From: Rhodospirillum centenum SW
GTDB taxonomy: Bacteria; Pseudomonadota; Alphaproteobacteria; Azospirillales; Azospirillaceae
Assembly: GCF_000016185.1 (NCBI RefSeq)
Contig: NC_011420.2
Location: 1,260,501 to 1,324,500, forward strand
Direction: 5' to 3'
DNA: 64,000 nucleotides
The notes beneath the pieces are model-generated. The model was not told the DNA's origin. It did no database searches and saw only the letters and a list, made by a program, of their open reading frames with translations. How positions within the stretch are numbered: position 1 is the first letter of the stretch; each line of letters opens with the position of its first letter. This document shows, one piece after another, positions 1 to 64,000 of the stretch. The position numbers and the translations under genes were made by a program.

Positions 1-285
1 CACCTTCTCCAGCGCATTCTGGACGGCGAGCGAGTTCATCACCGTCGCAAGCATGCCCATGTAGTCGGCGGTGGCGCGCTCCATGCCGGTGGCGGCTGCC
101 GATATCCCGCGGAAGATGTTTCCACCGCCGATCACCAGGCAGACCTCAACGCCCATCGCGATGACGGCGCGGACCTCGTCGGCGACGCGATCAACGACCT
201 GCGGATCGAGACCGTAGTCCCGGTCGCCCATCAGGGCCTCACCCGAGATCTTCAGCAGAACACGTCGGTAGCGGCCGTCGCTCAC
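1..285 (-). CDS. pyrH: UMP kinase (uridylate kinase), C-terminus cut off by window edge
   Basis: Phosphorylates UMP to UDP in cytoplasmic pyrimidine nucleotide synthesis. Only the first 95 residues lie in the window; the reading frame is still open at base 1. The visible part has the amino-acid-kinase start [11 protein letters not shown] (about residues 10-20), the phosphate-binding GGGNIFRG (53-60) and the [14 protein letters not shown] helix (74-87), all typical of bacterial PyrH. The start is GTG at 285, with AAAGGA about 9 bases upstream; no in-frame ATG fits the family N-terminus better. It is the third gene of rpsB-tsf-pyrH, the usual order, separated from tsf by a terminator-like hairpin. 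The family is certain; regulatory residues in the missing part cannot be judged. Confidence 0.95.
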
Positions 286-316
286 GGGCAGGTCCTTTCC
301 CCGGTATCGGTAGAAA

Positions 317-348
317 GGGCCGGAAACTCCCGGGGGAGCCTCCGGCCC
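317..348 (-). terminator. Terminator-like hairpin between tsf and pyrH
   Basis: An 8-bp perfect outer stem (317-324 with 341-348) with further pairing inside is followed on the minus strand by TTTCT. It lies just after the tsf stop and before pyrH. Because pyrH is close behind, it may act as partial terminator or attenuator, setting a lower pyrH level than tsf; that role is inference. Confidence 0.5.
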
Positions 349-370
349 ACAACAACAGGTTTCCGGGCGG

Positions 371-1294
371 TCAGCCGGCCATCGAGGCGACTTCGGCGGC
401 GAAGTCGCTCGTGGCCTTCTCGATGCCCTCGCCCAGCGCGAAGCGGACGAAGCCGGTCAGCTTCACCGGGGCGCCGACGGTCTTGCCGGCGTTCTCGACG
501 ACCTTGCGGATCTTGGTCTCACCGTCCACGACGAAGACCTGCTCCAGCAGGACCACTTCCTCGTAGTACTTGCGGACGCGACCCTCGACCATCTTCTGGA
601 CGATCTCCTCCGGCTTGCCGCTGGCGCGGGCCTGATCGGCCAGAACGTCGCGCTCACGGTTCAGCTTGGACGGATCGACGTCGGCGATGTCCAGCGCCTC
701 CGGACGGGCGGCGGCGATGTGCATGGCGATCTGCTTGCCCAGCTCCTGGAGCTTCGCCTGATCGCCAGCCGATTCCAGAGCGACGAGCACGCCGATCTTG
801 CCGAGATTCGGCACCAGCGAGGAGTGCATGTAGGTGGAGACGATACCCTGCGTCACCGACAGCCTGGCGGCACGGCGGATCGTCATGTTCTCGCCGATCG
901 TGGCGACGAGGTGCGTCAGCTCCTCGGCGACGGTGCGGCCGGTGCCCGGGAAGGGCTGGGACTGCAGCTTCTCGACATCGTCGCCGGTGGTCAGCGCCAG
1001 CTCCGTCACCTTGGCGACGAAGTTCTGGAAGGTCTCGTTGCGGGCGACGAAGTCGGTCTCGGCATTGACCTCGACGCAGGCGCCGGCGGTCGGGGCGGCG
1101 ACGACACCGACCAGGCCCTCGGCGGCGACGCGACCGGACTTCTTCGCGGCGGCGGCCAGACCCTTCTTGCGCAGCCAGTCGACCGCGGCTTCCATGTCAC
1201 CGCTGGTTTCGGTCAGCGCCTTCTTGCAGTCCATCATCCCGGCGCCGGTCTTCTCGCGCAGCTCCTTCACGAGCGCAGCACTGATTTCCGCCAT
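371..1294 (-). CDS. tsf: Elongation factor Ts
   Basis: Nucleotide exchange factor that releases GDP from EF-Tu in translation. The protein is 307 aa, the normal length. The N-terminal UBA-like domain (1-50) contains [16 protein letters not shown], and the core carries the EF-Tu-contacting TDFV motif (about residues 80-83), then the two repeated core subdomains and the C-terminal module. The frame stays open 126 bases further upstream, but the extension is arginine-rich filler that runs through the rpsB-tsf hairpin; the conserved start [17 protein letters not shown] fixes the ATG at 1294. It follows rpsB by 97 bases and precedes pyrH. Confidence 0.97.
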
Positions 1295-1340
1295 CTTCGC
1301 CTCTCTTCCGAAATCTCGGTGAACCTTGAACAAACAGCAG

Positions 1341-1380
1341 GGCGGCCGGCCCGTCCCCCGGAGGGAACGGACCGGCCGCC
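1341..1380 (-). promoter_or_regulatory. Strong hairpin in the rpsB-tsf gap
   Basis: GGCGGCCGG (1341-1349) pairs with CCGGCCGCC (1372-1380); with one G-T pair the stem extends inward to 14 bp. No run of T follows on the minus strand, so it is more likely a processing site, mRNA stabiliser or partial attenuator between rpsB and tsf than a full terminator. Confidence 0.45.
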
Positions 1381-1391
1381 CCGGCATGGAC

Positions 1392-2177
1392 TCACGCCTG
1401 GGCCGGCGCCTGCTCGGCACCCTCGGCCGGCAGCACCTCTTCCGGCGCCTCCTCGGCGGCGCCGAGGTCGATGCCGGCCGCGCTCATCTCTGCCTGCAGG
1501 CCGTCCAGCACGGCGCCGGCGATCAGCTCGCAGTAGGTGTCGATGGCACGCAGGGCGTCATCATTGCCCGGGACCGGGAAGGTGACGCCGTCCGGATCGC
1601 TGTTGCTGTCGACCACGGCCACGACCGGGATGCCGAGCTTGTTGGCCTCCTGGATGGCCAGCGACTCCTTGTTGGTGTCGATGATGAACAGCAGGTCGGG
1701 CAGACCGCCCATGTCACGGATGCCGCCGAGCGCGCGCTCCAGCTTCTCGCGCTCGCGCGTCATGTTCAGCAGCTCCTTCTTGGTGCGGCCGGACTGTTCG
1801 CCGACGGCGAGCTGCTCGTCCATCTCCTTCAGACGGCGGATCGACTGGGAGATGGTCTTCCAGTTGGTCAGCATGCCGCCGAGCCAGCGGTGGTTGACGT
1901 AGTACTGACCGCAGCGCTTGGCGGACTCGGCGACCTTCTCCTGAGCGGCGCGCTTGGTGCCGACGAACAGGACACGGCCACCGCCGGCCACCACGTCGCG
2001 GACCGCCTGCATGGCGCGGTACATCATCGGGACCGACTGCTCCAGGTCGATGATGTGGACGCCGTTGCGGACGCCGAACAGGTACGGCGCCATCTTCGGG
2101 TTCCAGCGCCGGGTGTGGTGACCGAAGTGAACGCCGGCTTCCAGGAGCTGGCGCATCGTGAAGGTGGGAATGGCCAT
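1392..2177 (-). CDS. rpsB: 30S ribosomal protein S2
   Basis: Ribosomal small-subunit protein S2, 261 aa. The N-terminus [20 protein letters not shown], the [11 protein letters not shown] signature and the [20 protein letters not shown] segment are diagnostic. The tail after about residue 230 is acidic and alanine/proline-rich (ending [12 protein letters not shown]), as often seen in alphaproteobacteria. The frame is open 306 bases further upstream, but the family N-terminus places the start at ATG 2177, which is preceded by a GGAAGATT-type ribosome site. First gene of rpsB-tsf-pyrH; the divergent gap to the chorismate-lyase-like gene holds its leader, including a hairpin at 2217-2237. Confidence 0.97.
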
Positions 2178-2216
2178 GAGAAATCTTCCTTTTCCGGTTG
2201 ATCCTCCGCGGGCGAC

Positions 2217-2317
2217 GTCCGGAGACAGTGTCCGGACACCGGATCGGGGCGACGCCATGCAAGCGCACGCACCGCAAGCCCGCGTGTGGGATTGACGACG
2301 GGCGGTTAAATACCGCC
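2217..2317 (-). promoter_or_regulatory. rpsB leader with two perfect inverted repeats
   Basis: In the 256-bp divergent gap, GTCCGGA (2217-2223) pairs with TCCGGAC (2231-2237), and GGCGGT (2301-2306) pairs with ACCGCC (2312-2317) around TAAAT. The first lies 40-60 bases before the rpsB ATG and could be a leader fold for S2 autoregulation; the second could be an operator or part of either promoter. Roles are inferred from position only. Confidence 0.3.
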
Positions 2318-2433
2318 GGGACCCGGCCAATGCAACCCCGCCGAGGGCCGGCTGACGCATGGCTCCCGCCGGGACTTGGCAGTCCGTGCCCGTGCGCCTA
2401 TGGTCCGCCCGCATTCCCCTCTGACTGAGCACC

Positions 2434-2991
2434 ATGTCCATCCCCTCGCACAGCTTCTTCATCGACAGCGCGGACCTCGCCATGGCCCCGTCCCTTCCCG
2501 CCGGCGCGGTGTCCGTGACCGCCGCCGACCTGCCGGAGGCCGCGCGGCCGCTGCTCGATCATGAGCGGGGCATGACCGCGACGCTGGAGGCCGCCTGGGA
2601 CGAGAGGATGGCGCTGGAGGTGCTGGACGCGCACGAAGTCGGGGAATGCCTTGCGCGCACCGTGCTTCTCTATGGCGCCGACAGCGGCCGGCCGGTGGAG
2701 CTGGGCCGGATCGTCATCCACCTGCCCTCCCTGCCGGAGAGCATCCATGAGCCGGTGCGGGGTGGCATCCTGCCCTTCGGTACACTGCTGGCCCAGGCGG
2801 GAGTCGCCTTCCGCAGCCGGCCGGACGGCTTCTTCCGGATTCCGGCCTCCGCCCCCGACCTTGCAGCGCTGCCCGCGCTTGCGGGGTGCGCGGGTGAGCT
2901 GTTCGGGCGCACCGGGCGGGTGACCCGCCTGGACGGCACCCTGCTGGCCGAGGTGACGGAGATTCTGACCGCCCTTCCCGCCCGGGACTGA
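2434..2991 (+). CDS. Chorismate-lyase-like (UbiC/UTRA fold) protein
   Basis: 185 aa, soluble, no signal peptide. The pattern [33 protein letters not shown], then [14 protein letters not shown] and FFRI resembles the chorismate pyruvate-lyase/UTRA fold, in which an arginine and a late glutamate (here in AEVTEIL near the C-terminus) bind substrate. In UbiC this fold cleaves chorismate to 4-hydroxybenzoate for ubiquinone. Whether this divergent member does so cannot be told: several alphaproteobacterial relatives have no known role. Start ATG 2434 has only a weak ribosome site. It is transcribed away from rpsB and runs toward dnaE, ending 27 bases from it. Confidence 0.6.
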
Positions 2992-3018
2992 CCGTCGCAG
3001 CGGCCGTCGCTGCCGCGC

Positions 3019-6516
<3,498 letters not shown>

Positions 6517-6780
6517 GGTCGGTCGGGCCCGGTGCAGCGGGAAGCATGACAGCGGGGCAGGCTACCCGATCCGGCGCGCTCTGGCACGGTGGAACCGCCG
6601 GCCTCGCCCTACACGCGCCTTCGCAGATGCGGGAGAGAGAATACTTTTAAGGTCGATGGTGCAAAATGTCGCAGACGGAGAAAAACGGGAATATCTTCAT
6701 AAAATGACGGGTCTAACGATCCACACAGCCATGCCATGCCCGCGTATTGCGAACGGGAAGAAAGCCCCTACTTTTACCGC

Positions 6781-7662
6781 ATGAAACCGATCCATATTTC
6801 CCTCGCGATCCTGTGCGCCGCCATCTGGGGCTTTGTCTTCGTGGTGATCGACTGGGGGTTGAGCGAAATCCCGCCGTTGCTGTTCACGGCACTGCGGTTC
6901 GCTGTGTGCGCCGCCTTCCTGCCGTTCATCGGCTTCAAGCCGCCCGTGGCCTGGCGCTATATCATCGGCGTCGGGATCTCGCTGGGGATGCTGCAGTTCG
7001 GCCTGTACATGGGGATGGCCTACGGGATGCCGGCGGGGCTTGCGAGCCTCGTCAATCAGACCCAGGCCTTCTTCACGGTCATGCTGGCGGCGCTGTGGCT
7101 CGGGGACCGGCCGTCGGTGCGGCAGCTCGCCGGCATCGCCGTGGCCTTCCTGGGCATCGCCGTCATCGCGGCCGACCTGCCCGCGGGCGGGACGCAGCTC
7201 GGCCTGATGCTCTGCGTGGTCGGCGCCATGTTCTGGGCGGTCAGCAACGTGCTGATGAAGGTCTCGAAGCCGCCGCAGGTCTTCGTGATGATGATCTGGA
7301 TGAGCCTGATTCCGCCCATCCCGCTCTGCATCGCGTCCTACTACTTCGAGGGGCCGCAGGGCTTCAGCGGTCTGCTGACCATGAGCCCGACCGCCTGGTT
7401 CGCGGTGTTCTACAGCAGCGTCATTGCGACGATCCTGGGCTTCGGCCTGTGGGGCTACCTGCTCAAGCAGTACACGGCCAGCATCGTCGCCCCGTTCTCG
7501 ATGCTGGTCCCCGTCTTCGGGATCGGGTTCGCCGTGACCCTGCTGGGTGAGGAGCTGTCGCCGGTCAAGCTGGGCGCCTGCGGCATCATCCTGGCCGGGC
7601 TGGCCCTGACCCTGCTGCCGTCGCGGCGCCCGCCCGTGGTCGCCGCAGCCCACGCCCGCTGA
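6781..7662 (+). CDS. EamA/DMT-family transporter
   Basis: 293-aa inner membrane protein with about ten hydrophobic helices arranged as two EamA repeats (first half AILCAAIWGFVFVVIDWGLSE; second half from about LGLMLCVVGAMFWAVSNVLMK). The family exports or takes up metabolites such as amino acids; substrate cannot be read from sequence. The frame is open for 15 more codons, but residues MPAYCEREESPYFYR look non-native, and translation from ATG 6781 starts directly with KPIHISLAILCAAIWG. It is a single gene, divergent from dnaE across a 264-bp AT-richer gap, and ends in a bidirectional hairpin before alkA. Confidence 0.85.
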   Translation: MKPIHISLAILCAAIWGFVFVVIDWGLSEIPPLLFTALRFAVCAAFLPFIGFKPPVAWRYIIGVGISLGMLQFGLYMGMAYGMPAGLASLVNQTQAFFTVMLAALWLGDRPSVRQLAGIAVAFLGIAVIAADLPAGGTQLGLMLCVVGAMFWAVSNVLMKVSKPPQVFVMMIWMSLIPPIPLCIASYYFEGPQGFSGLLTMSPTAWFAVFYSSVIATILGFGLWGYLLKQYTASIVAPFSMLVPVFGIGFAVTLLGEELSPVKLGACGIILAGLALTLLPSRRPPVVAAAHAR

Positions 7663-7690
7663 TCCTCCCCTCAACCCTCTTCCACAGCCT

Positions 7691-7729
7691 CCCGGCGGGC
7701 CGTCCGACCCCTTGGTCGTGCCCGCCGGG
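7691..7729. terminator. Bidirectional hairpin between the EamA gene and alkA
   Basis: CCCGGCGGGC (7691-7700) pairs perfectly with GCCCGCCGGG (7720-7729), and the loop holds a second small stem (GACC/GGTC). It lies between the convergent 3' ends of two genes. No long T run is present, so termination strength is uncertain. Confidence 0.5.
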
Positions 7730-7785
7730 TCTCATCTGAACGACACCATGCCCGACGACACCATTCCCGGCGGCGTCCGGGAAGC

Positions 7786-8666
7786 TCAGCCCAGGCTGGC
7801 CCAGAGATGGGCCGTCGCCAGACTGCGCCAGGGGGCATAGGGCTGCATCAGCCTCCGCTGCGCTTCGGGCGTCGGACGGTCCTCCAGGCCGTGGAAGCGT
7901 TGCAGCGCCGCGGCCAGACCGGCATCCCCCGCCGGCACGCAGTCGGGGAAGCCGCAGGCCCGCAGCAGGATGTACTGGCGCGACCAGGGGCCGAGCCCGC
8001 GCAGGGCGGCCAGCCGTGCCTCCGCCTCCTCCGGCCCGAGAGCGGGCAACGCCTCGAAATCGATGTGCCCGTCCGCTGCTGCCCGGGCGGCGCCGACCAG
8101 ATACTCCGCCTTGGCGCGGGAGAAACTGGCGTGCAGTCAGATCCGCCACATCCAGCCGCGCCACCGCTTCAGGTCCCTGGATGCGCGACCATCCCCGACG
8201 GATGCGACATCCCGGCCAGATCGATCATCCGGCGCCGCAGCACGGCGGCGAAGCGGAGATTGACCTGCTGTCCGATGACGGCCCAGCACAGCCCCTCGAA
8301 GACGCTGCCGCTGAGCGGCAGACGCAGACCCGCACGATCACCGATCAGGCGCGCGACCTCCGGCTCGTCCGCCGCCCGGGCCTCCAGCCCGCCGACGTCT
8401 GTCGCCAGCCCGAGCGCCCGGCGGGCGATGCCGGTGGCGGTCTCCAGATCGTCCCCGTCCAGGGCAGGATCGCAGTCCAGCCCTACGCCGTCAGCGCCGA
8501 TCTCCATGCGGAGCCGGACCGGGCGGCCGGCGACGAGCACGACCTTGGTCAGGACGTGTCCCTCCACCCGCTCCGACAGCCCCTCGGGGTCCCGGCCGTG
8601 GTACAGCAGCACCCAGTCCGGGCGGTAGCCGGCCGGGACGGTCAGCAGGATGCGGCTGGCGCTCAA
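7786..8666 (-). pseudogene. alkA: DNA-3-methyladenine glycosylase II, interrupted by two frameshifts
   Basis: Base-excision repair enzyme that removes alkylated purines. The parts match AlkA: N-terminal domain from TTG 8666, SVFEGLCWAVIGQQVNLRFAA, then the helix-hairpin-helix GLGPWSRQYILLRACGF with the catalytic aspartate in PAGDAGL. But three frames are needed. The first ends at TGA 8169-8171, just after MVAHPG; the next, AVARLDVADLTARQF, runs to about 8125; the last runs from FSRAKAEYLVGAAR to the stop at 7786. Removing one base near 8174 and one A of 8123-8125 restores 292 continuous residues. The TTG start overlaps the lolD stop, suggesting coupling. Either recent loss or sequence error. 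Confidence 0.85.
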
Positions 8667-9418
8667 ACCTCCACCAGCAGGCCGTCGCGCATCTCCAGCA
8701 CGCGGTCCATGCGGCGGGCCAGGTCAAGATTGTGGGTCGCCACCAGCGCGCCCACGCCCTGGCCATGGACCAGATCCGCCAGCATGGCGAAGACGCTTTC
8801 GGCCGTGTGGTGGTCCAGGTTCCCGGTGGGCTCGTCGGCGATCAGCACCTGCGGCCGGTTCGCCAGCGCGCGGGCGATGGCGACGCGCTGCTGCTCGCCG
8901 CCGGAAAGCTGCGCCGGGCGATGCCCGGCCCGCTTCTCCAGGCCGACGAGGGCCAGCAGTTCCCGCGCCCGCACCCGGGCGTCGGACCGGGCCGTGCCGG
9001 CGATCATCTGCGGCAGGACGATGTTCTCCTCCGCGCTGAACTCCGGCAGCAGGTGGTGGAACTGGTAGACGAACCCGATGGTGCGCCGCCGCAGCGCGGT
9101 CCGCGCGGCATCGTTCAGCCGGGTCGCGTCGCTGCCGCCGACGCGGATGGAGCCGCCGTCGGCATGTTCCAGCAGGCCCGCGATGTGCAGCAGGGTGGAC
9201 TTGCCCGCCCCGCTGGGACCGACCAGCGCCACCAGTTCGCCGGGTCGCACGGTGCAGGAGGCGCCGCGCAGCACCTCCAGCACATCGCCGGCCTGGGTGA
9301 AGCTGCGGCGGATGTCGGTCAGGACCAGGGCACCGTCCGCCGGAGCGTCCACTGCGGCATCGGCGGCACGCGCCGTCCGGCTCCGCTCGACCGTGGCGGT
9401 CATCGTCGGCTCACTCAT
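8663..9418 (-). CDS. lolD: Lipoprotein-releasing ABC transporter ATPase LolD
   Basis: ATPase that powers release of outer-membrane lipoproteins from the inner membrane. 251 aa: Walker A GPSGAGKST (67-75), the Lol-type segment VYQFHHLLPEFSAEEN (about 118-132), signature LSGGEQ (171-176) and Walker B VLIADEP (191-197) followed by TGNLD. The first 30 residues form a variable, alanine-rich extension before the ABC fold. Its ATG overlaps the end of the permease gene by 8 bases, so the two are translationally coupled; the 3' end overlaps the alkA start. With a single permease gene beside it, the complex is probably built on two copies of one permease. Confidence 0.95.
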   Translation of the reverse strand: MSEPTMTATVERSRTARAADAAVDAPADGALVLTDIRRSFTQAGDVLEVLRGASCTVRPGELVALVGPSGAGKSTLLHIAGLLEHADGGSIRVGGSDATRLNDAARTALRRRTIGFVYQFHHLLPEFSAEENIVLPQMIAGTARSDARVRARELLALVGLEKRAGHRPAQLSGGEQQRVAIARALANRPQVLIADEPTGNLDHHTAESVFAMLADLVHGQGVGALVATHNLDLARRMDRVLEMRDGLLVEV

Positions 9419-10655
9419 AGCGCAGGGCCTCCACCGGATCGAGGCGGGCCGCCCGCCAGGAGGGATAGATCGTCGCCAGGAAGGACAGGCCGATACCCAT
9501 GCCCACCACCTGGGCCACCTCCCGCCAGTCGATCTTCGCCGGCAGGTGGGAGAGGAAGTAGATCTCCGCGTTGAACAGGTCCGTTCCCGTCAGGGACTGG
9601 ATCGACTGCCGGATGGCCTCGATGTTGTCGCAGAACAGGATGCCGAGGGTGAAGCCGGCCACCGTTCCGATCACGCCGATGGAGGCGCCGGACAGGAAGA
9701 AGATGCGCATGACCATGCCGCGGGTCGCGCCCATGGTGCGCAGGATGGCGATGTCCCGGCCCTTGTCCTTCACCAGCATGATCATGCTGGAGATGATGTT
9801 GAACGCGGCCACCATGATGATGAGTGACAGGATCAGGAACATCACGTTGCGCTCGACCTGAAGCGCGGTGAAGAAGCTGGAATTGGTCTGCTGCCAGTCC
9901 AGCACGCGGCCCTGTCCGGCCACCGCACCGCCCAGGCTGGCGCGCAGCAGGCCGATGTCGTTGGGATCGGCGACAAAGACCTCCAGCGCCGTGATCTGGC
10001 CCGGCATCCGGTAGAAGGCCTGCGCCGTCTCCAGCGGCATGTAGACGATGTTGGAATCGTATTCCGACATGCCCACTTCGAAGATCGCGGCAATCGGGAA
10101 GCGGCCCGTGCGCGGAACGGTGCCGAAGGCCGTGGTGGCCCCGCGCGGGCTGATGAGCGTCAGCTCGTCCCCCACCCGCAGCCCGAACCGCTGTGCCAGA
10201 CGGATGCCGATGGCGATACCGCCCTCGCCGAAACCGTTCCCGTCGCCCAGCACGACACTGTCACCGACCACGGGCCGGGTGCGGAAATCCTCCGGCCGGA
10301 TGCCGCGGACCTGCACGCCGGTGGCGACGCCCTGGATGCTGACCAGGGCCTGCCCCTCGACATAGGGCATCACGGCGACGACACCGGGCGCCGCCTTGAC
10401 CCGCTCGGCCAGCGGTCCGTAATCCTCCAGCGGCCCCATCGTCGCATAGACGTAGGCGTGGCCGTTGACGCCGAGGATGCGGCCCAGCAGCTCGGCCCGG
10501 AAGCCGTTCATCACGGACATCACGATGATGAGGGTCGCCACGCCCAGGGCGATGCCCAGGAGCGAGAAGCCCGCGATGACGGAGATGAACCCCTCCTGCC
10601 GGCGGGCCCGGAGGTAGCGCATCGCCACCATGCGTTCGAAGGCTGAGAAGATCAT
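9411..10655 (-). CDS. Lipoprotein-releasing ABC transporter permease (LolC/E family)
   Basis: 414-aa inner membrane subunit of the Lol lipoprotein exporter. N-terminal MIFSAFERMVAMRYLRARR is the family start, then TM1 (GFSLLGIALGVATLIIVMSVMNG), a large periplasmic MacB-like domain (about 45-255), and three more TM helices in the FtsX-like C-terminal part (including LILSLIIMVAAFNIISSMIML). The frame is open 60 bases further upstream; the conserved start sets ATG 10655. Only one permease gene is present, not a lolC-lolE pair, suggesting the single-permease (LolF-like) arrangement; that assignment is inference. Downstream of proS and coupled to lolD. Confidence 0.9.
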   Translation of the reverse strand: MIFSAFERMVAMRYLRARRQEGFISVIAGFSLLGIALGVATLIIVMSVMNGFRAELLGRILGVNGHAYVYATMGPLEDYGPLAERVKAAPGVVAVMPYVEGQALVSIQGVATGVQVRGIRPEDFRTRPVVGDSVVLGDGNGFGEGGIAIGIRLAQRFGLRVGDELTLISPRGATTAFGTVPRTGRFPIAAIFEVGMSEYDSNIVYMPLETAQAFYRMPGQITALEVFVADPNDIGLLRASLGGAVAGQGRVLDWQQTNSSFFTALQVERNVMFLILSLIIMVAAFNIISSMIMLVKDKGRDIAILRTMGATRGMVMRIFFLSGASIGVIGTVAGFTLGILFCDNIEAIRQSIQSLTGTDLFNAEIYFLSHLPAKIDWREVAQVVGMGIGLSFLATIYPSWRAARLDPVEALRYE

Positions 10656-10778
10656 GGGGACTTTCCGCGCGGACGGTACGGACCCGACGGGGTATCCCCC
10701 GGCATGGCGGCGCATTTATGGCAGGAACCGGGCGGTCCGGTCCGCAGGAATGCCCCGGGACCGGACCAACGGCCTCGA

Positions 10779-12085
10779 TCAGGCCATGACCCTGGCGAGC
10801 GCATCCTCGACGGACAGTTCGAACTTCTCGCCCGTGGCGCGGCGCTTCAGTTCGACGACACCGGCCTTCAGGCCGCGCGGCCCGACGGTGAGCTGCCAGG
10901 GCACGCCGATCAGGTCCATGTCGGCGAACTTGGCGCCCGGCCGCTCGTTGCGGTCGTCGTACAGCACCTCGACCTTCGCCCCGCTCAGGCGGGCGTAGAG
11001 ATCCTCGCAGACGCGGGAGCACTCGGCGTCGTCCACCTTCAGGTTGACGATGGCCAGCTTGAAGGGCGCCACCGGCTCCGGCCAGATGATGCCCTGCTCG
11101 TCGTGGCTCGCCTCGATGATGGCGGCGACGACGCGGCTGACGCCGATGCCGTAGCTGCCCATCTCCACCGTCACCGGCTGCCCGTCGGGACCCGCGACGA
11201 TCGCCTCCATCGGCTGCGAGTACTTCTTGCCGAAATAGAAGATGTGCCCGACCTCGATGCCGCGCGCCGTCACCAGATCGGCGGGCGCCTTGGCGGCGTC
11301 GTGCATCTCCTCCGTCGCGGCGTAGATGGAGGTGTAGCGGTCGAAGAATTCCTTGAGGTCGCTGTCCGGCGCCGGCGCCTCGGCCAGCACGTCAAGCTCC
11401 AGCCAGCGGCGGTCGCAGAACACCTGGCTCTCCCCCGTCTCCGCCAGGATGATGAACTCGTGGCTGAGGTCGCCGCCGATGGGACCCGTGTCCGCCCGCA
11501 TCGGGATGGCCTTGATGCCCATGCGCGCGAAGGTGCGGAGATAGGCCAGGAACATCCTGCGGTAGGACAGCTTCGCGCCCTCGACATCCAGGTCGAAGGA
11601 GTAGTTGTCCTTCATCAGGAACTCACGGCCGCGCATCAGGCCGAAGCGGGGCCGGATCTCGTCCCGGAACTTCCACTGGATATGGTAGAGGTTCTTGGGC
11701 AGGTCCTTGTAGCTTTTCACGAACGTCTTGAAGATGTCGGTGATCATCTCCTCGTTCGTGGGGCCGTACAGCATCTCCCGGTCGTGCCGGTCGGTGATGC
11801 GCAGCATCTCCTTGCCATACGCCTCATAGCGGCCGGACTGCTTCCAGAGATCGGCCGACTGGATCGTCGGCATCAGCATCTCCTGCGCGCCGGCACGGTC
11901 CTGCTCCTCGCGCACGATCTGCGCGACCTTCTGGAGCACGCGCCAGCCCAGCGGCAGCCACGCATAGATGCCGGCGGAGGTCTGCCGGATCATCCCCGGC
12001 GCGCAGCATCAGCCGGTGGCTGACCACCTGCGCCTCGGCGGGGGGTTTCCTTGAGCGTGGGCAGGAAGAACTGGGACATCCGCAT
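10779..12085 (-). pseudogene. proS: Prolyl-tRNA synthetase reading frame with two 1-base insertions near the 5' end
   Basis: Charges tRNA-Pro. The region from [16 protein letters not shown] to the stop at 10779 is an intact class II ProS of the short alphaproteobacterial type (motif 2 area [21 protein letters not shown], motif 3 [13 protein letters not shown], anticodon-binding C-terminus). The natural N-terminus lies in other frames: MRMSQFFLPTLKET from ATG 12085, then [15 protein letters not shown]. Dropping one G from the 6-G run 12040-12045 and one C from the 4-C run 11994-11997 gives one 434-residue protein. ProS is essential and no second copy is in view, so errors in homopolymer runs are more likely than a true pseudogene. 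Without repair, a protein starting at 11993 would lack about 30 residues. Confidence 0.85.
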
Positions 12086-12154
12086 GGACAGGCACTCGCA
12101 GGCTTGGCGTTGGAAGCGGCCCGGACTTTAGGATGTGCCCGCATGGGAGGCAAT

Positions 12155-12184
12155 GGGAGAGGTCCCCGTCCGGTGACCTCTCCC
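12155..12184 (-). terminator. Hairpin downstream of the small 55-aa gene
   Basis: GGGAGAGGTC (12155-12164) pairs perfectly with GACCTCTCCC (12175-12184) around a 10-base loop, 48 bases after the 12232 stop on the minus strand and before proS. No T run, so it may slow but not stop transcription. Confidence 0.35.
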
Positions 12185-12231
12185 GGCAACGCTGATACGG
12201 CGGCAGATCAGAGGCGACGCCGGCCGGCGGG

Positions 12232-12399
12232 TCACTCCCCGCCCAGTGCGCCGCCGCCACGACGGGAGCCGCCGACGCGGGCAAGCGTCCGTCGCACGTC
12301 ATCATCATGGACCCCGTCGCGCCGCATCAGGGCGCGCACGATCGGGTCGGAAAGCATCTCCTCCACCGTCAGTTCACGGTCGACCAGCGGATCACCCAT
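12232..12399 (-). CDS. Small conserved-looking protein, function unknown
   Basis: 55 aa, MGDPLVDRELTVEEMLSDP onward, acidic and helical at the start, then basic (SRRGGGALGGE tail). The start ATG 12399 is preceded by a very good ribosome site, AGGAGGAG, 5-6 bases upstream, which is the best support that it is a real gene; the longer open frame to 12441 has no such site. The sequence VEEMLSDPIVRALMRRDGV looks like a short regulatory or adaptor helix pair and has no domain I recognise. It lies between the ICMT-family gene and proS in the same direction. Confidence 0.6.
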   Translation of the reverse strand: MGDPLVDRELTVEEMLSDPIVRALMRRDGVHDDDVRRTLARVGGSRRGGGALGGE

Positions 12400-12453
12400 G
12401 GACTCCTCCTGAGTGTCGGGCGTTCGCCCCGCAGGGAACATCCCGCAGCGGGA

Positions 12454-13176
12454 TCAGGATGGCCAGATGCGCCCGGTGCGGGCGGCATAGGCCTCGTACT
12501 CGGCCCCGAAGCGGGTCCGCATCATCGCCTCTTCCTGCGGGACGCGCAGCAGCCACAATGCCGCGAACGCGGGAACGACAAGGGCGCCGGCGATCCAGTT
12601 CTGGAGAAGCAGCGGCTGCGCCAGCACCGAAATCCAGAGCGCGGCATACATCGGGTGCCGGATGCGGGCATAGACGCCACGGACCACCAGCTCATGCCCT
12701 TCCCGCACCTCCAGCCCCGGGCTCCAGTTCCGGCCCAGGTCGGCATGGCTGCGCCAGAACAGCCAGAGGAACGGCACCTGGAGCACCGCGCCCAGCACCG
12801 CCGCCCACGCCGGCAGCGTGTAGTCGGCGAAGCGGAAGGCGCCGAAGGAGAGATAGAGCAGCGGCAGCACCATCATGGTCACGAACATGGCCGCCAGCAC
12901 GAACAGCTCGGACGTGCCCCGCCGTGCCTCCACGATCCGGTTGCCGCTGACCCGCATCGAGGCCGGCACCCGGATCACCCACATGGCAAGGAATGCCGCG
13001 AGCCAGAGCGACGCGGCCCAGCCGTTCTCCGGCCAGCGGACGACGGCGACGACGAGCAGCACGATGCTGAGACCGAAGGTCACCAGCGACGGCGCACTTT
13101 TCATCATCGAGGGCCGTGGCATCGAGGCATCCGGCGGGGCCGCAGGCCCCGGAACGGCGGATTGCGGCATGGTCAT
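12454..13176 (-). CDS. Isoprenylcysteine carboxyl methyltransferase (ICMT)-family membrane protein
   Basis: 240 aa with five to six TM helices and the C-terminal ICMT/PEMT signature: REGHELVVRGVYARIRHPMY, where the GxYxxxRHPxY motif binds S-adenosylmethionine, then PQEEAMMRTRFGAEYEAYAAR, the conserved distal EExxxxxxFGxxYxxY. Bacterial members methylate lipids or small hydrophobic molecules; substrate unknown here. Start ATG 13176 (second ATG two codons on) has AGGAG about 9 bases upstream. It stands in the accessory block between DUF1467/tag and proS. A second, shorter ICMT-family gene lies at 62674. Confidence 0.8.
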   Translation of the reverse strand: MTMPQSAVPGPAAPPDASMPRPSMMKSAPSLVTFGLSIVLLVVAVVRWPENGWAASLWLAAFLAMWVIRVPASMRVSGNRIVEARRGTSELFVLAAMFVTMMVLPLLYLSFGAFRFADYTLPAWAAVLGAVLQVPFLWLFWRSHADLGRNWSPGLEVREGHELVVRGVYARIRHPMYAALWISVLAQPLLLQNWIAGALVVPAFAALWLLRVPQEEAMMRTRFGAEYEAYAARTGRIWPS

Positions 13177-13310
13177 GGTCGCCAGCTCCTATAGGATCGG
13201 TTCGCTGCCGGGACCATCGCGCGATTGCGAATGATTCGCAAGATAAACATTCATGGCGGGTGACGCCCTGCCGCACCCCGCCAGGGACGGTCTGCCGGGC
13301 CGGCCCGATG

Positions 13311-13841
13311 CTAGCGGTCCCGCCGGGAACAGACCGCGACCAGATCCGCCTCCGCATCGGAGGAAAGCGGCTGGCCGTTGAACAGCACCCGGTTCCCTTC
13401 CACCGTCACGGTCCCGAGATAGGCCTCCCCCGCATAGAGCGCATCGGCGGGGATGCCGAAGCGCTGCGCCAGCGGCAGGGTGATGCCGATCTCGATCCGG
13501 TCGGGCAGCGCGATCCGTGGCGACCCCGGCAGGTCGGCCGGCGCCACGGGCCTGCCGTTGACATCCACGCCCGGCCTGTACTCCACGTCGGCATCCGGCA
13601 CATGGCGCTGCAACCAGCGGCAGGCCGCGCGGTCCACGATGATGGTCGGCTGCCCGGTGCCCGGCCGCGCCTGGGGCTGTGGTGCCGTCTTCGGCGGGGC
13701 GATCCAGGCCGGTGCCTGGGCCGGCCGCTGCGCTTCGGTTCCCTGGGCCCCGGCGGTCGCCGGCAGCAGCAGCGCCAGCAACCCGGTGGCGGCGGCCACC
13801 GTTCCCATGGATACTGTCGTCCCCTTCTTCCTGAGCCGCAC
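13311..13841 (-). CDS. Exported protein of unknown function
   Basis: 176 aa with a clear signal peptide: basic start MRLRKKGTTVS, hydrophobic core VAAATGLLALLLPATAGA, probable cleavage after AGA/Q at about 32. A proline/glutamine-rich linker follows, then a compact domain with the conserved-looking stretch PDRIEIGITLPLAQRFG and two cysteines (VDRAACRWLQ; DLVAVCSRR) that could form a disulfide. Start is GTG 13841 with GGAAGG upstream; the internal ATG at 13808 would remove the basic n-region. I do not recognise the family. It is divergent from the AzgA-type permease with only 31 bases between starts, so they may share control. Confidence 0.65.
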   Translation of the reverse strand: MRLRKKGTTVSMGTVAAATGLLALLLPATAGAQGTEAQRPAQAPAWIAPPKTAPQPQARPGTGQPTIIVDRAACRWLQRHVPDADVEYRPGVDVNGRPVAPADLPGSPRIALPDRIEIGITLPLAQRFGIPADALYAGEAYLGTVTVEGNRVLFNGQPLSSDAEADLVAVCSRRDR

Positions 13842-13872
13842 GGCCGACCTTCCTTTCGAGCGGGACCCGATC

Positions 13873-15165
13873 TTGCTGGAATCCTACTTCAAGCTGAGCA
13901 CGCACGGCACCTCCGTCCGGACGGAGGTGCTGGCCGGTTTCACGATTTTTTTAACGATGGCCTACATCGTCTTCGTGAATCCACAGATCCTGGCGACCAC
14001 CGGCATGGATGCCGGCGCGGTGTTCGTGGCGACCTGCGTCGCCGCCGCGGTCGGCACGCTGGTGATGGGGCTCTACGCCAACTACCCCATCGCGCTCGCC
14101 CCCGGCATGGGGCTGAACGCCTACTTCGCCTACGCCGTGGTCGGCGGCATGGGCTATTCCTGGCAGGTGGCGCTGGGGGCCGTCTTCCTGTCCGGTGTGG
14201 CCTTCATCGTGCTGAGCCTGTTGCCGGTGCGCGAGGCCATCATCAACGCCATCCCCCGCAGCCTGAAGCTCGCCATCTCGGCCGGGATCGGCCTGTTCCT
14301 GGCGCTGATCGCGCTCCAGAACGCGGGCATCGTGGCGGATCATCCGGCGACGCTGGTGACGCTGGGCGACCTGACCCGGCCGGAGGCGGTGCTCGCCTCC
14401 CTGGGCTTCCTGCTGCTGGTCGCGCTGGCGGCCCGGCGCGTCACCGGGGCGGTGATCCTGGCCATCCTGGCCGTGACCCTGGCGGGCGTGCTGCTGGGCG
14501 TGACGCCGTTCGACGGCCGCATCGTCTCCCTGCCCCCGGACCCGTCCCCGACCTTCCTCCAGATGGACGTGACCGGGGCGCTGCATGTCGGGCTGGTCGC
14601 CATCGTCTTCGCCTTCCTGTTCGTGGACCTGTTCGACACGGCCGGCACCCTGGTCGGCGTCGCCCATCGGGCCGGGCTGCTGACGCCCGACGGCCGGCTG
14701 CCGCGGCTGGGACGGGCGCTGCTGGCGGACAGCACGGCGACGGTGGCCGGCGCCATGCTGGGGACCAGCACGGTGACCAGCTACATCGAGAGTGCCGCCG
14801 GCGTGAATGTCGGCGGGCGGACCGGGCTTGCGGCCTTCGTGGTGGCGCTGCTGTTCCTGGCCTGCCTGTTCCTGGCGCCGCTGGCGGCCGCCATCCCGGC
14901 CTATGCGACCGCCCCCGCCCTGCTCTATGTCGCCTGCCTGATGACGCATGGACTTGCGGAGGTGGACTGGGACGATGTGACCGAATACGCGCCGGCCGTG
15001 GTGACGGCGGTGGCGATGCCGCTGACCTTCTCCATCGCCCACGGCATCGGTTTCGGCTTCATCGCCTATGTCGGGATCAAGCTGCTGTCGGGGCGGCTGG
15101 CTGCCCTGAATCCGGCCATCGTGATCCTGGCCGGGCTGTTCGTCGTGAAATTCGCTACCGCCTGA
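13873..15165 (+). CDS. NCS2-family purine permease, AzgA type
   Basis: 430-aa inner membrane protein with about 13 TM segments, likely a proton symporter for adenine, guanine or hypoxanthine. Hallmarks: HGTSVRTEVLAGFTIFLTMAYI at the N-terminus, ALAPGMGLNAYFAY, and FVDLFDTAGTLVGVA followed by LGTSTVTSYIESAAG. AzgA proteins begin close to the pattern MLExxFKLxxHGT; here that gives TTG at 13873 (LLESYFKLSTHGT). An in-frame ATG at 13807 adds 22 unusual residues and would overlap the divergent exported-protein gene, so the TTG is preferred though its ribosome site (GAGCGGG) is weak. Substrate assigned from family only. Confidence 0.85.
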   Translation: MLESYFKLSTHGTSVRTEVLAGFTIFLTMAYIVFVNPQILATTGMDAGAVFVATCVAAAVGTLVMGLYANYPIALAPGMGLNAYFAYAVVGGMGYSWQVALGAVFLSGVAFIVLSLLPVREAIINAIPRSLKLAISAGIGLFLALIALQNAGIVADHPATLVTLGDLTRPEAVLASLGFLLLVALAARRVTGAVILAILAVTLAGVLLGVTPFDGRIVSLPPDPSPTFLQMDVTGALHVGLVAIVFAFLFVDLFDTAGTLVGVAHRAGLLTPDGRLPRLGRALLADSTATVAGAMLGTSTVTSYIESAAGVNVGGRTGLAAFVVALLFLACLFLAPLAAAIPAYATAPALLYVACLMTHGLAEVDWDDVTEYAPAVVTAVAMPLTFSIAHGIGFGFIAYVGIKLLSGRLAALNPAIVILAGLFVVKFATA

Positions 15166-15263
15166 ACTGCCGCAGATCAGGGGCTCGCGGGGTGCAGGCA
15201 AGGCGCCGACGGAGCGCCTGCCTGCAAAGGGGCAGAGCGATTGAAAAATCAGCAAAAAGAAGA

Positions 15264-15292
15264 TGACGCGGGAAAGCGGATTTGCTTATACT
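15264..15292 (+). promoter_or_regulatory. Candidate sigma-70 promoter for the small RNA
   Basis: A -10-like TATACT (15287-15292) has a weak -35-like TGACGC (15264-15269) 17 bases upstream. The start would be near 15298. The -35 match is poor, so the call rests on the -10 and on the structured transcript that follows. Confidence 0.35.
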
Positions 15293-15297
15293 CGCTT

Positions 15298-15460
15298 CAC
15301 AAAAAAGAAAGACCGCGCTGACAGGACAGCGCGGCCTGAGTTTAGGGAGGAATCGCCACCAGGCGTCTGTCAAGAGGGAACAAACCCTCTCAACACCACC
15401 GAGTTTGATACCCAGTATCCTGCAAGGCAAGCCGATTTTACGGCTCGCCTTCTTTTTTGT
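15298..15460 (+). ncRNA. Candidate intergenic small RNA of about 160 nt
   Basis: Downstream of the promoter-like sequence come a perfect 8-bp hairpin with 6-base loop (15313-15320 with 15327-15334), a small CGCC/GGCG stem, a 6-bp hairpin AGAGGG/CCCTCT (15373-15378 with 15385-15390), and a 10-bp stem with one mismatch (15425-15434 with 15441-15450) followed by TTCTTTTTT. This is the layout of a free-standing bacterial small RNA or a terminated leader. I cannot match it to a known riboswitch or RNA family. It could instead be a structured 3' end of the permease mRNA. Confidence 0.45.
15425..15459 (+). terminator. Rho-independent terminator
   Basis: AGGCAAGCCG (15425-15434), loop ATTTTA, CGGCTCGCCT (15441-15450), one mismatch, then TTCTTTTTT. 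The best intrinsic terminator in the window by T run. It would end both the candidate small RNA and any read-through from the purine permease. Confidence 0.8.
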
Positions 15461-15547
15461 GCTTTTTTCAGGCGCCTTGCCTAATTTAAGTTCATATGAT
15501 CGCTCGATGTTCAGCGATCCGCCCAATCAGCAGGCACCCCTGCCCGA

Positions 15548-16120
15548 TCAGAAACCCGCGTAGCCGTCGAAGCCCGCCGCCCGGGCCTCCCTCCAGGGCA
15601 GCGCGAGTCCGGCCAGCCGTGCCTGCACGGGGCACTCCGGCCGGTGCGCCCCCGGCAGATAGCCGATGCTCATCAGGAATTCGCCGACGATCTCGCCGCC
15701 GGTGAAGCGGAAGGTGCGCTTGAACAGCGCCACCCAGTCGCCCTTGCTGCGCGGATGATGGGCAGCCAGCCAGCCGGCGAAGCCGCCATGGCTCGCCCGC
15801 ATGCCCTGGATCACCTGCGCATTGTGGATCGCGGCCGCGATCTTCAGCCGGTTGCGGATGATGCCGGGATCGGCCAGCAGCCGGTCGATGTCGGCCGGTC
15901 CATAGGCGGCCACGCGGTCCACGTCGAACCCGTCATAGGCGGCGCGGAACGCCGCCCGCTTCTTCAGGATGGTCAGCCAGGAAAGGCCGGCCTGGTTGAT
16001 CTCCAGCACCAGCCGCTCGAACAGCGCCGCCTCGTCGTCCAGCGGAACGCCGTACTCGCTCTCGTGATAGGGGCCATGCCAGGGGTGGCCGGGGGCGATG
16101 TCGCAGTAGCTGAGCGTCAT
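15548..16120 (-). CDS. tag: DNA-3-methyladenine glycosylase I
   Basis: Removes 3-methyladenine from alkylated DNA. 190 aa, standard length. Zinc ligands of the family are present: Cys6 and His19 (YHESEYG) at the N-terminus, and the His and Cys of GAHRPECPV near the C-terminus. The active-site glutamate sits in LEINQAGLSWLTILKKR (about residue 40). ATG 16120 lies only 6 bases after the DUF1467 stop, so tag is the last gene of the long nuo operon. With alkA frameshifted in this sequence, Tag may be the only intact 3-methyladenine glycosylase in view. Confidence 0.95.
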   Translation of the reverse strand: MTLSYCDIAPGHPWHGPYHESEYGVPLDDEAALFERLVLEINQAGLSWLTILKKRAAFRAAYDGFDVDRVAAYGPADIDRLLADPGIIRNRLKIAAAIHNAQVIQGMRASHGGFAGWLAAHHPRSKGDWVALFKRTFRFTGGEIVGEFLMSIGYLPGAHRPECPVQARLAGLALPWREARAAGFDGYAGF

Positions 16121-16126
16121 GCGCTC

Positions 16127-16384
16127 TCACGACCCTTCAGGCGGCCGCATCAGCGCCTGCCAGTCCAGCACCCCGGCGGCGAACAGCCCCCACACCGCAC
16201 CGACGATCACGGCCGAGATGACGCTGGTCCAGAGGAACTTGCGGGCCAGCATGGGCCGCGCCGGTGCGCTGGCGGCCGTACCCGGCTCCGGGTCGTCGTG
16301 GGGCTTCACGCCGAAGGGCAGCACGGCGAACAGCACGATCCACCAGGCCGTGAAATAGATGGCAGCAAGGGTGAGCCAGCCCAT
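16127..16384 (-). CDS. DUF1467 small membrane protein
   Basis: 85 aa with two TM helices (LTLAAIYFTAWWIVLFAVLPFG near the start; LWTSVISAVIVGAVWGLFAAG later) and a short hydrophilic loop with EPGTAASAPARP. This matches DUF1467, a family found mainly in alphaproteobacteria, where it usually lies between mce and proS; here proS is 4 kb further on because the accessory block intervenes. Function unknown. Start ATG 16384, 9 bases after the mce stop, 6 bases before tag. Confidence 0.85.
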   Translation of the reverse strand: MGWLTLAAIYFTAWWIVLFAVLPFGVKPHDDPEPGTAASAPARPMLARKFLWTSVISAVIVGAVWGLFAAGVLDWQALMRPPEGS

Positions 16385-16393
16385 GCCCGGGCC

Positions 16394-16798
16394 TCAGGCC
16401 TGTTCCAGCTCGACCAGGGTGCCGAACAGGTCCTTGGGATGCAGGAACAGCACCGGCCTGTCGTGCGCGCCGATCTTCGGCTCGCCGTCGCCCAGGACCC
16501 GCATCCCCTGCGCCTTCAGCCGGTCGCGCGCGGCGAGGATGTCCTCCACCTCGTAGCAGATGTGGTGGATGCCGCCCGAGGGGTTCTTCTCCAGGAACTT
16601 TGCGATCGGGCTGTCGGCCCCCAGCGGGTGCAGCAGCTCGATCTTCGTGTTGGGCAGTTCGACGAAGACGGTGGTGACGCCGTGGGCGGGCAGGTCCACC
16701 GGCGCGCTCACCCGTGCCCCGAGGGTGTCCCGGTAGGTGCCGCTGGCGGCGGCGAGGTCGGGGACCACGATGGCGACGTGATTGAGGCGGCCGATCAT
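16394..16798 (-). CDS. mce: Methylmalonyl-CoA epimerase
   Basis: Interconverts (R)- and (S)-methylmalonyl-CoA in propionyl-CoA use. 134 aa, one glyoxalase/VOC domain of two repeats. Metal ligands fit: His7 (GRLNHVAIVV), the His of IHHICYEVED, and the Glu of TLVELEQA at the end. The frame is open 45 bases further, but the family start MIGRLNHVAI puts ATG at 16798. It follows rnj by 28 bases in the operon, its usual place in alphaproteobacteria; the mutase itself is not in this window. Confidence 0.93.
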   Translation of the reverse strand: MIGRLNHVAIVVPDLAAASGTYRDTLGARVSAPVDLPAHGVTTVFVELPNTKIELLHPLGADSPIAKFLEKNPSGGIHHICYEVEDILAARDRLKAQGMRVLGDGEPKIGAHDRPVLFLHPKDLFGTLVELEQA

Positions 16799-16826
16799 TC
16801 TGTCTGTACTCCGGATCAGGGTCCGC

Positions 16827-18509
16827 TCAGAGGCGGACGACATGTACTTCCGTCAGGGGCTTGCGCCCCTGGCTGGCGTTGAAGCTGCGCCGGATGGCAA
16901 GGCGCACGGCTTCGCGCACCGCCTCGTCGTCCCGCCGCGACGGCATGGGCATAGTCTCGACGGTCCGGCGGAGCAAGTCCACCAGATCGGCGACCGCCGC
17001 TTCCGTCTCTTCCGGGTCCAGCAGCCCCATGACGGAGACCCGGGGATCGGTGGCGAGGTCGCCCTTGGCCGTCAGCAGCACCGTGGCGACGGCGGCACCG
17101 TTGTTCATCATGCGGTGGCGCGAGCGCATGGCGCCGCCATGGACCGGAACGATCCGCCGCCCGTCCAGGCAGAGCCGCCCGGACGGCACATGGCCCACGA
17201 TCTCCGCCGGGCCGGGTCCGATGCGGATGACGGCGCCGTCCTCGGGGATCACCGTCTCGCCCACCTGGCACTGCTGCGCGAGCTGGGCGTTCGCCGTCAG
17301 GTGCCGGCGCTCGCCATGGACGGGGATCACGGCCCGCGGCCTGACCCACTGGTAGAGGCTGGTCAGCTCGTCCCGCGCCGGATGGCCCGAGACATGGACG
17401 AAGGCGTCGTCCGCCGTCACCACCTCGATGCCGCGGCGGATCAGGGCGTTCTGGACCTTGGCGATGTCCTTCTCGTTGCCCGGAATCTCGCGGGCGGAGA
17501 AGACGACGACATCGCCCGGCACGAGGTCGATCTCCGGATGGTCGCCCCCCGCGATGCGGGACAGCGCCGCCCGGGGCTCGCCCTGGCTGCCCGTGCAGAT
17601 CAGCACGCACTTGTCGCGCGGCAGGAAGCCCGCATCATGCTCGGTGACGAAGGGCGGCAGGTCGGTCAGGTAGCCGTTCGCCCGCGCCGCCGCGTCGATC
17701 CGCCAGAGCGACCGCCCGACCAGAGCGACATGGCGGTCGTTGGCCTGCGCGGCGACGGCGATGGAGTGCAGCCGGGCCACGTTGGTGGCGAAGCAGCCGA
17801 CCGCGATGCGCCCGGTGTAGCGCCCGAACAGGGTGATGAGGCTGTCGCGCACGGCCGCCTCCGCCCCCGCGACGCCGGGCACGAGCGCGTTGGTGCTGTC
17901 GCAGACGAGGGCGGTCACCCCTTCCCGCCCCAGCCGCTTCAGCGCCGCCTCGTCGGCGGTGGTGCCGATCACCGGATCGGGGTCCAGCTTCCAGTCGCCG
18001 CTGTGCAGCACGGTGCCCGCCGGGGTGCGGATGACCAGGGCGTTCGGCTCCGGGATGGAGTGGGTGACGGTCACCAGCTCCAGGTCGAAGGGGCCGACCT
18101 GGAAGCGGCCGGACAGCGGCACCTCGATGATCTGCACGTCGCCGGAGAGGCCGCGCTCCTGGAGCTTCACCCGCAGCACGGAAGCCGCGAAGGGGGTGCA
18201 GTAGACCGGACAGCGCAGTTCCGGCCAGAGATAGGGCACGGCGCCGAGATGGTCCTCATGCGCGTGGGTGATGACGAGGCCGGCCAGATCCTCCCTGCGC
18301 TCCGCGATGAAGGCCGGGTCCGGCAGCAGGATCTCCACGCCGGGCGTCGTCTCGTCGCCGAAGCTGATCCCGAGATCGACCATCAGCCACCGGCCGGCGT
18401 GGCCGTAGAGATTGAGGTTCATCCCGATCTCGCCGGACCCGCCCAGCGGCACGAAGTACAGGGCCCCGGGATCGAAATCGGCGTCGCCGAGGGCAATCGC
18501 ATTATCCAT
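16827..18509 (-). CDS. rnj: Ribonuclease J
   Basis: Metallo-beta-lactamase/beta-CASP ribonuclease with 5'-3' exonuclease and endonuclease activity in RNA maturation and decay. 560 aa. Metal-binding HAHEDH at residues 82-87, further ligands in the HSGDWK segment, beta-CASP motifs, and the late HVSGHPARDEL and PVHGERRHL stretches. The frame can start at TTG 18515, but ATG 18509 (MDNAIALGDADF) follows two codons later and is the more likely start. It lies 10 bases after coaX. RNase J in proteobacteria is mostly alphaproteobacterial, and it usually sits just here after birA-coaX. Confidence 0.95.
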   Translation of the reverse strand: MDNAIALGDADFDPGALYFVPLGGSGEIGMNLNLYGHAGRWLMVDLGISFGDETTPGVEILLPDPAFIAERREDLAGLVITHAHEDHLGAVPYLWPELRCPVYCTPFAASVLRVKLQERGLSGDVQIIEVPLSGRFQVGPFDLELVTVTHSIPEPNALVIRTPAGTVLHSGDWKLDPDPVIGTTADEAALKRLGREGVTALVCDSTNALVPGVAGAEAAVRDSLITLFGRYTGRIAVGCFATNVARLHSIAVAAQANDRHVALVGRSLWRIDAAARANGYLTDLPPFVTEHDAGFLPRDKCVLICTGSQGEPRAALSRIAGGDHPEIDLVPGDVVVFSAREIPGNEKDIAKVQNALIRRGIEVVTADDAFVHVSGHPARDELTSLYQWVRPRAVIPVHGERRHLTANAQLAQQCQVGETVIPEDGAVIRIGPGPAEIVGHVPSGRLCLDGRRIVPVHGGAMRSRHRMMNNGAAVATVLLTAKGDLATDPRVSVMGLLDPEETEAAVADLVDLLRRTVETMPMPSRRDDEAVREAVRLAIRRSFNASQGRKPLTEVHVVRL

Positions 18510-18519
18510 GGTCAATGAC

Positions 18520-19305
18520 TTACCGGGCTGCGTTGCGTTGGTGGATGAGCCGCAGCCCCCGGAGGGTCAGGTCTGCGTCGATGGCGTCCACGAGGCTGCT
18601 GCCTTCCGCGAACAGCCGCACGAGGCCGCCGGTGCCGATGACGGTGACGGGCGGGTCGCCCGTGGGCGACAGTTCGGCCTTGATCCGCGTGAGGATGCCT
18701 TCGATCATCCCCGTATATCCCCAGAACATGCCGGACTGCATGGCGGCCACCGTGCCCTTCCCGATCACCCGGTCGGGCCGCAGGATGTCCACCTTGGGCA
18801 ACTGTGCCGCCACCCGGTGCAGCGCGTCCAGGGACAGCACCGGCCCCGGGGCGATGACACCGCCGGCGAAATCTCCGTTCGCGTCCACCACGTCGAAGGT
18901 GGTGCCGGTGCCGATATCGATGACGACCAGCGGCGGCGGATAGGTAGCGACAGCGGCCACGGCGTTGACCAGACGGTCGGCCCCGGCCTCCTTCGGGTTG
19001 TCGATCCGCACCTCCAGCCCCAGCCGCACCCCGGGATCGCCCACCCGCATCGGGGTGCAGCCGAAATGCTCCTCGCACAGCGTCGTCAGGGGGCCGGTCT
19101 GCGCCGGCACGACGCTGGACAGGATGGCGGCGTGGATGTCCTTCGGCGTCAGCCCCTTCATCGCCATCAGGGCCACCAGCCAGACGGCATGTTCGTCGGC
19201 CGTGCGGCGGCCGTCGGTGGAGACGCGCCACTGCCCCCGCTTCACATCGCCTTCGAAGACGGCGAAGACGACGTTGGTGTTGCCGGCGTCGATGGCGAGC
19301 AGCAT
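18520..19305 (-). CDS. coaX: Type III pantothenate kinase
   Basis: First step of coenzyme A synthesis: pantothenate to 4'-phosphopantothenate. 261 aa. Family motifs: N-terminal DAGNTN phosphate loop (6-11), GADRLVNAVAA in the middle, then DIGTGTTFDVV and GGVIAPG. The start ATG 19305 is set by the invariant MLLAIDAGNTN and has GGTAAGGAC directly before it; the longer open frame upstream belongs to birA in another phase. It lies 11 bases after birA and 10 before rnj, in the distal part of the nuo operon. Confidence 0.96.
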   Translation of the reverse strand: MLLAIDAGNTNVVFAVFEGDVKRGQWRVSTDGRRTADEHAVWLVALMAMKGLTPKDIHAAILSSVVPAQTGPLTTLCEEHFGCTPMRVGDPGVRLGLEVRIDNPKEAGADRLVNAVAAVATYPPPLVVIDIGTGTTFDVVDANGDFAGGVIAPGPVLSLDALHRVAAQLPKVDILRPDRVIGKGTVAAMQSGMFWGYTGMIEGILTRIKAELSPTGDPPVTVIGTGGLVRLFAEGSSLVDAIDADLTLRGLRLIHQRNAAR

Positions 19306-19316
19306 GTCCTTACCCT

Positions 19317-20090
19317 TCAGCCGAAGAAGACGTCGCCGGCCGTGACCCGGCGGCGCCCTTCGGTCGTCTCGACGATCAGGCCGCCATCGTCGTCCAGATC
19401 CACGAAGCGGCCGGCGAAGCTCTCCCCCGCCAGCCGGACCGTCAAGGGTCCGCCCAGCCCGTGCGCGGCGTTCAGCCAGGCCGCCCGCACGGGCGCAAAG
19501 CCCTGCGCCCGCCAGCGGTTGTACCAGGACTGGAAGTGCCCGGCATAGCGTGCCAGCACGTCCGCGGGATCGGGCGACACCGCCCCGCGGGACAGCAGCG
19601 AGCAGGACGGATAGCCCGGTGCGTCCGGATGGTGCAGGACGTTGATGCCGACGCCCACGACCAGCCAGTCCACCCGGCCGTCCGCGGCCGGTTCGGATTC
19701 CAGCAGGATGCCGGCGATCTTCGCCCCGTCCACCAGCACGTCGTTGGGCCACTTCAGCCGGGCAAGGCCGGGGACCAGATCCGAGACGGTCTGGCCCACG
19801 GCAAGCGCCGCGACGAAGGACACCTGCGCCGCCACGACCGGCGGAACGCCGGGCCGGAGCACGAGGCTGGTGTAGAGATTGCCCTCCGGCGAACTCCAGC
19901 CGCGCCCGCGGCGCCCGCGGCCGGCCTCCTGCCGCCGGGCCCGGACCAGGGTCCCCTCCGGAGCCCCGGCCTGGGCCAGGGCCTTCGCCTCGTCGTTCGT
20001 GCTGCCGCAGACCTCCAGCTGGACCAGCCGGTACCAGGGCGGGAGGTCGGGCGACCGGACCATCACCCCGGTTTCCGCCGTATCGGACAT
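19317..20090 (-). CDS. birA: Biotin-[acetyl-CoA-carboxylase] ligase
   Basis: Attaches biotin to carboxylase carrier proteins via biotinyl-AMP. 257 aa. Biotin/adenylate motif GRGRRGRGWSSPEGNLYTS, then LKWPNDVLVDGAKIAGILLE with the catalytic lysine, and a C-terminal SH3-like part (GGPLTVRLAGESFAGRFVDL). There is no N-terminal helix-turn-helix, so unlike E. coli BirA it should not repress biotin genes. ATG 20090 lies 10 bases after the nuoN stop; the birA-coaX-rnj run after nuoN is typical of alphaproteobacteria. Confidence 0.95.
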   Translation of the reverse strand: MSDTAETGVMVRSPDLPPWYRLVQLEVCGSTNDEAKALAQAGAPEGTLVRARRQEAGRGRRGRGWSSPEGNLYTSLVLRPGVPPVVAAQVSFVAALAVGQTVSDLVPGLARLKWPNDVLVDGAKIAGILLESEPAADGRVDWLVVGVGINVLHHPDAPGYPSCSLLSRGAVSPDPADVLARYAGHFQSWYNRWRAQGFAPVRAAWLNAAHGLGGPLTVRLAGESFAGRFVDLDDDGGLIVETTEGRRRVTAGDVFFG

Positions 20091-20100
20091 GGGGCGCCGA

Positions 20101-21546
20101 TCACCTCAGAAACAGCGTGGACGCGGCCGCGGCGGCCCCGTTCAGGATGCCCTCGGAGAACACGTAGAAGACCGGGAAGACGAACAGGGCGGTGCCGCCG
20201 ATCACCAGCGCCGAGGCGCGGGCCGGACGCTCGATCGTCTCCATCAGGTCGTCGAACCACATCACCTTCACGATCCGCAGATAGTAGAAGAGGCTGATGA
20301 CACTGGTCAGCACGCCGATCACGGCCAGCACGTAGAGCTGCGCCTCGATCGCCGCCATGAAGACATAGAGCTTGCCGAAGAAGCCGGCCATCGGCGGCAC
20401 GCCGCCCAGGCTGAACATGAAGAACGCCATGGCCAGCGCCATCATGGGATGGCTCCTGGACAGGCCCGACAGATCGTCGATGTTCTCCACCATGCGGCCG
20501 TTCACGCGCATGGACAGGATGACCGCGAAGGTGCCGACATTCATGGCGAGATAGATCGCCAGATAGATCAGCACGCCGCGCACCCCCTCCTCCGTGCCGG
20601 CGGCAAGGCCGACCAGCGCGTAGCCGATATGGCCGATGGAGCTGTAGGCCATCATGCGCTTGATGTTGCGCTGCTGGATCGCCGCCAGGGAGCCGAGCAG
20701 CATGCTGGCGACGGCGGAGAACCAGACCACCTGCTGCCACTGGGCCAGCAGTTCCCCGAACGGATCGACCAGCACCCGGACGAACAGGGCGAGTGCCGCC
20801 ACCTTGGGGGCCACGGCGAAGAAGGCGGTGACGGAGGTCGGCGCGCCCTCATAGACGTCGGGGGTCCACATGTGGAACGGCACGGCGGAGATCTTGAAGG
20901 CCAGACCCGCGGCGACGAAGACCAGACCGACGACCACGCCGGTCGCGGCCGGCACGTCGGAGGAGAACATCACCGCCAGACGCTCGAAGTTCGTCGTGCC
21001 CGAGAAGCCGTAGATCAGGCTGGCGCCGTAGAGCAGGATGCAGGAGGAGAGCGAGCCCAGGAGGAAGTACTTGAGCCCCGCCTCCGACGACTTGGCATAG
21101 TCGCGCCGGAAGGCGGCGATCACGTAGAGCGACAGGGACTGAAGCTCCAGCCCGACATAGAGCGAGATGAGGTCGTTCGCCGATACCATCAGCATCATGC
21201 CGACGGTGGCGAGCAGCATCAGGACCGGATACTCGAAGCGGTCCATCTGCTCCCGCTCCAGGTAGTTGACCGAGAGCACCACAGTCAGGGCCGTGGCCGT
21301 CAGGATCAGCACCTTGGCGAAGACGGCGAAGTCGTCGGCGATGAACATGCCGGCGAAAGTCACCGCCCGGTCGCCCGACGCGGCCAGCACCAGCACGCCG
21401 GCGACCAGGGCCGCGCCCACGGCCAGCCACGAGACCAGCCGCGTGCTGTCCGCGCCGCGGAAGACGCCCAGCATGAGGAGCGCCATGGCCGCGCAGGCCA
21501 GGAACATCTCCGGCAGGGCCGGCAGGAAATCTGGAATGGCGACCAT
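20101..21546 (-). CDS. nuoN: NADH-quinone oxidoreductase subunit N
   Basis: Antiporter-like proton-pumping membrane subunit of complex I. 481 aa, about 14 TM helices. Family features include the glutamate of [17 protein letters not shown] and the lysine helix [21 protein letters not shown], then [18 protein letters not shown] with key charged residues, and the [12 protein letters not shown] helix. ATG 21546 is 3 bases after the nuoM stop. Last of the nuo genes; birA follows at once. Confidence 0.97.
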
Positions 21547-21549
21547 GGC

Positions 21550-23100
21550 TCAGTTTCCGCTCGTCGGGGTGCGGTCGGCGACCTGGGTGCCGGGTTCGTC
21601 GTCGATCAGGCCGGCGGCCTTCAGCGACGCCTGATGGTCGAGCAGCACCTTCTCGACCGTCGGCGCGTAGACGTCTTTGAAGCTGGCGGGGAAGACGCCC
21701 ATGATCAGCACGATGGCGACCAGGGGCGCGAAATAGGCGGTATCGGTCCAGCGCAGATCCCGCATCGCCTTCACGCCGTCCTTGTCCAGCTTGCCGAAGA
21801 AGAGCCGCCGGTACAGCAGCAGCATGTAGGCGGCCCCCAGCACGAGGCCGGTGGCGGCGAACATCGCCACCCAGGTGTTGACCTGGAAGGCGCCGAGCAT
21901 GGTCAGGAACTCGCCCACGAAGCCGCTGGTGCCGGGCAGGCCCACGGAGGCCAGCATGAACACCATGAAGACGAAGGCGTAGCGCGGCAGGTTCTGCGCC
22001 ATGCCGCCATACTTCACGATCTCGCGGGTGTGGAGCTGGGCGTAGGCGAAGCCAATGCACAGGAACAGCGCGGCCGACACGATGGTGTGGCTCAGCATCT
22101 GGAAGATGGCGCCGTCCAGCCCCTGCTGGGTCATGGTGAAGATGCCCATGGTCACGTAGCCCATGTGCGCCACGGAGCTGTAGGCGATCATCTTCTTCAT
22201 GTCGGTCTGCGCCAGCGCCACCAGCGAGGTGTAGATGATCGCCACCACCGACAGCACGAACACGAAGTCCGTGAAGAAGAAGGTCGCCTCCGGCAGCATC
22301 TGCACGTTCACCCGGATCAGACCGTAGCCGCCCATCTTCAGCATGACGCCGGCCAGCATCACCGACCCGGCGGTCGGCGCTTCGACGTGGGCGAAGGGCA
22401 GCCAGGTGTGCAGCGGCCAGATCGGCGTCTTCACGGCGAAGGCGATGAAGAAGCCGACCCAGAGCCAGAGCTGCAAGGTGGAGGCGAACGGATGGTCCAC
22501 CATCACCCGCATGTCCATCGTTCCGGCGACCAGGTACATGGCCAGGATGGCCAGCAGCATCAGCACCGAGCCGATGAAGGTGTAGAGGAAGAACTTGTAG
22601 GCGGCGTAGATCCGCCCCGGCCCGCCCCAGACGCCGATGATCAGGAACATCGGCAGCAGCACGCCCTCGAAGAACAGGTAGAAGAGGACGAAGTCCAGCG
22701 CCGTGAACATGCCGACCATCATGGTCTCAAGCACCAGCAGCGCGATCATGAACTCCTTGACCCGCTTGTCGATGGTGGTCCAGGAGGCGAGCACGCAGAT
22801 CGGCGTCAGGAAGGTGGAGGCGAGCACGAACCAGATGGAGATGCCGTCCACGCCCTTGATGTAGGCGATGTTGAAGGAGGGTATCCAGCGATACTCCTCC
22901 ATCATCTGGAAGCCCGGGTTGGACGGGTCGAAGTTGGCCAGGATGAAGAGCGAGATCACGAAGGTGATCAGCGACGTCCAGAGCGCCACCGCCTTCGCGT
23001 TCCGGTCCACCAGCTCCTGCTCGCCGCGGATCATCAGGATGGACAATGCACCGACGAGCGGAAGGAACGTCGTGATCGTCAGGATCGGCCAGTCAGCCAT
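21550..23100 (-). CDS. nuoM: NADH-quinone oxidoreductase subunit M
   Basis: Proton-pumping antiporter-like subunit. 516 aa, about 14 TM helices. Contains YFFFEGVLLPMFLIIGVWGG with the conserved glutamate, the lysine-bearing AYKFFLYTFIGSVLMLLA, KTPIWPLHTWLPFAHVEAPT and MIAYSSVAHMGYV, all standard for NuoM. Start ATG 23100; 18 bases after nuoL and 3 before nuoN. The last 30 residues are a polar tail (TQVADRTPTSGN). Confidence 0.97.
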   Translation of the reverse strand: MADWPILTITTFLPLVGALSILMIRGEQELVDRNAKAVALWTSLITFVISLFILANFDPSNPGFQMMEEYRWIPSFNIAYIKGVDGISIWFVLASTFLTPICVLASWTTIDKRVKEFMIALLVLETMMVGMFTALDFVLFYLFFEGVLLPMFLIIGVWGGPGRIYAAYKFFLYTFIGSVLMLLAILAMYLVAGTMDMRVMVDHPFASTLQLWLWVGFFIAFAVKTPIWPLHTWLPFAHVEAPTAGSVMLAGVMLKMGGYGLIRVNVQMLPEATFFFTDFVFVLSVVAIIYTSLVALAQTDMKKMIAYSSVAHMGYVTMGIFTMTQQGLDGAIFQMLSHTIVSAALFLCIGFAYAQLHTREIVKYGGMAQNLPRYAFVFMVFMLASVGLPGTSGFVGEFLTMLGAFQVNTWVAMFAATGLVLGAAYMLLLYRRLFFGKLDKDGVKAMRDLRWTDTAYFAPLVAIVLIMGVFPASFKDVYAPTVEKVLLDHQASLKAAGLIDDEPGTQVADRTPTSGN

Positions 23101-23118
23101 TGAGAACGCCCCCTCGCC

Positions 23119-25059
23119 TCAGCGCACCAGGAAGAACCAACCGACCAGCACGACAAGGCCGATCACCATCACAAAGGCATAGTGGAACACGTAGCCCGTC
23201 TGCAGCCGGCTGGCGCCGGCCGCGAGCTGCCGGGTCACGGCGGCCAGCCCGTCCGGGCCGAGACCGTCGATCACCGCCTCGTCGCCACCCTTCCAGAGGC
23301 CGCGGCCCAGAGACTGCGCCGGCTTCACGAAGACGGCGTCGTACAGCTCGTCGAAGTAGTACTTGCGGAAGACGATCCCGTGCAGCAGCCGCACGGCCGC
23401 CACCGTCTTCGCCGGCAGGTCCGGCCTGACGATGTAGAACAGGTAGGCGAGCGCGATGCCCAGCACCCCCATGCCCAGCGGTGCCAGCGGCACCCATCCC
23501 GGCACATGGTGGGCCGCGTCGATGATCGTCTCGCCGTGGACGTCCGGCAGCATCAGGATGCTGCCCCCCCAGAAGTGGGCCATGTCGTGCCCGACGAACC
23601 AGGGATAGGCCACGAAACCGGCGGCGACGGCGCCGACCGCAAGCACGTAGAGCGGCACCAGCATGACCTGCGGGCTCTCATGGACGTGGGCCATCACCTT
23701 CTCGTTCGCCCGCGGCTGGCCGTGGAAGGTCAGGAACAGCAGGCGCCAGGAGTAGAAGGCCGTCATCAGCGCGGCCGCCAGCCCCAGCCAGAAGGCCAGG
23801 GTGCCGTACCAGCTATGGTCGGCATAGGCGACCTCCAGGATCATGTCCTTGGAGTAGTAGCCGGCGAACGGGATGATGCCCGCCAGCGCCAGATTGCCGA
23901 TCCACATCAGGCCGTAGGTGACCGGGATCAGGCGCCAGATGCCGCCCATGTTCCGCATGTCCTGCTCGCCCGACATGGCATGGATCACCGAGCCGGCCCC
24001 CAGGAACAGCAGCGCCTTGAAGAAGGCGTGCGTCATCAGGTGGAAGATTGCCGCCGGATAGGCGCCGACGCCGATGGCGAAGAACATGTAGCCGAGCTGG
24101 CTCATGGTCGAATAGGCGATGACCCGCTTGATGTCGAACTGGGTCAGGCCGATGGTCGCCGCGATGAAGGCGGTCAGCCCGCCCACCACGGTGACGAAGG
24201 CCAGCGCGCCCGGCGCGTATTCGAACAGCGGGCTCATCCGTGCCAGCATGAAGACGCCGGCGGTCACCATGGTGGCGGCGTGGATCAGCGCGGAGACGGG
24301 CGTCGGCCCCTCCATCGCGTCCGGCAGCCAGGTGTGCAGGCCGAGCTGGGCCGACTTGCCCATGGCGCCGATGAACAGCAGCACGCAGACCGCGGTCAGG
24401 GCGTGGACCTCGAAGCCCAGGAAGTTGAAGGTCGCGTTCGCCTGCTGCGGCGCCGCCGTGAAGATCGCGTCGAACTCCACGCTGCCGAAGAGGAAGAACA
24501 CCGCCATGATGCCCAGGGCGAAGCCGAAATCGCCCACACGGTTGACCAGGAACGCCTTCATCGAGGCGTCGTTGGCGCTCTTCTTCTCGTACCAGAAGTT
24601 GATCAGCAGGTAGGAGGCGAGGCCCACGCCCTCCCAGCCGAAGAACATCTGCACCAGATTGTCCGCCGTCACCAGCATGAGCATCATGAAGGTGAACAGG
24701 CTGAGGTAGGACATGAACCGCGCCTTGGACGGGTCATGGCTCATGTACCCGACCGAATAGACATGGACCATGGCGGACACGACGTTGACCACCACCAGCA
24801 TGACGGCGGTCAGCGCGTCGATGCGCAGGGCCCAGTCCACCTCGAAGCTGCCACTGTCGATCCAGGTGAACAGGGTGATGGTCCGCGTCGCCTCCGGCCC
24901 GCTGAACCCCACCTCCACGAACAGGATGCAGGACAGGACGGCGGCGATCAGCATCAGGGTGCAGGTGACGATCTGCGCCCCCCTGTCCCCGATGAAGCGG
25001 CCGAAGAACCCGGCGACGAAGGCGCCGAGCAGCGGCAGGAATACGGCTGCGATCTCCAT
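23119..25059 (-). CDS. nuoL: NADH-quinone oxidoreductase subunit L
   Basis: Largest membrane subunit and distal proton pump of complex I; its long lateral helix runs along the membrane arm. 646 aa, about 16 TM helices. Typical motifs: MFFGWEGVGLASYLLINFWY (pump glutamate), LGLHTWLPDAMEGPTPVSAL, RVIAYSTMSQLGYMFFAIG and the C-terminal horizontal helix region from about residue 520. ATG 25059 lies 4 bases after nuoK. No frame break. Confidence 0.97.
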   Translation of the reverse strand: MEIAAVFLPLLGAFVAGFFGRFIGDRGAQIVTCTLMLIAAVLSCILFVEVGFSGPEATRTITLFTWIDSGSFEVDWALRIDALTAVMLVVVNVVSAMVHVYSVGYMSHDPSKARFMSYLSLFTFMMLMLVTADNLVQMFFGWEGVGLASYLLINFWYEKKSANDASMKAFLVNRVGDFGFALGIMAVFFLFGSVEFDAIFTAAPQQANATFNFLGFEVHALTAVCVLLFIGAMGKSAQLGLHTWLPDAMEGPTPVSALIHAATMVTAGVFMLARMSPLFEYAPGALAFVTVVGGLTAFIAATIGLTQFDIKRVIAYSTMSQLGYMFFAIGVGAYPAAIFHLMTHAFFKALLFLGAGSVIHAMSGEQDMRNMGGIWRLIPVTYGLMWIGNLALAGIIPFAGYYSKDMILEVAYADHSWYGTLAFWLGLAAALMTAFYSWRLLFLTFHGQPRANEKVMAHVHESPQVMLVPLYVLAVGAVAAGFVAYPWFVGHDMAHFWGGSILMLPDVHGETIIDAAHHVPGWVPLAPLGMGVLGIALAYLFYIVRPDLPAKTVAAVRLLHGIVFRKYYFDELYDAVFVKPAQSLGRGLWKGGDEAVIDGLGPDGLAAVTRQLAAGASRLQTGYVFHYAFVMVIGLVVLVGWFFLVR

Positions 25060-25063
25060 GCCC

Positions 25064-25372
25064 TCAGCCCTTCATCATGTTGATGTCCTCAACCGCGATG
25101 GTGCCGCGGTTTCGGAAGTAGACCACCAGGATGGCAAGGCCGATGGCTGCCTCGGCGGCGGCCACGGTCAGGATGAACAGCGTGAAGACCTGGCCCGTCA
25201 GATCGTTCAGGAACACGGAGAAGGCAACGAGGTTGATGTTGACGGCGAGGAGCATCAGCTCGATCGCCATCAGCAGGACAATCACGTTGCGGCGGTTCAT
25301 CAGGATCCCGAAGGCCCCCAGGCCGAACAGGATCGCGCCCACGGTCAGGTAGTGGGTAAGGCCGATCTCCAT
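25064..25372 (-). CDS. nuoK: NADH-quinone oxidoreductase subunit K
   Basis: Small membrane subunit with three TM helices, 102 aa. The two buried glutamates that form the central proton path are in the second and third helices ([34 protein letters not shown]). Start ATG 25372, one base after the nuoJ stop, so nuoJ-K translation is probably coupled. Confidence 0.97.
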
Positions 25373-25373
25373 G

Positions 25374-25988
25374 TCAGACGCCCCCTCGCGTCGGAACCTT
25401 GCGGACGGACAGCACCTCCTCGGGCCGGCGCCGGATCTGCTGCGCGATCACCTGACGGCGCAGCCCCCCGCGCGACCGCAGGGTCAGCACGATGGCGCCG
25501 ATCATGGCGACCAGCAGGATCAGGCCGGACACCTGGAAGGCGAAGACGTAGTGGGTGTAGAGGACCTGCCCCAGCGCCTCGGTATTGTTCACCGCCGTGT
25601 CGGCGGGCGTGGGCGCGGCGAGCGAGGCCGCCGCATCCGGTGCCACCGCCCAGCTGACGGTGACGAGCGCCAGCTCGGCCATCAGGATCGTGCCGATCAG
25701 CGCGCCCAGCGGCACATACTGCCGGTAGGTCCGCCGGATCTCCTGGAAGCTGATGTCCAGCATCATCACGACGAACAGGAACAGGACCGCCACGGCGCCG
25801 ACATAGACGATGATCAGGATCATCGCGATGAACTCGGCGCCGATCAGCAGGAACAGCACCGCGGCGTTGAAGAAGGCGACGATCAGGTACAGCACCGAGT
25901 GGACCGGGTTCCGCGCGGAAACCACCATCACGCCGGCGGCGAGCAGGATCGCGGCGAAGACATAGAATGCGGCTGCTGAAAGGACCAT
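25374..25988 (-). CDS. nuoJ: NADH-quinone oxidoreductase subunit J
   Basis: Membrane subunit with five TM helices, 204 aa. The broken third helix ([19 protein letters not shown]), important for coupling quinone chemistry to pumping, is clear. A polar, positively charged C-terminal tail ([21 protein letters not shown]) follows the last helix. ATG 25988. The 121-base gap to nuoI upstream is one of the larger ones in the operon and holds no gene. Confidence 0.97.
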
Positions 25989-26109
25989 GGGTCAGGCCGC
26001 CTCCGGTGCGGGATCAGGCAGGGGCAGGGTCACGGAGGGTACTCCGGATCGGGAAGGGTCCGGCGCCCGGCATGACCCGAGGCGCCAGCGGTGCATCGGC
26101 AGGACTTTT

Positions 26110-26598
26110 CTAACGATACGGGGCATCCGCCGCAATGTTGGCGGCGATCAGGGCCTCCCAGCGGTCGCCGTTCGCCAGCAGCTTCTCCTTGTTGTAGAAA
26201 AGCTCCTCGCGCGTTTCCGCGGCGAACTCCAGGTTCGGCCCCTCGACGATGGCGTCCACCGGGCAGGCCTCCTGGCAGAGACCGCAGTAGATGCACTTCG
26301 TCATGTCGATGTCGTAGCGGGTGGTGCGCCGCGAGCCGTCCTCGCGCGGTTCCGCCTCGATGGTGATGGCGAGCGCCGGGCAGACCGCCTCGCAGAGCTT
26401 GCAGGCGATGCAGCGCTCCTCCCCGTTGGGATAACGGCGCAGCGCATGCTCCCCGCGGAAGCGCGGGCTCATGGGCGAGCGCTCGTAGGGGTAATTGATG
26501 GTCGCCCGCGGCCTGAACATGTAACTGAATGTCAGGGACAGGCCACGCACCAGTTCCGCCAGGAACAGGCCGCGTGCCGCACGGTCAAGCTTGACCAT
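26110..26598 (-). CDS. nuoI: NADH-quinone oxidoreductase subunit I (8Fe ferredoxin)
   Basis: Carries clusters N6a and N6b that pass electrons towards N2 and quinone. 162 aa with two CxxCxxCxxxCP motifs: [12 protein letters not shown] and [12 protein letters not shown]. The N-terminal helix ([18 protein letters not shown]) anchors it at the membrane. The frame is open 13 codons further, but ATG 26598 has a strong GGAGGAGAGGAG ribosome site directly upstream and gives the family start [10 protein letters not shown]. Confidence 0.97.
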
Positions 26599-26684
26599 CT
26601 CCTCTCCTCCTTCAGCCGCGTGCCGGCCGCCTCGCATCGTCTCGCGGCGGTCGGCCGCCGGTCTCGTTCATTCGGTCGGGGGGC

Positions 26685-27695
26685 TCACTTCGGCAGCCAG
26701 TCGAAGGTGACCAGCACGCCGGCGGTGAGGATGACCCAGACCAGGGAAAACGGCAGAAACACCTTCCAGCCCAGACGCATGAGCTGGTCATAGCGGTAGC
26801 GCGGCACGGTGGCACGCACCCAGACGAACAGGAACAGGCAGAAGCAGATCTTCAGGATGAACCAGATCGGCCCCGGCACCCAGTTCAGCGGCGCCACGTC
26901 CAGCGGCGGCAGCCAGCCGCCCAGGAAAAGGACGCTGGTCATGGCGCTCATCAGGATCATGTTGGCGTATTCGCCCAGGAAGAAGAGGCCGAACGCCATG
27001 CCCGAATATTCGGTGTGGAAGCCGCCCACCAGCTCGGACTCGCCTTCCGGCAGGTCGAACGGGGCGCGGTTCGTCTCCGCCAGGGCGGAGATGAAGAAGA
27101 TCACGAACATCGGCAGCAGCGGGATGGCGAACCACACCGTCTTCTGCGCCTCGACCACGTCCGAGAGGTTCAGCGAGCCGACGCAGAGCAGCACGGTGAT
27201 GATGACGAGACCGATCGAGACCTCGTAGCTGACCATCTGCGCCGCCGAGCGCAGCCCGCCCAGGAAGGCGTATTTCGAGTTCGACGCCCAGCCGGCCATG
27301 ATGATGCCGTAGACGCCCTGGGAACTGATGGCCAGCAGATAGAGGATGCCGACATTGATGTCGGAGATCACCAGCCCCTCGCCGAACGGGATCACCGCCC
27401 AGGCTGCCAGCGCCAGCATCATGGTCAGCATCGGCGCCGCCAGGAAGATGATGCGGTTGGCCCCGGCCGGAATGATCGTCTCCTTGCCGATCATCTTCAG
27501 CGCGTCGGCGAAGCTCTGCAGGATCCCCCAGGGGCCGACCATGTTCGGTCCCTGGCGCAACTGCATCAGGCCCAGCACCTTGCGCTCGGCATAGACCAGG
27601 AAGGCCACGGAGACGAGGATCGGCACCATCAGCGCCAGAATCTGCGCCACGATGATGGCGCCGGGCACGCCGTAGTCGGTCCAGATATCCGCCAT
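26685..27695 (-). CDS. nuoH: NADH-quinone oxidoreductase subunit H
   Basis: Membrane subunit that forms much of the quinone chamber at the junction of the two arms. 336 aa, eight TM helices. Signature stretches: [20 protein letters not shown] (quinone-site loop), the [20 protein letters not shown] loop with conserved acidic residues, and a final helix ending FDWLPK. ATG 27695; nuoG ends 7 bases upstream and nuoI begins 86 bases downstream. Confidence 0.97.
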
Positions 27696-27702
27696 GGTAC
27701 GG

Positions 27703-29769
27703 TCACTCCGCCGCGGCGGTCACCGCCGCCGGCTTGATGAAGGTCTCGCTGCACCTGGCCATGGTGGCCGAGGCCCGGCTGATCGGGTCCGTCAGATAGT
27801 AGTCCGTCACCGGAGAGACGAAGGCATCGCGGGAGACGGCACCGGCGCTGCCGAAGGGCCCCCACGCCGCCGGGACCAGCCGGTCGATCTCCGCGAAGAC
27901 CGGGTTCGCCTGCGCCATGCGCTGGCGGAGCTGGGACAGGCTGTCATAGGGCAGCACATGGCCCAGCTCGGCGGAGAGCGCGCGCAGGATCTTCCAGTCC
28001 TCCCGCGCCTCGCCCAGCGGGAACATGGCCAGCCGGGTCTGCTGCACCCTGCCCTCGGTATTCACATAGGTCGCGTTCTTCTCGGTATAGGCGGCCCCCG
28101 GCAGGATCACGTCGGCCCGGTGGGCGCCGCGGTCGCCATGGTGGCCCTGGTAGATGACGAAGGCCTTGCCCAGCCGCTCGGCCGGGATCTCGTCCGCCCC
28201 CAGCAGGTAGACCACCTCGATCGCCCCGGAGGCACAGCCCTCCAGGATGCCGGCAAGGTCACGCCCGCCCGCGCCCGGCAGGAAACCGGCATCGAGCGCC
28301 CCGACCCGGCCCGCGGCCGTGTGCAGGACGTTGAAGCCGTTCCAGCCCTCCCGCACCAGGCCGCAGGCATCGGCGAGCCGGTGCAGGGCGGCCTGCACGG
28401 CCAGCCCGTCGGCGCGGGCGAAAGCCCCCATGCCCACGATCACCATGGGCCGCTCCGCCGTCCGCAGCAGGTCGGCGAAGGGATGCCGCCCCTCCGCCAG
28501 CGCGGCCAGCGTGTCGCCACCGGCGCCGAGATGCTCGACCGGGTAGGTCAGGTCCACCTTGGGGCCGATGGCGGCGACCTTCTTCAGCCCGCCCTGGAGA
28601 TAGCGCTTGCGGATGCGGGCATTGACGATCGGCGCCTCCCAGCGGGGATTGGTGCCGATCAGCAGGATCACGTCCGCCTGTTCGATCCCGGCGATGCCGC
28701 TGTTGAAGATGTAGCCCGCGCGCCGGCCGGCGTCGAAGCGGGCGCCGTCCTGGCGGCAGTCGCGGTGCGGCGAGCCCAGCCGGTCCGTCAGGTCCTTCAG
28801 CGCCAGCACCGATTCAACGTCCGCCAGATCGCCCGCGACGGCGGCGATGCAGTCGCCCGCCACCCCCTCCAGCCGCGTCCGGATGGCGGCGAATGCCTCC
28901 AGCCAGGAGGCGGGGCGCAGCTTGCCCTCTCCGTCCCGGACATAGGGACGGTCCAGCCGCTGCCGCTTCAGCCCGTCATGGGCGTAGCGGGTCTTGTCGG
29001 CGATCCACTCCTCGTTCACGTCCTCGTGCAGACGCGGCAGCACCCGCATCACCTCCGGCCCGCGGGTATCGACCCGGATGTTGGAGCCGACGGCGTCCAT
29101 CACGTCGATCGTCTCGGTCCGGCGCAGCTCCCACGGGCGCGCCGTGAAGGCATAGGGCTTCGAGGTCAGGGCACCGACCGGGCAGACATCGACGAGATTG
29201 CCGGACATTTCCGAGGCGATGCCCTGCTCCAGATAGCCCGTGATCTCCGTGTGCTCGCCCCGGTTCACGGCCCCCAGCGCGGAGACGCCCGCGATCTCGT
29301 CCATGAAACGGATGCAGCGGGTGCAGTGGATGCACCGGGTCATGAAGGTCTTGATCAGCGGCCCGAGATTCTTGTCCTTCACGGCGCGCTTGGCTTCGGT
29401 GTAGCGGCCACGGTCGAAGCCGTAGGCCACGGCCTGATCCTGCAGATCGCACTCGCCGCCCTGGTCGCAGATCGGGCAGTCCAGCGGGTGGTTGATCAGC
29501 AGGAACTCCATCACGCCCTTGCGGGCCTTGTGGACCAGCTCGCTGTCCGTCTTCACCACCATGCCGTCGGCGCACGGCATGGCGCAGCTTGCCACCGGCT
29601 TCGGCGAGCGCTCGATCTCCACAAGGCACATGCGGCAGTTGGCCGGGACGGACAGCCGTTCGTGGTAGCAGAAGCGCGGGACTTCCTTCCCGATCTGCTC
29701 GCACGCCTGCAGCACCGAGGTGCCCGGTGCCACTTCGACTTCGATGCCGTCGATGGTCAGTTTCGGCAT
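27703..29769 (-). CDS. nuoG: NADH-quinone oxidoreductase subunit G
   Basis: Iron-sulfur subunit of the peripheral arm, 688 aa, the short mitochondrial/alphaproteobacterial form. N-terminal [2Fe-2S] domain (N1b: [19 protein letters not shown]), the His-Cys3 N5 site near [19 protein letters not shown], and N4 ([16 protein letters not shown] plus the later VDVCPVGAL), then a molybdopterin-oxidoreductase-like domain without a cofactor role. The frame runs on 354 bases upstream into nuoF; the ferredoxin start [13 protein letters not shown] sets ATG 29769. Confidence 0.97.
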
Positions 29770-29864
29770 GGCGACACTTCCTTCCCCCCGTCCGCTGCCG
29801 GGACGGCAAACCAGTCTCGTTGCGCGCCCGGAGCGGCGGCCCGGCCGCCCCTGCGCCCTTCGTC

Positions 29865-31166
29865 CTACTCCGCCGCGGCGCGGGTGCCGCGTTCGGCCCG
29901 CGTGCGGTACTCCAGGATGCGGCGCTCCATCTCCGGCCGGAAATTCCGGATCAGGCCCTGGATCGGCCAGGCCGCCGCATCGCCCAGGGCGCAGATCGTA
30001 TGGCCTTCGATCTCCTTGGAGACGTCGAGCAGCATGTCGATCTCCTCGATCCGGGCCTGACCCTTCACCATCCGTTCCATCACCCGCCACATCCAGCCGG
30101 TGCCTTCGCGGCAGGGCGTGCACTGGCCGCAGCTCTCATGCATGTAGAACTTGCTGAGCCGGGCGATCGCCTTCACCACGTCGGTGGACCTGTCCATTAC
30201 GATGACAGCCGCGGTGCCGAGGCCCGAGCGGACCTCGCGCAGGCTGTCGAAATCCATCAGGACCGTATCGCAGGTCTCCCGCGGGAGCATCGGCACCGAC
30301 GAGCCGCCGGGGATGATGGCGAGCAGGTTGTCCCAGCCGCCGCGCACGCCGCCGGCGTGCTTCTCCACCAGCTCCCGCAGGGGGATGCCCATCTCCTCTT
30401 CCACGTTGCAGGGCCGGTTGACGTGGCCGGAGATGCAGAAGACCTTGGTGCCGCTGTTCTTCGGCCTTCCCAGCCCGGCGAACCAAGTGGCGCCGCGGCG
30501 CAGGATGGTCGGGACCACGGCGATGGTCTCGACATTGTTCACCGTCGTCGGCCGGGCATAGAGGCCGGCCATGGCGGGGAACGGCGGCTTGTTGCGCGGC
30601 TGGCCCTTCTTCCCTTCCAGGGATTCGATCAGCGCCGTCTCCTCGCCGCAGATGTAGGCCCCGGCCCCGCGGTGGAGATAGATGTCGAAATCGTAGCCGC
30701 TGCCACAGGCGTTCCGGCCGATCAGGCCGGCGGCATAGGCCTCGTCGATCGCCTGCTGGACGTGGCTGCCCTCGTCGTAGAACTCGCCGCGGATGTAGAT
30801 GTAGCAGGCCGTGGCGCCGATGGCGAAACCGGCGATCAGGCAGCCTTCGACCAGCTTGTGCGGATCGTGGCGCAGGATGTCCCGGTCCTTGCAGGTACCC
30901 GGCTCGCCCTCGTCGGCGTTCACGACCAGATAGACCGGACCGCCGTCGCTCTTCTTCGGCATGAAGGACCACTTCATGCCGGTGGAGAAGCCGGCACCGC
31001 CGCGGCCGCGCAGGCCGGACTCCTTGACCAGCTCGATGATCCTGTCGCGGCCGAGGGCAAGGATGTCCTGGGTGTTGTCCCAGTCGCCCCGGCGGCGGGC
31101 GGCCTCCAGGCGGAAGTCCTCGAAGCCGTAGAGGTTCGTGAAGATGCGGTCTTCGTCGCGCAGCAT
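29865..31166 (-). CDS. nuoF: NADH-quinone oxidoreductase subunit F
   Basis: Binds NADH and FMN and starts electron flow. 433 aa. Glycine-rich NADH/FMN site [22 protein letters not shown] contact [16 protein letters not shown], and the N3 [4Fe-4S] motif [12 protein letters not shown] near residue 350. A 95-base gap separates it from nuoG. ATG 31166 is 13 bases after nuoE. Confidence 0.98.
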
Positions 31167-31179
31167 GGCCCGGTCTCCC

Positions 31180-31812
31180 TCAGTCCTGCCCGGCCGGCTT
31201 GACGCCGTTGCGCCGCGCCATCTCGGTCAGGGTGGTCGGCCCGCCCGACGGGCAGGAGGCGATACGGCCGTTCTGGGGACCCGGCTTCGGCGTCTCGTCG
31301 CGGGCCAGCGCGTCCAGGATCGCCTCCATCGCTTCGGGCGTCAGGTCCTCGAAGTAGCTGTCCCCGATCTGCACCATCGGCGCGTTCACGCAGGCGCCCA
31401 GACACTCGGCCTCGACCACGGTGAACTGCCCGTCCGCCGTCGTCTCCCCGGCCTTGATGCCCAGCTTCTTCTCGCAGGTGTGCAGAATATCGTCGGAGCC
31501 GCGCAGCCAGCAGGGCGTCGTCGTGCAGACCTGCACGAAGTGCTTCCCGACCGGCTTGAGGTTGTACATCGTGTAGAAGCTGGCGACCTCCATGGCGCGG
31601 ATGCGCGGCATCTCCAGCATGTCCGCCACGTACTCGATGGCCGGGCGCGACAGCCAGTTGCCGTTCTGGCGCTGCGCCAGATCGAGCAGCGGCATCACCG
31701 CGCTCTGCTGCCGGCCGGGCGGGTACTTGGCGATGATGCGCCTGGCCAGCTCAAGATTCTCCTGGGTGAAGGAGAAGCTGCCGGCCTCCTGGCCCCCGTC
31801 CGTCGCACTCAT
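31180..31812 (-). CDS. nuoE: NADH-quinone oxidoreductase subunit E
   Basis: Thioredoxin-like [2Fe-2S] subunit carrying cluster N1a. 210 aa. Cluster ligands are in [13 protein letters not shown] and [10 protein letters not shown]. The C-terminal 40 residues ([21 protein letters not shown]) are a proline/glycine-rich tail common in alphaproteobacterial NuoE. Its ATG overlaps the nuoD stop by 4 bases (ATGA), indicating coupled translation. Confidence 0.97.
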
Positions 31813-33005
31813 CGGTCGATCTCTCCGAACACGATGTCCATGGAACCGATGATCGCCACCGTATCGGCGAGCATGTGGCCCTTGGACATGAAATCCATCG
31901 CCTGCAGGTGGGAGAACCCCGTCGGCCTGATCTTGCAGCGGTAGGGCCGGTTCGTGCCGTCCGACACGAGATACACCCCGAACTCGCCCTTGGGCGATTC
32001 CACCGCCGTATAGGTCTCCCCCGCCGGGACGTGATAGCCCTCGGTATAGAGCTTGAAGTGATGGATCAGCGATTCCATGGACCGCTTCATCTCGCCCCGC
32101 GGCGGCGGTGCTATCTTGCGGTCGTTGACCTTCACCGGACCCGGCGTCTTCGCCAGCTTCTCCAGCGCCTGCCGGATGAGGCGGTTGGACTGCCGCATCT
32201 CCTCCATGCGGACGAGATAGCGGGCGTAGCAGTCGCCGGTGCTGCCCACCGGGATGTCGAAATCGAACTCGTCATAGCGGTCATAGGGCTGCGCCTTGCG
32301 CAGGTCCCAGGGCACGCCGGAGCCGCGGATCATCGGGCCGCTGAACCCCCAGGCCAGCGCGTCGGCGCGGCTGACGACACCGATATCGACCGTCCGCTGC
32401 TTGAAGATGCGGTTCTCGGTCAGCAGGTTGTTCAGGTCGGCTACGAACTTCGGGAACCGCTCGGTATATTCCCAGATGTCGTCGGCGAGACCGGCCGGCA
32501 TGTCCAGATTGACGCCGCCGGGACGGAAATAGTTGGCGTGCATCCGGGCACCGGAGACCCGCTCGTAGAACGCCATCAGCTTCTCACGCTCCTCGAAGCC
32601 CCAGAGGGACGGCGTGATGGCGCCGACATCAAGGCCGAAGGTCGTGATGTTGAGAAGATGGTTGAGGATGCGGGTGATCTCGGAGAAGAGCACGCGGATG
32701 TACTGGCCGCGCACCGGCACCGTGATGCCCAGCAGCTTCTCCGTCGCCAGCGCGAAGGCGTGCTCCTGGCTCATCGGCGAGACGTAGTCCAGGCGGTCGA
32801 AATAGGGCAGCGCCTGGATGTAGGTCTTGTACTCGATCAGCTTTTCGGTGCCGCGATGGAGCAGGCCGACATGCGGGTCGGCCCGTTGCACCACCTCACC
32901 GTCCATCTCAAGAACCAGCCGCAACACACCGTGGGCCGCCGGATGCTGCGGCCCGAAATTCATCGTGAACGGCTTGATCTGGGTTTCAGCGACGTTGTTG
33001 CCCAT
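31809..33005 (-). CDS. nuoD: NADH-quinone oxidoreductase subunit D
   Basis: 49-kDa-type subunit that lines the quinone-reduction site near N2. 398 aa. N-terminal [21 protein letters not shown], with the conserved HPAAHG that reaches quinone, and the characteristic C-terminal stretch ending in [12 protein letters not shown]. Separate from nuoC, as in alphaproteobacteria, not fused as in E. coli. ATG 33005, 7 bases after nuoC. Confidence 0.98.
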
Positions 33006-33012
33006 GTCCGCC

Positions 33013-33723
33013 TCAGCTCTTCACCGACCCGGCGGCCGGGTTGTTCGTGGCGACATCCCGCGCGGACGGGGTGCCGGCGATCGGACGCTGCACCGGGTTG
33101 ACGGCCCCCAGCGGGATTGCCGCCTTCTCGTCGCCCGGAAGCTGGACCTCCGTCATGCCCTCCCAGGGCGACAGGAAGTCGAAGCTGCGGAAGTCCTGCG
33201 TCAGCTTCACCGGCTCGTAGACGACGCGGCGCTGATCCGGGTCGTAGCGCAGCTCGACATAGCCGGTCAGCGGGAAGTCCTTGCGCAGCGGGTGCCCCTC
33301 GAACCCGTAGTCGGTGAGGATGCGGCGCAGATCGGGATGGTCGGAGAAGAAGATGCCGTAGAGGTCCCAGGCCTCCCGCTCGAACCAGTTCGCCACCGGG
33401 AAGACCCCCGTGACGGAGGGCACAGGCGTATCCTCATCCGTGGTCACGACGACGCGGACGCGCTGGTTGTGCTTCAGGCTGAGCAGGCAGTAGACGACCT
33501 CGAACCGCTCCGACCGCTGCGGATAATCGACCCCGCACAGCTCCATCAACTGCTGGAACAGGCAGGTCGAATCATCGCGCAGGAACTGGAGCACGCGCAC
33601 GATGGACCGGCGCTCGACCCGGACCACCAGTTCGCCGACCCGGTTCACCTCCGCGGACAGGGCGTCCTTGCCGAGGGCCGAGGTGATGTAATCACCAAGC
33701 TCCTGGAGGGCTTGATCGCTCAT
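33013..33723 (-). CDS. nuoC: NADH-quinone oxidoreductase subunit C
   Basis: 30-kDa peripheral-arm subunit, 236 aa. The family signature [23 protein letters not shown] is complete, with [19 protein letters not shown] just after. The last 25 residues ([20 protein letters not shown]) are a disordered tail. A GTG six codons upstream is in frame, but ATG 33723 has GGAGGAAAG about 8 bases before it and is preferred. Confidence 0.97.
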
Positions 33724-33750
33724 GACGGGACTTTCCTCCACGGGGAAGCA

Positions 33751-34335
33751 TCAGGTCCGGATCAGCCTGTTGCCGTTCTTGATCTTCTTCTGGAGTTGCA
33801 GGACGCCGTAGACGAGCGCCTCCGCCGTCGGCGGGCAGCCGGGCACGTAGATGTCCACCGGCACGATCCGGTCCACCCCGCGCACCACCGAGTAGCTGTA
33901 ATGGTAGTAGCCGCCGCCATTGGCGCACGAGCCCATGGAGATGACCCAGCGCGGCTCCGCCATCTGGTCGTAGACCTTGCGCAGGGCCGGGGCCATCTTG
34001 TTGCAGACGGTGCCGGCGACGATCATCACATCGGACTGGCGCGGGCTGGGTCGCGGGATCACGCCGAAGCGGTCCAGGTCGTACCGGGCCATGTAGGCGT
34101 GGATCATCTCCACGGCGCAGCAGGCCAGACCGAAGGTCATCGGCCAGAGCGAGCCGGTCCGGGCCCAGTCCATCAGGGCATCGAAGCGGGCGACCAGGTA
34201 TCCCTTGTCCTGCATCTCCTGCTGGACGGCCTGGAGATAGGCGTCCTGCACGGGACCCGGCGGGATCGGTGCGCTGGAGGGGACCTGGCTGGATGGCCCC
34301 TGCACCGATGGCGGCGGGGTTGCGATCACTCCCAT
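33751..34335 (-). CDS. nuoB: NADH-quinone oxidoreductase subunit B
   Basis: Holds cluster N2, the last centre before quinone. 194 aa. Cluster ligands: the tandem cysteines of [10 protein letters not shown], then [10 protein letters not shown] and [11 protein letters not shown]. The first 35 residues are a proline/serine-rich extension ([20 protein letters not shown]) before the conserved core. ATG 34335 has AAAGGAG upstream and lies inside the end of nuoA (10-base overlap). Confidence 0.97.
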
Positions 34336-34694
34336 TCCAGGGCTCCTTTCTTCCATTCGTAGGCGAAGCCGATCAGGAGAATCCCGATGAAGACCATCAT
34401 CGACCAGAAACCGAACATGCCGATGTCACCAAGAGCGACCGCCCAGGGAAAGAGAAAGGCGACCTCCAGATCGAAGATGATGAACAGGATCGAGACCAGA
34501 TAGAAACGCACGTCGAACTTGCTGCGCGCATCCGCGAACGGCTCGAACCCGCACTCATACGGGGACAGCTTCTCGCTGTCGGGATTCTGCCGGCCGACAA
34601 GGTAGGCCGCCGCCATCATCGAAATGGCGACACCGGCGGCGATGCAGATGAAGATGAGGATCGGCAGGTACTCGACGATCAGCGGATTCAACAT
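34326..34694 (-). CDS. nuoA: NADH-quinone oxidoreductase subunit A
   Basis: Small membrane subunit at the junction of the two arms. 122 aa, three TM helices, with the conserved loop [20 protein letters not shown] between helices 1 and 2, followed by [21 protein letters not shown]. The frame is open far upstream to 35162, but that part crosses the repeats and promoter-like region; the family start [16 protein letters not shown] sets ATG 34694. First gene of the complex I operon. Confidence 0.97.
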
Positions 34695-34705
34695 GCTAGC
34701 CCCGT

Positions 34706-34811
34706 TGTAACGCCTGCACGTGTAACGCCTGGACGAGTCCGGCGCCCGCCGGAGCGGGTCGCCCGCGGAGGCAGCCGGACAGGTGACGCCTGCGCGGCTG
34801 TGACGCCTGCA
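34706..34811 (-). repeat. Four direct repeats in the nuo leader
   Basis: On the plus strand the unit is TGTRACGCCTGSA: copies at 34706-34718, 34721-34733, 34782-34794 and 34799-34811, with a degenerate fifth (TGTCGCCTG) from about 34816. The copies form two pairs, spaced 15 and 17 bases within each pair and 76-78 between pairs. They lie between the likely promoter and the nuoA start. They could be protein-binding sites or pairing elements in the leader RNA; neither is shown. Confidence 0.6.
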
Positions 34812-34931
34812 TGATGTCGCCTGATACGGTCGCCGGCCGTGGCCTTCCACCAAGCGGCCGTGGCGCCCCGGAGGGGCAGCCGGCCCGGCTTGGCGGCCGA
34901 CGCTCGGAAGGCCCCTGACGGAGCCCGCCCG

Positions 34932-34959
34932 AATATAGGCATCACCCTGTCGCAGGCAA
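34932..34959 (-). promoter_or_regulatory. Candidate sigma-70 promoter of the nuo operon
   Basis: Read on the minus strand: TTGCCT (-35, 34959-34954), 16-base spacer, TATATT (-10, 34937-34932). Four of six and five of six consensus bases match. Transcription would begin near 34925, about 230 bases before nuoA. Confidence 0.4.
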
Positions 34960-35194
34960 AGGAAATTACGCCCATCCTTCCGAACAGCGAAAACCCTACT
35001 CCGAACCAGAGAATATGAGCAATTTCCGGCGTCTGCCGGGCTTTTCCCCCGCTTCGGTCGCAGGATGCCAAGCCTACCTAGCGGATCAATATGACCCAAT
35101 GGACGGGGCGCCGACGGAGGCCACAGACGCGACATGACGTCGCCTGTCCAGGAGGTGGACATGACGGTCGGAGACTGTCGGTCTGGGAGGGGAA

Positions 35195-35271
<77 letters not shown>

Positions 35272-35394
35272 GCGATCCTTCGCGGGCATGCCGCGAGGTC
35301 CGCGGTGTGTAACCGAGGGACCCGCTCCTGTCAAACGGGAAAAACGGACAGGACCGCCCCCTGCCCCCGGCATGTCCACACGCCTGCACGACGG

Positions 35395-35616
35395 TCAGGC
35401 TGCGCAAGCGCGGTGCCGCAACGCCCCCAGCCGCTCCAGCGCCCCCTCCAGCCCGGGCGGGAGGCCGCGTTTCTCAACCGCCTCCGGCCCGCCGAAGCGG
35501 GTCAGCGACAGTTCCAGCGCGTACGCCAGCAGATCGGCGATTTCGCACTCGTTCTGGTCCAGAGCCAGATCCAGGGCGTGGAGTATCCGGTCACCCAGGC
35601 GGCGGTCGTGATCCAT
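35395..35616 (-). CDS. Small protein of unknown function
   Basis: 73 aa from ATG 35616: MDHDRRLGDRILHALDLALD, then NECEIADLLAYALELSLTRFGGPEA, a predicted all-helical fold, and a basic C-terminus. The helical amphipathic pattern and avoidance of rare residues suggest a real gene, but I recognise no family and no strong ribosome site is present. It sits between tRNA-Asp and tRNA-Val, all on the minus strand. The frame extends to 35673, but the extra residues look non-coding. Confidence 0.5.
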   Translation of the reverse strand: MDHDRRLGDRILHALDLALDQNECEIADLLAYALELSLTRFGGPEAVEKRGLPPGLEGALERLGALRHRACAA

Positions 35617-35789
35617 GGTTGGCTTCCCGTCGGATGGCACCGGACCCTGTCGGCCCGGCAGCACGCCCATCATAGAGCCCGCCGGCCGTGGTCACAGCCG
35701 CCTTTCGCCGCAGGGTCCGGCGCGCGGCGCGCGATCACGGAGCGCTGGATCGCAGAAGTATGCAGGGGACCGGAACTGTGCCGGAGAGG

Positions 35790-35864
35790 TGGTGGGCGGT
35801 GAGGGATTTGAACCCCCGGCCTGCGGTGTGTAAAACCGATGCTCTACCCCTGAGCTAACCGCCC
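35790..35864 (-). tRNA. tRNA-Val (TAC)
   Basis: 75 bases. Acceptor stem GGGCGGT pairs perfectly with ACCGCCC, discriminator A, CCA encoded. Anticodon loop TTTACAC gives anticodon TAC. The outermost pair of the anticodon stem is a T-C mismatch; the rest is regular. Confidence 0.95.
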
Positions 35865-36027
35865 GCCGACGGGGAGAGCCGTGAGCCATCCCCATCAAAC
35901 AAAAGACGGGTACGCCGTCCGGCGCCCCGCCTGCAAGTGCCTTCTGTTCGCTCGCATTCCTCAGGGGGTGATCCCGGGAAAGGGGACCCGGCCGTCGGCC
36001 GGCCGGGTCCAGCAGCGTCCCGGACGC

Positions 36028-36300
36028 TCAGTTCAGGGCGTCCTTGAGGCCCTTTCCGGCCTTGAACTTCGGCTGCTTGCTCGCCGGGATGGAGATCTTC
36101 TCGCCGGTCCGGGGGTTGCGCCCCTCCGACGCCGCGCGCTCGGCCACGCCGAACGTACCGAACCCCACCAGCCGCACCTCGTCGCCCTTCGTCAGAGCGC
36201 TGGTGATCCCATCGAATACCGCGTCGACGGCCTTGTTGGCGTCGGCCTTGGACAGGCCCGCCGCTTCGGCGACCGCGGCAACGAGATCGTTCTTGTTCAC
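36028..36300 (-). CDS. hup: DNA-binding protein HU
   Basis: Histone-like nucleoid protein that bends DNA. 90 aa, exact family length. [20 protein letters not shown] helix pair, [13 protein letters not shown], and the DNA-arm signature [20 protein letters not shown]. Start is GTG 36300. It follows lon, the common arrangement in proteobacteria (lon-hupB), separated by a terminator-like hairpin, so it likely has its own promoter in the 142-base gap. Confidence 0.96.
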
Positions 36301-36376
36301 AGAAGGCCCCCCTTCGTCAGCAAGAGATAAAACGACAGAAGTGCGCCCTCACAATGCCGGCGCGCGTCTGAACCAA

Positions 36377-36414
36377 GTCCCGCCGCCCCGCAATCCGAAG
36401 GGGTGCGGCGGGAC
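36377..36414 (-). terminator. Hairpin between lon and the HU gene
   Basis: GTCCCGCCGC (36377-36386) pairs perfectly with GCGGCGGGAC (36405-36414); on the minus strand it lies 28 bases after the lon stop and is followed by TTGGTTC. Likely the lon terminator, with a weak T run. Confidence 0.55.
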
Positions 36415-36442
36415 CACAATTCACACGATTTCGCGCCTCACT

Positions 36443-38851
<2,409 letters not shown>

Positions 38852-39213
38852 AATGCAGAGCCTTCCCATCAGTCTTTGCCGTCAGCCCCCGTTGGGCCCG
38901 GTCCGCCGGGGCGCCCAATCCAGGCACGCCCCTTGCGGCGACGGCTTTGCTGGTAACGTGGCACACGCCCCACCCCCCTTCAAGGGCTTGAACCCGAAGG
39001 TGTAGGGTTGCACAGGGCTTGTCACGGTCGAGCGCCCGGCCGGAACGGGGGGGGCTCCACCCGGTTTCCCCGTCCGGGTCCAGGCGGACTCTCCCACCCC
39101 GCCCGGACGGGGAAGGCCGGAACGCGAACGGCCGGCACCCCTGGACAGGGTGCCGGCCGTTGCCGGATCAGTCGGAACCGCGATACAGCCGGGGTGCGGC
39201 GGACGCCAGGGCC
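38852..39213 (-). promoter_or_regulatory. 362-bp clpX-lon gap with three inverted repeats
   Basis: No gene is visible. It holds a palindrome TTCAAG-GG-CTTGAA (38979-38992), whose minus-strand half CTTGAA resembles the -35 of alphaproteobacterial RpoH promoters; the matching -10 is poor. Upstream come a 13-bp inverted repeat with a 23-base spacer (39066-39078 with 39102-39114) and a perfect 13-bp hairpin (39128-39140 with 39148-39160). The last is the probable clpX terminator. Confidence 0.5.
39128..39160 (-). terminator. Hairpin downstream of clpX
   Basis: ACGGCCGGCACCC (39128-39140) pairs perfectly with GGGTGCCGGCCGT (39148-39160) over a 7-base loop, about 54 bases past the clpX stop. Very stable, but only TTCG follows on the minus strand. 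Confidence 0.55.
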
Positions 39214-40479
39214 TCAGGCGCCGGGAGCGACCTCGCTGCGGCGGTCGGAGTAGATGTAGAGCGGCTTGGCGCGGCCCTCCACCACCTCCTTGTTGATGAC
39301 GATCTCCTCAACGCCCTGAAGGCCCGGAAGATCGAACATCGGCTCCAGCAGGATCGATTCCATGATGGAGCGCAGGCCGCGGGCGCCGGTCTTGCGCTGG
39401 ATCGCCTTGACCGCGATGGAGCGCAGGGCCTCCTCATGGATGCCGAGCTTCACGTCCTCCATCTCGAAAAGGCGCTGGTACTGCTTGACGAGCGCGTTCT
39501 TCGGCTTGGTCAGAATCTCGATCAGCGCGTTCTCGTCCAGGTCGTGCAGCGTGGCGACCACGGGCAGACGGCCGACGAACTCGGGGATCAGGCCGAACTT
39601 CAGCAGATCCTCGGGCTCCACCTCGCGCAGGATGTCCCCCGTGCGCCGCTCGTCCGGGGCGCGGACATCGGCACCGAAGCCGATCGACGTGCCCTTGCCG
39701 CGGGCGGCGATGATCCGCTCCAGCCCGGCGAAGGCGCCGCCGCAGATGAACAGGATGTTGGTGGTATCGACCTGCAGGAATTCCTGCTGCGGGTGCTTGC
39801 GCCCGCCCTGCGGCGGCACCGAGGCGACGGTGCCCTCCATGATCTTCAGCAGGGCCTGCTGCACGCCCTCGCCGGAGACGTCGCGGGTTATGGACGGGTT
39901 GTCCGACTTGCGGCTGATCTTGTCGACCTCGTCGATGTAGACGATGCCGCGCTGCGCCCGTTCGACATTGTAGTCGGCGGCCTGGAGCAGCTTGAGGATG
40001 ATGTTCTCCACATCCTCGCCGACATAACCCGCCTCGGTCAGCGTCGTCGCGTCCGCCATGGTGAAGGGGACATCGATGATCCGCGCCAGCGTCTGGGCCA
40101 GGAGCGTCTTGCCCGAGCCGGTCGGGCCGATCAGAAGAATGTTGGACTTCGCCAGTTCGACGTCGTTGTGTTTGGCGCCGTGGGCGAGGCGTTTGTAGTG
40201 GTTGTGGACCGCGACGGAGAGGACCCGCTTGGCATGCTCCTGGCCGATCACGTAGTCGTCCAGGACCGCACAGATGTCCCGCGGTGACGGGACCCCGTCG
40301 CGGGACTTCACCAGCGTGGTCTTGTTCTCCTCGCGGATGATGTCCATGCACAGCTCGACGCATTCATCGCAGATGAACACGGTGGGGCCGGCAATGAGCT
40401 TGCGTACCTCATGCTGGCTCTTTCCGCAGAAGGAGCAGTAGAGGGTATTCTTGGAGTCGCCGCCGGTCGACTTGGTCAT
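39214..40479 (-). CDS. clpX: ATP-dependent Clp protease ATPase subunit ClpX
   Basis: Unfoldase that feeds substrates into ClpP. 421 aa. N-terminal zinc domain with four cysteines ([14 protein letters not shown]... then [10 protein letters not shown]), Walker A GPTGSGKT, Walker [10 protein letters not shown], and the ClpP-docking loop IGF (in [10 protein letters not shown]). ATG 40479 has GGAGCTGAT just upstream; a longer start at 40497 is possible but ends the ribosome site. ClpP lies 254 bases upstream, so clpX may also have its own promoter. Confidence 0.98.
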
Positions 40480-40733
40480 ATCAGCTCCGTACAGCACCGG
40501 AAGGCGATGAGGCTGCGCCGGCCCGGCTTGGCCGTCGGCCCGCGCGCCCGGACACCCCGGTGTCCATGTCTAGGGGCCCTTCTACCCCGGAACCGCGTGC
40601 CGCGCACGAGGTTCCCGGCCCCGGGAAACCGGCGAGGCAGACCGGACGCGCCGCCCTGCCCCGCTATTGAACAACACGCAAAGCGCGGCAATCAATACCT
40701 TGTTGGGGGTCCGCCTACGGACGACACCCCATG

Positions 40734-41363
40734 TCACGCCGCCTGACTGTTCGGAGCGCTGTTCGGACGGTTGGAGAAGACCTCGTCGATCAGCCCGAAA
40801 GCCTTCGCCTCCTCCGGGCTCATGAACTTGTCGCGCTCCACCGCCTTCTCGATCACGTCCAGATTCTGGCCGGTATGCCGCTGGAAGATCTCGTTCAGCC
40901 GCTGGCGCATGCGCAGGATCTCCTGCGCCTGGATCTCGATGTCCGCCGCCTGCCCCTGGGCACCGCCCGAAGGCTGGTGGATCATGATCCGGCTGTTCGG
41001 CAGCGAGTAGCGCCGACCGGCACCACCGCCCGCCAGCAGCAGGGCGCCCATGCTGGCCGCCTGTCCGACGCAGATCGTAGCCACCGGGCAGCGGATGTAC
41101 TGCATGGTGTCGTAGATCGCCAGCCCGGAGGTGACGTAGCCGCCCGGAGAATTGATGTAGAAGGAGATCTCCTTGTTCGGATTCTCCGCCTCCAGGAACA
41201 GGAACTGGGCGCAGACGAGGCTGGCCACCGCGTCGTTGACGCCGCCCACCAGGAAGATGATGCGCTCCTTCAGGAGGCGCGAATAGATGTCGTAGGCCCG
41301 CTCGCCACGGTTGGTCTGTTCGACCACCATCGGCACCAGGGCGTTCATCTGCGGCTCGATCAT
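40734..41363 (-). CDS. clpP: ATP-dependent Clp protease proteolytic subunit ClpP
   Basis: Serine protease core of the ClpXP/ClpAP machines. 209 aa. Catalytic serine in [11 protein letters not shown], histidine in [10 protein letters not shown], aspartate in the [15 protein letters not shown] segment. N-terminal [19 protein letters not shown] is standard. The frame extends upstream, but ATG 41363 gives the family start [11 protein letters not shown]. It follows trigger factor by 72 bases: the tig-clpP-clpX-lon order of proteobacteria. Confidence 0.98.
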
Positions 41364-41435
41364 GACCTTCGCTCTGCTCCTCGTCCGCGGCGGGCGGCCC
41401 CCGACCGGGGGCCGCATCTGCCCGACCGCCGCAGC

Positions 41436-42782
41436 TTACGCTGCCGCGGTCGGCCCCTCGTCCTCCTCCGGATCCCGCATCAGGTCCTCGACCGACACGG
41501 TCCGCTCCGTCAGCTTAACCTGTCCGAGGATGAAGTCGACGACCTTGTCCTCGAAGATCGGGGCGCGGAGCCCCTCGACGGCCTGCGGGTTGTTCCGGAA
41601 GAAGTCGAACACCTGCCGCTCCTGCCCGGGGTAACGCTGCGCCTCGGCGACCACCGCCTGGCCCAGTTCGTCCCGCGTGACAGTGATATTGTTCCGCCGA
41701 CCGACTTCGGAAAGGAGCAGACCCAGACGGACGCGGCGCTCGGCGATGGCACGGTACTCCGCCTTCAGCCCCTCCTCGTCCTTCTCCTTGTCCTCGGGGT
41801 CGGCCTCGCCGTCCTTCAGCTCCTGCTGCAGGCGGCGCCAGATCTGGTCGAACTCGATGTCCACCATGCCGGTCGGCACGGGGAAGTCGTGCGTCTCGGC
41901 CAGCCGGTCGAGGAGCTGGCGCTTCGCGCGCATCCGCGACATGGAGGCGTAGTCGGCCTGCATGCGCTCGCGGATGGCATCGCGCATGCCGGCGAGGTCG
42001 TCGAAGCCGAAGGACTTGGCGAAGTCCTCGTCGATCTCCGCGGCCTTCGGCACGCGGATGTCCTTCACGTCCACCTCGAACACGGCTTCCTTACCGGACA
42101 GCTCGGCGGCGTGGTAATTCTCCGGGAAGGTGACGGTGACCGTGCGGTGCTCGCCCTTGGCGGCGCCGACGAGCTGGTCCTCGAAGCCCGGGATGAAGGA
42201 GCCGGAGCCCAGCTCCAGCTCGTGGTCCTCGCCCTTCATGCCGGGGCGCTTCTCACCGTCCACGGAGCCGTCGAAGTCGATCACGACGATGTCGCCCGAC
42301 TGAGCCGGACGCTCTGCTTCCAGCGGAGCGCTGGTCTTGCGGTTGGCCGCGATGCGCTTCAGGCCGTCGTCCACCATGGCGTCGGCGACCTCGACGACCG
42401 GCTTCTCCACGGCAATGGCCGCCATGTCGGCCGGCTCGAAGTCCGGCAGCAGCTCGACGGCCATGCTGAATTCCAGGTCGGAGCCGGCCTCGAACTTCGT
42501 CACCTCGACCTTCGGCTGGAGCGCCGGGCGGAGCTTGTGCTCCTCGACCGCCTTGGCCGAGCCGTCGTTGACAGCCTGCTCCAGCACCTCGCCCATCACC
42601 GACTGGCCGTAGCGCTGCTTCAGCAGGGCCATCGGCACCTTGCCCGGGCGGAAGCCGGGGATCTTGATGGTCTTGCCGATTTCCGACAGCCGGTTCGCCA
42701 CGCGGGTTTCGATCTCGTCCGCGGGAACGGTGACCTTGAATTCACGGCGAAGGCCGTCGGCGCTGGTCTCGGTGATCTGCAT
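41436..42782 (-). CDS. tig: Trigger factor
   Basis: Ribosome-bound chaperone that shields new chains at the tunnel exit. 448 aa. N-terminal ribosome-binding domain with the signature GFRPGKVPMALLKQRYG (the family GFRxGKxP), central FKBP-type PPIase domain (GDIVVIDFDGSVDGE to VDVKDIRVP), and helical C-terminal arms. The last 15 residues are acidic (DPEEDEGPTAAA). ATG 42782. First of the tig-clpP-clpX-lon-hup set. Confidence 0.97.
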   Translation of the reverse strand: MQITETSADGLRREFKVTVPADEIETRVANRLSEIGKTIKIPGFRPGKVPMALLKQRYGQSVMGEVLEQAVNDGSAKAVEEHKLRPALQPKVEVTKFEAGSDLEFSMAVELLPDFEPADMAAIAVEKPVVEVADAMVDDGLKRIAANRKTSAPLEAERPAQSGDIVVIDFDGSVDGEKRPGMKGEDHELELGSGSFIPGFEDQLVGAAKGEHRTVTVTFPENYHAAELSGKEAVFEVDVKDIRVPKAAEIDEDFAKSFGFDDLAGMRDAIRERMQADYASMSRMRAKRQLLDRLAETHDFPVPTGMVDIEFDQIWRRLQQELKDGEADPEDKEKDEEGLKAEYRAIAERRVRLGLLLSEVGRRNNITVTRDELGQAVVAEAQRYPGQERQVFDFFRNNPQAVEGLRAPIFEDKVVDFILGQVKLTERTVSVEDLMRDPEEDEGPTAAA

Positions 42783-42880
42783 GGGACGGAATGCCTGTCT
42801 TCTTTCTGGCTCGCCTCAGCCGCCGAGCGCGGCCGGTGGCTCCCCGCGCGTCGGGGCGCGGTGGGTTGCGGTCTCATCTC

Positions 42881-42965
42881 TGGTGCGGGCGGAGGGACTT
42901 GAACCCACACGTCTTTCGACACTGGAACCTAAATCCAGCGCGTCTACCAGTTCCGCCACGCCCGC
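42881..42965 (-). tRNA. tRNA-Leu (TAG)
   Basis: 85 bases with the long variable arm of class II tRNAs (GTGTCGAAAGACGT region). Acceptor GCGGGCG pairs perfectly with CGCCCGC, discriminator A, CCA encoded. Anticodon loop TTTAGGT gives TAG. Just upstream of tig, same strand. Confidence 0.97.
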
Positions 42966-43081
42966 GCCGATACGGAAGGGGCGCGCGGAAACGCCCGTCC
43001 CCTTTCGGGCCGGATGGGTCTATAGCACCCGGTCCGGCCCGTAAACAGGAATTTCTCGGCGCAAGCCGCGGCCCGCGGCGA

Positions 43082-45451
43082 CTAATCCTTCCGGTCCAGC
43101 AGCACCTGGGCCGCAGCATCCAGGATGGCATCCGCATCCAGCCCGTGTACCCGGTAGAGGTCCGGAATGTCGGCGGACTGGCCGAATCCCTCCACCCCCA
43201 GCGCCGCCACCCGGTGGCCGCGGACGGCCCCCAGCCAGGACAGTGCCGCCGGATGTCCGTCCAGCACGGTGACCAGCCCGGCCCGCCGCGGCAGCCGGGA
43301 GAGCAGCCGGTCGGCCGGGCTCTGCGCATCTGCCTCCCCCGCCTGGCGGGCGGCCCGGGCGGCGGTCCAGCCCTGGTGCAGCCGGTCGGCCGAGGTGACG
43401 GCCAGCAGGCCGGCGCCGGGCACGTCCTCCCGGATCTGCTCGAACGCCGCCAGCGCCTCCGGCATGACGACGCCGGAGCAGACGATGGCCAGGTCCGCGT
43501 CCGGCGCCGGCTCGCGCAGCCAGTAGCCGCCCTCGATCACCGCGTCGCGCAGGGGCGCGTCCAGGGTCCGCACCGGCTGGTCGAGCTGGCGGGTGGAGAG
43601 ACGGAGATAGACCGAGCCGCCGTCGGGCTGCTGCATCCAGCGGAAGCCCCAGGCCAGGATGGCGGCCAGTTCGTCCACATAGGCCGGCTCGAAGCTGGCG
43701 AGCTTCGGCAGGCCCATGCCGATCAGGGGCGTGGCGATGGACTGGTGCGCCCCGCCCTCCGGCGCCAGGGAGATGCCGCTGGGCGTCGCCACCACCATGA
43801 AGCGGGCATCCTGGTAGAGCGCATAGTTGAAGGCATCCAGTCCGCGCTTCACGAACGGGTCGTAGAGCGTGCCGATCGGCAGCAGCCGCGTCCCGAACAG
43901 GTCGTGGCTGAGACCGAGCGCGCCGAGCATGAGGAAGAGGTTGTGCTCGGCGATGCCCAGCTCGATGTGCTGGCCGTCCGGGCTGCCCTGCCAGCGCTGG
44001 GCGGAGACGACCTTCTGCTCCTTGAAGATGTCCTCCCGCAGGGTGCGGTCGAACAGGCCGCGCCGGTTGACCCAGGCGCCCAGGTTGGTGGAGACGGTGA
44101 CATCGGGCGAGGTGGTGACGATGCGCGCCGCCAGATCGCCCGAGTCCTTGGCGATCTCCCCCAGGATGCGGCCGAATCCCTCCTGCGTGGATTGCCGCGC
44201 CCCCTGCGGTACGGCGAAACCGTCGGGGACCGGCACCGCAGGCGCCGAGAGGCGGCGCTCCCCGCCGGAGACGAAGGGCACCTCCCGCAGGAACTCCTCC
44301 AGCTCCGCCGCGGGAACGTCGAGGCCGGCGAAGCGGTCCCACTCCTGCCCGTCCGGCACGGCGCAGCGCGCCTTGAAGGCGGCGACCTGATCCGGGTTCA
44401 TCAGGCCGGAATGGTTGTCCTTGTGCCCCGCGAAGGGCAGGCCGCGGCCCTTCACCGTGTAGGCGATGAAGCAGGCCGGCCGCTCCCCCTCCACCCCGTG
44501 GAACGCCTCCAGCAGGGTCGGCAGGTCGTGGCCCGCCAGATTGGTCATGAGATCGGCCAGGGCATCGTCGTCATGCGCGTCCAGCAGCGCGCGGATGCCC
44601 GCGACCTCCCCCAGGTCACGCTTCAGCACCTCGCGCCACGCGGCCCCGCCCTTGAAGGTCAGGGCCGAATAGAGCTGGTTCGGGCAGTTGTCGATCCAGT
44701 CGCGCAGGGCATCACCACCCGGCCGCTCGAACGCGGCCTGGAGCTTCTTGCCGTACTTCAGGATCACGACGTTCCAGCCGAGCGAGCGGAACATGCCCTC
44801 GATCGGAACCCAGAGCTTGTCGGAGACGATGCTGTCCAGGCTCTGGCGGTTGTAGTCGATGATCCACCAGGTGTTCCGCAGGTCGTGCTTCCAGCCCTCC
44901 AGCATCGCCTCGAAGACGTTGCCCTCATCCAGCTCGGCATCGCCGACGATGGCGATCATGCGGCCTTCCGGCTGGCGGCTGAGTCCCTTCAGGCGGACAT
45001 AGTCCTGCACCAGGGAGGCGAAGGCGGTGCCGGCGACACCCAGGCCGACCGAGCCGGTGGAGAAGTCCACGTCCGCCGTGTCCTTGGTGCGCGAGGGATA
45101 GCTCTGCGCCCCGCCGAGGGCGCGGAACGCTTCCAGCTTCTCCCGCTGCTGCCGGCCCAGCAGGTACTGGATGGCGTGGAAGACGGGGCTCGCGTGCGGC
45201 TTCACCGCCACCCGGTCCTGCGGCCGCAGCACGTCGAAATAGAGCGCGGTCAGGATGGTGGCGACCGAGGCCGAGGACGCCTGATGCCCGCCGACCTTCA
45301 GCCCGTCGCGGCTGGGGCGGAGATGGTTCGCGTTGTGGATCATCCAGGTGCTGAGCCACAGCACCTTCTTCTCCAGCGCGCGCAGCATCCGCAGGCGGCG
45401 GTCGGCGCCGGCCACGCTGCCGGCAGGGGTGAACATCGTCGTGTCAGGCAT
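43082..45451 (-). CDS. Homodimeric 2-oxoacid dehydrogenase E1-like (AceE/MdeB/transketolase-like) enzyme
   Basis: 789-aa thiamine-diphosphate enzyme. The cofactor motif is AIVGDAELDEGNVFEAMLEG with NTWWIIDYNRQSLD, closer to AceE than to classical transketolase, where the motif starts GDGxxxEG. Later HIELGIAEHNLFLMLGALGL is the transketolase-type pyrimidine domain and the C-terminal third is a TK_C domain. Relatives include pyruvate dehydrogenase E1 and the 2-oxobutyrate enzyme MdeB. No E2 or E3 gene is adjacent, so its partners and true substrate are unknown. ATG 45451 fits the homologous start; the frame is open to 45508. It stands alone between tRNA-Leu and a small gene. Confidence 0.8.
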   Translation of the reverse strand: MPDTTMFTPAGSVAGADRRLRMLRALEKKVLWLSTWMIHNANHLRPSRDGLKVGGHQASSASVATILTALYFDVLRPQDRVAVKPHASPVFHAIQYLLGRQQREKLEAFRALGGAQSYPSRTKDTADVDFSTGSVGLGVAGTAFASLVQDYVRLKGLSRQPEGRMIAIVGDAELDEGNVFEAMLEGWKHDLRNTWWIIDYNRQSLDSIVSDKLWVPIEGMFRSLGWNVVILKYGKKLQAAFERPGGDALRDWIDNCPNQLYSALTFKGGAAWREVLKRDLGEVAGIRALLDAHDDDALADLMTNLAGHDLPTLLEAFHGVEGERPACFIAYTVKGRGLPFAGHKDNHSGLMNPDQVAAFKARCAVPDGQEWDRFAGLDVPAAELEEFLREVPFVSGGERRLSAPAVPVPDGFAVPQGARQSTQEGFGRILGEIAKDSGDLAARIVTTSPDVTVSTNLGAWVNRRGLFDRTLREDIFKEQKVVSAQRWQGSPDGQHIELGIAEHNLFLMLGALGLSHDLFGTRLLPIGTLYDPFVKRGLDAFNYALYQDARFMVVATPSGISLAPEGGAHQSIATPLIGMGLPKLASFEPAYVDELAAILAWGFRWMQQPDGGSVYLRLSTRQLDQPVRTLDAPLRDAVIEGGYWLREPAPDADLAIVCSGVVMPEALAAFEQIREDVPGAGLLAVTSADRLHQGWTAARAARQAGEADAQSPADRLLSRLPRRAGLVTVLDGHPAALSWLGAVRGHRVAALGVEGFGQSADIPDLYRVHGLDADAILDAAAQVLLDRKD

Positions 45452-45615
45452 GAGGCGTCTTTCGGGCCAGGCGTCTCCGGACCCCGCGCCGGCGGGCGAC
45501 CGCCGCACGGGTCCCGACTATATAGAGCGCCGGCCCTTCCTGCGGAACAGCGGTGACGGGGTGCGCATCATCCCTGAAGAGCGCGGGCGCCGGCGACACA
45601 CCGGAACGGCCGGGC

Positions 45616-45897
45616 TCACGGGCTGGCGTCGAACTGGGCGAGGAAGCTGGAGAGGGCCATGGTGCGGATCTCATGCGCGCAGGCGTCGCCACGGCCCAGG
45701 GTCCAGACCACCACCCGCACATGCGGCCGCCCCATCGGATCGTCGGTCACCGCGACCACCTGCGCCATCTCGGATACGTCATCCCCCAGCACCCGCCGGA
45801 ACAGCCGGCCTGTCAGGGCTGCCGGATCGCCCCCGGCGGTGTCCGGTGCCCTGTCCTCATCCGCATCTTCATCCGGCAGGTCGATCCCGGCCAGCAT
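45616..45897 (-). CDS. Small protein of unknown function
   Basis: 93 aa from ATG 45897, which has GGAAGGGGG upstream. Acidic start (LPDEDADEDRAPD), then a compact alpha/beta-looking domain: GRLFRRVLGDDVSEMAQVV, VTDDPMGRPHVRVVVWTLG and AHEIRTMALSSFLAQFD. I recognise no family. The frame is open to 46029, where the extra 44 residues are proline-rich; an earlier start is possible. It lies between the E1-like gene and the NAD(P)HX repair gene, on the same strand. Confidence 0.5.
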   Translation of the reverse strand: MLAGIDLPDEDADEDRAPDTAGGDPAALTGRLFRRVLGDDVSEMAQVVAVTDDPMGRPHVRVVVWTLGRGDACAHEIRTMALSSFLAQFDASP

Positions 45898-46186
45898 GTC
45901 GCCCCCTTCCCGCCCGTCATGCGGGTGGTCCGTGCCGCGATCCTCCCACGCCGGCGGACCCGGCGCGGGCCGCTCAGCGGTCCCGGCACGGTCACCCCCT
46001 GCCAAGAGGGTTAACCATGTCATGATCAAACCCTAGTCCAGAGTGTGGATTCGGGCAACGGGGTGCGCCAGCCCCGGACGGGCTGGCCGCGGGGAAGTCA
46101 TCCACAGGATGCGCAACACTGCGCAACGGCTTCCTGCCCGTTGTTGCGTGGCCGGACGGGGCGAGGACCGGATGCCGCGGGGCCAC

Positions 46187-47650
46187 TCAGGCGTCGGCCT
46201 TCAGCCGGCGCAGCACCGCAGGCAGCGCCTCCGGCAGATCCTCGGCGATCAGGCCGGGGCCGACGGCGCGGCCGGCTTCCCCGTGCAGCCAGGCCCCGGC
46301 ACAGGCGGCGTCGAACCCGTCCATGCCCTGCGCCAGCAGCCCCACGATCAGCCCGGCCAGCACGTCGCCGCTGCCGGCCGTCGCCAGATCGGGCGGCGCG
46401 TTGGTGGTGACGGCGGCGCGGCCGTCCGGATGCGCCACCACCGTGTCCGCCCCCTTCAGCAGCACGACGGCGCCACAGGCGCGCGCGGCGGCACGGGCGC
46501 GATCCAGCCGGCTGCCCGGCAGGGGGCCGAACAGGCGGACGAATTCGCCGTCGTGCGGGGTCAGCACCCAGCGGTCGTGCAGCCGCAGGGCCAAGGGCTC
46601 CAGTCCGCCGGCGAAACTGGTGAAGACGTCCGCGTCCAGCACGCCGCTGCGGTCGCGGGCCAGCGCCGCCAGCACGCGGGTCGCCAGCGCCTCGCCCGGA
46701 CCGGCCCCGGGACCGAGCAGGACGGCGTTACGCCGCGGATCGTCCAGCAGCGCCTCGAACGCCGCCCCGTCGGGGGCGGGCAGCACGATGGCCGACGGCA
46801 GGGAAAGGGCGTAGAGCGTCACCGTCTCCGGCGGGGCGGCGATGGTGACCAGCCCGGCCCCGGCCCGCAGCGCGGCCCGCGCCGCCAGCCGGGCGGCCCC
46901 GGTCATGACGGCGCCGCCCAGCACCAGGGCATGGCCGCGGCTGTACTTGTGCCCCTCCGGCCGCGGCCAGGGATAGCGTGCGCCCCAGAGCCGGGGGCCG
47001 TTCTCCCAGGTGCGCGGGGCGATCGCCTCCACCACGCCGTCGGGAATGCCGATGTCCGCCAGCACCACCTCGCCGCAGAGGAGCCGGCCGGGCAGCAGCA
47101 CATGCGCCGGCTTGCGGCGGTGGAAGGTGACGGTCAGGTCCGCCCGCGGCGCACAGCCCAGCACGGCACCATCGTCGCCGCGGACCCCGCTGGGCACGTC
47201 CACCGCCAGCAGCGGCAGGGCGCGGCGCCCGATCTCCCCCACAATGTCGGCTGCGGGACCGTCCAGCGGGCGCGAGAGGCCGGCGCCGAACAGGGCGTCG
47301 ATCACCAGCCCCGCCCCGTCGAGCACGCCGGTCTCCAGCCGCTCCACCGGAGCCGTCCAGCCCGACGCCGCCCATGCCGCGTCCCCCCGGAGCGCCGCGA
47401 CCTCCCCCAGCAGGGCCAGCCGGACAGGCCAGCCCCGCTCCGCCAGGAGGTGGGCCGCCACGAATCCGTCACCGCCATTGTTCCCGGGACCGCAGAGAAC
47501 GGCGACCGGACAGGGCGACCAGCGGGCCAGCGCAGCCGCGGCCACCGCCGCGCCCGCCCGCTCCATCAGGACGGGTCCGGGCACCCCGGCGGCCATCGCC
47601 GCCCGGTCGGCCCGGCCCATCTCCGCCACGGTCAGCAGTTCGTCCGCCAT
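46187..47650 (-). CDS. nnr: Bifunctional NAD(P)HX epimerase / ADP-dependent NAD(P)HX dehydratase
   Basis: Repairs hydrated NADH and NADPH. 487 aa, two domains. The N-terminal epimerase (YjeF_N, about 1-210) has GPGNNGGDGFVAAHLLAERG and LLAVDVPSGVRGD. The C-terminal ribokinase-like dehydratase (about 220-487) has HKYSRGHALVLGG, LTPHDGEFVRLFG and the conserved AGSGDVLAGLI. ATG 47650. Downstream of sbtA-sbtB by 33 bases; in alphaproteobacteria this gene often neighbours glnB, and here the sbt pair separates them. Confidence 0.95.
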   Translation of the reverse strand: MADELLTVAEMGRADRAAMAAGVPGPVLMERAGAAVAAAALARWSPCPVAVLCGPGNNGGDGFVAAHLLAERGWPVRLALLGEVAALRGDAAWAASGWTAPVERLETGVLDGAGLVIDALFGAGLSRPLDGPAADIVGEIGRRALPLLAVDVPSGVRGDDGAVLGCAPRADLTVTFHRRKPAHVLLPGRLLCGEVVLADIGIPDGVVEAIAPRTWENGPRLWGARYPWPRPEGHKYSRGHALVLGGAVMTGAARLAARAALRAGAGLVTIAAPPETVTLYALSLPSAIVLPAPDGAAFEALLDDPRRNAVLLGPGAGPGEALATRVLAALARDRSGVLDADVFTSFAGGLEPLALRLHDRWVLTPHDGEFVRLFGPLPGSRLDRARAAARACGAVVLLKGADTVVAHPDGRAAVTTNAPPDLATAGSGDVLAGLIVGLLAQGMDGFDAACAGAWLHGEAGRAVGPGLIAEDLPEALPAVLRRLKADA

Positions 47651-47683
47651 GGCAGCGCTCCTGACCTGTCCCGGACCGGACGT

Positions 47684-47992
47684 TCAGAAGTGGTCGGCGC
47701 GGACCACTTCCACATCCGAAAGATAGACGATGCCGGTGTAGTTCTCCAGCAGAGCGTGTATCTCTGCCAGCAGGGTGCGGGCGAGGTCCTCATGCGCGAT
47801 CACCAGGATCATGACGGTGCGGTAGGTGTCGAACACCTCCCCGCCGCCCATCATCCCCCGGTGGCCCTGGCCGGACACGTCGGGGATCAGGGTATAGCCG
47901 GTCGCCCCCAGCTCGCGGATGCGACCCAGGATGGTGGGCGCCCGCGCCCGCTCGACGACGATCTCCACCCGCTTGCGCCGATGCGTTTCCAT
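47684..47992 (-). CDS. sbtB: PII-like signalling protein, SbtB type
   Basis: 102-aa ferredoxin-like PII-fold protein, partner of the bicarbonate transporter just upstream. It aligns over its length with cyanobacterial SbtB: ELGATGYTLIPDVSGQGHRG (beta2 and T-loop base) and ENYTGIVYLSDVEVVRADHF (end). SbtB proteins bind adenyl nucleotides and gate SbtA. This one stops exactly where cyanobacterial SbtB continues into the C-terminal redox loop CGPEGC, so that switch is absent. It also lacks the uridylylated tyrosine of GlnB. ATG 47992, 10 bases after sbtA; the pair is one operon, with nnr 33 bases further on. Confidence 0.8.
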   Translation of the reverse strand: METHRRKRVEIVVERARAPTILGRIRELGATGYTLIPDVSGQGHRGMMGGGEVFDTYRTVMILVIAHEDLARTLLAEIHALLENYTGIVYLSDVEVVRADHF

Positions 47993-48002
47993 GCTGGCCT
48001 CC

Positions 48003-49013
48003 TCAGACGAAGCCCAGAGCGCGGGCCGCCGCGAAGTAGAGCGGAATGCCCACGACCACGTTGAAGGGGAAGGTTATCACGAGCGACAGCGTGACATAGA
48101 CGGCCGGATTCGCCTGCGGCAGGGCCAGCCGCATGGCCGCCGGCACCGCGATGTAGGAGGCACTGGCCGTCAGCACCGCCAGCAGCGTGGCCCCGCCCAG
48201 CGACAGGCCCAGCAGCCAGGCCGTCCCCAGCCCCGCCGCCGCCCCCAGGAGCGGCATGTAGAGGCCGAAGGCCAGCAGCGGCGCCGACAGGGCCTTGACG
48301 CTGCGGAGCTGGCGCGCGGCCACCAGTCCCATGTCCAGCAGGAACAGGCAGAGCACGCCGTTGAAGATGTCCGCCACGAAAGGCTTCACCATGAGCATGC
48401 CGCGCTCGCCGGTGGCCCAGCCGATCAGGAATCCGCCGACCAGCACCACGACGCTGGCGTTCAGCAGGATCTCGCGCAGCAGCTCCTGCGACAGGAAAGC
48501 GTCCTTGCGGGCGGCCCCGGGCACCGTTCCGCCCTGGCGTGCCAGGGCACGGCGGGCGAGGAACAGGCCGCTGACGATGGCCGGTGTCTCCATCAACGCC
48601 ATCATGGCCACGAGGTAGCCTTCGTAGCCGATTCCCTGTCCGGTGACGAACTGGCTGCCGGTGACGAAGGTGACGATGCTGATGGACCCGTAATGCGCCG
48701 CCACGGCGCCGGCATCCACCGGGCCGATGCGGGTCAGGGCGCGCAGCAGCGCGTAGGCCAGGAAGGGCAGCGCTGCGCTGAGCAGCAGGGCCGCGAGCAT
48801 GGCGGCGACGACGCCCCCGCCCGCCCCGTTGGCGGCCAGGGCTGCGCCGCCTTTGAAGCCGATGGCGAACATCAGATAGATCGCCAGGGCACGCCCCACG
48901 GCCTCGGGAATGTCGAGGTCAGAGCGCGCCACCGCCGCAGCGAAACCCAGCGCGAAGCTGAGCACCATCGGCGAGATCAGATTGGTCAGTCCAAGCTGGA
49001 TGAGGTCCGACAT
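48003..49013 (-). CDS. sbtA: Sodium-dependent bicarbonate transporter, SbtA (DUF897) family
   Basis: 336-aa inner membrane protein with about ten TM helices in two inverted halves (first LISPMVLSFALGFAAAVARS; later VADIFNGVLCLFLLDMGLVAARQL). Conserved polar stretches AAHYGSISIVTFVTGSQF and TASASYIAVPAAMRLALPQ match the Na+/bicarbonate-binding core of SbtA. In cyanobacteria it feeds carbon concentration; here it may supply carboxylases. The frame is open far upstream over tRNA-His; ATG 49013 gives the family start. With sbtB 10 bases downstream, function assignment is well supported. Confidence 0.85.
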   Translation of the reverse strand: MSDLIQLGLTNLISPMVLSFALGFAAAVARSDLDIPEAVGRALAIYLMFAIGFKGGAALAANGAGGGVVAAMLAALLLSAALPFLAYALLRALTRIGPVDAGAVAAHYGSISIVTFVTGSQFVTGQGIGYEGYLVAMMALMETPAIVSGLFLARRALARQGGTVPGAARKDAFLSQELLREILLNASVVVLVGGFLIGWATGERGMLMVKPFVADIFNGVLCLFLLDMGLVAARQLRSVKALSAPLLAFGLYMPLLGAAAGLGTAWLLGLSLGGATLLAVLTASASYIAVPAAMRLALPQANPAVYVTLSLVITFPFNVVVGIPLYFAAARALGFV

Positions 49014-49100
49014 GCCAGTCCCCGGCGCAGCCTTCCCCTCCGGCGCACGGGCCCGTCCGGGGAAACCGCGGTCGTTGGAGGTTGAGGGGAAGAAGGGGGA

Positions 49101-49177
49101 TGGGGCGATGGATGGGACTCGAACCCACGACCACTCGGACCACAACCGAGGGCTCTACCAACTGAGCTACCATCGCC
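49101..49177 (-). tRNA. tRNA-His (GTG)
   Basis: 77 bases counting the extra 5' G (-1) typical of tRNA-His, which pairs with the C discriminator. Acceptor GCGATGG pairs with CCATCGC; anticodon loop TTGTGGT, anticodon GTG; CCA encoded. Between sbtA and glnB. Confidence 0.97.
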
Positions 49178-49295
49178 GTCGGAGGCCGCTCTATGCCCCA
49201 GTCGCCCCCCCGGCGTCAAGGCCCCGGTTACGAAAAATCGCAGAGACCGCGACCAGGGCAGGATACCAGGGGGCACTGCCGTCATGGCGCCCAAT

Positions 49296-49312
49296 TGCCC
49301 ATTTTATGGGCA
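49296..49312 (+). promoter_or_regulatory. NtrC-like enhancer site upstream of glnB
   Basis: A 17-bp perfect inverted repeat, TGCCCATTTTATGGGCA, with the GC-N11-GC geometry of NtrC sites. It is centred about 109 bases before the predicted glnB start, the usual distance for an NtrC enhancer acting on a sigma-54 promoter. The two C positions differ from the strict consensus (TGCACC). Confidence 0.55.
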
Positions 49313-49386
49313 TGCGCCTGCTTCATTTCGCGGCAGCCGAGGAAGGTTCCCGATGCCGATATGCCGTTGGGCCTGACAAGTCCGGG

Positions 49387-49402
49387 TGGCATGATGCATG
49401 CT
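49387..49402 (+). promoter_or_regulatory. Sigma-54 promoter of glnB-glnA
   Basis: TGGCATGATGCATGCT has the invariant GG (-24) and GC (-12) with exactly ten bases between. Transcription would start near 49413, about 50 bases before the glnB ATG. Confidence 0.75.
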
Positions 49403-49404
49403 AA

Positions 49405-49800
<396 letters not shown>

Positions 49801-49934
49801 ACCGATTCGGCGCGGCGGAGGCCTGGGCCGCCCGCGCCACGCTCCGACGGCCGGCCGCGTCGCAGTGACGCCGGACTCCGCCGGGGGAAAGCAAGCCACC
49901 GGCCAACCAACCGCAAACGAACGGAATTGAGGCT

Positions 49935-51344
49935 ATGTCCGATCTCAGCAAAGTCTTCGACCTGATCAAGGAGCACGACGTCAAGTACGTCGACTTCCGC
50001 TTCACCGATCCGCGCGGCAAGCTGCAACACACCGCCCAGCACGTGAGCACGGTCGACGAGGACATGTTCGCCGACGGTGTGATGTTCGACGGCTCCTCGA
50101 TCGCCGGCTGGAAGGCGATCAACGAGTCGGACATGACCCTGATGCCGGATGTCTCCACGGCCGTCATGGACCCGTTCTCGGCCCAGCCGCTGCTGACGGT
50201 CTTCTGCGACGTCTACGAGCCCTCAACCGGCCTGCCCTACAAGCGCGACCCGCGCTCCATCGCCAAGGCCGCCGAGCGCTACATGGCCTCGACCGGCATC
50301 GGCGATACGGCCTATTTCGGCCCGGAGGCCGAGTTCTTCGTGTTCGACGACGTCAAGTTCGACGTCTCGATGAACCGGGTGATGTACGAGTTCGACAGCG
50401 AGGAAGGCCCCTACACCTCGGGCAAGGCCTATGAGGGCGGCAACCTCGCCCACCGCCCGGCGGTGAAGGGCGGCTACTTCCCGGTGCCGCCGGTCGATGC
50501 CGGCCAGGACCTGCGCGCCGAGATGCTGAGCGTGCTCGCCGACATGGGCGTCGAGGTCGAGAAGCACCACCACGAGGTCGCGGCCTCGCAGCACGAGCTG
50601 GGCGTCAAGTTCGGCACGCTCGTGAAGATGGCCGACGGCATGCAGCTCTACAAGTACGTCGTCCACAACGTGGCGCACGCCTACGGCAAGACGGCGACCT
50701 TCATGCCGAAGCCGGTCTTCGGCGACAACGGTTCGGGCATGCACTGCCACCAGTCGATCTGGAAGGACGGCAAGCCGATGTTCGCCGGGTCGGGCTATGC
50801 CGACCTGTCCGACACCGCGCTCTACTACATCGGCGGCATCATCAAGCACGCCCGCGCCCTGAACGCCTTCACCAACCCGACGACCAACAGCTACAAGCGT
50901 CTGGTCCCGGGCTACGAGGCGCCGGTGCTGCTGGCCTACTCCTCGCGCAACCGCTCGGCCTCCTGCCGCATCCCCTACGTGACCAGCCCGAAGGGCAAGC
51001 GCGTCGAGGTCCGCTTCCCGGATCCGGCGGCCAACCCGTACCTGGCCTTCGCCGCCATGCTGATGGCCGGCCTGGACGGCATCCAGAACAAGATCCATCC
51101 GGGCGACGCGATGGACAAGAACCTCTACGACCTGCCGCCGGAGGAGCTGAAGGAGGTTCCGACCGTCTGCCGCGGCCTGCGCGAGGCGCTGGACAGCCTG
51201 GATGCCGACCGCGAGTTCCTGAAGAAGGGCGACGTCTTCACGGACGACTTCATCAACGGCTACATCGACCTGAAGATGGAGGAGACCCTGGCGTTCGAGA
51301 CCTCGCCGCACCCGATCGAGTACAAGATGTACTACTCGGTGTGA
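49935..51344 (+). CDS. glnA: Glutamine synthetase, type I
   Basis: Makes glutamine from glutamate and ammonia; dodecameric. 469 aa. N-terminal beta-Grasp ([21 protein letters not shown]), catalytic domain with [15 protein letters not shown] metal site and [15 protein letters not shown], and the adenylylation tyrosine in [13 protein letters not shown], so it is of the GlnE-regulated class. It lies 134 bases after glnB; no clear separate promoter is seen, so both likely share the sigma-54 promoter. A strong terminator follows. Confidence 0.98.
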
Positions 51345-51384
51345 TGCCAAGGGCCGGGAGAACCCCCTTTCCCCGGCCTGTTGA

Positions 51385-51413
51385 GGGCCGCCCGGCGACG
51401 GGCGGCCCTTTTT
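51385..51413 (+). terminator. Intrinsic terminator of glnB-glnA
   Basis: GGGCCGCCCG (51385-51394), loop GCGA, CGGGCGGCCC (51399-51408), then TTTTT. Perfect 10-bp stem, about 41 bases after the glnA stop. Confidence 0.9.
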
Positions 51414-51499
51414 CATGCGCCGGACGAAGGGCCGCGGCTGCGGACGCCGCCCCGCGGCTGTCGCTTGCATCGCCACGGGGCCGGCCCGACAATCGGGGC

Positions 51500-51805
51500 A
51501 TGATGCCGATCAAGCTTTCCCCTGCCCGCTCTGCCCCTGCCCGCTCTGCCCCCGCCCGCGCCGCCCCTGCCGTGGCCGTCGTCGTCGCGGTCGCCCTGGC
51601 CGGAGCCGCCCGTCCCGCCCAGGCGCAGCAGGCCGAGGCCAAGGACGCGGCGCGCAACGCCAACTGTCCGCCGGGCAAGGTAGAGACGCTGCGGCAGGTC
51701 ACCGGCCGCGCCGACGAGACGGTCTACAAGATCGCCTGTACCGGCATGAAGGACCGCTTCGTCCTGGTGCAGTGCCGCGGCCGCTCCTGCACCGTCATGC
51801 GCTGA
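51500..51805 (+). CDS. Exported cysteine-containing small protein
   Basis: 101 aa. The N-terminus is unusual: MMPIKLSPARSAPARSAPARA, an arginine/proline-rich n-region built on a short repeat, before a hydrophobic core (VAVVVAVALAGAARPAQA) and a probable cleavage near AQA/Q. The mature part has four cysteines (NANCPPGK, KIACTGM, LVQCRGRSCTV) in a compact pattern, suggesting two disulfides in the periplasm. I do not recognise the family. The frame extends upstream to 51341, but through the glnA terminator. ATG 51500 or 51503 is the start. Confidence 0.6.
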   Translation: MMPIKLSPARSAPARSAPARAAPAVAVVVAVALAGAARPAQAQQAEAKDAARNANCPPGKVETLRQVTGRADETVYKIACTGMKDRFVLVQCRGRSCTVMR

Positions 51806-51808
51806 GGA

Positions 51809-52252
51809 TCAGCGCCGGTCGCGGAAGGCGGCCGCCAGCGCCTTCAGGGATTCGGCCTGCCGGGGATCGTCGTCCTGACCGGGGGTGTCCGCCGCGGCGG
51901 CCGGACGGCGCAGCACGTCCCGCATGCTCTGCGGTGCCGGGGCCGGCTGGCCGCCGCCCATGCGCGAAATGATGGCGTCCAGCATCTGCGGGGTGAGCGC
52001 GCGGCCGCCCTTGCCCGGGGCCGGAGCACGGCTGCCGGTGGCCGAGGGGCGCGGCGCCGGGACGGACCCGACGCGGGCCACCCGCTCGATGGCGCTGCCG
52101 GCGATGGCCTTCAGGAAGGGGCGGCAGAGACCCCGGAGCAACTGGTCGTCCTCCAGCGCCCAGGACATCAGCACGCGCTGGGCCTGGGCACGGTTGCCCT
52201 GCGCCGCCGTCAGCGCCTCACGGATCTTCAGCGTCACGTAGGTTTCGGACAT
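51809..52252 (-). CDS. Small alphaproteobacterial protein of unknown function
   Basis: 147 aa. The N-terminal half is conserved-looking and helical: SETYVTLKIREALTAAQGNR, then QRVLMSWALEDDQLLRGLCR; the rest is a proline/alanine-rich linker with TPQMLDAIISRMGGG and a final basic helix (SLKALAAAFRDRR). No signal peptide or membrane segment. ATG 52252 has GGAGG 8 bases upstream; the longer open frame to 52405 lacks a ribosome site. It is convergent with the exported Cys protein (3-base gap) and divergent from the DsbA-family gene. Confidence 0.6.
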   Translation of the reverse strand: MSETYVTLKIREALTAAQGNRAQAQRVLMSWALEDDQLLRGLCRPFLKAIAGSAIERVARVGSVPAPRPSATGSRAPAPGKGGRALTPQMLDAIISRMGGGQPAPAPQSMRDVLRRPAAAADTPGQDDDPRQAESLKALAAAFRDRR

Positions 52253-52434
52253 CGTCCCGCCCTCCGGCCCTGCCGCCATCCTCTGCGTCCGCCGCCAAGG
52301 GTAGCGGAAACACGGAACCCGCGGAACGGAAAAGGTACTCCGGCTTCCCGCCGGGCTTCCTGCTGCCGGAGCGGCATCGGCGGGGATCTCGTCAGGCGAC
52401 GGCACATCGGATAGGCTGGTCGGCGGGAGTGTCC

Positions 52435-53133
52435 ATGCTGATCGAAATCTTCTCCGACCTGATCTGCCCCTGGTGCTATCTCGGCTGGCACCGCCTGGAC
52501 CTGGCGCTGGCCCAGCGGCCGGGCCTGCGGGCCGAGACGCGCTGGCTGCCCTTCCAGCTCAATCCCGACATGCCGGCCGGCGGCATGGACCGCTTCTTCT
52601 ACCTCGCCCACCGCTTCGGCAGCCTGGAGCGGGCGCGGCAGCTCTTCGCGGCGGTCGAACAGGCGGCGGCGCAGGACGGGCTGCCGCTGCATCTCGGCCG
52701 CATCCGCCGCACCCCCTCCACCCTGGAGGCGCATGCCCTGGTGCTGCTGGCCGAACGCTACGGCCGGGCGGTGCAGGTGGCGAAGGCCCTGTTCCGCGCC
52801 TACTTCGTGGACGGCATGGACATCGGCAACCGCGGCGTCCTGATCGCCGTCGCCGGGGCCTGCGGCATGGACCGCACGACCGTGGCGCGCCACCTGGAAG
52901 CGGGCGAGGACACGGCGGCCGTGTCTGCCAGCGACGCCCGGGCCCGGTCACTGGGCATCCAGGCGGTCCCCTGCTTCGTCTTCAACCGACAGTACGGGCT
53001 GGCCGGCGCGCAGGAACCGGCGGCCCTGCTGCCGCTGCTGGACCTTGCCGCCGTGGATGCCGGCCCGGCCGCCTCCAGCCCCGCGACCGGCGGAATGGCG
53101 ACGGATGGCAGGACCCTGGGGCTGACGGGCTGA
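52435..53133 (+). CDS. DsbA-family (FrnE-like) thioredoxin-fold protein
   Basis: 232 aa with the active-site CPWC in SDLICPWCYLGWHRLDLAL and a long helical insertion as in FrnE/2-hydroxychromene isomerase relatives; the cis-proline loop is IQAVPCFVFNRQYGLAGAQ. There is no signal peptide, so it probably acts in the cytoplasm as a disulfide oxidoreductase or isomerase. GTG 52429 is in frame, but ATG 52435 has GGGAG five bases upstream and is preferred. It ends 4 bases from the mfd stop, convergent. Confidence 0.85.
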   Translation: MLIEIFSDLICPWCYLGWHRLDLALAQRPGLRAETRWLPFQLNPDMPAGGMDRFFYLAHRFGSLERARQLFAAVEQAAAQDGLPLHLGRIRRTPSTLEAHALVLLAERYGRAVQVAKALFRAYFVDGMDIGNRGVLIAVAGACGMDRTTVARHLEAGEDTAAVSASDARARSLGIQAVPCFVFNRQYGLAGAQEPAALLPLLDLAAVDAGPAASSPATGGMATDGRTLGLTG

Positions 53134-53137
53134 GGCG

Positions 53138-56100
53138 TCAGCGCCCCCGCGGCCGCCAGGGAGCCGTGTTCCTGCCCATCACGATGGCCTTGCGCGCCGG
53201 CGCCTTCGGCGCGGGCGGCGGCGGGGGTGGAGGCGGCGGCGGGGCCAGCGGCTCCGTCAGGGCCTCCCCCGCCGCCATCTGGGCGAGGCTGAGCATGAGC
53301 TGGCGGACGCCGGCCATGCGGCTTTCCGGGCTGTCCCAGGGGCGCAGCAGAACCAGCTTGTGATCGGGCCGCAGCTTCGCCGTGCCGGCCTGCTTCTGCA
53401 TGAAATCCACCAGCCGCGCCGGATTGCGGAAGCTGTTGTTGCGGAAACCGACGACGGCGCCCTTGGGACCGGCGTCGAGGTTCGCCACGCCGGCCTCCTT
53501 GCAGAGCCGCTTGATCTCGACCAGCCGCAGGAGATTGTCCACCTCCTCCGGGAGCGGGCCGAAGCGGTCGATCAGTTCGGCCGCGAAGGCGTCGATCTCC
53601 TGCCGGTCGGTCAGGTCGGAGACGCGGCGGTAGAGCGTCAGCCGGACATTCAGGTCCGGCACATAGCTCTCCGGGATCAGCACCGGCATGCCCAGATTGA
53701 TCTGCGGCGACCAGGAATCCTCCGCCGCCTGCTCGGCCCCGCGGCCGCTGCGGGCGTCGGCCACCGCCTCCTCCAGCATCTGCTGGTAGAGTTCGACGCC
53801 GACCTCGCGGATATGGCCGGACTGCTCCTCGCCCAGCAGGTTGCCGGCGCCGCGGATGTCCATGTCGTGGCTGGCGAGCTGGAAGCCGGCACCGAGGCTG
53901 TCCAGCGTCTCGATCACATGCAGGCGCTGCTGCGCCGTGGCCGACAGCACGGTCCGCGGCTGGTAGGTCAGGTAGGCGTAACCGCGCACCTTGGCCCGGC
54001 CGACGCGCCCGCGCACCTGGTAGAGCTGGGCGAGGCCGAACAGGTCGGCGCGGTGGACCACCAGCGTATTGGCCGAAGGGATGTCGAGGCCGCTCTCGAT
54101 GATGTTGGTGGCCAGCAGCACGTCGTACTTGTGCTCGTCGAAGGCGGTCATCACCTCCTCAAGCTGGCTGGCCGGCATCTGGCCGTGGGCCACCACCACC
54201 TTGACCTCCGGAACCAGCTCCTCAAGCTGGAGGCGGACCCGCTCCAGATCCTCGATGCGGGGGCAGACATAGAAGCTCTGGCCGCCACGGTAGTGCTCGC
54301 GCAGGATCGCCTCGCGGATCACCACCGGGTCGTAGGGCAGCACGAAGGTCCGCACCGCGAGCCGGTCCACCGGCGGCGTGGCGATCAGCGACAGCTCGCG
54401 CACCCCGGACAGGGCGAGCTGGAGCGTGCGCGGGATCGGCGTCGCCGTCAGGGTCAGGACATGGATGTCCGCCCGCAGCTCCTTCAGCCGCTCCTTCTGC
54501 TTCACGCCGAAATGCTGCTCCTCGTCCACGATGACCATGCCCAGGCGCTTGAAGTCCACGCTCTTCGACAGCAGCGCATGGGTGCCGACGACGATGTCCA
54601 CCGTGCCGTCGGCCAGCCCGGCCTTGGTCTGCGCCGTCTCCTTCGCCGTGGCGAGGCGGGAGAGCTGGCCCAGCCGCACCGGCAGCCCGGCGAAACGCTG
54701 CTCGAAGGTGCGGTAATGCTGGCGTGCCAGCAGGGTGGTCGGCACCACCACCGCCACCTGCATGCCGTTCATCACCGCCAGGAAGGCGGCGCGCAGGGCC
54801 ACCTCCGTCTTGCCGAAGCCGACATCGCCGCAGACCAGCCGGTCCATCGGCCGGCCGGACGAGAGATCGCCCAGCACGTCCTCGATGGCGTGGAGCTGGT
54901 CGTCCGTCTCGGCATAGGGGAAGCGGGCGCAGAACTCGTCCCAGGCGCCGTCCGGCACGGCGACCGGCGGGGCCGTGCGCAGGGCCCGCTCGGCCGCGAT
55001 GCGCAGGAGGGCGGCCGCCATGTCCTTCAGCCGCTTCTTGACCCGGGCCTTGCGCGACTGCCAGCCCGCACCGCCCAGCCGGTCGAGCTGGCCGGCCGAG
55101 TCCTCGGAGCCGTAGCGGGACAGGACCTCGATGTTCTCCACCGGGACGTAGAGCTTGTCCCCGCCCTCGTAGACCAGGCGCAGGCAGTCGTGCGGCGCAC
55201 CGCCCACGTCCAGCGTCTCCAGCCCGTCATAGCGGCCGATGCCGTGGTCGATGTGGACGACGAGGTCGCCGGGGTTGAGGCCGGACGCCTCGGCGATGAA
55301 GTTCGCGGCGCGGCGCTTCTTGCGACCGCCGGCACGGACCAGCCGGTCGCCCAGGATGTCCTGTTCGGTGATGACGGCAAGACCGGGGGCGGTGAAGCCG
55401 TGATCCAGCGCCAGCACCACCAGCGCCGTGGTAGTGCGGGGCAGCCCCTCCACCTCCGCCCAGCTTTCGACCGCCTTCACCCGCTCGATGCCGTGCTCCT
55501 TCAGCACGGAGCGCAGGCGGTCGCGGGCGCCGGTGGAGTAGCCGGCGACGACGACGCGCCGCCCGTCCGCCAGCAGCGCGCCGACGTGCTCGCGCAGCAC
55601 GTCGTAGACATTGACGCCGGACTGGACGCGGGCATCGGCGAAGTCGCGGCCCTTGCGGCCGCCGGCGTCCGTCAGGTCGGGATTGCTCCCGGCCTCCGCC
55701 GCGGCGAAGGGGGTGAGCTGCGCCACCGGCCGCACGGCGAGGTGGAGGTCCCAGCCTTCCGCATCGAGCACCGTCATGCCCGGCGGCACCGGCCGGTAGA
55801 CCGGGTTGCCGGATTTCTTCTCCGCCTCCTGCAAGGTGCGGCGCGCCTCGAAGAAGTCGCGCACCTGTTCCAGCCGCTGGTCGCGCGCCTCCTCCACATG
55901 AGGGTCGAGGGTGACGGGCGCGTCCGGCATGTAGTCGAACAGCGTCTCCAGTCCACTGTGGAACAGCGGCAGCCAGTGCTCCATGCCGGCGTACTTGCGC
56001 CCGGCGCTGACCGCCTCATACAGCGGGTCGTCACCCGTCACCGCCCCGAACAGCTCGCGGTAGCCGGTGCGGAAGCGGGAGATCGACATCTCGTCCAGGA

Positions 56101-56767
56101 ACACCTCCGACATCGGCTTCAGCACGAAGCCGTCGCGCTTCTCGGTGGTGAGCTGGGTCATGGGGTCGAAGGCACGGACGCCGTCGAGATCGTCGCCGAA
56201 CAGGTCCAGCCGCAGCGGCTCCGCCGTGCCCGGCGGGAACAGATCGACGATGCCGCCGCGGACGGCGAACTCGCCCGGTTCGCGCACCGTCTGCGCCTTC
56301 GTGTAGCCGTTGTTGGCCAGGAAACGCTGGAGTTCGGGCAGGTTGATGCGGTCGCCCACCCTGGCCCGGAAGCTGGCGTTGCGGAAGGCCAGCCGCGGCG
56401 GGACCTTGTGCAGCGCCGCGTTCACCGTGGTGACGAGCAGCAGCGCCCGGTCCTTCGCCGCCGGTTCCAGGAGCCGGGTCAGGGCGTCGATGCGGCGGGC
56501 CACGATGTCGCCGTTCGGCGACACCCGGTCGTAGGGCAGACAGTCCCAGGCCGGGAAGAGGATCACCTCGATGCCCGGATCGAAGAAGGACACCGCCTCC
56601 GCCAGCCGGGCGGCGCGGGCATCGTCCGTCGCCACATGCAGCAGGCCCGCCGCACCGGCGGCCCGCGCCAGCCCCGCCAGAAGGCGCGCGTCGTGCCCCT
56701 CCGGCGCCCCGGCGATGAGGACGCGGCGGGGCGTTCCGGGCTTCAGATCGGGCAGGAGGACAGTCAT
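53138..56767 (-). CDS. mfd: Transcription-repair coupling factor
   Basis: Displaces RNA polymerase stalled at DNA damage and recruits UvrA. 1209 aa. N-terminal UvrB-homologous UvrA-binding region (AWDCLPYDRVSPNGDIVARR), RNA-polymerase-interaction domain (GDLVVHIDHGIGRYDGLETL), then the RecG-like translocase with Walker A GDVGFGKTEVALRAAF and DEEQHFG box, and the C-terminal TRCF domain. A proline-rich stretch (LAPPPPPPPPPPAP) lies near the C-terminus. ATG 56767 gives the family start MTVLLPDLKPG. sdhE lies 40 bases upstream. Confidence 0.97.
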   Translation of the reverse strand: MTVLLPDLKPGTPRRVLIAGAPEGHDARLLAGLARAAGAAGLLHVATDDARAARLAEAVSFFDPGIEVILFPAWDCLPYDRVSPNGDIVARRIDALTRLLEPAAKDRALLLVTTVNAALHKVPPRLAFRNASFRARVGDRINLPELQRFLANNGYTKAQTVREPGEFAVRGGIVDLFPPGTAEPLRLDLFGDDLDGVRAFDPMTQLTTEKRDGFVLKPMSEVFLDEMSISRFRTGYRELFGAVTGDDPLYEAVSAGRKYAGMEHWLPLFHSGLETLFDYMPDAPVTLDPHVEEARDQRLEQVRDFFEARRTLQEAEKKSGNPVYRPVPPGMTVLDAEGWDLHLAVRPVAQLTPFAAAEAGSNPDLTDAGGRKGRDFADARVQSGVNVYDVLREHVGALLADGRRVVVAGYSTGARDRLRSVLKEHGIERVKAVESWAEVEGLPRTTTALVVLALDHGFTAPGLAVITEQDILGDRLVRAGGRKKRRAANFIAEASGLNPGDLVVHIDHGIGRYDGLETLDVGGAPHDCLRLVYEGGDKLYVPVENIEVLSRYGSEDSAGQLDRLGGAGWQSRKARVKKRLKDMAAALLRIAAERALRTAPPVAVPDGAWDEFCARFPYAETDDQLHAIEDVLGDLSSGRPMDRLVCGDVGFGKTEVALRAAFLAVMNGMQVAVVVPTTLLARQHYRTFEQRFAGLPVRLGQLSRLATAKETAQTKAGLADGTVDIVVGTHALLSKSVDFKRLGMVIVDEEQHFGVKQKERLKELRADIHVLTLTATPIPRTLQLALSGVRELSLIATPPVDRLAVRTFVLPYDPVVIREAILREHYRGGQSFYVCPRIEDLERVRLQLEELVPEVKVVVAHGQMPASQLEEVMTAFDEHKYDVLLATNIIESGLDIPSANTLVVHRADLFGLAQLYQVRGRVGRAKVRGYAYLTYQPRTVLSATAQQRLHVIETLDSLGAGFQLASHDMDIRGAGNLLGEEQSGHIREVGVELYQQMLEEAVADARSGRGAEQAAEDSWSPQINLGMPVLIPESYVPDLNVRLTLYRRVSDLTDRQEIDAFAAELIDRFGPLPEEVDNLLRLVEIKRLCKEAGVANLDAGPKGAVVGFRNNSFRNPARLVDFMQKQAGTAKLRPDHKLVLLRPWDSPESRMAGVRQLMLSLAQMAAGEALTEPLAPPPPPPPPPPAPKAPARKAIVMGRNTAPWRPRGR

Positions 56768-56807
56768 CGCGGCACGGAACCCATGAGCGGAACGGAAGGG
56801 GAACCTA

Positions 56808-57125
56808 TCAGACTTCCGGCCGGAAGCGGAAGGCGCGGATGCGGGCGACCAGGGCCCCGACGGGACCGGCCGGCGGCTCCGCGGCGCCGGAAATCCAGTC
56901 GTAGACCTCAAGGTCGGGCAGGTCCAGCAGGCGCTCGAAGGCGTCCAGTTCGGCAGCCGCCATGCCGTCGAGGTGGCGCTCGGCGAAGGCGCCGAACAGG
57001 ATGTCCAGCTCCTTCGTGCCGCGGTGGCCGCTGCGGAACTTCAGCCGCTTGACGCGGGCCTCCCGGGTCGGGCCATCCGGGGGCAGGCCGTCCGGGGAAC
57101 TGGGGGGCGTGTCGGCGCGGGTCAT
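56808..57125 (-). CDS. sdhE: FAD assembly factor SdhE (DUF339)
   Basis: Promotes covalent FAD attachment to succinate dehydrogenase. 105 aa, with the essential RGxxE motif in SGHRGTKELDILFGAF, and LLDLPDLEVYDWISG later, both diagnostic. The first 20 residues are a disordered extension (SSPDGLPPDGPT). ATG 57125; the frame is open much further upstream, into the insertion sequence, which is not meaningful. sdhE-mfd neighbour each other in many proteobacteria. Its promoter lies in the gap now holding the IS. Confidence 0.93.
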   Translation of the reverse strand: MTRADTPPSSPDGLPPDGPTREARVKRLKFRSGHRGTKELDILFGAFAERHLDGMAAAELDAFERLLDLPDLEVYDWISGAAEPPAGPVGALVARIRAFRFRPEV

Positions 57126-57209
57126 GGGTCCGGGTCCGTCGCTTCGGGGTCGGCCGGGAATATAGCCTCTGGCGCCGCTCATGCCAGCACCGCGAACCCG
57201 CGGCCGGCC

Positions 57210-57219
57210 CCCGGCCCGG
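57210..57219 (+). repeat. Target site duplication, left copy
   Basis: CCCGGCCCGG directly abuts the left IS end; the right copy is 58432-58441. Low-complexity GC sequence, but the match is exact and at exactly the expected place. Confidence 0.75.
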
Positions 57220-58431
57220 CACGGGAATCGCATTAGGGAAAGTTTTGTAGCGCGGTGTTGGGAAATGGATTCTGTATGTCGGCCCTGATTTATGGGAGGG
57301 GTCGATGGCTGGAATTTTTCGGATTTCGTTTCAAGGTCTTCCCGATCCGCGGACAGGGAATGCGCGGCGTCACGCTCTTCTGGATGTTCTGACGATTGCG
57401 TTGACGGCGTCGATCTGCGGGGCGGAAAGCTGCGTGGACTTTGCGACCTTCGCGCGGGACCGGCGGGCCTTGTTCGAGGAGTTCCTCGAGCTTCCCGGCG
57501 GGCTGCCCAGCCACGACACGTTTTCACGGGTATTCCGGCTTCTGGACCCGGTGGCGTTTTCCCGCTGTTTCCAGCAGTTCCTTGATCATCTGGGGGAGGA
57601 TGGGGCCGGGGTCCTGGCCATTGACGGCAAGACGCTACGGCGCTCCTTCGACCGGGCGGCGGGGCGTTCGGCTCTACATGTGGTGAGCGCGTTTGCGTCC
57701 GGCGCGCGGATGATCGTGGGGCAGCGGGCGGTGGCCGCGGGCGAGAACGAGATCGTGGCGGCGCGGGCGTTGCTGGAACTGTTCGATCTCAAGGGTGTGC
57801 TGGTAACCGGTGACGCTCTGCACGCGCAGGAGCGGACGGCGCAGACCATCCTGGAGCGGGGCGGCGACTGGCTTTTTCCGCTGAAAGACAACCGCCCTGC
57901 GCTACGGGCCGAGGTTGAGCGCTACTTCGCGGACCCGGCAACGGTTCTGGCCGTGCCCCATGTCACCACCGATGCCGACCACGGTCGTATCGAGGTGCGC
58001 CGCCACTGGGTAAGCCACGACGTGGCCTGGCTCGCCTCCGACCGACGTTTCCCCGACGAGGCCGTACTGCCGGGCCTGAAGATCCTGGGCCTGGTCGAAC
58101 GCACGGTCACGAGCCCCGACGGCCGCACTACCGCCACCCGAACCCTCTATCTCTCCTCCGCCGCGCTGGAGCCCAAGACGCTCGCCCGCGCCGTCCGCGC
58201 CCACTGGAGCATCGAGGCCGCCGTCCATTGGGTGCTCGACACCTCCTTCGACGAAGACCGCGCCCGTAACCGCAAGGACCATGGCCCGGAAAACCTCGCC
58301 ACACTCCGAAAACTCGCACTCAACGTCGTCCGCTCCGCCAACAACCAGGATTCCATCCGCCTCCGCAGAAAACGCGCCGGATGGTCCGACGACTATGCCC
58401 GAACCATCCTCGGGCAAATGCGATAGCCGTG
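57220..58431 (+). mobile_element. Complete ISAs1-family insertion sequence
   Basis: 1212 bp. The ends are inverted repeats: left CACGGGAATCGCATT and right (reverse complement) CACGGCTATCGCATT, 13 of 15 matching. Both are flanked by the same 10 bases, CCCGGCCCGG (57210-57219 and 58432-58441), a target duplication of the size reported for this family. It carries one intact transposase gene whose stop lies inside the right end. Inserted between the divergent sdhE and recG genes. An identical, long duplication indicates a recent event. Confidence 0.85.
57305..58426 (+). CDS. ISAs1-family transposase (H-repeat-associated protein)
   Basis: 373-aa DDE transposase. N-terminal region DPRTGNARRHALLDVLTIAL is the family signature; the catalytic triad is visible as Asp107 (AIDGKTLRRS), Asp170 (VTGDALHAQ) and Glu304 in HWSIEAAVHWVLDTSFDEDR. 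A GGGAGGGG ribosome site precedes ATG 57305. No frameshift or stop, so it may be active. Related proteins are often annotated as H repeat-associated. Confidence 0.93.
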   Translation: MAGIFRISFQGLPDPRTGNARRHALLDVLTIALTASICGAESCVDFATFARDRRALFEEFLELPGGLPSHDTFSRVFRLLDPVAFSRCFQQFLDHLGEDGAGVLAIDGKTLRRSFDRAAGRSALHVVSAFASGARMIVGQRAVAAGENEIVAARALLELFDLKGVLVTGDALHAQERTAQTILERGGDWLFPLKDNRPALRAEVERYFADPATVLAVPHVTTDADHGRIEVRRHWVSHDVAWLASDRRFPDEAVLPGLKILGLVERTVTSPDGRTTATRTLYLSSAALEPKTLARAVRAHWSIEAAVHWVLDTSFDEDRARNRKDHGPENLATLRKLALNVVRSANNQDSIRLRRKRAGWSDDYARTILGQMR

Positions 58432-58529
58432 CCCGGCCCGGCCGCGCGGCTTCCCGAGCGGCGGCCGATGTGGCACATAGCCCGTGATCCGCCCGACGGC
58501 TGCCCCCACCCCCTGCCCGCTGGACCCCC

Positions 58530-60611
58530 GTGCGCCCCGCCGTCCTCTATCCGCTGTTCGCCCCGATCACGAGCCTGCCCGGCCTGGGGCCGCGGCTGGG
58601 CAAGCTGGCCGAGCGCCTGGCGGGACCCCATGTGGTGGACCTGCTCTGGCACAAGCCGGCGGGCATCCTGGACCGTATGGCGGTGGAGAGCATCGAGGCG
58701 GCACCCGAGGGCCGGCACGTCACCCTGACCGTGCGGGTGGACGGGCACGCCCCGCCGCTGGCGGCCAACCGCCCCTACCGGGTCCGCTGCACGGACCATA
58801 CGGGGCTGATGGATCTGGTCTTCTTCCACATCAAGGGGGACTGGCTGACGAAGCGCCTGCCGGTCGGACAGAAGGTCGTCGTCTCCGGCAAGGCGGAGCG
58901 GTTCAACGGGCAGCTCCAGATCGTCCACCCCGACTATTTCGGGCCGGCGGAGGATGCGCCGCCGCCGACCGCGGTGGAGCCCGTCTATCCCCTGACCGGC
59001 GGGCTGAACCCCAAGCCCCTGCGCACGGCCATCCAGGCCGCGCTGCAACGGGCGCCGGCCCTGCCGGAATGGCAGGACCCGGCCTGGCTGAAGCGGCAGG
59101 GCTGGCCGGACTGGCTGACCGCCCTGCGCACGCTGCACCACCCGGAGGGGGAGCACGACATCGCCCCGGACGGGCCGGCGCGCGCCCGGCTGGCCTATGA
59201 CGAGCTGCTGGCGAACCAGCTTGCCCTCGCCCTGGTCCGCTGGCACCAGCGCCGGCTGGCCGGGCGGCCGGTGGCGGGCGACGGGCATCTGCGGGACAAG
59301 GTGCTGGCCACCCTGCCCTATGCGCTGACCGGGGCGCAGCGGCTGGCGCTGGAGGAGATCCAGGCCGACATGGCGGCGGACAGCCGGATGCTGCGGCTGC
59401 TCCAGGGCGATGTCGGCAGCGGCAAGACCATCGTGGCGCTGCTGGCGATGCTGAACGCGGTGGAGGCCGGCTGCCAGGCGGCGCTGATGGCACCGACGGA
59501 GATCCTGGCCCGCCAGCACGCGGAGAGCCTGGCCCCGCTCTGTGCCACGGCGGGCGTGGAGCTGGCCGTGCTGACCGGCCGCGACAAGGGCAAGGCGCGG
59601 CAGGCCGTGCTGGACCGGCTGGCCGACGGGCGCATCCACATCCTGGTCGGCACCCACGCCGTCTTCCAGGAAGACGTGGCGTTCCACGATCTGGCGCTGG
59701 CCGTGATCGACGAACAGCACAAGTTCGGCGTCCACCAGCGCCTGCAACTGGCGGCCAAGGGCCGCGGCGTGGACACGCTGGTGATGACGGCGACGCCGAT
59801 CCCGCGCACCCTGACGCTGACGGCCTATGGCGACATGGAGGTCTCCCGCCTGACGGAGAAGCCGCCCGGCCGCCGGCCGGTGAAGACGGTGGTGCTGCCC
59901 GCCGAGCGGCTGGAGGAGGTGATCGCCTCCCTGCCCCGCGCCATCGCCGGCGGCCAGCGCATCTACTGGGTCTGCCCGCTGGTGGAGGAGTCCGAACAGG
60001 TCGATGTGGCCGCCGCCACGCTGCGCCACGCCGACCTGCGTGAGCGCTTCGGGGAGCGGGTCGGGCTGGTCCACGGCCGGATGAAGGGAGCGGAGAAGGA
60101 CGCCGCCATGGCGGCCTTCGCGGAAGGACGCCTTGACGTGCTGGTCGCCACCACGGTGATCGAGGTCGGGGTCAACGTGCCCGAGGCCACCATCATGGTG
60201 ATCGAGCATGCGGAACGCTTCGGCCTCGCCCAGCTCCACCAGCTCCGCGGCCGGGTCGGGCGCGGCGCCGCCGCCAGCTCCTGCCTGCTGCTGTACTATC
60301 CGCCGCTGGGGGAGACGGCACGGGAGCGGCTTTCCGTGATGAAGGAGAGCGAGGACGGCTTCCTGATCGCGGAGAAGGACCTCCAGCTCCGCGGCGCCGG
60401 CGAGGTGCTGGGCACGCGGCAGTCCGGCCTGCCGGAGTTCCGGCTGGCCGATCTGGCCGCGCACGGGGACCTGCTGACCGCCGCCCGCGACGATGCCCGG
60501 CTGATCCTGGAGCGCGACCCGGAGCTTCAGTCTCCGCGCGGAGAGGCGCTGCGCACCCTGCTCTACCTGTTCGAGCGCGATGCGGCGGTGAAGTATCTGC
60601 GCTCAGGATAG
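58530..60611 (+). CDS. recG: ATP-dependent DNA helicase RecG
   Basis: Branch-migration helicase that remodels stalled replication forks. 693 aa. N-terminal wedge domain with OB fold (LTVRVDGHAPPLAANRPYR), Walker A GDVGSGKT, DEQH helicase box in VIDEQHKFGVHQ, MTATPIPRTL motif III and the C-terminal motifs VIEVGVNVPEA and QLRGRVGRG, plus the TRG region near the end. Start is GTG 58530; no ATG fits. The IS lies 98 bases upstream. Convergent with the DUF502 gene, 17 bases apart. Confidence 0.97.
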   Translation: MRPAVLYPLFAPITSLPGLGPRLGKLAERLAGPHVVDLLWHKPAGILDRMAVESIEAAPEGRHVTLTVRVDGHAPPLAANRPYRVRCTDHTGLMDLVFFHIKGDWLTKRLPVGQKVVVSGKAERFNGQLQIVHPDYFGPAEDAPPPTAVEPVYPLTGGLNPKPLRTAIQAALQRAPALPEWQDPAWLKRQGWPDWLTALRTLHHPEGEHDIAPDGPARARLAYDELLANQLALALVRWHQRRLAGRPVAGDGHLRDKVLATLPYALTGAQRLALEEIQADMAADSRMLRLLQGDVGSGKTIVALLAMLNAVEAGCQAALMAPTEILARQHAESLAPLCATAGVELAVLTGRDKGKARQAVLDRLADGRIHILVGTHAVFQEDVAFHDLALAVIDEQHKFGVHQRLQLAAKGRGVDTLVMTATPIPRTLTLTAYGDMEVSRLTEKPPGRRPVKTVVLPAERLEEVIASLPRAIAGGQRIYWVCPLVEESEQVDVAAATLRHADLRERFGERVGLVHGRMKGAEKDAAMAAFAEGRLDVLVATTVIEVGVNVPEATIMVIEHAERFGLAQLHQLRGRVGRGAAASSCLLLYYPPLGETARERLSVMKESEDGFLIAEKDLQLRGAGEVLGTRQSGLPEFRLADLAAHGDLLTAARDDARLILERDPELQSPRGEALRTLLYLFERDAAVKYLRSG

Positions 60612-60628
60612 GGGACGGCAGAGGCGCC

Positions 60629-61384
60629 CTATTCGGCCGCCTGATCGCCCGCGGGCGCCGCGGGCGGGATCAGCTTGCGCCGCTGCTGCTCGGCCGGGCG
60701 CGGATCGGGCGGCGTGACGATGCCGCCGGAGACGACCATCTTGATCCCGTCCTCGACCCCCATGTTCAGCCGGACCAGATCGCCGCGCGGCACGAACAGC
60801 AGGAATCCCGAGGTGGGGTTGGGCGTCGTCGGCAGGAAGACGTTCACCACCTCGTCCGCCGTGAGGTTCTGGATCTCCCCCTCCGTCGTGCCGGTGATGA
60901 AGCCGATGGCCCAGATGCCGCGGCGGGGATACTCGACCAGCACGACCTCGCGGAAGGCATTGGACTGGTTCGCCAGCACCGTCTCGAAGATCTGCTTCAC
61001 GGCCGAATAGACGCCGCGGATCACCGGCATGCGGGCAACGATCGATTCGCCCAGGCGCACCACCATCCGCCCGATGAAGCCCGCCGCGAACATGCCCACC
61101 AGCACCAGGAACAGCACCACCACCAGCAGCCCGATGCCGGGCACGCTGAAGGGCATGTAGGTTTCCGGGTTGTAGCGGGCGGGGATCACCCCGGTGACCA
61201 TCCCGTCGATGGCGTCGATGAACAGCCAGGCGAGATAGAAGGTGATGGAGATGGGCGCCGTCACCAGGATGCCGGCGAACAGATAGGCGCGCAGGCGGGC
61301 GGCGAGGCTCATGCCGAAACGGCCGCGCTGCGGCGCTTCCGGCTGGGTCTCAGGCGTCGGCGAGGCTGCCACGGGGTCGTCCAC
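60629..61384 (-). CDS. DUF502 membrane protein
   Basis: 251 aa with two N-terminal TM helices (RAYLFAGILVTAPISITFYLAWLF; GIGLLVVVLFLVLVGMFAAGF) then a conserved cytosolic domain including RMPVIRGVYSAVKQIFETVL and FLPTTPNPTSGFLLFVPRGD, the hallmarks of DUF502. Function unknown; relatives affect membrane or stress traits in some bacteria. GTG 61384 has AAAGGAG directly before it and gives a 44-residue soluble start; the longer frame to 61462 crosses the intergenic region. Confidence 0.85.
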   Translation of the reverse strand: MDDPVAASPTPETQPEAPQRGRFGMSLAARLRAYLFAGILVTAPISITFYLAWLFIDAIDGMVTGVIPARYNPETYMPFSVPGIGLLVVVLFLVLVGMFAAGFIGRMVVRLGESIVARMPVIRGVYSAVKQIFETVLANQSNAFREVVLVEYPRRGIWAIGFITGTTEGEIQNLTADEVVNVFLPTTPNPTSGFLLFVPRGDLVRLNMGVEDGIKMVVSGGIVTPPDPRPAEQQRRKLIPPAAPAGDQAAE

Positions 61385-61584
61385 GGATGCTCCTTTCCTG
61401 TTTCGGGTCCGTCCCGGACCCAGGCCCTTCCTAATGTAGGGCTTTTTCCGCGAAAAACGCATGACTGCCGTTCCGGCGGGACACCCGTCCGCAGGCGCAC
61501 CGACGGATTACCCCGTACCGACCGCGGCACCGGCCGCACCCGGCACGGGTTGTCCCGGTGACACCCCGCACGCGACCGGACGCC

Positions 61585-62670
61585 ATGCAGCCACACGCGA
61601 AGATCCTGGCGGTCGCAACCGCCACCCCGCCCCACCGCTTTCCCCAGGAACTGACCCGCGATACCGCGCGGGAGGTGTTCGCCGGCCGACTGCGGGATTT
61701 CGACCGGCTCTCCCCCGTTTTCACGAACGCGGGAATCGAGGCCCGCCATTCCTGCGTTCCGATCGACTGGTACAAAAAGCCGCGGGGCTGGACGGACCGC
61801 AACGCCGTGTATCTGGAAAGCGCCGTAGCCGTCCTGGAGACGGCGACGCGGACGGCGCTGGAGCGCGCCGGGCTGGACACGGGGGCGGTGGACGCCATCG
61901 TCGCCGTCTCCTCCACCGGGATCGCCACGCCCAGCCTGGACGCGCTGCTGATGCAGCGCCTGGGCCTGCGCCCGGACGTACAGCGGCTGCCCGTGTTCGG
62001 GCTGGGCTGCGCCGGCGGCGTGCTGGGGCTGGCGCGGGCGGCCAACTGGGCCGCCAGCATGCCGGACCGCACCGTGCTGTTCCTGGTGGTGGAGCTGTGC
62101 GGGCTGTCCTTCCGGCATGGCGACCTGAGCAAGGCGAACGTCGTGGCCACGGCCCTGTTCGGCGACGGCGCCGCTGCCGTACTGCTGCGTGCCGATCCGC
62201 CGGAAGCGGGCGGGCGCCCGACACGGGGCCGGAGTTCCGGCGACCTGGGCCGGGTCGTCGGCTGGGCGGAACATACCTGGCCGGACACGCTGGACATCAT
62301 GGGCTGGCGGGTCGAGGACGATGGCCTGGGCGTCATCTTCTCACAGAGCATCCCCCGGCTGGTGCGGGAAAGGTTCGGCCCGGTGGTCGATTCCTTCCTG
62401 GACCGGCAGGGCCTGTCGCGCCGCCGGCTGGCCGGCAGCCTCTGCCATCCCGGCGGCGCCAAGGTGCTGGAGGCGCTGGAAGAGGTGCTGGCGCCGGCCA
62501 CCGGCGGGCTGGACGATGCCCGCAGCGTGCTGCGCGATTACGGCAACATGTCGGCCGCCACCGTCCTGTTCGTGCTGGAGCGGCGGATCGCCGGCGGGGC
62601 CCGCGGGCCGCACCTGATGACGGCCCTGGGGCCGGGATTCACAGCGGCGCTGGCCCTGCTGGAGCTTTAA
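61585..62670 (+). CDS. Type III polyketide synthase (chalcone synthase family)
   Basis: 361-aa cytosolic ketosynthase that condenses malonyl-CoA onto an acyl starter. Catalytic triad all present: Cys142 (GLGCAGGVLGL), His288 (SLCHPGGAKVLEALE) and Asn321 (LRDYGNMSAATVLFVL). Such bacterial enzymes usually make alkylresorcinols or alkylpyrones. A GTG at 61558 gives nine extra residues; ATG 61585 (MQPHAKILAVAT) is preferred. It is followed after 3 bases by a methyltransferase gene, the arrangement of the srsAB and bpsAB alkylpyrone/alkylresorcinol operons. Divergent from DUF502 across 200 bases. Confidence 0.9.
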   Translation: MQPHAKILAVATATPPHRFPQELTRDTAREVFAGRLRDFDRLSPVFTNAGIEARHSCVPIDWYKKPRGWTDRNAVYLESAVAVLETATRTALERAGLDTGAVDAIVAVSSTGIATPSLDALLMQRLGLRPDVQRLPVFGLGCAGGVLGLARAANWAASMPDRTVLFLVVELCGLSFRHGDLSKANVVATALFGDGAAAVLLRADPPEAGGRPTRGRSSGDLGRVVGWAEHTWPDTLDIMGWRVEDDGLGVIFSQSIPRLVRERFGPVVDSFLDRQGLSRRRLAGSLCHPGGAKVLEALEEVLAPATGGLDDARSVLRDYGNMSAATVLFVLERRIAGGARGPHLMTALGPGFTAALALLEL

Positions 62671-62673
62671 GGG

Positions 62674-63204
62674 ATGACGGTGGGGCTGCCGCATCTGGTG
62701 TTCCTGCTGGTCGCCGTGCAGCGGCTGGCGGAACTGGCGCTGGCCCGGCGGAACACGCGCCGCCTCCTGGCGCGGGGCGCCGTCGAGACCGGAGCCGGGC
62801 ACTATCCCCTGTTCGTGCTGCTGCACGGCGGCTGGCTGGCGGCCCTGTTCCTGACGGTACCGGCGGACGCGCCGGTGTCCTGGCCGCTGCTGGCGCTGTT
62901 CGTGCTGCTCCAGGCGGGCCGTGTCTGGGTGGTGGCGAGCCTGGGGCCGTACTGGACGACGCGGATCATCACCCTGCCCGGCGCGCCGCTGATCCGGCGG
63001 GGGCCGTTCCGCCATGTACGGCACCCGAACTACCTGGTGGTGACGGGAGAGATCGCGGTGCTGCCCCTGGCCTTCGGCGCCTGGGAGATCGCGCTCGTCT
63101 TCTCCTTCCTGAACGCCGCGCTGCTGTTCCACCGCATCCGGCAGGAAGAGCGGGCGCTGGCGCCGCGGCGCACGGTCGGAACCGGAAGCGGCCGGGCGAC
63201 CTGA
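62674..63204 (+). CDS. ICMT-family methyltransferase linked to the type III PKS
   Basis: 176 aa, four to five TM helices, with the ICMT/PEMT SAM-binding motif RRGPFRHVRHPNYLVVTGE and the distal HRIRQEERAL. Homologues next to type III PKS genes O-methylate alkylpyrones or alkylresorcinols (Bacillus BpsB, Streptomyces SrsB). ATG 62674 is 3 bases after the PKS stop, so translation is probably coupled. No hydroxylase gene follows, unlike the srsABC cluster. Confidence 0.8.
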   Translation: MTVGLPHLVFLLVAVQRLAELALARRNTRRLLARGAVETGAGHYPLFVLLHGGWLAALFLTVPADAPVSWPLLALFVLLQAGRVWVVASLGPYWTTRIITLPGAPLIRRGPFRHVRHPNYLVVTGEIAVLPLAFGAWEIALVFSFLNAALLFHRIRQEERALAPRRTVGTGSGRAT

Positions 63205-63334
63205 GCCCGAAGGCCGCAGCCGCACGGAGTCAGGGCCGCAGGGAGGCAGGCCCGCAGGGGGCCGATCCGGGAAATTTGCCCGCCTGCGCGCGGCATTGTA
63301 CCTTGGCCGCCCCACCACCCGATGGCACCCACCC

Positions 63335-64000
63335 GTGACCGACTTCCAACCCGCCGGTCTGGACCGGATTGAGCTGCTGAAATCCCTGACGCCCGAGGAG
63401 CGGGTCGCCCTGTCGCGCCAGTGCAGCTGGCGGCACTTCCACGCCCAGGAGCAGATCGTCGACCGCTCGTCGGAGAGCCGCGATGTCTGCTTCATCGTGG
63501 AGGGCCGGGTGCGGGTGGTGAACTACTCCCTCTCCGGCCGCGAGATCACCTTCGACGACATCGAGGCCGGCGGCTATCTGGGGGAGCTGTCCGCCATCGA
63601 CGGAGAGCCGCGCTCGGCCAGCATCGTGGCGCTGACGGAGACGCAGGTCGCCTTCATGTCGCCGCGGCTGTTCCTGGAGACGGCAACGCAACACCCGGCG
63701 GTGGCGCTGCTGGTGATGCGACGGCTGGCCCGGATCGTCCGTTCGGCGACCGGCCGGATCATGGATCTGAGCACCCTGGGCGCCAACAACCGGGTGCATG
63801 CGGAACTGCTGCGGCTGGCGAAGCCGGATCTGCGGCCGGACAACACGGCGGAGATCACCCCCGTCCCGATCCACAACGACATCGCCAGCCGGGTCAGCAC
63901 GACGCGGGAAACGGTGGCGCGGGTGTTCAGCGACCTGGCCCGCGACGGAATCCTGGAACGTCGGGGCAACCATCTGGTCATCCTCGACTTCCGGAAGCTT
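63335..64000 (+). CDS. Crp/Fnr-family transcription regulator, 3' end outside window
   Basis: 222 residues visible, frame still open at base 64000. cNMP-binding beta-roll (VCFIVEGRVRVVNYSLSGRE, then YLGELSAIDGEPRSASIVAL) retains the GEL and PRSA residues of the phosphate-binding cassette, so it may bind cAMP or cGMP. The C-terminal winged helix is NDIASRVSTTRETVARVFSD with the recognition helix. No cysteines for an iron-sulfur cluster in the N-terminus, so not an Fnr type. Start GTG 63335; no in-frame ATG nearby. Whether it controls the PKS operon just upstream is unknown. Confidence 0.85.
   Translation, partial: MTDFQPAGLDRIELLKSLTPEERVALSRQCSWRHFHAQEQIVDRSSESRDVCFIVEGRVRVVNYSLSGREITFDDIEAGGYLGELSAIDGEPRSASIVALTETQVAFMSPRLFLETATQHPAVALLVMRRLARIVRSATGRIMDLSTLGANNRVHAELLRLAKPDLRPDNTAEITPVPIHNDIASRVSTTRETVARVFSDLARDGILERRGNHLVILDFRKL

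Follow-up and report, generated by a model that had tools for sequence, protein, structure and literature searches.

The two adjacent genes described here, which lie in a 64,000-nucleotide stretch (the window) of the genome of the purple photosynthetic bacterium Rhodospirillum centenum SW, probably form an operon for Na+-coupled bicarbonate uptake that is checked by its own PII-like protein. Among their relatives the genes belong to a recognisable transporter family and branch, keep a common order, are found in the company of inorganic-carbon and Na+/H+ genes, and show no association with RuBisCO. By its sequence, the transporter is a member of a widespread branch of the Sbt_1 family that stands apart from SbtA1, the cyanobacterial type represented in our trees.

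Table 1. Features of the locus, in order of their positions in the window.
Feature	Position	Strand	Basis and remarks
nnr, NAD(P)H-hydrate epimerase/dehydratase	46187-47650	-	YjeF_N + Carb_kinase (Pfam and NCBIfam); other edge of the interval
PII-like gene, presumably regulating the transporter	47684-47992	-	102 aa; Pfam P-II PF00543, E 7.5e-18
sbtA-like gene	48003-49013	-	336 aa; putative Na+-dependent bicarbonate transporter of the Sbt_1 family, non-cyanobacterial branch; Pfam PF05982, E 3.6e-113
Ala289 codon (Slr1512 Ser327)	48147-48149	-	Putative bicarbonate ligand, replaced; alignment
Ser286 codon (Slr1512 Ser324)	48156-48158	-	Putative bicarbonate ligand, retained; alignment
Met138 codon (Slr1512 Tyr140)	48600-48602	-	Putative bicarbonate ligand, replaced; alignment
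Ser112 codon (Slr1512 Ser114)	48678-48680	-	Putative bicarbonate ligand, retained; alignment, role from PMC8352866
tRNA-His (GTG)	49101-49176	-	ARAGORN; Rfam tRNA, 65.1 bits; conserved edge of the variable interval holding the pair
glnB, ordinary nitrogen-regulatory PII	49462-49800	+	PF00543, E 6.1e-35; NCBIfam PRK10858, 1.4e-53, below the model cut-off
glnA	49935-51344		Named from the ORF and likeness to glnA-positioned genes of relatives

A sequence-only reading of this DNA had described a transporter of the bicarbonate family with a dedicated PII-like partner, the two genes being 10 bases apart. Pfam confirms both genes, the gap is indeed 10 bases (47993–48002), and an inorganic-carbon uptake system is supported by the gene company set out below. 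The tRNA-His gene between the sbtA-like gene and glnB was absent from that reading. glnB is divergent and lies upstream of the pair; nnr lies downstream of the PII-like gene and is not thought to be part of the uptake system.

The match of the transporter to the Sbt_1 profile scores 378 bits against a curated cut-off of 27 and covers profile positions 1–307 of 308. Slr1512 (7cye) is its sole match in the PDB (E 5.2e-21), at 26.7% identity, whereas its nearest kin, from the same family, are 68% (L045) and 67% (L043) identical. In a tree of 32 rows the transporter groups with 29 others and is split from Slr1512 and L053 with support of 100/100; L054 was excluded as a fragment, and L055, which had no match, was unused. 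A quick search on 84 rows, with SH-aLRT support only and the fragments L152 and L175 excluded, separates 73 rows including the transporter from 11 others (SH-aLRT 100). The larger branch is drawn from Pseudomonadota, Planctomycetota, Balneolota, Verrucomicrobiota and Gemmatimonadota; the smaller consists of Slr1512, two SbtAs from cyanobacterial plasmids and eight similar proteins from Alphaproteobacteria.

The bicarbonate site of Slr1512 is a docking model backed by mutants, of which the alanine mutants of Tyr140 and Ser327 bring activity down to 10–40% (PMC8352866). Two of its four putative ligands, Ser114, Tyr140, Ser324 and Ser327, are kept in the R. centenum transporter. Across 62 rows of the non-cyanobacterial branch, Ser114 is kept in all 61 that are readable at that position, and Ser322 and Ser324 in all 62; Tyr140 has been replaced in every one of the 61 rows readable there, Asp325 becomes Tyr in all 62, and Ser327 is also replaced throughout (Ala in 58, Val in 3, Asp in 1). 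The Slr1512 letters at the pocket positions are retained in all 11 cyanobacterial-type rows. Since the pocket of the branch differs from that of Slr1512, the substrate cannot be carried over from Slr1512 by residue identity. The trees and the pocket, together with a PII-like protein that is closer to 5d4n than to SbtB, contradict the earlier description of the pair as cyanobacterial-style; the phylogeny which that reading had proposed places the transporter outside the SbtA clade, relative to cyanobacterial SbtA.

Some other arrangements were seen in passing. A relative of the same family (G007:C89; L053, 194–3090) carries a cyanobacterial-type SbtA beside a pair of the R. centenum kind (L045); in L053 the PII-like gene is on the opposite strand from the cyanobacterial-type SbtA, with a beta-carbonic anhydrase gene between them. 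On the Acaryochloris plasmid pMB01 (L089), genes for cation:proton antiporters come after a cyanobacterial sbtA and a PII-like gene. Searches of viral contigs gave 1 and 0 relatives, and on a contig filed as viral (L086, IMGVR_UViG_3300019828_000708) an Sbt_1-like reading frame at 2953–3925 is split in two in the ORF list. A plasmid search with the PII-like protein gave no match.

In the PDB the PII-like protein matches 5d4n first (residues 5–99, E 7.3e-10), followed by 3dfe and cyanobacterial SbtB. Its reported alignment with SbtB along its length is borne out, residues 10–102 aligning with SbtB of Cyanobium 7001 (6mm2; E 1.1e-5), but 5d4n, which we take to be CPII of Thiomonas, scores better. 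The protein belongs to the PII fold family and its gene adjoins sbtA, two features that it shares with SbtB. A C-terminal CGPxGC redox loop, which only some SbtB proteins conserve, is absent, the chain terminating in VVRADHF, and the alignment shows no cyanobacterial SRxxR pattern in the T-loop. In a first PII tree it falls outside a 17-row clade (99/99) that contains cyanobacterial SbtB. That clade also includes 14 PII partners of transporters from the non-cyanobacterial branch (other phyla and some proteobacteria); it thus mixes partners of both branches, and PII type and transporter type do not correspond one to one. A further mismatch, L194, is seen in a second PII tree (103 columns, deep forks weak; the divergent or short L186, L192 and L193 excluded). 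There, five DabA-linked PII-like proteins form one clade with 5d4n (100/99.7), in the same weakly supported half (79/95) as the R. centenum protein. CPII is the best solved relative of the R. centenum protein by sequence, but groups with the DabA-linked ones, which share a T-loop stretch, ...EGxLxFN[DE]..., that the SbtA-linked proteins do not have.

The company of these genes was surveyed by running a profile of nine PII-like proteins, with PF05982, PF00016 and PF10070, on 385 alphaproteobacterial genomes. PII-like rows of at least 39.3 bits were kept; the next row scores 31.4 bits, and several weaker rows beside nnr resemble glnB. Two of three fragment rows of the G100 Sbt_1 gene and RuBisCO matches below 300 bits were dropped before counting. 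The 58 PII-like matches retained, in 54 genomes, all adjoin a candidate partner, 53 an Sbt_1 gene and five DabA; without the two survey genomes that contributed to the query profile, the figures are 51 and 5 of 56. Forty-seven of the 53 Sbt_1 pairs are on the same strand, with 20–93 bases between profile matches, and six are tail to tail; the 46 genomes with same-strand pairs represent 30 family codes (hand count). The cyanobacterial-type signature occurs in seven of the 53 (L195–L201), comprising all six tail-to-tail pairs and one on the same strand. Such a PII is not found beside 24 of the 77 Sbt_1 rows. At loci from other collections the PII gene lies beside SbtA in 15 of 16 cases, the sixteenth having only 290 bases upstream.

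Each of the five DabA-linked PII-like genes (L187–L191; G062, G195, G067, G292 and G073) directly follows DabA, is encoded on the same strand and has a DabB-like ORF nearby; a Pfam check covered the DabB-like ORF in two of the five and DabA in one. Three of these genes, all from a single genus, are almost identical, and the five thus amount to three family-level lineages.

Flanking genes were compared between 51 loci with same-strand pairs (787,102 bases), of which 45 belong to the survey and six come from elsewhere, and 40 control windows taken from genomes of the same kind (640,040 bases); the pair locus of G069, at a short contig end, is not among the 51, and the same-strand pair of G181:C99 was assigned to the cyanobacterial-type set. 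NhaA is found at nine of the 51 pair loci and in none of the 40 controls (p=0.004), always at most 1.3 kb from sbtA and in six family lineages; MnhB is found in two pair flanks and no control. Beta-carbonic anhydrase alone is not significantly enriched (4/51 against 1/40, p=0.38). Taken together, NhaA, MnhB or beta-carbonic anhydrase occur at 15 of 51 pair loci and in one of 40 controls (p=0.0006), or in two controls if one weak Mrp-like match is counted (p=0.003). Unguided clustering of the flanking ORFs had surfaced NhaA and beta-carbonic anhydrase before the targeted search; it also gave ABC ATPases and LysR regulators, which we regard as background. DabA is commoner in genomes with the pair (14/46 against 34/339, p=0.0004). 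The distances among SbtAs and among PII-like proteins are correlated (r=0.75 over 48 pairs; 0 of 2000 permutations), these shuffles, like the Fisher tests, ignoring the relatedness of the genomes.

A link between the pair and carbon fixation was rejected. RuBisCO matches above 300 bits occur in three of 46 pair genomes and 22 of 339 others (p=1), and when all matches over the family cut-off are taken, including RuBisCO-like proteins and fragments (hand count), there is again no difference (6/46 against 43/339). Four of the six same-family genomes with a pair of the R. centenum kind have RuBisCO and two are without it. In the R. centenum genome, where a check for RuBisCO and carboxysome genes had been proposed, profile search finds two RuBisCO large-subunit genes; the accessible text of the genome paper likewise gives the organism two RuBisCO forms (PMC2890560). 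Carboxysomes found no such support, PF00936 shell proteins having no match in the 100% complete genome while control genomes did match. The genome has one beta-carbonic anhydrase (PF00484), and DabB- and DabA-like genes lie about 20 kb outside the window (G000:C1:1236809-1240841; L243 3810-7842), without a PII-like gene of the SbtA-partner kind, of which there is only one match in the genome. Neither NhaA, Mrp nor beta-carbonic anhydrase is found within the 17 kb examined around the pair. The terms bicarbonate, carboxysome, carbonic anhydrase and Sbt do not occur in the main text of the genome paper (PMC2890560). This inventory suggests that R. centenum has two systems for inorganic-carbon uptake and no carboxysome.

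With cyanobacterial SbtA1/SbtB (Slr1512/Slr1513) the pair shares the Sbt_1 superfamily, presumably with ten helices, a PII-like partner gene directly downstream, and the equivalents of Ser114 and Ser324; it differs in its 27% identity and separate branch, in having Met, Tyr and Ala for Tyr140, Asp325 and Ser327, in a partner that lacks the CGPxGC loop, and in a genome without a carboxysome shell match. Cyanobacterial SbtA2 with SbtB2 or SbtB-like proteins, compared by description only, resembles it in being a second subfamily of Sbt_1 that has a PII-like partner to itself; bicarbonate uptake in E. coli has been reported for SbtA2-family proteins, as have binding to the PII-like SbtB2 and a chloride dependency (PMC13249358, citing Rourke 2026a, Selim & Alva 2024). 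Two Thiomicrospira Sbt transporters rescue carbonic-anhydrase-less E. coli, according to the accessible text of PMC12628692, and both reports agree with an inorganic-carbon reading. SbtA is recorded across autotrophs and heterotrophs in PMC10880623, in the available portion of which PII does not occur. AmtB-GlnK also joins a membrane transporter to a dedicated PII regulator encoded alongside, but its transporter is unrelated and serves nitrogen rather than carbon. The DAB/DAC system (DabA-DabB) shares inorganic-carbon uptake, with five of the 58 PII-like matches adjoining DabA, but is unrelated machinery.

We infer the substrate, the direction of transport, the Na+ coupling, the binding of the PII-like protein and its ligands. 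By analogy with Slr1512, SbtA would be an elevator-type symporter. A trimeric PII-like protein, to judge from SbtB and 5d4n, may read adenine nucleotides and perhaps bicarbonate, and, once the cell has enough inorganic carbon or energy, would insert its T-loop into the cleft on the cytosolic side of SbtA. In R. centenum this could provide cytosolic bicarbonate/CO2 for RuBisCO and PEP carboxylase, without a carboxysome and beside the DabAB system; in most carriers, which are without RuBisCO, the bicarbonate may instead feed the carboxylation steps of anaplerosis and biosynthesis. Despite the changed pocket, the DabA-linked relatives, the Na+/H+ antiporters and the DabA-bearing genomes favour a transporter that is driven by Na+ and has inorganic carbon as its substrate. 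The replacement of Tyr140 and Ser327 by Met and Ala, the R. centenum locus itself, where no NhaA, Mrp or beta-carbonic anhydrase was found, and the 24 of 77 Sbt_1 rows that stand without such a PII count against this explanation.

The best reason for doubt on the bicarbonate reading is the work on formate in Shewanella, where mutation of an Sbt_1 protein, SO_3758, confers tolerance of formate; in Zymomonas the wild-type protein does so too, and the authors lean to efflux (PMC12093963). By the residues named in that paper it has the same SASYIA stretch as the R. centenum branch, and its membership of the branch is suggested by these residues rather than by its own sequence. The branch might then move another small anion, such as formate, or work chiefly in export or as a pH valve, bicarbonate being a secondary substrate, as pocket residues unlike those of Slr1512 and the missing RuBisCO link would allow. 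We consider this unlikely: the same PII-like family also lies beside DabA, DabA genomes are enriched among the carriers, the NhaA company fits Na+-driven import, and Thiomicrospira Sbt proteins, which may be of another branch, raise internal inorganic carbon (PMC12628692).

Bicarbonate could also be transported while the PII-like protein acts as a free cytosolic sensor of carbon or energy and does not gate the transporter. Regulation of SbtA by light in Synechococcus 7942 reportedly does not require SbtB (cited in PMC8352866), and the T-loop is without the SRxxR pattern, but the adjacency of 53 of 58 survey matches to Sbt_1, the correlated divergence, and the finding that co-expressed SbtB inhibits SbtA in four out of five pairs from cyanobacteria (PMC4275256) make such an arrangement rather improbable. 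Hardly credible is a true cyanobacterial-type SbtA/SbtB pair transferred from cyanobacteria, for which superfamily, gene order and a PII-like partner of near-equal length might speak. Transfer is largely refuted by the trees (100/100 with 32 rows, SH-aLRT 100 with 84) and by identity, which is 26.7% to Slr1512 against 68% to L045 of the same family. The pocket signature, moreover, differs in all readable rows, third-position GC of the pair (0.88–0.89) is like that of nnr and glnB (0.89–0.92), and the Alphaproteobacteria that do carry the cyanobacterial-type signature (L053, L195–L201) are a separate set.

Among PII-controlled systems for bicarbonate uptake SbtA-SbtB serves as the model, and it is also a candidate in the engineering of crops. 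If PII-checked bicarbonate uptake by the R. centenum pair is correct, a second and commoner branch, mostly in RuBisCO-less genomes, would make PII-gated bicarbonate uptake a general bacterial function, and the structurally known 5d4n protein would gain a candidate partner in DabAB. It is possible, and we offer it tentatively, that a single PII-like family acts as a brake exchangeable between two unrelated machines, the Na+/bicarbonate symporter of this branch and the DabAB pump, its T-loop being reshaped to suit each partner and 5d4n (CPII) being the DabA-linked form, and that the alphaproteobacterial module is mainly for RuBisCO-less organisms that need bicarbonate for ordinary metabolism. 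In the open-licence literature we found nothing on a PII-like partner of Sbt_1 in Alphaproteobacteria or on PII-like proteins beside DabA. A PII gene near a dab operon has been noted in chemolithoautotrophs, and a thesis title points likewise, so the DabA link is not claimed as new.

The site that holds the pair is variable among relatives. nnr was matched in 31 of 34 genomes, and nnr and glnB share one locus of at most about 4.5 kb in 13 of 20 other same-family genomes, in keeping with the earlier remark that they are often neighbours in this group. The tRNA-His gene adjoins nnr in 15 relatives, with a gap of 71–185 bases in nine and 492–1321 in six. The longer gaps (L057, L064, L071, L072, L074 and L078) hold genes other than sbtAB: two have HpcH/HpaI aldolases, two YjbR proteins, one an ORF that matches nothing in Pfam, and one a 2OG oxygenase match that is weak and falls below the cut-off. 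Thus sbtAB is one among several occupants of an interval that varies. The suggestion of acquisition or retention at this site is partly right; the interval is short in nine of the 15 relatives and holds other genes in six. Integration at the 3' end of tRNA-His with flanking repeats was rejected, the sole direct repeats found being within sbtA, and a promoter and terminator scan, with 0 promoter-like sites, was uninformative. No glnB neighbours any of 50 other pair loci; its neighbourhood here looks incidental, and the significance given to a carbon-sensing PII placed beside GlnB falls away. A tRNA-Leu(TAG) gene at window positions 42881–42965 (minus strand) stands a few kb from nnr, as one does in several relatives (L062, L063 and L064).
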